Source of the DNA: a virus
Length of the DNA stretch: 25,472 nt
Direction: 5' to 3' (one strand)
Virus record (IMG/VR): IMGVR_UViG_3300044492_000227
Location: 1-25,472 of that record
Below the pieces are notes generated by a model, which made no database searches, was not told the origin of the DNA, and saw only the letters and a list, made by a program, of their open reading frames with translations. Shown piece by piece: positions 1-25,472 of the stretch. How positions within the stretch are numbered: position 1 is the first letter of the stretch; every line of letters begins with the position of its first letter. Both the position numbers and the translations under genes were made by a program.

Positions 1-2608
1 AGGTGGACGATGAGGGTGATACAGAGCCTGACGGGCTGACACTGGGGCTCGCTGAGCTTGACGGACTCACCGATGGACTTGGGGAGCCAGTTGAAGGCGA
101 GGCGCTTGAACTCGGACTGACAGAATGCGACGGACTCACGCTACCACTTGGACTGACTGATGGACTCACGGACGCTGAGGGACTTGTGCTGCTACTCGGG
201 CTGACGCTCGGTGATACGCTCACGCTTGGAGACACGCTGCCAGAGGGGGAGACTGAAGGTGAGTTGCTGCTTGAGGGGGAGACTGATGCTGACGGTGATA
301 CTGAGTGGCTGGGGCTGACTGATGGGCTATTTGATGACGACGGTGACACTGAGCCAGAGGGACTGATGCTGGGACTCACTGAACTGGACGGCGACACACT
401 TGGTGACGGGCTCAGGGAGTGCGAAGGGGAGACAGATGGCGACTCACTGCTTGAGGGGGAGATGGAGCCACTGGGGCTCACACTTGGACTCGCACTACTT
501 GATGGCGAAGTGGACGCGCTCGGGGAGACTGAGTGCGAGGGGCTGACTGACGGGCTGTCACTACTTGACGGAGAGGCGCTGTGACTGGGCGATACACTAG
601 GCGAGACACTGCTCGACGGACTTACTGATCCACTTGGGCTGACACTTGGGCTATTGCTACTCGAAGGTGACACACTCGAACTGGGACTCACGGACCCGCT
701 GGGGCTCACTGAGGGGCTGGTAGAACTGGATGGGCTGACAGAGTGTGAAGGGGAGACACTCGGTGAGACGCTGCTGGACGGACTCACTGAGGGGCTGGGC
801 GATGAGATGGCGCCGGTAAACGCGACTACTACGCCGCACTCGTAGAGAAAAGTATCGTCGGCGGTGCCACCACTGACCATACCAATTGTGGCGGCGTTCG
901 CGGGGTAACTGGTGCCGGTAACGCACTGGCGATGGATAGCGGGCGAGGTGGTCTGAGTGGAGGCGTAGTCGGTGCCGTTGACCGTAATCTTGGGCGCGCC
1001 ACTGACGGCGGTCTGGTTAGACCACGTCCAGCCCATGTAGCCGAGTACGCTCGCTCCGGTAATGTTCACATCGCCTGCACTGGTAGACTCCAGCCCGTAG
1101 TTCTGGCTGACGGCTGATGAACCTGCCTGCTGCTTGTAATTGGTTTCGCTAAGCGGACGCTCGTTGACTGTGCCTGTACCGCCCGTAGTGTCGAAGTTGT
1201 TGGCGTTGGCAGCGGCAGGGAACTTGGCGACTACGCGTGGATCCAGCGCGTTGCCATTGCCAGGGTCGGTAAGGTCGGTGCCATTGTCGACGTAGATATG
1301 GGCGTACTTGAATACCAGTCCCGATTCGGTGCTGCCACCAACAACTCGATTTGCTTCTAAAGCTAATCGGTCGCAGGTAGATGTGCTTGAAGTATTTTGA
1401 CCGGTGACGGAGATGTCCTGAACGCCATTCAGGTAGACCTTGGCAGAGAGATTGTTGGACGTGCCATTGTTGTTGAACCCGACTGAAATGCGATACCAGG
1501 TGTTTGGTGAGAGGGTTGAGCCTGCGGTGAACACGGAGGCGTTACCATTGCACCATTCAAGTTGGCCCGACGTGTTAAGCGTGAGCGAGCCTGTCTGATC
1601 AGCAGAGGTGGTGTCAAAAACCGCGATAAAGCGGCGAGCGGCGGGAAGTTGCGTAAAATAAAAATAGCAACTAAAACGGTTAGCCCCGCTAAGAACTCCA
1701 GCAGCCCTTAGAAATCCGGTCCCCTCAACGGTGAGATCTTTACTCAGAGACGAGTAGGCACCTGCCGGTTTGATTGAGGTATCAACAACCCAGGTACCAT
1801 TTGACGTATCCCACAAGTGCTTACCGCCCGTTGATGCACCACCCGCATCGAGGAAGGTAATATCCGGCACAGGCGGCGTGCTGGGGCTGGCTGAACTGCT
1901 GGGCGATTGTGAGTGGCTGGGACTAATGGACGGGCTAACTGAAGCTGACGGGCTCAGTGAAGGCGAATTGCCGGTGAGCGATTTGCCAATCTGGAAGGCG
2001 TTGGGCTGGAAGCCCTGCACCTGGAAGGCCGTGGTAGGGATACTATCGACAGAGACGATGCGCAGGTGGGCCACCGTGGTGACATCGGTTAGTGAGAGGT
2101 CGCCCACATACATTCGCAACTGAGTAGTGGCAAAGGTCAGGGGAGCAGACGCGGCCTCACTGCCAGGCCATGAAACGTTAGATTGGAGTGTTCCACCGGC
2201 ATCTCGCCATTGGTTAGGACCACTCGGCGTGCCGCTGATTGCGTAGCTTAAATCTGTCGTGGAGTCACGTATCTCCACGCGCATCTGCACGCCTGACTGA
2301 TCAAACGTGTCGCCCATGGCGAGGTGAACCTTGTAGACGCCTGTGGCGGGTAAATCGACGCGGAAATAGGTTTGCAGCAGAATTGGGCTGCCACCAAACC
2401 CGGAGGAGTAGTTAATGCCAGCCAGTCGTGGATCAAGCGCAGCGTTGCGATCAGCATCAAAAGTAGCGTTGTTATTTACTACCCAACCAAAGGTGAAGCC
2501 GCCTCTGGTCGTTGGATAGGTATCTGTCTTGAGGACGTAAGTATTCGGGGCGCTGTCGGTGACAAAGCCAGAAGATGAGCGAAAGTCAAAGCCAGCGTCA
2601 AACGACAT
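1..2608 (-). CDS. Large virion surface protein with Ser-Pro mucin-like tail (partial, 3' end beyond window)
   Basis: The reading frame starts at an ATG at 2608 and I found no stop in the stretches I translated down to the left edge, so at least 869 residues are present and the C terminus is missing. Residues about 1-205 look like a galactose-binding/malectin-like beta-sandwich of the type found beside carbohydrate-active enzymes (early FDF, then GGFTFGW, a DADRNAALDPR stretch, TYFRVDLPATGVYKVHLAMGD). A short Ser-Pro linker follows (about 212-245). Residues about 250-595 resemble a concanavalin-A/LamG-like domain (WYRISVGFNNNGT, AKVYLNGV). From about residue 600 to the edge the protein is an almost unbroken SPSxSPSxS tract with Ser at every second position. 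Ser codons are mixed (TCN and AGY), so the repeat is kept at protein level. Probable role: tail fibre, receptor-binding or capsid decoration protein. Ribosome-binding site is weak (AAGTAGG). Domain names are by eye. Confidence 0.8.
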   Translation of the reverse strand, partial: MSFDAGFDFRSSSGFVTDSAPNTYVLKTDTYPTTRGGFTFGWVVNNNATFDADRNAALDPRLAGINYSSGFGGSPILLQTYFRVDLPATGVYKVHLAMGDTFDQSGVQMRVEIRDSTTDLSYAISGTPSGPNQWRDAGGTLQSNVSWPGSEAASAPLTFATTQLRMYVGDLSLTDVTTVAHLRIVSVDSIPTTAFQVQGFQPNAFQIGKSLTGNSPSLSPSASVSPSISPSHSQSPSSSASPSTPPVPDITFLDAGGASTGGKHLWDTSNGTWVVDTSIKPAGAYSSLSKDLTVEGTGFLRAAGVLSGANRFSCYFYFTQLPAARRFIAVFDTTSADQTGSLTLNTSGQLEWCNGNASVFTAGSTLSPNTWYRISVGFNNNGTSNNLSAKVYLNGVQDISVTGQNTSSTSTCDRLALEANRVVGGSTESGLVFKYAHIYVDNGTDLTDPGNGNALDPRVVAKFPAAANANNFDTTGGTGTVNERPLSETNYKQQAGSSAVSQNYGLESTSAGDVNITGASVLGYMGWTWSNQTAVSGAPKITVNGTDYASTQTTSPAIHRQCVTGTSYPANAATIGMVSGGTADDTFLYECGVVVAFTGAISSPSPSVSPSSSVSPSVSPSHSVSPSSSTSPSVSPSGSVSPSSSVSPSSSNSPSVSPSGSVSPSSSVSPSVSPSHSASPSSSDSPSVSPSHSVSPSASTSPSSSASPSVSPSGSISPSSSESPSVSPSHSLSPSPSVSPSSSVSPSISPSGSVSPSSSNSPSVSPSHSVSPSASVSPSSSNSPSVSPSGSVSPSVSVSPSVSPSSSTSPSASVSPSVSPSGSVSPSHSVSPSSSASPSTGSPSPSVSPSSSASPSVSPSGSVSPSSST

Positions 2609-2617
2609 TGTGGATGC

Positions 2618-3181
2618 CTACTTACGAGCGGTTAAGGTAGCGATAATGTCCTGCGCTGCCTCTTTCCAGAAAGTGACCGCGTGCTGCTGATATTCCTGAT
2701 TGCGCGGAATAATGGCAGGGTGCAGGCCGTAGCCGAGCGTATGGTCAAAGTCGCAGGTGTAGCCGGACTTGTCGACCGAGTTTTGCGCGTTGCGCCAGTC
2801 CTTGTTAAGCGTGGCAAACCACATCTCGCTGATAGCGGGCGGTTCAACCAGTAGATCCCCATAAGCACGCGATGAAGCCCAGTGGGGGACCATGATTATC
2901 GCGGTGCCACCAGGTTGCAGGACGCGGTACAACTCGTTGGCAAAGTGGACGCGTTCGCTGCGCGTGAGGTACTGGACCAGGTAGTTAGCCTGCGCCTCAG
3001 CGACTGAGTTCGCCTTCCACGGCCACTTGGCACGCAGGTCAGTTACTACCTCGACACCTTCAGCCTCGTGTAGATCGACACCGATGAAGCCTGCTGGCCT
3101 ACTCGCACCTTTACCAGTCCCCAAGTCGAGTTTCAAACCTTTGGCGGGCTCGTGCAGAGTAAATTTCAAATTAGTAGACAA
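2618..3181 (-). CDS. SAM-dependent class I methyltransferase
   Basis: A 187-residue protein with a Rossmann methyltransferase motif I (LDLGTGKG, about residues 18-25), a following acidic residue after beta-2 (FIGVDLHE), and a motif similar to the type 11 family (ANELYRVLQPGGTAIIMVPHW). The start is a TTG at 3181, chosen because a strong Shine-Dalgarno (GGAGGAAG) sits 6 bases upstream. It overlaps the upstream glycosyltransferase by 11 bases, so the two are probably translated together. The substrate cannot be read from sequence. Its place between a glycosyltransferase and a Ser-rich surface protein suggests methylation of a sugar or of a virion protein, not of DNA (no target-recognition domain or DPPY/PPC motif). 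Well supported as a methyltransferase fold; target unknown. Confidence 0.82.
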   Translation of the reverse strand: MSTNLKFTLHEPAKGLKLDLGTGKGASRPAGFIGVDLHEAEGVEVVTDLRAKWPWKANSVAEAQANYLVQYLTRSERVHFANELYRVLQPGGTAIIMVPHWASSRAYGDLLVEPPAISEMWFATLNKDWRNAQNSVDKSGYTCDFDHTLGYGLHPAIIPRNQEYQQHAVTFWKEAAQDIIATLTARK

Positions 3182-3893
3182 TATCTTCCTCCAGTGAGTA
3201 GTGGCCTACCTTCACATCACAATCGACCGCCGCACGGTGACCGTACTTGCGGGCATCGCTCCAAAAAAACAAGTCTTGGGTACAAACACCATCGGTAGTC
3301 TGCGTAACAAACCACGGTCGGCGTAGTTTCTTATCCTTGAACAGTTTCATGCGCCACAGGTTGAAGCCCATGCCGGTACCATTGCATTCAACGAGGCCGC
3401 CAGCGGGATCCGGTAATTGCGGGCGGAAGTTGAGTACTGGATCTTTCGGGTCACCCCAGATTTGGGCCACGCCGCCTATGCCTTTCGTGTAGTACAAGCC
3501 ACCAATGCAACTGAGACGTGGATTAGCTTCCATGCGGGCGAGGAGTTTCATAACGCCATCACTCGGTGGCATGTTGTCATGCTCGATGGTCAACAAGTAC
3601 TCCCACTGGCTCAACTCAGGGTGGGCCAACACTTGCTCGATTGCGGTGGAGTACGCTGCTCCCACTTCCATGCCGATCGCGAGTAGTCGCACGACGGGGT
3701 TGTTGGGCGGGAATACGAGGTTCCAGTGCGAGAGGGCGACTTTGGCGGCAATGGTGTCGCTGGTTGGTAACAGGACGATGATGCGCTGACGCTTCCACGT
3801 AGCCGCCTTCTCCAGTCGTGAGCGCGTACGCTTCAGGTCGCCATTGTTGGTGCCGGCGGTGGGCATCTCTTGGATTAGCAACTGTGGTTTCAT
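3171..3893 (-). CDS. Glycosyltransferase, GT-A/family 2-like
   Basis: A 240-residue protein with the shape of a small GT-A glycosyltransferase. A beta-strand opening (RIIVLLPTSD, about 37-46) precedes a helix carrying NxxV/ML. An acidic metal/nucleotide-sugar motif EHDN lies at residues 104-107, followed by MPP. The middle has CIGGLYYTKG, an acceptor-side GTGMGFNLWR, and a late QDLFFWSDARKYGH with a final VKVGHYS whose His is typically metal-binding in this group. The EHD is a DxD variant. It lies 3 bases after the upstream structural gene's stop and overlaps the downstream methyltransferase. Together with that methyltransferase it probably decorates a phage surface protein; host-polysaccharide modification is an alternative. 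No clear Shine-Dalgarno, so coupled translation is likely. Confidence 0.82.
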   Translation of the reverse strand: MKPQLLIQEMPTAGTNNGDLKRTRSRLEKAATWKRQRIIVLLPTSDTIAAKVALSHWNLVFPPNNPVVRLLAIGMEVGAAYSTAIEQVLAHPELSQWEYLLTIEHDNMPPSDGVMKLLARMEANPRLSCIGGLYYTKGIGGVAQIWGDPKDPVLNFRPQLPDPAGGLVECNGTGMGFNLWRMKLFKDKKLRRPWFVTQTTDGVCTQDLFFWSDARKYGHRAAVDCDVKVGHYSLEEDIVY

Positions 3894-3896
3894 GTC

Positions 3897-4997
3897 TCAG
3901 TACGTGCTCACAAAGAAGTTCCAGTACATGCGGCCAGTAGTGCCGCGTATGTCGCCGGTGTTTATGATCGAACTCGCCTGACTTGTGGTGGTGGCCAGAA
4001 AGCCGTGGAATGGTTGTACGTTGGTGGACGAGTTGGAGATTGATTTGCCGAGCACCTTGTAAGCGTTAACGAGATTCTCAAGTATACCGAGGCGACTATG
4101 CGTCTGGAATAATGTGCCAGCGGCACCGACGCCGCCTGCTGTACCAGCAGTGCTTGAGGTGGAGGTAAACATGTGGGCCAACCAGTACTGGTTAGGCGGC
4201 AGGGTAGTCGAGAAGCCAAACACGTCCATACGCGCACCACTCAGGTAGGCAACGGCACCGGTAATCAGGTTATTGGCTATAGTCGACGCCATTGTCGAGG
4301 TAGTCATGGCGGTGGTACCGGTTTGTGCGGTAGTGGAGTAGGTAACGCCACCAATTGAATCCCACTGGGCAGGGAATGAAAGTGTGAGCGCGTTGGTGAT
4401 TGTGCCTGATGAAGTGTTGGCAGTACTCACTGCTAAACTTTGTGAAGCGCGCAACTCGACAGCCATGGTCCAGACTGATTCGAGCCGTGAGGTCGACGCG
4501 CCAGTGCCCTGTTGGTAGAGCGCGAGTTGATGGTAAAAGGTTTGGAAGCGTGACACACTCGCTGTCGAGGCGGCTGAGAACGAGGTGCCGTGCAGAAAAC
4601 CTGCCGCGTTGCTGACCAGCACGTTGAACAAGCCCTTGCCCAGCGGGTAGTCAATGGCGTAGGGGCCGTCAAAGTACCAGGTGCCAATGCCTGGGGCTGA
4701 CAGGGTGGAGTTAGTGTTCACCAGCGGGAAGGGTTCAATGTAAGCAAGCGAGTTCATGCCGACCGAGATGCCGCCTGCTGCGGTGCTACTCGTCAACCCC
4801 GTGCCGAAATTGAAGATGCTGGCTATTTCTGACGCTGACAGGCCGAGGGTGTACTGGTGGTTCGAGTTCCAGTCGCTCGGACGGACGAGATTGGACGCGG
4901 CGACTGTGGCGGTTGAGCCAGTTGAATCGGCCACGGTAACCGTGCCCGCCCAGTCAGCAATGGTGTTCGACTTGGCGTGACTGATAGTTAGCGGCAT
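3897..4997 (-). CDS. Phage structural (tail fibre/decoration-like) protein
   Basis: A 366-residue Ser/Thr/Ala/Gly-rich protein without enzyme motifs. The N terminus (ITHAKS-like LTISHAKSN, then LVRPSDWNSNHQY around residues 38-50) is of a type I associate with phage structural proteins of environmental phages. The remainder is low-complexity beta-rich sequence (many TS, TA, GT runs) typical of fibres. The ATG at 4997 has a good Shine-Dalgarno (AAGGAG, 8 bases upstream). It overlaps the upstream methyltransferase by 10 bases and is followed after 3 bases by the glycosyltransferase, so it belongs to the leftward packaging/virion operon and is another possible glycosylation substrate. Exact role (fibre, decoration, neck) is not determinable here. 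Confidence 0.7.
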   Translation of the reverse strand: MPLTISHAKSNTIADWAGTVTVADSTGSTATVAASNLVRPSDWNSNHQYTLGLSASEIASIFNFGTGLTSSTAAGGISVGMNSLAYIEPFPLVNTNSTLSAPGIGTWYFDGPYAIDYPLGKGLFNVLVSNAAGFLHGTSFSAASTASVSRFQTFYHQLALYQQGTGASTSRLESVWTMAVELRASQSLAVSTANTSSGTITNALTLSFPAQWDSIGGVTYSTTAQTGTTAMTTSTMASTIANNLITGAVAYLSGARMDVFGFSTTLPPNQYWLAHMFTSTSSTAGTAGGVGAAGTLFQTHSRLGILENLVNAYKVLGKSISNSSTNVQPFHGFLATTTSQASSIINTGDIRGTTGRMYWNFFVSTY

Positions 4998-5593
4998 AGT
5001 TGTAGCTCCTTGAGTTGACGCGTTGTGGGCTTAGTTTTGAAAGCAAACGCGTGCAGGTTGCCTGCGCCATCGGTGGCAGTAAGGACGGACTTGAAGTGCG
5101 CGCTGAGGGCTTTGCTGAGTGATTGCTCGGTAAAGCCGGTGTGGTGCGCATAGTACAAGTTGCCCTGCGCGATTTGTTTCGACCAGCCATAGAGCACGTC
5201 GTGGAAGGTGATTGGACCACCCTGCGACACGTACCAGACGTCATTGAGGTCGCGATCAGTTACCGCGGCGAGTAGTGCGCCGATGTCGGGCACGGCGAGA
5301 TAGGTGAAACCTGTCGGCTTGAGCAAATGCGCAAACCCCGCCAGTACACTCGGCACCTCATGCACGTAGAAGTGTTCGAGACAGTGCGAACAGTAGACGG
5401 CGTCGTAGGTTGAGGCAGGCAGGCGGCGCAACTCACGCGCGTCTGCGATGACGTCAGCTTTGGTGCGCGGGTCGATGTCGAGGGTTACTTGTTCCCAGTT
5501 GTCGAAGATGGGCGGGACGTCACGCATACCGGCTGAGCCGACGTTCAGGACGCGGCGCGTTGTGGACTTGCGGGCGCGAGCAGGTGCAGTCAT
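4988..5593 (-). CDS. SAM-dependent methyltransferase, type 11-like
   Basis: About 201 residues from the ATG at 5593. A GTG at 5602 in the same frame would add three residues, and neither has a clear Shine-Dalgarno. Motif I is VLNVGSAGMR near the N terminus, followed by a post-II acidic LDIDPRTKADVIADARELR. The motif IV region is TYDAVYCSHCLEHF, followed by LLKPTGFTYLAVPDIG, all typical of class I Methyltransf_11 proteins. The C-terminal part (HAFAFKTKPTTRQ) is less conserved. It is wedged between large terminase and a structural gene, an unusual position, and is not similar enough to the methyltransferase at 2618-3181 to call them duplicates. Target unknown; sugar or protein methylation is more likely than DNA methylation. 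Confidence 0.78.
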   Translation of the reverse strand: MTAPARARKSTTRRVLNVGSAGMRDVPPIFDNWEQVTLDIDPRTKADVIADARELRRLPASTYDAVYCSHCLEHFYVHEVPSVLAGFAHLLKPTGFTYLAVPDIGALLAAVTDRDLNDVWYVSQGGPITFHDVLYGWSKQIAQGNLYYAHHTGFTEQSLSKALSAHFKSVLTATDGAGNLHAFAFKTKPTTRQLKELQLCR

Positions 5594-5608
5594 AGGTTTC
5601 ACGTGGAA

Positions 5609-7093
5609 CTAGTAGGCTACATAGCTAAACGAGTAAGTATCCTCATCAATTACATCCGGCTTCATTGCTGCCCTGTAACACATCGCGCCGGCAATAAATG
5701 AATCAGGTGGATGGCCCCCGCCGCGCAGGTCGTCGTTAGTGCAGTAGCGATGATCGTTCTCACAGTGGCGAATGCGCGCGCTTACTATAGCGCAGTTTTC
5801 AATCGCGGCGATGTATTGTGTAAATACGTCGGAGCGGGTTTGGCCCGTGAGGATGACCGGCTCAGCGCCCGCGTTCTGGTAATCCTCGACCACGTCGCCC
5901 AGGCCCGTCGCGTCATGGCACGAGTTGCCAGGGTAGCGAGCAACTCGCGCATCGAACTTGCTGATCATCATGGGCCAGGGGAGGCGTCCGGTACGCTGCC
6001 AGGCCACGCGCCTGAACGGCTTACAGTCAATACGCCAGGTATCAATGATCGTGTAGTCGGACTTCTTGGCCCAGTCACAGCCTGTAGCATACTTGGCTCC
6101 GGTAACTGGCTGCTCGATCACGATCTCCTCGTTTAGCTTCCCATCATACTGGCCGAGGCTAGCTTGAAAACAGGCATCCACCTTCTCCGGCAGGATGGCG
6201 CGATCTTCGGGTGAAGGTTCCTGCAGGTCATACTCGGCGGCAAACATGGCGGCAGTGACTTCGGTGCGCTTGGAGGCAATCTCCTCCGACTTGAGCCAAC
6301 CATCGACAGGGTTGGATGACTCCAGGTAGCACCACTTGTAGACGGGCCACGAGTTGTCATACGCCCGTCTCAACACTTCGCTGAAGGTGGCATCTGGATA
6401 ATGGTGGGTGGAACTCATCACTGTCTGCTTGGCCACACTCGCGCTCCCCATTGGCTGGCCCATCGCAGCGTCCAGTATCTCCAATTCCATCTCATCCACT
6501 TCATCGAGGCGCATTCGTTGGGGATGCGGACCACGAGCCGACTTACTGGAGGCCATGAGGGCCGTCACCCTGCCCCCGCCTGAGTACTTGGTCCGGCGTT
6601 GAGTGCTCTCCTGACCATCGCTACTGAAGTCCTGCAGATACTCCATGACGCGCAACGCCTGCTCACCTGATCCACCGAGAATGGTAACGTCCGCACCGAG
6701 TGCCGTCGCCTCCGCATGGCCCAGCAGCGCTAACAGGTGCGACTTACCACCAAAACCACGACTGGCCAGCCAGACTGACACCACCGAGCGCGCAAAGTAA
6801 GCGTCAGCAAAGGCACGAAACGGCGTGGTATGCTCATCACAAACCTGCGTATCAGGTATGGTGATGTTAAATACGCGCTTAATATAGGCTTTAAGCTGCT
6901 CATCGGTGACCGGCGCGGCCTGATCGTCGCCATCCTGCACTTGCCGCAACCACATCATCACCGCATACTTCTCCTCCGGCTTCCAACTGCGCCAATTGCT
7001 CGCCGCCAGCGCATCAATCGTCCCCTGAATCTGCTCCGGTGACCAACTGCGCCAGTCCTCATCCAACTTGTAGGCTCTCACCACGCGTCCCAT
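5609..7093 (-). CDS. terL: Terminase large subunit (packaging ATPase/nuclease)
   Basis: The motor that cuts concatemeric phage DNA and pumps it into the prohead. With the ATG at 7093 it is 494 residues; in-frame starts at 7111 (ATG) and 7126 (TTG) are possible and none has a clear Shine-Dalgarno. The ATPase domain carries Walker A SRGFGGKS (about 111-118) and Walker B MRLDEVDE (about 194-201), with a MSSTHH coupling motif after it. The C-terminal RuvC-like nuclease has its acidic residues in GCDWAKKSD (about D340), HDATGLGD (about D394) and HPPDSFIAGA (about D464). Length and motif order fit the family. The small terminase lies upstream on the same strand after a 215-base gap; methyltransferase and structural genes follow downstream where a portal gene would be expected. 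Confidence 0.95.
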   Translation of the reverse strand: MGRVVRAYKLDEDWRSWSPEQIQGTIDALAASNWRSWKPEEKYAVMMWLRQVQDGDDQAAPVTDEQLKAYIKRVFNITIPDTQVCDEHTTPFRAFADAYFARSVVSVWLASRGFGGKSHLLALLGHAEATALGADVTILGGSGEQALRVMEYLQDFSSDGQESTQRRTKYSGGGRVTALMASSKSARGPHPQRMRLDEVDEMELEILDAAMGQPMGSASVAKQTVMSSTHHYPDATFSEVLRRAYDNSWPVYKWCYLESSNPVDGWLKSEEIASKRTEVTAAMFAAEYDLQEPSPEDRAILPEKVDACFQASLGQYDGKLNEEIVIEQPVTGAKYATGCDWAKKSDYTIIDTWRIDCKPFRRVAWQRTGRLPWPMMISKFDARVARYPGNSCHDATGLGDVVEDYQNAGAEPVILTGQTRSDVFTQYIAAIENCAIVSARIRHCENDHRYCTNDDLRGGGHPPDSFIAGAMCYRAAMKPDVIDEDTYSFSYVAY

Positions 7094-7190
7094 AGTCGCG
7101 AAGTGTAGCATAAGCCCGCATAACAACTGATTGCAGCCGATTATGACGAGAAAAGTGGGCTATTTAGAAAAATACCAAAATTATTCGCAA

Positions 7191-7239
7191 GGGTGCCCCC
7201 AGCCTGGCGTCGCGTCGATGCCCAACCTCCGGCAACCCC
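7191..7239 (-). other. Hairpin in the terS-terL intergenic gap
   Basis: The 215-base gap between the two terminase genes contains a GC-rich foldable element. An inner stem GGCGTCG/CGATGCC (7206-7212 with 7216-7222, one G-U pair, 3-base loop) sits inside an outer GGGTGCC/GGCAACCC pairing (7191-7197 with 7232-7239, one bulge). On the leftward transcript it would lie upstream of terL, followed by a T-rich stretch (7161-7190), so it could attenuate or process the message. A weak leftward promoter-like pair (TTGCGA at 7190-7185, 17-base spacer, CTAAAT) is also there. Functional assignment is inference. Confidence 0.3.
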
Positions 7240-7341
7240 GTTCGTGTCAACGGTTTACGAGCAGAATTGAGCGCGAAAAGGCATGAGTCTGATAATAGCC
7301 ATTATGTAATTGGAGGTGAGGTATTCAAGCGTGTCGACGTG

Positions 7342-7800
7342 CTAGTCGCCGTTGTGCTTTTTAGCGATCGCGTCGCTGGGGAGGGTTTGCGCTGTAAGCT
7401 GACGTGTAAATCGTGAGGTTAGTTCGCTTTCCACTTGGTTGACATCAATAGTCACGCGGTCACGATACTTAGCGCGATGGGCTTTAAGATAGAAGATAGA
7501 TGAGAGTGTGTCGCCGGCTATAGCTTTCTTAAACACGCTCGTTTCGACCATGTCTACTGAGTCTTCGTGGGAGTCTTCTACAGCAGCGACGAAGGCCTGG
7601 TCTGCCTGCATCCACTTGTAGACAGTGGCGCGATGTATGCCGATGGCGTGCGCAGCATGAAACACGGAACCTTCACTGCGATACGCATCAATAAACCTAC
7701 GCTTTCTGTCTACTGTCGCCATGTCGCCGCTAAACTCATAGTCGCATACGTCTATAAAGTCATTAGAATCAACTATTTGCGGTCTTATAGCGGCGCTCAT
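7342..7800 (-). CDS. terS: Terminase small subunit
   Basis: A 152-residue DNA-recognition subunit of the packaging motor. It shows the usual plan: a helix-turn-helix region (RRFIDAYRSEGSVFHAAHAI then IHRATVYKWMQAD, about residues 34-67) and the family signature for interaction and oligomerisation near the C terminus (SSIFYLKAHRAKYRDR, about 101-116). Start is the ATG at 7800; no Shine-Dalgarno is visible. A TATGCT hexamer lies about 12 bases upstream, so the 5' leader may be short. It is the first gene of the leftward module and diverges from the rightward accessory operon across 7801-7958, where I could not find a convincing promoter in either direction. Confidence 0.88.
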   Translation of the reverse strand: MSAAIRPQIVDSNDFIDVCDYEFSGDMATVDRKRRFIDAYRSEGSVFHAAHAIGIHRATVYKWMQADQAFVAAVEDSHEDSVDMVETSVFKKAIAGDTLSSIFYLKAHRAKYRDRVTIDVNQVESELTSRFTRQLTAQTLPSDAIAKKHNGD

Positions 7801-7958
7801 GCGTGCTAGGTTAGCATAGTCGACTAACCCGTATCAATAGCGAGCACAAAATAGGCATGTTTCTGCTATGTAAATTGGCATATAGCTGCCTCACGGTCAC
7901 GAGTCTATAAGCCTAGAATGCGTATGTTCGATTGATAGTCACTAAGGAGTAGCAAACC

Positions 7959-8150
7959 ATGAAACAAGGTGATCTAGTTCGATTCAAGCGACCAGCAAAC
8001 GAGTATGAGCGCAACGCATTGTTTGTAGTCATCGAAGATCGTGATAGTCGAATGGCAGTAAGAGACGTTACGACTAAATGCGATGGCGAATTACTGCAAC
8101 GCAGTTGGACTGTTTACGCCACTGCAGACTTGGAGGTTGCCAATGTCTAA
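7959..8150 (+). CDS. Small protein of unknown function, possible SH3-like barrel
   Basis: 63 residues, starting at an ATG 10 bases after AAGGAG (7944-7949). The sequence opens with a beta-barrel-like stretch (KQGDLVRFKRP, ALFVVIEDRD, MAVRDVTTK) and ends with YATADLEV, consistent with a small SH3/KOW-type domain, but no family is recognised. It is the first gene of the rightward operon carrying the amidoligase pair, and overlaps the next gene by 8 bases. Confidence 0.75.
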   Translation: MKQGDLVRFKRPANEYERNALFVVIEDRDSRMAVRDVTTKCDGELLQRSWTVYATADLEVANV

Positions 8151-8340
8151 ACAATCCAAACCCAGCGATTACACGCATTCAGTATGGAGTGGTAAGAAGT
8201 ATGACAAGCCCCAGACCATGGAAAGCTTGGTTGAGGAGGGTTTACGCGTTATTAACGCGCACTCTGCTATCCGTCAGAACACTGCTAAGCGTAGTGACTG
8301 GATTGAGCAGTATATCCGCAAACATTCGCGAATAGACTAA
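8143..8340 (+). CDS. Small hypothetical protein
   Basis: 65 residues from the ATG at 8143, preferred over an in-frame ATG at 8083 because GGAGG lies at 8132-8136 and because the longer form would lie almost wholly inside the preceding gene. The product is polar, with a helical, charged C-terminal half (KRSDWIEQYIRKHSR). No function recognised. It sits between the first operon gene and the amidoligase with short gaps, so it is co-transcribed and may belong to that pathway. Confidence 0.7.
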   Translation: MSKQSKPSDYTHSVWSGKKYDKPQTMESLVEEGLRVINAHSAIRQNTAKRSDWIEQYIRKHSRID

Positions 8341-8368
8341 CCATTTATAACTAAGAGGAGTGTGCACT

Positions 8369-9607
8369 ATGTGTAGTTGTGGTCAATTGGAATTACCGGA
8401 GGTTAAGGTTGCCTCATGCGATAGCTGCGGACAATGTTTCAATTGTTGTCCCAGCGTAAAGTGTGAGTCATGCGATGAGACGATATTGCCGCATGATATG
8501 TGCGCGGTATGCGATAGCTGCTCCTTATGCTGTGACTGCGAAGTCTGTAACGGCTGCGATGAGAGGTTCGCTAAAGGTAGTGACGACATCTGCTCAACGT
8601 GCGATGAGTGTAAGTCATGCTGCGAATGTTGGCATTGCGAGTCATGCGATGAGAACTACACGGAGAATACCTCGTGTTGCTCAAATTGCGATAGCTGTGA
8701 ATCGTGTTGTGAGTGTCAGTATTGCAATGGCTGCGATGAGACACGAAACTCTGACAGGTTTTGTAGACAATGTGATTATTGTTCTGACTGTTGTGAGTGT
8801 AGTGATGAGGAGGACGAAGATAGCAGTGTAGTCAAGCAGTATTCTGCGGACGTCTTAGACTACTGCTCCTTCTATGGTAAACCGAAAGATAAAACATGGT
8901 TCGGTATTGAACTTGAGGTTAACGTCAAGTCATCGCACGATCTGGATGATAGTGCCCAGTCTGTCGCAAGTGATCTGGAAGACTTTGCCATCTTGAAGCA
9001 CGACAGTTCAATTGGTCGTGGTTTTGAGATTGTTACTGCTCCAGCAACCTTAGAAGCACATCGTGAACAATGGCGCGCATTCTGGCGTTCTAATCCCACT
9101 TCACACTTGACAGGTTATGAGTCAGGCTCGTGTGGTATGCACGTACACATCTCACGACCTAGCGCGTTAGTTACCGGCAAAATGATTGTGTTTCTAAACT
9201 CAACAGAGAATGCTGACTTTGTTCGCGTGATAGCTGGTCGTTCAAACTCTACGTGGGCAAAAGTCTGTTCGTCTAAGAAGGTAACAGACTGGAATAAGTC
9301 ATACGACCGTTACGAGGCTTTGAACGTTATGAATAGCAAGACTGTTGAATTGCGCATCTTTCGTTCAACACTGAAGGAGTCTTCGTTCTGGAAGAATCTT
9401 GAGTTTACGCATGCGCTACTGCACTTTGCACGCACTGCCAGTATTGACAGTCTGACTGTTGACTCATTCCTGGCATTCATTTGTCAGTCCGATAATCGCA
9501 AGCAGTATCGCAACCTCATCGCGTTCTTAGTCCGCAAAGGTTATGCGATGCCAGTTAAAGCGCTCCCATTGCCAGTCAAACAAACGGAGGTTCAGTTATG
9601 TGCTTAA
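8369..9607 (+). CDS. Putative amidoligase (glutamine-synthetase-like fold) with Cys-rich N terminus
   Basis: 412 residues. The ATG at 8369 is chosen because AAGAGGAG (8353-8360) is spaced 8 bases from it; an upstream GTG lies inside that site. Residues 1-147 hold 40 cysteines in five tandem repeats. Residues about 175-395 match the phage/bacterial amidoligase family, carboxylate-amine ligases with a glutamine-synthetase-like fold. The motifs are WFGIELEVN (E181, E183), GRGFEIVTAP (E220), CGMHVHISR (H258, H260) and VELRIFRST (E327, R329), which supply the metal/ATP and substrate acids. The reaction would be ATP-dependent amide-bond formation; the substrate (peptide, cell-wall component or protein) is unknown. 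It overlaps the glutamine amidotransferase gene by 10 bases, which could supply ammonia. Family assignment is by motif reading. Confidence 0.8.
   Translation: MCSCGQLELPEVKVASCDSCGQCFNCCPSVKCESCDETILPHDMCAVCDSCSLCCDCEVCNGCDERFAKGSDDICSTCDECKSCCECWHCESCDENYTENTSCCSNCDSCESCCECQYCNGCDETRNSDRFCRQCDYCSDCCECSDEEDEDSSVVKQYSADVLDYCSFYGKPKDKTWFGIELEVNVKSSHDLDDSAQSVASDLEDFAILKHDSSIGRGFEIVTAPATLEAHREQWRAFWRSNPTSHLTGYESGSCGMHVHISRPSALVTGKMIVFLNSTENADFVRVIAGRSNSTWAKVCSSKKVTDWNKSYDRYEALNVMNSKTVELRIFRSTLKESSFWKNLEFTHALLHFARTASIDSLTVDSFLAFICQSDNRKQYRNLIAFLVRKGYAMPVKALPLPVKQTEVQLCA
8417..8800 (+). repeat. Five tandem cysteine-motif repeats (protein-level) in the amidoligase
   Basis: The repeat consensus is C-D-x-C-x2-C-C-x-C-x2-C-x2-C-D-E, then 8-10 variable residues ending C-x2, with unit lengths near 31, 30, 29 and 28 residues. 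The first copy is variant (FNCC) and the fifth is truncated after CCEC. At DNA level only short words recur (TGCGATAGCTG, TGCGATGAG), so the copies have diverged while the cysteines are kept. Clusters of this density usually bind Zn2+ or Fe-S; which one is not shown. Confidence 0.85.
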
Positions 9608-10446
9608 TCATCGACAAGCCAGCTAATACCAAAACGCCTAAGGATGTTGTTAACAGTGCGATTGAATTGAATCGTGATGGGTTCGGCATTATGTACGCTG
9701 AGCATGGGAAACTAGTCATAGAACGTTCGCTTGACTCCGCATGGTTCACAGAACGCATGCGAGCGCTTAAGTCTAAGCCGCTGATAGCACATTGCAGGTT
9801 CGCTACGCACGGGAGTGTAGATCTATCAAACTGTCATCCGTTTCTAGTTACCGATGACATAGCAATGGTTCACAATGGCGTGCTCGCTAACTTTGGTAAT
9901 AGCGTCGTGTCCGATACTGCGGAGTTTGTAGAACGCATCCTTAGACCGCTACTGACTGATTTTCCGCATGCGTTTGGCAACCCGACCTTTACACGCATTC
10001 TGGAGTCTATGATCGGACGTGATAATAAGATGATACTACTGCGGTCCGATGGCGCCATCTGGAGTCTTAACCGTGCTGAAGGTCTGGAGTATAACGGAGT
10101 ATGGTTGAGTAACACGTATGCCTGGCGTCGCACTGTTACGCGCTCAGTAGTGTCAACCTCCGCGAAACAATCTGCTAAACGGCTATGGGATAACTTGCCA
10201 TCCGAGCGCTACGCTATGGCAGACGACTATGTGTATGACGACGTGTATGACGACTACAAACTCGTAACAGACGAGGAGTTAGACGAGGAGTTAGACGTCT
10301 CGTTTGACTATCACAAGTCCAAGTCAGATGAGAGTCAGATGACCTTTAACGATCTGGGCAAACTCCCGTACGTGAAATTGCTAGACCTGTGCTACGACGA
10401 TCCGGACCTGATAGCAGACTTAGTATTCTTTGCGTTCAACTATTAG
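9598..10446 (+). CDS. Class II glutamine amidotransferase (Ntn-hydrolase)
   Basis: 282 residues, start ATG 9598 with GGAGG at 9586-9590. Removal of Met would expose Cys2 (M-C-L-I-I) as the N-terminal nucleophile. Other class II glutaminase landmarks follow in order: NRDGFGIMY (about 26-34), the glutamine-binding HCRFATHG (R67 to G72), NCHPF, and the oxyanion-hole HNGVL (H92-N93-G94). It would hydrolyse glutamine and release ammonia for a synthase partner. No synthase domain is fused; the overlapping upstream amidoligase is the obvious partner. The last 80 residues are strongly acidic (ADDYVYDDVYDDY, DEELDEELD) and of unknown role. It resembles stand-alone class II glutaminases more than PurF/GlmS, which are longer. 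Confidence 0.85.
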   Translation: MCLIIDKPANTKTPKDVVNSAIELNRDGFGIMYAEHGKLVIERSLDSAWFTERMRALKSKPLIAHCRFATHGSVDLSNCHPFLVTDDIAMVHNGVLANFGNSVVSDTAEFVERILRPLLTDFPHAFGNPTFTRILESMIGRDNKMILLRSDGAIWSLNRAEGLEYNGVWLSNTYAWRRTVTRSVVSTSAKQSAKRLWDNLPSERYAMADDYVYDDVYDDYKLVTDEELDEELDVSFDYHKSKSDESQMTFNDLGKLPYVKLLDLCYDDPDLIADLVFFAFNY

Positions 10447-10456
10447 GAGGAGTGTG

Positions 10457-10496
10457 ATGGCATCTGGCAGTCAGTCATCAGATGATTAGACTGCCA
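10457..10496 (+). promoter_or_regulatory. 10-codon leader ORF overlapping a strong hairpin
   Basis: After the glutaminase stop, an AGGAGGAG site directs an ATG at 10457 that encodes only ten residues (MASGSQSSDD, stop at 10487-10489). The same bases form a perfect 8-bp stem TGGCAGTC/GACTGCCA (10465-10472 with 10489-10496) enclosing a second 4-bp stem. Translation of the mini-ORF would open the stem, so it may couple or attenuate expression of the next gene at 10533. No poly-T follows the stem, so it is not a standard intrinsic terminator. Confidence 0.4.
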
Positions 10497-10532
10497 CGTT
10501 CTATCAGACATGTTTACACGGGAGGTATCACT

Positions 10533-10745
10533 ATGTTTACTCGGACAACTATCACTAAGACTTGTGATCGTCCGGACCTGGCAGACAGACTGGCAGTAGC
10601 ATTGCGGTTTAGACCGGACTGGGCGCTTAGTCTGACTGTTACAAAAGTCAGTTCAGACCTGGTCCGGATAACCTACTCAGACCGGCTATCGTTTGGCGTA
10701 CCACTAGACGAGGCTATGAATTACTGCGTTAGACACGGAGTCTAA
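10533..10745 (+). CDS. Small hypothetical protein
   Basis: 70 residues from the ATG at 10533, which has GGGAGG 7-12 bases upstream; an earlier in-frame ATG at 10482 lies in the hairpin and lacks a site. It has a mixed alpha/beta pattern (LADRLAVALRF, LSLTVTKV, LVRITYSD, PLDEAMNYCV) with no recognised family. Two of the TCAGAC words of this region are in it. Same operon as the amidoligase pair. Confidence 0.7.
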   Translation: MFTRTTITKTCDRPDLADRLAVALRFRPDWALSLTVTKVSSDLVRITYSDRLSFGVPLDEAMNYCVRHGV

Positions 10746-10760
10746 TCAGAAAGGATAACT

Positions 10761-11189
10761 ATGCATATAAACGATCACAACGCGCTTGACTTGCGCGCCA
10801 GAATTGAACGTCTGCTCAAAGGTCGAATAGCTTGTCCATGCGGCAATTCAGACTGGGAACAATTTATCTATCTGGGCAACCTTCCAGATGGAGGCATGGC
10901 GGGCTGTAAGTTATGCGCGCATGTCACGGTCCTGGACGATCTAATCGCAACCTACTGGCAACCTTCAGACAGTGATCTCCAGTGGTGTCGTAACCTCATC
11001 GAACTATTCAGTGAGCACGCTACCTGGGAGACGAGTCAGGCTATCTATCAGGTAGACAAGCCTGCTCGGACCTTAACTGTTAGTGAGGTCAAACTGCCAC
11101 AGATACATGAGCGCGAGCACGCCAAAGTGCGGATAACCTTTGAGTTACTCGGATGGACCGTAAAGGAGTTGAATGATGTCAGAACATGA
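10761..11189 (+). CDS. Hypothetical protein with probable zinc ribbon
   Basis: 142 residues, ATG 10761 preceded by AAAGGA. Near the N terminus CPCGNSDW and, some 25 residues on, GCKLCAH give a CxC...CxxC arrangement likely to bind zinc. The rest is mixed, with a C-terminal REHAKVRITFELLGWTVKEL that looks folded. No family recognised. It overlaps the following gene, indicating co-translation. Confidence 0.72.
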   Translation: MHINDHNALDLRARIERLLKGRIACPCGNSDWEQFIYLGNLPDGGMAGCKLCAHVTVLDDLIATYWQPSDSDLQWCRNLIELFSEHATWETSQAIYQVDKPARTLTVSEVKLPQIHEREHAKVRITFELLGWTVKELNDVRT

Positions 11190-11406
11190 TCAGATACCCT
11201 GGGAATACAGGTTTGGCGGCTTGTATTCAGACAACAAGCTAATCACTCAGATAGACGAGGACAACGGGAGGTTTGTCTGTCAGGCCGTCAATAGCTATGA
11301 CGAGTTGTGTCAGCTACTCGTCGTGATGCTGCTATGGGATAACTATGCACCTCCGTTCAAACTGAAGATCAGAGAACAAGTTAAGGCGCTACTCAACTTG
11401 GAATAA
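11176..11406 (+). CDS. Small hypothetical protein
   Basis: 76 residues. Adjacent ATGs at 11173 and 11176 are both possible; the second has the better distance (7 bases) to GGAG (11165-11168). Polar N terminus (EHDQIPWEYRFGGLYSD), hydrophobic helix in the middle (LCQLLVVMLLWDNY) and a basic end. No function recognised; it lies in the run of small genes after the glutaminase. Confidence 0.68.
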   Translation: MSEHDQIPWEYRFGGLYSDNKLITQIDEDNGRFVCQAVNSYDELCQLLVVMLLWDNYAPPFKLKIREQVKALLNLE

Positions 11407-11465
11407 GTTATCAGACCTGGTGGGAAACTTTATCAGACCGACTAACACTAAAGGAGATCACAACA

Positions 11466-11615
11466 ATGTGGGAAACTAAAACCTTTAAAACACGCGCACG
11501 CATGTACGCCTGGCTGGGCCGGCATAAGGATCAGATCGAGTATGTCGAGTTGTATGTCAACAATGCGTACGGCTTGCAGTACAGGCGACTTGTTAGACCG
11601 AGGATGACGCGCTAG
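11466..11615 (+). CDS. 49-residue small phage protein
   Basis: An ATG at 11466 follows AAAGGAG at good distance and opens a 49-codon frame ending TAG at 11613-11615. The product (WETKTFKTRARMYAWL, then IEYVELYVNNAYGLQYRRL) has the look of small phage proteins that pair a K-T-F-K-T/S start with a VNNAYGxxYR end. I recall such proteins in other phages but cannot name a family. Function unknown. Confidence 0.65.
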   Translation: MWETKTFKTRARMYAWLGRHKDQIEYVELYVNNAYGLQYRRLVRPRMTR

Positions 11616-11647
11616 TTAACCCTCTTACACAGGAAAGGATCAGACCA

Positions 11648-11884
11648 ATGACTAAACTAAAACCCATTGCCAGCAATCAGACCGAGCTACAACGCGCAGA
11701 CGGGACGACCGTGCTCTATAGCTATCAGACTCCCGTTGCCGTGTTCGTCCCTGGACGTGGCGCGTTGTGTACTCGTCAGAAGTACTCGCGCACAACCAGC
11801 GGACACATCAATCAGGCGGTTAGCCGGTGGGGCGCTACGCGCACAGACGTTGAGCAGGCTGAGATTGATAAGTATGCCGTCTAA
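11648..11884 (+). CDS. DUF8033-like small phage protein
   Basis: 78 residues from ATG 11648, with AGGAAAGGA upstream. The core (TTVLYSYQTPVAVFVPGRG followed by TRQKYSRTTSGHINQ) matches the pattern of a common small phage family, annotated DUF8033 to my recollection, in which a YxTPVA strand and a YSxTTSxHIN motif are diagnostic. Function of the family is not known. Two TCAGAC words fall in its QT codons. Confidence 0.72.
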   Translation: MTKLKPIASNQTELQRADGTTVLYSYQTPVAVFVPGRGALCTRQKYSRTTSGHINQAVSRWGATRTDVEQAEIDKYAV

Positions 11885-11898
11885 ACTTGGCTCAGAAT

Positions 11899-12026
11899 CG
11901 CCCTCAGACTGTTTCAGGGGTATCCAACTACGCACCTGAGGCTAAAAATCAATCCTAGCCCTGTTTCCGTCGCCGGAACTGGCAAACTGAGAACTATCAA
12001 TACCCCCTGTTTCAAGTCCGAGGGCG
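11899..12026 (+). other. Structured intergenic segment, possible non-coding RNA
   Basis: The 186-base gap 11885-12070 contains nested complementary segments. CGCCCTC (11899-11905) pairs with GAGGGCG (12020-12026), and inside it GGGGTAT (11917-11923) pairs with ATACCCC (12000-12006). Within these lie two hairpins, GGCTA/TAGCC (11940-11944, 11956-11960) and TTCCG/CGGAA (11965-11969, 11974-11978). The order is compatible with a branched RNA or a single-strand DNA structure. No promoter or terminator is clear. Function unknown; pairing was found by eye. Confidence 0.35.
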
Positions 12027-12070
12027 GGCGGCTCGGTTATCAACGCCCTGCACGGAAAGGATCAGAACCC

Positions 12071-12151
12071 ATGCTTGAACTAATCACCGTTACAATCTTC
12101 GTCTACAACGTCTGGATCCGACTCAGACGAGATCCGAGGTATCAACCATGA
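12071..12151 (+). CDS. 26-residue membrane-like peptide
   Basis: ATG 12071 follows AAAGGATCAGAACCC and gives 26 residues: a hydrophobic N-terminal segment (LELITVTIFVYNVWI) and a basic C-terminal tail (RLRRDPRY). Its stop overlaps the start of the next small gene (ATGA). Size, hydrophobicity and pairing suggest a small membrane peptide; it is too short for any family call. Confidence 0.45.
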   Translation: MLELITVTIFVYNVWIRLRRDPRYQP

Positions 12152-12258
12152 ACCCACACCCATCACACGCAGTCACCCTCGTCACCCTGATCGTCGGCCT
12201 GGTGCTCGCTGGCCTCGTCAGTTTGGCGCTTGTCGTCCTGGCGATTGCGCTCACTTAG
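12148..12258 (+). CDS. 36-residue single-pass membrane peptide
   Basis: ATG 12148 overlaps the previous stop and has GAGG 8 bases upstream. After a polar MNPHPSHAV start, residues about 9-36 are one continuous transmembrane helix (LVTLIVGLVLAGLVSLALVV and on). With the preceding peptide it forms a two-gene pair at the end of the rightward operon. A regulatory, toxin-like or superinfection-exclusion role is conceivable, but nothing in the sequence decides it. Confidence 0.5.
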   Translation: MNPHPSHAVTLVTLIVGLVLAGLVSLALVVLAIALT

Positions 12259-12271
12259 CGCGTTCAACCGT

Positions 12272-12381
12272 GTTGATGGTTAGGTTATGTTAGCCTCGTT
12301 CTCTATTGTAGCTCTACTAATATCATAGGGAAATAGTACAGGTACAATAGGAAACGTCCCTCACCTAACCTAACCATCGAC
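12272..12381. repeat. 110-bp imperfect palindrome between convergent genes
   Basis: Three complementary blocks share one centre at 12326/12327. They are 12272-12287 with 12366-12381 (16 bp, one mismatch), CTATTGTA 12303-12310 with TACAATAG 12343-12350 (8 bp), and TACTA 12315-12319 with TAGTA 12334-12338 (5 bp). Spacers are equal on both sides (15 and 4 bases). Each outer arm reads as tandem pentamers (GGTTA GGTTA TGTTA on the left; GGTTA GGTTA GGTGA on the right, lower strand). The right arm covers the last codons of the helicase gene. It sits where rightward and leftward transcription meet, so it could be a bidirectional terminator, a protein-binding site or a replication origin. Confidence 0.75.
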
Positions 12382-13629
12382 TAGTGAGTCAGAGTCAAGC
12401 AGGGAGTCGTCAATCAGGGCTAAACCCTTCCAGTAGCTTACGTTGTGGGGTTTGATGTTGGTAAATCCGAGGCGATCCAGGTCAGCGTGAAATTCCTGAA
12501 TTGTGCTGGCTCGAACCCCTCGATAGGTGCTCCAGGTCTTGAATTTGAGCCACAGACTTGCCATTTTGACTGACTTTTCGGGGTCACGCTCACAGCATTC
12601 GTTGACGAAGGTGAGAGCCAGATCGTTCGCTTGCCGGTAGGTATCACGGGCGGCAACCAGTTCAGACGGGACCGCGATTGACTGCTCAGACTGCATCTCG
12701 CGCAACCCTTGAAGTGCCCAGTTACAGACCGCCATCGGATGCCTCAGGATAGCTTCTTTCAACTTCGGATCTCGGTCAGACTCAGCGATAGAGGGAAAGT
12801 GAATCGGGAGGATGCGGCGAAACATGCCGATACCTTCCATGCCGATCGCTGGCAGCACGTTCATACCCCAGATAATCTTGGCATGAGGTCGGAGCGTGTA
12901 CGGGTCCATGTACTTGCGCTCTACCGGTATCGGTTCACCTGAGATTATTGCATTGATAATGTGCGTGGCGCGTACCAGTCGACCAGGTAGTTCAGTACTA
13001 ACTGCCAGCGTGCGCCCAGGAAGCTGCGAGAGCGCAAACTGCGACCGCTCTATCTCAGACAGCCCCAACACGCACGCCTTAGCCCCCAGCATCGCGCACA
13101 AAGCCTCAATATACGTTGACTTGCCCCCGCCAGGCGGTCCCCACAGCCACAGTGCTATCTCATACTTCGTCTCAGGGGTCAGACAATATCCGGCAAACCG
13201 GCGCATAAAGTCCGCGTGGGGTAGCGAGGTCAGAAAGCGATCCCACTCAGGCAGGGTAACTTCAGGCTCGTAGTTGAAGCTCAGACGGTTAGTAACGTAA
13301 TGAGTCGGGGAATGTGGGACCGTCGACCAGGTTTGCAAGTCAAGCACGCAATCAGCAAAGACTATAATGTCAGAATTAGCGTCAAAAAGTGCGTCAGACA
13401 CCCGCAAGCGTTGCTTACAGAGTTCTGTGACTGATGAGACAACGCTAGAGGTGACCTTCAGTGTGGGATGCTTGGACGCGAGGGTTTGTACGTCATTCTT
13501 GATTGCTAGTTCAGGCACAGACGCCCATGCGCCTTGCTCATACCTGCGCCACTCCCCTAGACCGTAGCAGGTCGTCCCCTGGTACTGCTTCAGGAAGGCA
13601 TTGCGCACTTCAAGATGCGGTGATCCCAT
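12370..13629 (-). CDS. SF3/poxvirus D5-like helicase (phage/plasmid primase-helicase family)
   Basis: 419 residues. An N-terminal D5_N-like region (about 80-150: IIVFADCVLDLQTW, then LPEWDRFL, FMRRFAGYCL) leads into a helicase core. Core motifs are Walker A GPPGGGKST (164-172), a Walker-B-like RTLAVSTELP (206-215) whose acidic residue is the Glu, sensor motif C AKIIWGMNVLP (N257) and an arginine pair FRRILP (271-272). Such proteins unwind DNA at phage or plasmid origins. No catalytic primase domain is visible, so this is probably the helicase half only. It is transcribed leftward, opposite to its neighbours, with the HTH protein as first gene of a two-gene operon 10 bases upstream. Start ATG 13629 lacks a strong Shine-Dalgarno. 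Confidence 0.88.
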   Translation of the reverse strand: MGSPHLEVRNAFLKQYQGTTCYGLGEWRRYEQGAWASVPELAIKNDVQTLASKHPTLKVTSSVVSSVTELCKQRLRVSDALFDANSDIIVFADCVLDLQTWSTVPHSPTHYVTNRLSFNYEPEVTLPEWDRFLTSLPHADFMRRFAGYCLTPETKYEIALWLWGPPGGGKSTYIEALCAMLGAKACVLGLSEIERSQFALSQLPGRTLAVSTELPGRLVRATHIINAIISGEPIPVERKYMDPYTLRPHAKIIWGMNVLPAIGMEGIGMFRRILPIHFPSIAESDRDPKLKEAILRHPMAVCNWALQGLREMQSEQSIAVPSELVAARDTYRQANDLALTFVNECCERDPEKSVKMASLWLKFKTWSTYRGVRASTIQEFHADLDRLGFTNIKPHNVSYWKGLALIDDSLLDSDSLVDG

Positions 13630-13639
13630 TCGGTTAGCT

Positions 13640-13831
13640 TTACTTGTGACCGTTGCTGTTGAGTTTCTTGGACTTCTTGAGTTCGTTTACTTCAGACAGT
13701 TTCAGGGCGGGCCGTCCCAGCACAGTATACACTCCCAGCCTGCCCTGCTCGATGCGCTTGTAAACGGTTGGGCGAGATACCTTGAGAATCTTAGCGCCAT
13801 CTTTAATTGTGCAGAACTCCATCTCCGTCAT
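13640..13831 (-). CDS. Excisionase/MerR-type helix-turn-helix DNA-binding protein
   Basis: 63 residues with a helix-turn-helix of the HTH_17/excisionase class: CTIKDGAKILKVSRPTVYKR (about 7-26), then IEQGRLGVYTVLGRPALKLSE as the wing. The C terminus is basic (KKSKKLNSNGHK). The ATG at 13831 is 7-8 bases from the -10 hexamer of its own promoter, so the message is probably leaderless; no Shine-Dalgarno exists. It is divergent from 13924 and next to a TTTACG-N4-CGTAAA operator-like palindrome, which makes it a candidate regulator of that switch. Alternatively it assists recombination or replication initiation. No integrase is in the window. Confidence 0.8.
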   Translation of the reverse strand: MTEMEFCTIKDGAKILKVSRPTVYKRIEQGRLGVYTVLGRPALKLSEVNELKKSKKLNSNGHK

Positions 13832-13838
13832 ACGGCGC

Positions 13839-13867
13839 AGTCTAATGCGGGTTTACTTTTATGTCAA
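13839..13867 (-). promoter_or_regulatory. Sigma70-type promoter for the HTH-helicase operon
   Basis: On the - strand TTGACA (13867-13862), a 17-base spacer and TAGACT (13844-13839). The expected start of transcription, about 13832, is next to the ATG at 13831, so the transcript would carry essentially no 5' leader. Confidence 0.65.
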
Positions 13868-13885
13868 ATTATTTCATCAGACCTA

Positions 13886-13914
13886 TTGACAAGGGGTTTA
13901 CGTTAGCGTAAAGT
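13886..13914 (+). promoter_or_regulatory. Sigma70-type promoter for the rightward genes from 13924
   Basis: TTGACA (13886-13891), a 17-base spacer and TAAAGT (13909-13914). The expected start, near A13921, is about 3 bases before the ATG at 13924, so this message also appears leaderless. There is no Shine-Dalgarno in the 9 bases between the -10 and the start codon. Confidence 0.7.
13897..13912. promoter_or_regulatory. Operator-like palindrome within the rightward promoter
   Basis: TTTACG-TTAG-CGTAAA is a perfect 6+6 inverted repeat lying across the spacer and -10 hexamer of the rightward promoter, so bound protein would block it. A half-site (GTTTAC) recurs at 13851-13856 inside the leftward promoter spacer. 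The neighbouring HTH protein is the natural candidate ligand; that link is inferred. Confidence 0.55.
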
Positions 13915-13923
13915 GCGCCTACT

Positions 13924-14187
13924 ATGACCCGCACCGAACGAACCACTTTAATTCAGACTGCGATCAGCTACTGCGAGCGCTGCGATTGTTTACTAACTGA
14001 GGCTGATGATCAGATGGGTTGCTGCACGCAATGCGAGGCTCGCTTGCCGGCGCTGAGACGCCTGCTGGTCAAGGTAGGCAAGTCGTATATTAACGATCCT
14101 GGTACTTCAGACTTGTATGATGAGCAGCCTGTATCAGTGAGCGCGGATCTGGGTGATGTCAGGCTAGCATGGAGGTTGCTGCGATGA
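13924..14187 (+). CDS. Small hypothetical protein with probable zinc-binding cysteines
   Basis: 87 residues, first gene of the second rightward operon and probably translated from a leaderless mRNA. CERCDCLL and, 12 or so residues on, CCTQCE form two CxxC pairs (about 18-39) compatible with a zinc ribbon. The rest (LPALRRLLVKVGKSY, an acidic middle, LAWRLL) is unassigned. As an early, leaderless product beside a regulatory switch it may be a regulator, but no family is recognised. Confidence 0.7.
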   Translation: MTRTERTTLIQTAISYCERCDCLLTEADDQMGCCTQCEARLPALRRLLVKVGKSYINDPGTSDLYDEQPVSVSADLGDVRLAWRLLR

Positions 14188-14606
14188 GTGCTATATACAA
14201 CTACTACCGCGAGTGTTCAGACGCTAAATGCTCATGTCACAAGCAGGCTAACCAACAACTACACGACGAGGAGATTACAATGACTAACGACAACGACCAA
14301 CTTGAGCAGGCTCATGCCGATTATGAGAGTGCCATGGTGAATGATGACGAACTACTTGACGCGCGCGATATGGCTGAGGAAATTGAGCAAGCCAGGCAGC
14401 CCACCCAACTTGACGTTGCGCTCGACACTTTCAAGGCGGTAATTGATGAGTGGACCGAGGCTTGTCTACTTGAGAATCGTAAGACCAGCAACCCCGACAT
14501 GATCCTGACAATCATGCGTCTCGGCACACTGGGCCAGCGGCTCATCTACAAGGCGAACGCGGTCGGAATGCGCGAAACGCTGGCAATGAGTAAGGGGTCG
14601 CGATGA
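14184..14606 (+). CDS. Hypothetical protein with two possible starts
   Basis: From ATG 14184 (GGAGG 8 bases upstream, ATGA overlap with the previous stop) it is 140 residues with an early Cys/His cluster (ECSDAKCSCHK). A second in-frame ATG at 14280 has an even better site (GAGGAG, 6 bases away) and would give a 108-residue protein lacking the cluster. The common part is acidic and helical (DDELLDARDMAEEIEQ, LDVALDTFKAVIDEWTEA). Function unknown; both forms may be made. Confidence 0.65.
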   Translation: MSAIYNYYRECSDAKCSCHKQANQQLHDEEITMTNDNDQLEQAHADYESAMVNDDELLDARDMAEEIEQARQPTQLDVALDTFKAVIDEWTEACLLENRKTSNPDMILTIMRLGTLGQRLIYKANAVGMRETLAMSKGSR

Positions 14607-14788
14607 CCACTATCAGCGAGACTGAGCGAGAATTGCAGGCGACCATTGAGAAGCGGGTCCGGCTGGCGCGTCTGGATGGACAGATAGACCTGCTAGGCGA
14701 ACTGGAACAGCGACCACCAAATACCAGCGAGCGCGAATGGATTATGACCAGGCTGGCTCAGTTACAGGACGAGGTGCGATCGCTATGA
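14603..14788 (+). CDS. Small helical hypothetical protein
   Basis: 61 residues, ATG overlapping the previous stop, with AAGGGG 5 bases or so upstream. Almost wholly charged alpha-helix (ETERELQATIEKRVRLARLD, WIMTRLAQLQDEVRSL), so a coiled-coil or dimer is likely. It overlaps the next gene through ATGA. No function recognised. Confidence 0.65.
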   Translation: MTTISETERELQATIEKRVRLARLDGQIDLLGELEQRPPNTSEREWIMTRLAQLQDEVRSL

Positions 14789-14991
14789 GCGCGTACATGC
14801 TCACCAGCTACGACAACCTGCACGACGCCATGGCGCTGCTGTGGGGCGTGCTTGATCAGATTGCTGATAGTGATCCTCTACACCGGCGCGTGCTGTCAGC
14901 CATTACCTACCTGCGCGAGCAGGCGTACGATACGCTGCCGTGGCCTGGTGATGTGTTGCCGAATAAGACCTGGGATGGTAAACGAGTATGA
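14785..14991 (+). CDS. Small hypothetical protein
   Basis: 68 residues from ATG 14785, which overlaps the previous stop and has GAGGTG about 8 bases upstream; an in-frame upstream start at 14737 is unlikely since it lies within the previous gene. The product is a mostly helical protein (NLHDAMALLWGVLDQIADSD, LSAITYLREQAY) ending in a Trp/Pro-rich tail. No family recognised. Confidence 0.62.
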   Translation: MSAYMLTSYDNLHDAMALLWGVLDQIADSDPLHRRVLSAITYLREQAYDTLPWPGDVLPNKTWDGKRV

Positions 14992-15013
14992 TTCTCTGTG
15001 CGTGGAGGGCTAA

Positions 15014-15562
15014 GTGAGAGTTTTAGTCGCGTGTGAGTTTTCGGGAATTGTGCGCGATGCGTTTATTGCTCGTGGCTACGATGCCTGGTCCTGCGACCTA
15101 TTGCCGACTGAGCGCGAAGGTAATCATATTCAAGGCAACGTGCTTGGTCTGTTAGATGATGTTGACTGGGATTTACTGCTCGCGTTCCCGCCCTGCACTC
15201 ATCTTGCGGTTAGCGGCGCTCGATGGTTCAAAGACAAACAGGTAGAACAAGTTGAGGCAATCAAGTTCTTCAAGTTGTTGGCTAATGCGAACGTGCCACG
15301 AATAGCTATTGAGAATCCTATCCGGATCATGTCGCGCCACTATCGCAAGCCGGATCAAATCATTCAACCCTGGCAGTTTGGTCACGGTGAAACAAAGGCG
15401 ACATGCCTGTGGCTCAAGAATCTACCACTACTGATACCGACTGAGATCGTTGAAGGGCGCAAGGCACGAGTGCATCGTGAACCGCCTTCGCCGGAGCGAT
15501 GGAAGAACCGATCTCGGACATACCAGGGAATTGCTGACGCGATGGCTGAGCAGTGGAGTTAG
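15014..15562 (+). CDS. DNA (cytosine-5) methyltransferase-like protein, compact phage type
   Basis: 182 residues from a GTG at 15014 with GGAGGG just upstream. It opens with a SAM-binding ACEFSGIVRDAF motif I and an acidic DLLP after strand 2. The catalytic PPC loop is FPPCTHLAVSG (C61) and the ENP motif is IAIENP (100-102), followed by a GHGETKATCLWLKNLP segment typical of phage C5-methyltransferase-like proteins. At under 200 residues it is much shorter than full M.HhaI-type enzymes and lacks a separate target-recognition domain, so specificity may be low or activity altered. Methylation of phage DNA against host restriction is the likely role. No restriction nuclease is nearby. Confidence 0.82.
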   Translation: MRVLVACEFSGIVRDAFIARGYDAWSCDLLPTEREGNHIQGNVLGLLDDVDWDLLLAFPPCTHLAVSGARWFKDKQVEQVEAIKFFKLLANANVPRIAIENPIRIMSRHYRKPDQIIQPWQFGHGETKATCLWLKNLPLLIPTEIVEGRKARVHREPPSPERWKNRSRTYQGIADAMAEQWS

Positions 15563-15687
15563 GAACTGTTCTAGTAATCATTAGAGTAGAAAGTTAGCAG
15601 GATTTAGGGAGAGGCCGAGAAGTACCTTGAACACGGCGTTTGCGGATCGAGATAGCAGTTACGTTCGTGACAGGCGAGGTAAAGCAA

Positions 15688-15903
15688 ATGGAAGTTTGGG
15701 AGTTGATCAACAAGTGGACAGAGCGCAAGCAACGATATTTTAGGCGAGAGAGATTCGCGAATTACAAGCCCGCGTATGACTTAGCAAAATTAGATGAGTT
15801 GATCGTCAACGCACCTGACTGGGAGACAACGAAGTTTTGGATGCAAGCTCGCTACAAGAAAGTTCACGGACGAAAACCGTTTGCGGAGATTGAAAGACCA
15901 TGA
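15688..15903 (+). CDS. Small hypothetical protein
   Basis: 71 residues from ATG 15688, supported by GAGG 8 bases upstream. A TTG at 15640 would add 16 plausible residues (RIEIAVTFVTGEVKQ) but lacks a ribosome-binding site. The protein is basic, helical and aromatic-rich (WELINKWTERKQRYFRRERF). No function recognised. The 125 bases before it, 15563-15687, hold nothing I can identify. Confidence 0.6.
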   Translation: MEVWELINKWTERKQRYFRRERFANYKPAYDLAKLDELIVNAPDWETTKFWMQARYKKVHGRKPFAEIERP

Positions 15904-16112
15904 GACCAGAGAACCGACCTCCAAATTGGCGACCTGTGGTGCTACCAGACTGTTGTTGTATGTGCGAGCACTTCGATTCTGCGGCCCAAAGTTATGCAAA
16001 TGAGTGCCGCAAGTTTCAGTGGTACACAGAGCCAAACGATCTGTGTGATTCGTTTGAGCGCAGCCATGAGATGCCGGTCCCCGCGTTATCTACATCCGAA
16101 TTAGCACGGTGA
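15900..16112 (+). CDS. Small cysteine-containing hypothetical protein
   Basis: 70 residues, ATG overlapping the previous stop (ATGA) with GGAGA upstream. CCCMCEHFD in the middle, then a Cys about 11 residues further (ANECRKF) and NDLCDSFE make a four-to-six cysteine set that likely binds a metal; this spacing is familiar from small phage proteins. Function unknown. Confidence 0.65.
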   Translation: MRPENRPPNWRPVVLPDCCCMCEHFDSAAQSYANECRKFQWYTEPNDLCDSFERSHEMPVPALSTSELAR

Positions 16113-16166
16113 AAGGGTTTTTTGCTTCATTAAACAGAACAAGTATTGAAGTTTGAGGTTCATCTA

Positions 16167-16205
16167 TGACTACAGACAAACTAGCGGGGTTGATTGCCGC
16201 GTGAG
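16167..16205 (+). pseudogene. Truncated copy of the gene start at 16572
   Basis: ATGACTACAGACAAACTAG at 16167 matches the first 19 bases of the gene at 16572 with one difference, then runs into a stop after 12 codons. It looks like a remnant of a duplication of the 16572 gene, or a shared start segment. The next small gene begins at its end (GTG 16201). Confidence 0.4.
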
Positions 16206-16314
16206 TGAAGGGTTCGATTTACTTGCTGACGTGAAGTTTGAGAACGGAGACTATGTTGTGGTTATTGACGACTGGCCCGACATAGTAGGAGATGAGGGAG
16301 ATAGTAATGGTTAA
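16201..16314 (+). CDS. 37-residue acidic small protein (GTG start)
   Basis: GTG at 16201 opens a 37-codon frame ending TAA at 16312-16314, overlapping the next start at 16307. The product is acidic with alternating strands (GFDLLADVKFENGDYVVVID, then WPDIVGDEGD), consistent with a mini beta-fold. A GGGG tract lies about 15 bases upstream. Moderate support only. Confidence 0.4.
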   Translation: MSEGFDLLADVKFENGDYVVVIDDWPDIVGDEGDSNG

Positions 16315-16564
16315 CTCTACTAGGCAAGCAGAGTTCGAGTTGTGCCGAGCGCGGGCGATAGAGTTAGGGTTTCGTGAGTACGCACATCGTCAGGAGTTGC
16401 TTGATGAGGCACAACGTCTTTGCTACCACTTGTGCGTTGAGATGAAGCGCACTCGTAGAGTTCATAGATTGCTGTTGCTGGCTGAAAACAGGCGCGAGCG
16501 GCGCAGACATCAACTGTGGCCGCAATGTAGTTTCGTTCCGCATGAAATACCAAAGAAGGGATAG
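16307..16564 (+). CDS. Small basic hypothetical protein
   Basis: 85 residues from ATG 16307 (GGGAG 6 bases upstream), preferred over an in-frame ATG at 16292. The product is arginine-rich and helical (MKRTRRVHRLLLLAENRRER), with three cysteines, suggesting nucleic-acid contact; no family recognised. It sits in a run of small early genes with overlapping ends. Confidence 0.6.
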   Translation: MVNSTRQAEFELCRARAIELGFREYAHRQELLDEAQRLCYHLCVEMKRTRRVHRLLLLAENRRERRRHQLWPQCSFVPHEIPKKG

Positions 16565-16571
16565 TGTGACC

Positions 16572-16763
16572 ATGACCACAGACAAACTAGATGCAGCAGT
16601 AATCCGCGACTGGTTAGCTCGGATAGACCATGATCCAATAGCAGTGGAATGCTTCACCAAACTCGCCCGCTACGCTCTGGAACTAAGCGACAAAGTTGAG
16701 TCACAAGCAGCGGAGATTGAGCGGTTGCGGGACATACTAGACAAGCGACGGAGATACCAATGA
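16572..16763 (+). CDS. Small coiled-coil hypothetical protein
   Basis: 63 residues from ATG 16572, with AAGGGA about 11 bases upstream. The C-terminal half is a heptad-like coiled coil (LSDKVESQAAEIERLRDILD). Its first 19 bases recur at 16167. It overlaps the next gene by four bases. Function unknown. Confidence 0.6.
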   Translation: MTTDKLDAAVIRDWLARIDHDPIAVECFTKLARYALELSDKVESQAAEIERLRDILDKRRRYQ

Positions 16764-16987
16764 CTACACCTAAACCAGCACCAACTAGCGCCCCCACTGA
16801 GCAGGATAACAATTGGAGAACCGTAAAGCGTCCCGATCAATCGGTGGTTCACATAATCCCCATGAAGGACTTTGAACCGCACGATGAGGACGCGGGTTGT
16901 CGCTGTGAGCCTGAATTGCTTTACGTAGACGATGCGTTTTGCGACTTACTGATTCATCAAGCGTTTGATCCAGATCACCCGAAATGA
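16760..16987 (+). CDS. Small hypothetical protein
   Basis: 75 residues, ATG 16760 with GGAG 6 bases upstream. A Pro/Thr-rich start (PKPAPTSAPTEQ) precedes a WRTVKRPDQSVVHIIPMKD strand region and a CRCEPELLYVDDAFC segment with three cysteines. No family recognised. It overlaps the DUF551 gene. Confidence 0.62.
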   Translation: MTTPKPAPTSAPTEQDNNWRTVKRPDQSVVHIIPMKDFEPHDEDAGCRCEPELLYVDDAFCDLLIHQAFDPDHPK

Positions 16988-17328
16988 GAGACGCCGTGAC
17001 TAATAACCAACTTGAGCAGGATAAACAGCGAGCGCGAGAGGTTTTACAATCCGTACTCCAGCGAAGGTTAGTACGGGGCGACTTATGCTCTATTGACGCT
17101 ATCACCGCCGCGCTACAGGCTGAACGAGAGCGCACAAGAGCAGAGGGATGGCAACTGATTGAGACAGCACCGAAGGATGGGACAGATGTGCTGATAGCGT
17201 TCGCAGGTGGGCGTGTCCAGATGTGGCAAACACGACGACCGGATGAAAAGTATTTTTGGTATGAGAACGCGCCGACGCATTGGATGCCTTTACCCGATCC
17301 TCCCGTTGAGCAACCGAGGCAAAAATGA
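16984..17328 (+). CDS. DUF551-domain protein
   Basis: 114 residues. Residues about 55-108 carry the DUF551 signature: a GWQLIETAPKDGTDVLIAF strand, then a central Trp region, ending in THWMPLPDPP. DUF551 proteins are small accessory proteins common in phages of proteobacteria, function unknown. The N-terminal third is a charged helix (LEQDKQRAREVLQSVLQR). Start ATG overlaps the previous stop; no strong Shine-Dalgarno, and a GTG at 16999 is an alternative. Confidence 0.78.
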   Translation: MRDAVTNNQLEQDKQRAREVLQSVLQRRLVRGDLCSIDAITAALQAERERTRAEGWQLIETAPKDGTDVLIAFAGGRVQMWQTRRPDEKYFWYENAPTHWMPLPDPPVEQPRQK

Positions 17329-17921
17329 AATTCGCTTATGCAGACCCACCATACTTAGGTTGCTGTGGAAAGTATCAGCACTTTCACCCCGATGGTCTTT
17401 GTTGGGATGATTTGGCGACCCACCGCGCTTTAATTGAACGTCTTGTTACTGAGTTTCCCGATGGTTGGGCCTTGTCGCTTCACGTTCCGAGTCTGCGCGG
17501 TATTCTGCCGCTTTGTCCCGCTGATATTCGCATTGGTGCGTGGGTCAAGTCGTTTAGTACGTTCAAGAAAAACGTGCGCCCCGCTTACGCATGGGAGCCA
17601 ATTATCTTTCGCGGCGGTCGCAATCCATCTAACGGATTTGTGCATCCCGCACCGCCTAAAAACGGCGAACAGACGACACCGAAGGACTTCATTATCGCGG
17701 AAGAATCACCCGCAATCAAGGAAAGAATAACGCTACAAAAAGGACTAACGGGCGCGAAACCCGCATCTGTATGCAAATGGATTTTAGACTTGCTGAACTT
17801 TCAAGAAGGTGACGAGTTGGTTGATCTATTCGTCGGCACCGGAATCATGGGCCATGTTGTTGAGCCAGAATTGTTCAAGACCCTTGAAGCCGCGCAATTA
17901 CCGCAAGGAAAGGATAAGTAA
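17325..17921 (+). CDS. DNA N4-cytosine/N6-adenine methyltransferase
   Basis: 198 residues. The catalytic DPPY motif is at residues 7-10 (AYADPPYLG) and the SAM-binding FxGxG motif I is near the C terminus (LVDLFVGTGIMG, 167-176), preceded by GAKPASVCKWILDLL. The order catalytic motif then SAM motif is that of the beta-type amino methyltransferases. The ATG overlaps the previous stop and has GAGG 6 bases upstream. It is one of three DNA methyltransferase genes in the window; a defence role against restriction is likely. Base specificity cannot be read. Confidence 0.85.
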   Translation: MKFAYADPPYLGCCGKYQHFHPDGLCWDDLATHRALIERLVTEFPDGWALSLHVPSLRGILPLCPADIRIGAWVKSFSTFKKNVRPAYAWEPIIFRGGRNPSNGFVHPAPPKNGEQTTPKDFIIAEESPAIKERITLQKGLTGAKPASVCKWILDLLNFQEGDELVDLFVGTGIMGHVVEPELFKTLEAAQLPQGKDK

Positions 17922-18103
17922 TGGGAACTACTACTGAACAACCAGATTTAGAAGCTATTGAAGCGCGGCTGGCAACGGTTGAAATGGACTTGCCAGAACT
18001 TGCGGCCCGAACCCTAATTGAACAGGACGTGCCTGCTCTTATAGCGGAGGTAAGACGCCTGCAAAAGTTTGGATCGTTTGCACTTGGAAAGGAAATGGAG
18101 TGA
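17921..18103 (+). CDS. Small helical hypothetical protein
   Basis: 60 residues, start overlapping the methyltransferase stop (TAATG) and preceded by AAGGAAAGGA. It is an acidic helical protein (LEAIEARLATVEMDLPELAA, VPALIAEVRRLQKF) with probable coiled coil, a type common in early phage regions. No function recognised. Confidence 0.62.
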   Translation: MGTTTEQPDLEAIEARLATVEMDLPELAARTLIEQDVPALIAEVRRLQKFGSFALGKEME

Positions 18104-18219
18104 AAGAAAACCGATTCCCAGAAGTAGTGTTCTACTGGGTTAGTGCCGTCTGTGCGGTAGCCTTAGTAATTTTTGTCATTGTGGCAATACTTGACATCGT
18201 AAAGCACTGGAGCGAGTGA
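18100..18219 (+). CDS. 39-residue single-pass membrane protein
   Basis: GTG at 18100 with GGAAAGGA upstream, overlapping the previous stop. A short polar start (KENRFPEVV) is followed by a transmembrane helix (FYWVSAVCAVALVIFVIVAI) and a short charged tail (LDIVKHWSE). Small early membrane peptides may target host envelope functions; no specific role is shown. Confidence 0.55.
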   Translation: MKENRFPEVVFYWVSAVCAVALVIFVIVAILDIVKHWSE

Positions 18220-18231
18220 AGGAGATAAGTA

Positions 18232-19305
18232 ATGTCAACTACTAAAGCAGAAGCACCTGATAATCCCGTAAATGGATACGACACTCCGTTATCCGAATGT
18301 ATTGATTTACCTCCTCAAGTTGTATTCTTGACCCGCGCAGAAGCCAGTTGGAGAACTTCTGACATCCTTGAGGGCCAAGTGAAATACGTCCTAGCGGAAA
18401 CCGCCGAAGCCCTGCACTTGGCAATCATGCAAGCCGTGTCGTTGTTCAATCAGGGAGCGCCTGTAAACGCGCATAACCTGTTGCGCCAAACGCTAGTTGA
18501 CTACGCAGACGGAACCATCGCCAACGAGAATGACTCAGACCTACGCCACTTTCACGGTGAACCGTTAGCCGACCTTGCTCCAGCGGGTGAGTTAGTAAGT
18601 AGAGAAGCAGCGGAGCAGGTGGCATTAAGCGCGGGCTATGCGGATGGCGATTGGAGCGGGTCGCTCGGCCTTGAGCGTTCGATACGAGATGGAATAGTTG
18701 CTGGCCTCCGCGCTCTCCCACCAGTAGCGCGTGTATCCGAAACTCCGTTGTGCCCTATGCACGAACATCTTGAAAGTCTCGGTAAGTTGGAAGTGGAAAT
18801 CGGCGGTATGAACTGTCTCGCTTGTACGCTTCACGAGCGCGTGGAACTGTTAGGACTGCTCGCAAACTGTGAAGGCGTGAATAGCGACTCGGTAATCGCA
18901 ATGAGCGAAGTCGTGGACTTTTGGTTCACGCATCACGGAGAGAACCGAGTCGTGGTGTCATATCCTGCGCCCGAAGGAGATGAAGTAGCGCGTGTACCAG
19001 TAGCCAATAAGCCGTGCGAGGCTTGCCGACTCGATAACCATAATAAGTGTGAGGCCGCTTGGATCGACGCCTTCTGCTGCTGTGCTGACGTAGCCGAAGC
19101 CCGCAAGCGTGTACCAGTAGCAGCAGAAAAGGCTCAGTTCACTGATAACGAGTTGGAATATATTTACTTGCACTGCGACTGTGACACGGATCGCTCAATG
19201 TTTCTTCAGATTGAAAAGAAGGTTAGAAAGCAAATTAGTAAGTATCGTGACTTTGATACCAAGCACTGTGGATCAGTTACTCCCACTGTAGAGGAGCAAG
19301 ATTAG
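18232..19305 (+). CDS. Large hypothetical early protein with cysteine-rich segments
   Basis: 357 residues with a good GGAGATAAGTA start. Composition is acidic and segmental: a helical N terminus, a CPMHEH...CLACTLHE segment (about 183-203) and a CEACRLDNHNKCEAAW...CCC segment (about 280-300), both possible metal sites, then a helical C terminus with LHCDCDTDRSMF. The 15-bp word GCGTGTACCAGTAGC recurs at 18990-19004 and 19107-19121, encoding RVPVA both times, and a related stretch encodes VARVS near 18725, so an internal duplication is likely. No family recognised. The build resembles modular early phage proteins of the Ea22 type, weakly. Confidence 0.68.
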   Translation: MSTTKAEAPDNPVNGYDTPLSECIDLPPQVVFLTRAEASWRTSDILEGQVKYVLAETAEALHLAIMQAVSLFNQGAPVNAHNLLRQTLVDYADGTIANENDSDLRHFHGEPLADLAPAGELVSREAAEQVALSAGYADGDWSGSLGLERSIRDGIVAGLRALPPVARVSETPLCPMHEHLESLGKLEVEIGGMNCLACTLHERVELLGLLANCEGVNSDSVIAMSEVVDFWFTHHGENRVVVSYPAPEGDEVARVPVANKPCEACRLDNHNKCEAAWIDAFCCCADVAEARKRVPVAAEKAQFTDNELEYIYLHCDCDTDRSMFLQIEKKVRKQISKYRDFDTKHCGSVTPTVEEQD

Positions 19306-19324
19306 AACCAGGTTAAACCATGCG

Positions 19325-19367
19325 GTCAACTTGCTTGTTGACTATGATAGGTAACAAAGATTAGGAT
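19325..19367 (+). promoter_or_regulatory. Candidate promoter with overlapping inverted repeat
   Basis: TTGACT (19338-19343), 18-base spacer, TAGGAT (19362-19367), upstream of the zinc-ribbon/recombination operon. The -35 overlaps the right arm of a 6+6 inverted repeat GTCAAC-TTGCTT-GTTGAC (19325-19342), as expected of a repressed or activated promoter. Fair match only. Confidence 0.4.
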
Positions 19368-19375
19368 GCTGGCCC

Positions 19376-19483
19376 ATGAAGAAACTGAATTGCAAACGTT
19401 GTGGGTATCGGTGGGTAGCCAGGATTCCTGATCCGAAAGTCTGCCCTGAATGCAAGTCGCGTAAGTGGAGGAAAGCGAAATGA
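19376..19483 (+). CDS. 35-residue zinc-ribbon protein
   Basis: ATG 19376 with AGGA about 9 bases upstream, ending TGA at 19481-19483. CKRCGYRW and CPECKS give a clean CxxC-x16-CxxC zinc knuckle with basic surroundings (RKWRKAK), typical of mini zinc ribbons that bind nucleic acid or serve as translation-coupled partners. It overlaps the following zinc-ribbon gene through ATGA. Confidence 0.65.
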   Translation: MKKLNCKRCGYRWVARIPDPKVCPECKSRKWRKAK

Positions 19484-19695
19484 ACTGCCCTAAATGCAAC
19501 AGCAGCCAGCTTGAACCAGTCGCGGGTGAGTTCACGACTGGGGTAGTCGCCCCTGACGGTTATCGTGAGGCGCGCTACCAGGAGGGGTTTCAATGTCTCG
19601 CGTGCGGATTGAAGATGGACAGCGAGGATGTGTTACCGTCGCCCGTTGAGTGGTCCGTGACGCCTACCGGCGAAGTCTTCCACTACTTTATATAG
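19480..19695 (+). CDS. Zinc-ribbon protein
   Basis: 71 residues from ATG 19480 (GGAGG 8 bases upstream); an in-frame earlier ATG at 19465 is inside the previous gene. CPKCNSS at the N terminus and CLACGLKM 30-odd residues later make a CxxC-CxxC ribbon around a beta hairpin. Function unknown; it lies just upstream of the Cas4-like nuclease. Confidence 0.72.
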   Translation: MNCPKCNSSQLEPVAGEFTTGVVAPDGYREARYQEGFQCLACGLKMDSEDVLPSPVEWSVTPTGEVFHYFI

Positions 19696-19759
19696 CTCTA
19701 GCTACCAACTCCAAGTCAGACAGGGCCGCATAGATTGCCGCCTGAGAGAAGGGAGTCAG

Positions 19760-20785
19760 ATGAAGTACTCATACAGCCGCATCCAGCGTTACGCTGAGTG
19801 TCCCACCAAGTTCAAATTACATTACCTGGATAACCTGACGCCGCTCAGTGGCCGCAGCGAACATGACCTGATGTACGGGTCTGCGATCGACGCTGGCTTG
19901 AGCGCTTACTACAACACGGGCAACATCCTGCTCGCCCTCGAAGCCTTCACGCTTTCATACCCCGCTCACCACTACCCCGCACAGCTACCCTACTGGTCGC
20001 CTGGTAAAACTTTCCAGAATGGCTTGAACGCCCTACAGGCTTACGCCGAGCACTACAAGGACGACAATCGCTACTGGAAGGTGTTGCAGGTTCAGAGTGT
20101 CAACACAGGTGCCGAGGACGAGTCTACTTATGAGAGCGATCGGGTAGTGAAGCTGGATCTGGTGGTGAGGGATTCGCGGGACGACCTGGTGTATGGCGTG
20201 GACTTCAAGACCACAGGCAAGTATCTCGACAAGGATTTTAGTGCGAAGTTTGACCCGCACTCTCAGATCCGCCAGTACGTGGACTGGATTCAGCACACCT
20301 ACGGCGAGTGTGGCGGGTTCTACATTGACGCGCTCTCGTTCCGTCACCGCACTAAAGCCTACACACCGCGCTCTGGGCCCGAGAAGGGTATCCAACTACC
20401 CGCAGGAGACTGGCACGCGTTCAAGCGCATGGTGTTCAATCCGAACAGTGATGCGGTGGCGCAAGAGCAGGCGAGCTTTGCCAACTGGGTGAGTAAGATT
20501 GAAAGTGATCTGGCTAACAACACCTGGGCCTACAACACCGATCAATGTGTGCGTGGTCCGCTCGTTTGTGAGTATCACGCTATTTGCTCACGGGGCTATC
20601 AGTGGCCCAGGGATGAGGCGTTGATTACCAACGACTATCGACAACGCTGCATGGAGTTTGCCGCTGATGGGCACAGGTGCTGGTTGGAACCGAAGCATGA
20701 GGGCGAGCACGATTCGGTGAAGCCCTATGTGCCTGAGGCTGAGTTTGAATTTGACAACGAGATTGAGGAGAGTGTAGATGCCTGA
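19760..20785 (+). CDS. PD-(D/E)XK nuclease, Cas4/RecB/AddB-like, with probable Fe-S cluster
   Basis: 341 residues, ATG 19760 after GGGAG. It starts with SYSRIQRYAECPTKF (C14), the usual opening of RecB-family nucleases. The catalytic core is KLDLVV (D133) and GVDFKTT (D148, K150), followed by the QIRQY helix (Q169-Q172). C14 together with C263, C270 and C276 fits the four-cysteine iron-sulphur staple of Cas4/AddB nucleases. It probably trims DNA ends during recombination or replication. It overlaps the SAK4-like ATPase gene by 8 bases; no CRISPR array or other cas gene is in the window. Confidence 0.88.
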   Translation: MKYSYSRIQRYAECPTKFKLHYLDNLTPLSGRSEHDLMYGSAIDAGLSAYYNTGNILLALEAFTLSYPAHHYPAQLPYWSPGKTFQNGLNALQAYAEHYKDDNRYWKVLQVQSVNTGAEDESTYESDRVVKLDLVVRDSRDDLVYGVDFKTTGKYLDKDFSAKFDPHSQIRQYVDWIQHTYGECGGFYIDALSFRHRTKAYTPRSGPEKGIQLPAGDWHAFKRMVFNPNSDAVAQEQASFANWVSKIESDLANNTWAYNTDQCVRGPLVCEYHAICSRGYQWPRDEALITNDYRQRCMEFAADGHRCWLEPKHEGEHDSVKPYVPEAEFEFDNEIEESVDA

Positions 20786-21737
20786 AATTAATAGAGACAA
20801 GTTTCTATCGCCTACAGGTATTACCTGTTGGATCAATGGCCCAGCAGGTTCAGGCAAGACACGCCTTGCAATGGGATTTCCCGACGTGCTTGCGATAACC
20901 TTTGACCCGACAGGCTTAGACGTCTGTAAGGAACCAGAGAACAGCAAACTACTGGACAACTTGAAGTGGCATGTCCCGCTTAATGGCCTACCACTCAATG
21001 ACGTCTTTCAGTTTACCGAGAAGGCTGGTGAGACAGGTATCTACGCCGCTATTGCGCTGGCCCGTCAACTTGGACCACGCGGAGAGAAAAAGATTAAGAC
21101 TGTCGCTGTAGATGGTTTTACGTACCTCTCACAATTAAAATGGACTCAAATCTGTCAGGCTAAAGGCGTGGACCCGACTAACAAGGAAATGATGGACAAG
21201 CGTGAGGCTGACCAGCGGAGTTGGTATGACGCGTTGGGCTCCTACCTGGACCACTTGGTGCTGCAGAACCTGCTCCCACTCGCTACGCGCGACGACTTGA
21301 ACGTAGTCATAACCTGCCACGTGCAGCGTGAGTCAGACAACAACGTGAAAGGTATCCAAGTAGCCCGCTCAACTACCGCGCAGGAGTTACAAGCGGCCAG
21401 CAAGCGCATGGTGAACCTGGACAGCGATCTCAGCCCACAAGTTCTCGGCTCATTCAGGCAACGCATTGACGGTATGCCTTCAGCCACCATCTACCTTGAG
21501 CACCGGCTGGTTAATGTCGACAACAAGGAGCAGTTGAAGTACTACGCTTACTGCAAGTTGACGCGCTCACAATCGCTCGACACCGTGGTGAAGGCTAAGA
21601 ATAGATTTGGCCTGGGCACCTTAGATCTTACCAATGGCTCATTTTACAAGACGCTATTGAAACGAATTGAAGATTCTCGCAACGTCGCTCAGCCGAGTGC
21701 TGAGGGCAAACCATTAACAACCACTAAAGGAGCATGA
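20778..21737 (+). CDS. SAK4-like recombination ATPase (RecA-core)
   Basis: 319 residues. Walker A GPAGSGKT (21-28) and Walker B IKTVAVDGF (about D112), with a conserved ITCHVQRE after it, match the Sak4/AAA_24 single-strand annealing-associated ATPases. They assist phage recombination and replication together with an SSB. The neighbours support it: a Cas4-like nuclease before and an SSB-like protein after. Length is slightly above the typical core, with an added C-terminal tail. No recombinase-specific L2 loop could be judged by eye. Confidence 0.85.
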   Translation: MPEINRDKFLSPTGITCWINGPAGSGKTRLAMGFPDVLAITFDPTGLDVCKEPENSKLLDNLKWHVPLNGLPLNDVFQFTEKAGETGIYAAIALARQLGPRGEKKIKTVAVDGFTYLSQLKWTQICQAKGVDPTNKEMMDKREADQRSWYDALGSYLDHLVLQNLLPLATRDDLNVVITCHVQRESDNNVKGIQVARSTTAQELQAASKRMVNLDSDLSPQVLGSFRQRIDGMPSATIYLEHRLVNVDNKEQLKYYAYCKLTRSQSLDTVVKAKNRFGLGTLDLTNGSFYKTLLKRIEDSRNVAQPSAEGKPLTTTKGA

Positions 21738-21739
21738 TC

Positions 21740-22384
21740 ATGTCAGATGAGAACGAAGTAGCTGCCGAAGTTGAAGAGACGCCAAGTTGGGTCACTGAAG
21801 GTACTGAGGATGATTTCTCAGTCGACGGGGAGGACATCAGCAAGGCTGAGCAAATGGTTGGCGGTTCGGATGTTATCGATCCTGCCAGCGATGTCGAACT
21901 AGTCGTCAAGTCGGTCAAGGTTGACAAGTACGTCCCTCAAGGTGAGGAGGAGTGGAAAACCGCCCGCATGGAATTGATGCTAGTAGTCGGTAAGAAGGGT
22001 GTGGACGGTAAGGGCAAGTACGCCAACAAGCACTTCTTCCCGCGCCTCGGGTTTGCGGTTAACAGAGGCGCGTATGACTTCTCGACCAACGCCGCAGGCA
22101 AGCCAACAACCTTCTACGAGCCCGCTGGTGGCTTCTTTGGCGACTACAACGCATTCCTGGTCGCCCTGGGCTTCAAGACTTCACCGGCACCCAAGAACGA
22201 TTCAGCCTTTCGGGCGAGTCTGGTAGGCAAGTCGGTGCTGGTTGACATCAAGAAGGACCGCAAGCAAGTGAAGAACTCGCAGACTGGCAAGTATGAGCGG
22301 GTTGACGAGTACGAGAATATGCTGGTTTATAAGCCTGGCAAGGCAAAGGTCGACGCCCCACAGGCTGAGGCAGCAGTAAGTTAG
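21740..22384 (+). CDS. Probable ssDNA-binding protein (SAK4-associated)
   Basis: 214 residues from ATG 21740, preferred over ATG 21734 because AAAGGAG (21726-21732) is 7 bases from the former and 1 from the latter. An acidic N terminus (NEVAAEVEETPSW) leads to a beta-rich body (ELVVKSVKVDKYVP, ARMELMLVV, KSVLVDIKKDRKQV) compatible with an OB-type single-strand binding fold, like the proteins that follow SAK4 genes. There is no acidic SSB C-terminal tip. Assignment rests mainly on position. Confidence 0.6.
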   Translation: MSDENEVAAEVEETPSWVTEGTEDDFSVDGEDISKAEQMVGGSDVIDPASDVELVVKSVKVDKYVPQGEEEWKTARMELMLVVGKKGVDGKGKYANKHFFPRLGFAVNRGAYDFSTNAAGKPTTFYEPAGGFFGDYNAFLVALGFKTSPAPKNDSAFRASLVGKSVLVDIKKDRKQVKNSQTGKYERVDEYENMLVYKPGKAKVDAPQAEAAVS

Positions 22385-22413
22385 TGGTCGGGGGGCCAGA
22401 GGGGGGTGGCGAG

Positions 22414-22827
22414 TTGCTACAGTTCACGCTCCCCTCATTTCCACCTAGCTCTAACAGGCTCTATGACATTAACCATCGGCAGCGGAAGGTGTACCTGAGT
22501 GATGATGCGCTCATCTGGCGCACCCGTACCACCCCTTTCGTTAAGCCTTGCCGGTGGCCGGTTGAATGGTTGCTGAAACTAACCCTTGACTATGAGGCTC
22601 CGAACTGGTTAACGAAGTCAGGCGTGATCAGGAGAGTAGATGTCCAAAACCTTGAGAAACTCGTTATCGACACCTTGTTCGCGAAATGGGGCTGGGACGA
22701 CTCGCGACTTGTCGAGTGTGTCCGGCGCAAGGTCTATGGACCAGAACAAGTTATCCGTGTCACGCTTGAGCATGTGTCCCCGCTGCTTCAACACGGGCAC
22801 ACAGGTGATCAGGGGAGCGAGGTATGA
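22414..22827 (+). CDS. rusA: RusA-family Holliday junction resolvase
   Basis: 137 residues from TTG 22414, chosen because AGAGGGGGG lies 6-14 bases upstream and the protein then starts with the family opening LQFTLPSFPPSSNRLY; a GTG at 22384 would add an unusual Gly-rich leader. The catalytic region RRVDVQNLEKLVIDTLF (D76, K82, D86) and WGWDDSRLVE (D95, D96) match RusA. The usual D-x-D-N becomes D-V-Q-N, so one acidic metal ligand is replaced by Gln. Resolves branched DNA before packaging. Confidence 0.85.
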   Translation: MLQFTLPSFPPSSNRLYDINHRQRKVYLSDDALIWRTRTTPFVKPCRWPVEWLLKLTLDYEAPNWLTKSGVIRRVDVQNLEKLVIDTLFAKWGWDDSRLVECVRRKVYGPEQVIRVTLEHVSPLLQHGHTGDQGSEV

Positions 22828-23117
22828 TTATGGCCAACGCTGCGCACACGCGCCCGTTAATGGCGAACTGTTTGGCGATCGTTGAGCAGGTGCGTTGGCT
22901 CAATGAGGCGCTGTTACTACAGCAACTTGGCTATGTCCTCATTTGTCGACATAGTGATGGTCAGATGTACACAATCAAGGACGTGCGCGAGGGTAGTGGT
23001 GAGCCGAACCTGGAGGTGCTCACGCTACATGGCTGGCACAAGCCGACAACCTGTTGGGCTGAGTTACGCAAGCCGGTAGCGCCCGCACCAGCAGCAAAGC
23101 AGGGAGGATTGTTTTGA
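22824..23117 (+). CDS. Hypothetical protein with C-terminal QGGLF (clamp-binding-like) motif
   Basis: 97 residues; start overlaps the RusA stop. ATG 22824 and 22830 are both usable. The middle holds a helical segment (EQVRWLNEALLLQQLGYVLI) and a beta part (QMYTIKDVREG). The last residues KQGGLF fit the QxxLF pentapeptide by which proteins bind the bacterial sliding clamp, after a flexible APAPAA linker. Next to a recombination module this would make sense, but the motif is short and could be chance. Confidence 0.62.
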   Translation: MIMANAAHTRPLMANCLAIVEQVRWLNEALLLQQLGYVLICRHSDGQMYTIKDVREGSGEPNLEVLTLHGWHKPTTCWAELRKPVAPAPAAKQGGLF

Positions 23118-23359
23118 AACAGGCTATAACAATTGACCTCGCGCAACTACGCGCCCTGCTGACTGAATTTGTTGAGGAGCGCGGCGGTGATGAGGGCGAT
23201 GATGACCTAATGCGCCGGCTAACACTCAGCGACTTCATGGTCTGGGCCACTAACAAAGCTAAAGGAGACACAAATGAGCAGACGACAGCAACACCCGTTA
23301 ATCGTAGCAATGAACAAGTTCGACACACTTCTCGCTTCACTGACTGGCGAAAGCGCTAA
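23114..23359 (+). CDS. Small hypothetical protein (TTG start)
   Basis: 81 residues from a TTG at 23114 with a strong GGGAGGA site 5 bases upstream, overlapping the previous stop. It is acidic and helical at the start (LAQLRALLTEFVEERGGDEG), disordered and polar at the end. Its last 28 codons overlap the next gene in another frame, an unusually long overlap for this window. No function recognised. Confidence 0.58.
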   Translation: MKQAITIDLAQLRALLTEFVEERGGDEGDDDLMRRLTLSDFMVWATNKAKGDTNEQTTATPVNRSNEQVRHTSRFTDWRKR

Positions 23360-23531
23360 CATGTTCGTGGCGTATGTGCGCAATAAGGTGGCTACGCGCC
23401 GCGTCCCAAAGTCAGCATCGACTACTGCGCCGAGTGCGAGCAAACGATCACGACAGCGCGCACAGCCAGCGGAACCCGTAGTGAATACCGAGGCCGACGT
23501 GGCGAATGCTATGACTGCTTCAGGAGATTGA
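23274..23531 (+). CDS. Small basic hypothetical protein
   Basis: 85 residues from ATG 23274, preceded by AAAGGAG. An N-terminal folded part (MNKFDTLLASLTGESANMF) is followed by a Ser/Arg/Ala-rich basic tail that may bind nucleic acid, ending TASGD. Those last codons are part of a 17-bp direct repeat that recurs after the Dam methyltransferase. Overlaps the previous gene by 86 bases. Confidence 0.6.
   Translation: MSRRQQHPLIVAMNKFDTLLASLTGESANMFVAYVRNKVATRRVPKSASTTAPSASKRSRQRAQPAEPVVNTEADVANAMTASGD
23513..23529 (+). repeat. 17-bp direct repeat, left copy, flanking the Dam methyltransferase
   Basis: GACTGCTTCAGGAGATT at 23513-23529 is repeated exactly at 24002-24018, 489 bases away. It supplies the TASGD end of the preceding gene and the AGGAG ribosome-binding site of the methyltransferase. 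Confidence 0.85.
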
Positions 23532-24020
23532 ATGCAATCCACGCTACCAACCATGCTGTTCTCTAAGGAGTCTGACGAGTGGGCAACGCCGTGGCCGCTG
23601 TTTAACTGGCTTAACTCGTCGTTTCAGTTCACGCTAGATCCCTGCGCTACTGCGGAGACTGCAAAGTGCATCAAGTTCTACACGCAAACTGAGGACGGGT
23701 TGCTGCAATCGTGGGCCAACGAGCGAGTGTTTATGAACCCGCCCTACTCAGCGGCAATCAAGTGGATGAAGAAGGCGTGGACAGAAGCGCAACTAGGGGC
23801 AACAGTTGTGTGCTTAGTTGCGGCCCGCACTGATACGAGATGGTTTCAAGATTATGTGATCGGGAAAGCTAACGAGATACAGTTCTTACCAGGACGGGTA
23901 ACCTTCTTACGGCCTGAGAAGGCGGCTAACACGGCCCCTTTCCCTTCATGTGTAATTGTCTACCGGCCACCTGTGGAACGTAGGTTTCTCAGACTGCGAC
24001 CGACTGCTTCAGGAGATTAG
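23532..24020 (+). CDS. dam: DNA N6-adenine methyltransferase, phage Dam family
   Basis: 162 residues, AGGAG 6 bases before ATG 23532. It matches the short Dam_phage family: SDEWATPWPLF (14-24), FTLDPCAT (D36-P-C), FYTQTEDGLLQSW, catalytic FMNPPYS (N69-P-P-Y), then a VCLVAARTDTRWF strand and a PGRVTFL segment. It lacks a separate SAM FxGxG motif, as is usual for the family. It would methylate adenine in phage DNA. The gene is bounded by 17-bp direct repeats with a 489-bp period, and its C terminus TASGD equals that of the preceding gene, so it looks like an inserted cassette. Confidence 0.9.
   Translation: MQSTLPTMLFSKESDEWATPWPLFNWLNSSFQFTLDPCATAETAKCIKFYTQTEDGLLQSWANERVFMNPPYSAAIKWMKKAWTEAQLGATVVCLVAARTDTRWFQDYVIGKANEIQFLPGRVTFLRPEKAANTAPFPSCVIVYRPPVERRFLRLRPTASGD
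24002..24018 (+). repeat. 17-bp direct repeat, right copy, flanking the Dam methyltransferase
   Basis: Exact copy of 23513-23529. It encodes the end of the methyltransferase and provides the AGGAG before the next start at 24025. Confidence 0.85.
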
Positions 24021-24024
24021 GACG

Positions 24025-24213
24025 ATGATTCCAAACGAGCACGACGTCAAGCAGGCACTCACTAAGATCGAGCGTGATAGTGCGCACCCGACGCGCAAGT
24101 TGGCAATGGAACTCGTTGAGGCGCACCGACAGCCTAAGCCAACCATGCTACCTGTCGACGCCATCATGGATCGCTACAAGTCGCAACTGGACAACTTGAT
24201 CGGTAAACGCTGA
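24025..24213 (+). CDS. Small hypothetical protein
   Basis: 62 residues from ATG 24025 with AGGAGATTAGGACG upstream, preferred over an in-frame earlier ATG inside the Dam gene. Helical and basic (EHDVKQALTKIERD, PVDAIMDRYKSQLDNLIGKR). Its ribosome-binding site is the one carried by the right direct repeat, so it may have originally followed the 23274 gene directly. Function unknown. Confidence 0.62.
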   Translation: MIPNEHDVKQALTKIERDSAHPTRKLAMELVEAHRQPKPTMLPVDAIMDRYKSQLDNLIGKR

Positions 24214-24458
24214 TGCCCTTCAAGCAAGACAAGCTAACCGAACGCGTCACCGAAGCATTCAAGTTGATGCAGAACCGCATTCATAGTGGCTGGGCTTCAC
24301 AGTTTCAGTGCTTTGATGCTGGTTATCGGGCTGGTTACGTGGCGGGTATCGCGGACAATTCCCCCGACTCCACAGATCATAGGTCGGTCGGGGCGAGCAG
24401 GCAGGTTGGTAGTATTCCTCCTGCTGATCTGCCTGCTCAAGATAAGGGAGAGCGATGA
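24213..24458 (+). CDS. Small hypothetical protein
   Basis: 81 residues, ATG overlapping the previous stop (TGATG) without a clear Shine-Dalgarno, so coupled translation is likely. Basic helical start (LTERVTEAFKLMQNRI), a CFDAGYRAGYVAGIAD middle, and a polar tail. No family recognised. Confidence 0.58.
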   Translation: MPFKQDKLTERVTEAFKLMQNRIHSGWASQFQCFDAGYRAGYVAGIADNSPDSTDHRSVGASRQVGSIPPADLPAQDKGER

Positions 24459-24670
24459 TGGACGAGCCTGAGAATGAACCACGCTCTACCGGGCACACGG
24501 GCCCAAACGAGCAGGAACTGAGCCGCCTTGCCCTGCTAGAATACGAGATGCTTCAGGAGCGGCAGCGATTGACAGCGGATCGACCTGTCAACGAGTTCGT
24601 GCCGTCGCTCATGCCGGTGCTGCCGTACTGGAAGAAGCGTACTCGTACTTACGGTTGGAAATGCTGGTGA
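24458..24670 (+). CDS. Small hypothetical protein
   Basis: 70 residues from ATG 24458, 7 bases after GGGAG; the adjacent ATG 24455 is a close alternative. Acidic N terminus (DEPENEPRS), a helical EQELSRLALLEYEMLQERQR segment and a Trp/aromatic end (YWKKRTRTYGWKCW). No function recognised; runs into the zinc-finger gene. Confidence 0.58.
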   Translation: MDEPENEPRSTGHTGPNEQELSRLALLEYEMLQERQRLTADRPVNEFVPSLMPVLPYWKKRTRTYGWKCW

Positions 24671-24921
24671 TGCCAAAAGGGCACTATCAACGTAAGTCTC
24701 GCGGGCGATACAGACTAATCCTACCCGACTATGATGGCGGCGCACTCCAAGTAGAATGCGCCTACTGCGGCGCGAAGGTAGGAGAAACTTGTTGGGCACT
24801 CAGGTCGGTACGTGGGGAACCGGCAGATACAATCCACGCACCACATAAGACTCGTATGAAAGCAATGGTTCAAGCGCGATTAAAACAGAAGGAGACTCCA
24901 AATGAAACCCCCACTAACTGA
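24670..24921 (+). CDS. Phage zinc-finger protein (CxxC...C...H type)
   Basis: 83 residues from ATG 24670, overlapping the previous stop (TGATG). Residues about 27-63 hold CAYCGAKVGETCW followed by HAPHKTRM, the C-x2-C-x6-C...H pattern of small zinc-binding domains widespread in phages and actinobacterial proteins. A DNA- or RNA-binding regulatory role is usual but not proven. It overlaps the endolysin gene by 20 bases. Confidence 0.7.
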   Translation: MPKGHYQRKSRGRYRLILPDYDGGALQVECAYCGAKVGETCWALRSVRGEPADTIHAPHKTRMKAMVQARLKQKETPNETPTN

Positions 24922-25462
24922 CACCGATTACGAAGCCGCTGCTACCCGACTGGGCTGCGAGGTCGCTGCTATCAAGGCTGTGGCTGAAGTCGAGAGTGGC
25001 CCACACGGTGGCTTCCTGCCGGACGACACGCCAGTCATCCTGTTCGAGCGCCACTTGTTTGCGCGCCTAACTAACCACGTCTATGACCACGCACACCCTG
25101 CTATCTCAAACCCCAGCCCTGGCGGTTACGGCAAGGTGCTCGATCAGCCGGCCCGACTGGCTGAGGCGAGCGCGCTCGATCGCGATGCGGCATTGCAAGC
25201 CTGCTCATGGGGTCGCTTCCAGGTCCTCGGGGCCAACTGGCGTGATCTCGACTACGAGTCATTACAACAATTCGTGAACGCGATGTATGCAGGCGAGGCT
25301 GAGCAATTGGACTCGTTCGTCAGGTTCATCCAGCACAACGGGTTGACGGGCGCGCTGAGGACGCATAACTGGACCGCGTTCGCGCGTCGCTATAATGGGC
25401 CTAACTTTCATATTAACCATTACGACACGAAGCTGGCCGAGGCTTACGCGAGGCACAAATGA
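24902..25462 (+). CDS. Endolysin, N-acetylmuramidase (PF11860/DUF3380 type)
   Basis: 186 residues, ATG 24902 after AAGGAG. It matches the N-acetylmuramidase family along its full length: a VAEVESG segment with the likely catalytic Glu (E31), GGFLPDDTPVILFERHLF (36-53), CSWGRFQVLG (101-110), and a late ARRYNG. It cuts the glycan strand of peptidoglycan at the end of infection. No signal peptide or transmembrane segment is present, so export needs a holin, plausibly the gene that starts at 25459. No separate cell-wall-binding domain. Confidence 0.92.
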   Translation: MKPPLTDTDYEAAATRLGCEVAAIKAVAEVESGPHGGFLPDDTPVILFERHLFARLTNHVYDHAHPAISNPSPGGYGKVLDQPARLAEASALDRDAALQACSWGRFQVLGANWRDLDYESLQQFVNAMYAGEAEQLDSFVRFIQHNGLTGALRTHNWTAFARRYNGPNFHINHYDTKLAEAYARHK

Positions 25463-25472
25463 GACGCGGGCT
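25459..25472 (+). CDS. Start of next gene (partial)
   Basis: ATG at 25459 overlaps the endolysin stop (ATGA) with GAGG about 7 bases upstream; only four codons are in the window. By position a holin or spanin is expected, but no sequence supports that. Confidence 0.35.

What the first reader, a model, noticed from the sequence alone, without database searches (positions are those of the whole stretch)
8369..10446. Amidoligase plus class II glutaminase: a two-gene amide-forming system
Seen: two overlapping genes with amidoligase motifs (FGIELEVN, HVH, ELRIF) and an N-terminal-Cys class II glutaminase (RFATHG, HNG). Known: glutamine-synthetase-fold amidoligases and class II glutaminases both take part in ATP-dependent amide or peptide synthesis, and phage amidoligases have been noted in comparative genomics. 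Inferred: ammonia from the glutaminase feeds the ligase to amidate a carboxyl group on a phage or host molecule such as peptidoglycan or a virion protein. The substrate is unknown.
Basis: partly seen in the sequence, partly recalled or inferred. Interest (0 to 1): 0.75.

Follow-up and report, generated by a model that had tools for sequence, protein, structure and literature searches.

The report
Phage amidoligase–glutaminase pair with cysteine array
This virus carries two adjacent genes that almost always travel together in phages and bacterial mobile elements and probably form one enzyme that takes ammonia from glutamine and fixes it onto a carboxyl group; the pair was already known, but here the ligase carries an unusual array of cysteine repeats, likely metal-binding, that looks like a target-recognition part.

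Summary
ORF A (8369-9607 +) is a glutamine-synthetase-fold amidoligase and ORF B (9598-10446 +) a class II (Ntn) glutaminase; they overlap by 10 bases. Expected catalytic residues are invariant in 59 and 51 relatives, and predicted structures match YbdK/GS and GlmS/EgtC. Pairing is near-universal: both genes are adjacent in 78/80 and 78/80 viral loci and 76/80 bacterial-genome loci; most exceptions are at contig ends. Gene order is swapped in four loci; the trees agree (r = 0.82). The pair is not new: it was predicted for phiEco32 (Iyer 2009, cited in PMC10580990) and reported in Marvin and OM43 phages. A scan of 2.9 million viral contigs found the array on three more amidoligases, of the distant phiEco32/LUZ24 clade, so one array sits on two ligase lineages. 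Related pairs also lie beside relaxase/recombinase genes, on elements without a virion, arguing against a virion substrate. Most likely it is a two-subunit, glutamine-dependent carboxyl-amidating enzyme acting on a host molecule chosen by the Cys domain. Substrate unknown.

The parts
8354..8360 (+). Probable ribosome-binding site AGAGGAG for ATG 8369
   Evidence: Sequence
8369..9607 (+). ORF A, amidoligase (412 aa from ATG 8369; 415 aa if GTG 8360 is used)
8363..8803 (+). N-terminal Cys array: 41 Cys and 27 CxxC in the first 165 residues; units at residues 48-77, 78-106, 107-134, 135-148, consensus CxxCDxCxxCCECxxCxxCDE-x8-10; predicted Zn-binding
   Evidence: single conserved C93xxC96-x16-C113xxC116 finger in relatives
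8885..9547 (+). Ligase core, residues 176-396, glutamine-synthetase/YbdK fold
   Evidence: VIA Z 12.3 to YbdK over 212 residues, GS up to Z 11.8
8909..8917 (+). E184-L-E186, predicted metal-binding ExE
   Evidence: Invariant in 59 rows
9140..9148 (+). H261-V-H263; hhalign pairs it with GMHCH of E. coli GlnA
9347..9355 (+). E330-L-R332; hhalign pairs it with IEVR of E. coli GlnA and VEVR of YbdK
9598..10446 (+). ORF B, class II glutamine amidotransferase (282 aa)
9598..10137 (+). Ntn glutaminase domain, residues 1-180, with nucleophile Cys2, R67-T70-G72, H92-N93-G94 and D106 invariant

Best explanation
ORF A and ORF B are two subunits of one glutamine-dependent carboxyl-amidating enzyme. B, an N-terminal-Cys class II glutaminase, hydrolyses glutamine to glutamate and ammonia. 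A, a GS-fold ligase, activates a carboxyl group with ATP as an acyl phosphate, and the ammonia attacks it to give a primary amide. The N-terminal Cys array of A, probably zinc-binding, recognises the molecule to be amidated; in most relatives this is one or a few LIM-like fingers, here it is multiplied. The acceptor is most likely a host protein or host cell-envelope precursor. Status of each step. Shown by computation: family and fold of both proteins, conservation of catalytic residues, near-obligate pairing, the array and its recurrence. Inferred: ammonia transfer, metal binding, substrate recognition by the array, host target.
For: Fold: A matches YbdK (VIA Z 12.3, 212 residues, rmsd 3.8), glutamine synthetases (Z up to 11.8), plant glutamate-cysteine ligase (11.0), and Pup ligase/depupylase by Foldseek. 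B matches GlmS glutaminase and EgtC (both Z 13.0). Residues: ExE, HxH and ExR invariant in A, and C2/R67/N93/G94/D106 in B; hhalign pairs B's RFATHG and HNG with those of E. coli GlmS, E 2.5e-7. Pairing: 78/80, 78/80 and 76/80 adjacent; of eight exceptions five are cut by a contig end. The order is reversed, G before A, in L113, L118, L121 and L169, so the genes have been re-linked rather than merely inherited in place. Tree distances correlate at r = 0.82, against a maximum of 0.15 in 999 shuffles. Against a free-glutamate acceptor: it would give a futile glutaminase/glutamine-synthetase cycle (inference). Against a virion acceptor: related pairs in Ruminococcaceae sit beside DUF960, resolvase, integrase and relaxase genes. 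Array as a specificity module: it occurs on the window's ligase and on three ligases of the phiEco32/LUZ24 clade, with 36% identity to the L267 array (E 3e-14).
Against: No complex or ammonia tunnel was modelled, and the two proteins were never seen fused. EgtC, equally close in fold to B, is not an ammonia donor. The A-B tree agreement partly reflects shared descent of the genomes, for which there was no control gene. Co-occurrence was measured on the best 80 hits of each search, not on all. The array itself is modelled with low confidence (pLDDT 33-80), so zinc binding rests on Cys spacing alone. The mobile-element context is for relatives at 25-30% identity, mostly one bacterial family, and only one or two loci were read gene by gene.
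Confidence: 0.6

Rival explanations
1. Gamma-glutamyl make-and-remove pair, as EgtA/EgtC in ergothioneine synthesis: A joins glutamate through its gamma-carboxyl to an amine, and B, an EgtC-like Ntn hydrolase, later cuts it off. No free ammonia is used.
For: B is as close to EgtC as to GlmS in fold (both Z 13.0) and its best Pfam family is GATase_4. A is closest to YbdK and also matches plant glutamate-cysteine ligase. Gamma-glutamyl cyclotransferase (PF06094) lies in the genomes of four relatives and is fused to B in phage C75C1 (the fusion is seen in the ORF); phiEco32 and LUZ24 also carry it.
Against: With only two conserved genes, making and cutting the same bond has no net product; no conserved intermediate enzyme was found beside the pair. 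NCBIfam puts the window's B nearer GlmS (4e-10) than EgtC (1e-8), and the B proteins of L086 and L113 match GlmS but not EgtC. PF06094 and PF14395 are absent from the window, which is however a fragment.
Confidence: 0.15
2. Peptidoglycan-precursor amidation, the form proposed by Iyer et al. 2009 for phiEco32 as reported by later papers: the pair amidates the D-Glu or diaminopimelate carboxyl of cell-wall precursors and so blocks competing phages. This is a special case of the best explanation.
For: Cell-wall modification against superinfection is the idea cited in PMC10580990 and PMC11318856. Amidation of these groups by GatD/MurT and AsnB-type enzymes is known chemistry in bacteria (general knowledge). 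A host-surface effect fits carriage by both phages and mobile elements.
Against: No direct evidence in anything I could read. A large protein-like Cys array is not an obvious recogniser of a small precursor. Relatives occur in mycobacteria and clostridia, where these amidations are often already done by the host (general knowledge).
Confidence: 0.15
3. The pair amidates a virion protein of the phage, as suggested by the first reader.
For: It lies in tailed phages, here beside replication genes and near the terminase.
Against: Related pairs occur on relaxase/recombinase elements without a virion. In MEP402 the pair lies just before the replication genes, not with structural genes.
Confidence: 0.05

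Closest known systems
phiEco32 / LUZ24 amidoligase gene cluster (Iyer et al. 2009, known here only through papers citing it; PMC3890496)
   Same: Amidoligase next to a class II glutamine amidotransferase in a phage; both proteins are detected by the profiles of this family.
   Different: Those clusters also hold COOH-NH2 ligase, ATP-grasp and gamma-glutamyl cyclotransferase genes. Their ligases start directly with the catalytic core and have no N-terminal Cys fingers. They fall in a different ligase clade (support 0.995).
Two-gene pair of OM43 phages MEP401/402 and Mycobacterium phage Marvin gp105-106
   Same: Same two genes, same order, no accessory enzymes annotated beside them; the pair is already noted in PMC10580990.
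   Different: About 24-31% identical ligases. The window's N-terminal array of 27 CxxC motifs far exceeds any member with the usual fingers (next highest 10).
E. coli YbdK and glutamine synthetase (GS-fold ligases)
   Same: Fold of the A core; HxH and ExR motifs line up with GlnA.
   Different: 9-16% identity; sequence-only hhalign is marginal (E 0.016-0.075); no glutaminase partner and no Cys array.
GlmS glutaminase domain / EgtC
   Same: Fold and catalytic residues of B.
   Different: B is a separate gene with its own C-terminal tail; GlmS is fused to a sugar isomerase and EgtC is a hydrolase.

Membership tests
Amidoligase_2 (PF12224), GS-fold COOH-NH2 ligase | Profile match over the curated cut-off | tested here: inconclusive
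   Window protein alone 18.4 bits against a cut-off of 22; 54 of 59 aligned relatives match PF12224 at E <= 0.01, best 6.1e-13
Amidoligase_2 (PF12224), GS-fold COOH-NH2 ligase | GS-like fold | tested here: met
   Core pLDDT above 80-90; VIA Z 12.3 to YbdK, up to 11.8 to GS
Amidoligase_2 (PF12224), GS-fold COOH-NH2 ligase | Conserved ExE, HxH and ExR catalytic motifs | tested here: met
   E184, E186, H261, H263, E330, R332 invariant in 59 sequences
Amidoligase_2 (PF12224), GS-fold COOH-NH2 ligase | ATP-dependent ligase activity | not testable with these tools
   Needs an assay
Class II glutamine amidotransferase (Ntn) | N-terminal nucleophile Cys after Met removal | tested here: met
   M1-C2 invariant in 51 sequences
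Class II glutamine amidotransferase (Ntn) | Arg, Asn-Gly and Asp of the glutamine pocket | tested here: met
   R67, N93, G94, D106 invariant; RFATHG and HNG line up with GlmS
Class II glutamine amidotransferase (Ntn) | Ntn fold | tested here: met
   VIA Z 13.0 to GlmS glutaminase 1xff and EgtC 4zfk; PF13230 above cut-off
Class II glutamine amidotransferase (Ntn) | Ammonia channel to a synthase partner | not testable with these tools
   No two-chain prediction was possible
phiEco32/LUZ24 multi-gene amidoligase cluster | COOH-NH2 ligase (PF14395) in the cluster | tested here: not met
   No match in the window record or in 22 of 23 other IMG/VR relatives; present in LUZ24, phiEco32 and the L162 record. 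The window is a fragment, but the genes flanking the pair are all inside it
phiEco32/LUZ24 multi-gene amidoligase cluster | Gamma-glutamyl cyclotransferase (PF06094) | tested here: not met
   Absent from the window record; present in four IMG/VR relatives, C75C1, LUZ24 and phiEco32
LIM-type double zinc finger | Profile match of the N-terminal fingers | tested here: inconclusive
   3 of 59 relatives hit PF00412 (best 2.3e-6); the window does not. The best PDB sequence hits of the alignment are LIM proteins at E 0.02

The most novel reading that the evidence does not exclude
The tandem Cys array is an exchangeable target-selecting module that phages have attached to amidoligases of at least two deeply separated clades, making a modular system that amidates carboxyl groups of chosen host proteins, i.e. 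a phage post-translational amidation of protein side chains or C-termini that I found no description of.
Probability: 0.2. Interest if true: 0.75.

Novelty: new variant of a known kind. Interest (0 to 1): 0.42.

Why it matters
No substrate was reported in any phage amidoligase paper that could be read, although the pair turns up in hundreds of viral contigs. The near-universal pairing across phages and relaxase/recombinase elements narrows the question: the target should be something that a host supplies to both. The finger domain, and its extreme form here, gives a handle for finding the target by pull-down. If the target is a protein, it would add glutamine-dependent amidation to the ways phages modify their hosts.

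Tried and rejected
Single-sequence search for close ligase relatives in viral contigs gave none; the alignment search gave 553 confirmed candidates, best 80 kept. No DNA-level match to any phage record. TRF finds no tandem repeat at DNA level in the array, so the repeats have diverged. The promoter/terminator scan gave nothing above chance. hhalign of the ligase alignment against single YbdK and GlnA sequences was marginal, so the fold match rests on structure. Of the 24 array-pattern matches, several are unrelated Cys-rich proteins (L251, L260, L263, L266, L258, L250) or poly-Cys artefacts such as L256; only L254, L267, L270 and L261 share the unit. Virion-protein substrate rejected as unlikely (see rivals). 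Free glutamate as acceptor rejected because of the futile cycle. Iyer et al. 2009 and the Marvin paper were not held, so what they say is taken from papers citing them; whether they mention Cys-rich domains could not be checked. One comparison failed from wrong coordinates.

Full report
What is there. The window is a 25,472-base IMG/VR virus record from a tailed phage: terminase small subunit at 7342-7800 -, a terminase-like large subunit at 5609-7126 -, D5-type primase/helicase 12370-13629 -, Sak4-like and exonuclease genes, and an endolysin at 24902-25462 +. The two genes of the finding lie on the + strand between the packaging and replication genes. ORF A ends at 9607 and ORF B begins at 9598, an overlap usual in translationally coupled genes. 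The better start of A is ATG 8369, 8 bases after AGAGGAG. Residue numbers below count from GTG 8360.

What the proteins are. B reaches PF13230 GATase_4 above its cut-off. Its model (pLDDT above 90 over nearly all of residues 1-170) aligns to the glutaminase domain of GlmS and to EgtC at VIA Z 13.0. Cys2, Arg67, Thr70, Gly72, His92, Asn93, Gly94 and Asp106 are invariant in 51 sequences, and RFATHG and HNG align with the same motifs of E. coli GlmS. A is weak against Pfam on its own (PF12224, E 2e-3, under the cut-off), yet 54 of 59 relatives match that family. Its core model (residues 176-396) aligns to YbdK at Z 12.3 and to glutamine synthetases up to Z 11.8, with the Pup ligase and depupylase and plant glutamate-cysteine ligase also found. 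The ExE, HxH and ExR residues are invariant, and hhalign, at marginal significance, pairs the last two motifs with those of E. coli GlnA.

Do they belong together. Three searches were tallied with profiles in the Python box. Seeded by B in viral contigs, 78 of 80 loci have A directly upstream; of the other two, the ORF of B in L067 starts 31 bases from the contig end and L076 shows no ligase upstream. Seeded by A in viral contigs, 78 of 80 have B next to it; the other two stop at the contig end. Seeded by A in bacterial and archaeal genomes, 76 of 80 have B next to it; two of the rest stop near the contig end, and L176 and L216 are real exceptions. In L113, L118, L121 and L169 the order is reversed. 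Distances in the two trees correlate at r = 0.82 (shuffles at most 0.15); part of this is common descent. These are the best-scoring 80 of 196, 553 and 556 confirmed candidates, so very distant members are under-sampled.

The first 165 residues of A hold 41 cysteines (25%, against 2% in the rest) and 27 overlapping CxxC motifs; the next highest of 216 family members analysed has 10. They form units of about 29 residues: CxxCDxCxxCCECxxCxxCDE and 8-10 more. In the wider family one finger, C93xxC96-x16-C113xxC116, is conserved in at least 90% of sequences, and LIM is the zinc-finger family that most of the few members with any such Pfam hit match (3 members). Bacterial members can show two such fingers in tandem (L226). 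So the window's array looks like this finger multiplied. A pattern scan of 2.9 million viral contigs for the unit gave 24 hits; apart from unrelated Cys-rich proteins, four share the unit: L254, L267, L270 and L261. Three of them are amidoligases (L270's full gene was read from L273), each with a glutaminase beside it. The window's array is 36% identical to that of L267 over 154 residues (E 3e-14 with compositional adjustment). In the ligase tree those three fall with phiEco32, LUZ24 and C75C1 (support 0.995), whereas the window falls among marine two-gene phages (0.90-0.94 at the enclosing nodes). The same array therefore sits on two separate ligase lineages, by domain exchange, parallel expansion, or loss elsewhere; these data do not decide which.

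How it most likely works. B frees ammonia from glutamine; A activates a carboxyl with ATP and amidates it; the finger domain presents the target. The chemistry follows from the families, the coupling from the pairing; neither was shown biochemically. Free glutamate is an unlikely acceptor because the pair would then only undo itself. A virion protein is unlikely because many bacterial relatives lie beside DUF960 (36 loci, nearly always directly upstream), resolvase (24 loci), tyrosine integrase (23) and relaxase (20) genes, as seen gene by gene in L226, that is, on what look like integrated mobilisable elements. The main rival is an EgtA/EgtC-like pair that adds and removes a gamma-glutamyl group: EgtC is as close in fold as GlmS, and gamma-glutamyl cyclotransferase lies in the genomes of four relatives and is fused to B in C75C1. 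It is less likely because no intermediate enzyme is conserved and NCBIfam scores favour GlmS.

What is known. PMC10580990 reports the pair in OM43 phages and cites Iyer et al. 2009 (phiEco32, cell-wall modification against superinfection) and Mageeney et al. 2012 (Marvin). PMC3890496 lists amidoligase, glutamine amidotransferase, ATP-grasp and COOH-NH2 ligase in a LUZ24-like phage. PMC11318856 repeats the superinfection idea. The two cited originals were not held and not read. The pair is therefore not new. The array-bearing form is, as far as could be checked, undescribed; the literature check is limited to open-access full texts.

Verdict. Real and well supported, already known as a pair, with an uncommon architecture that may be the key to its target. 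New variant of a known kind, interest 0.42.

Noticed in passing
L261:5833-7560 (-): The same Cys-array unit is fused to a 576-aa phage protein with no Pfam match; that 48.6-kb record has no amidoligase or glutaminase detected. The array is not confined to amidoligases.
   Followed up: partly
L085:5001-5897 (C75C1, WJE88161.1): The gene annotated gamma-glutamyl cyclotransferase is a class II glutaminase fused at its C-terminus to a PF06094 domain.
   Followed up: partly
L083:4794-6155 (Marvin gp105): Annotated glutamine amidotransferase domain protein, but it is the amidoligase; gp106 is the glutaminase.
   Followed up: yes
L189-L245: Several copies of the pair per genome in Ruminococcus flavefaciens and Butyricicoccus, with a DUF960 gene directly upstream in most of 36 loci. 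The role of DUF960 here is unknown.
   Followed up: partly
L162:4359-9283: A 365-kb viral contig carries two ligase matches, two glutaminase matches and a COOH-NH2 ligase (PF14395) together.
   Followed up: no
L169:7533-8324: A contig of an archaeal (Nitrosotalea) MAG holds the pair in reversed order with an ATP-grasp gene related to phiEco32 gp80 (E 1.8e-33).
   Followed up: no
L251:4024-5613, L260:4132-5721, L263, L266: Viral proteins of about 450-530 aa with 97-100 cysteines in CC/CxC runs; unrelated to the array here.
   Followed up: no
window 15014-15562 (+) and 3171-3893 (-): A DNA methyltransferase (phrog_757, E 1e-69) and a weak glycosyltransferase-like match (phrog_12406, E 7e-4).
   Followed up: no
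window 8360-9604 (+): PF12224 misses this protein and several relatives at its thresholds, so Pfam-based counts of phage amidoligases are probably too low.
   Followed up: yes
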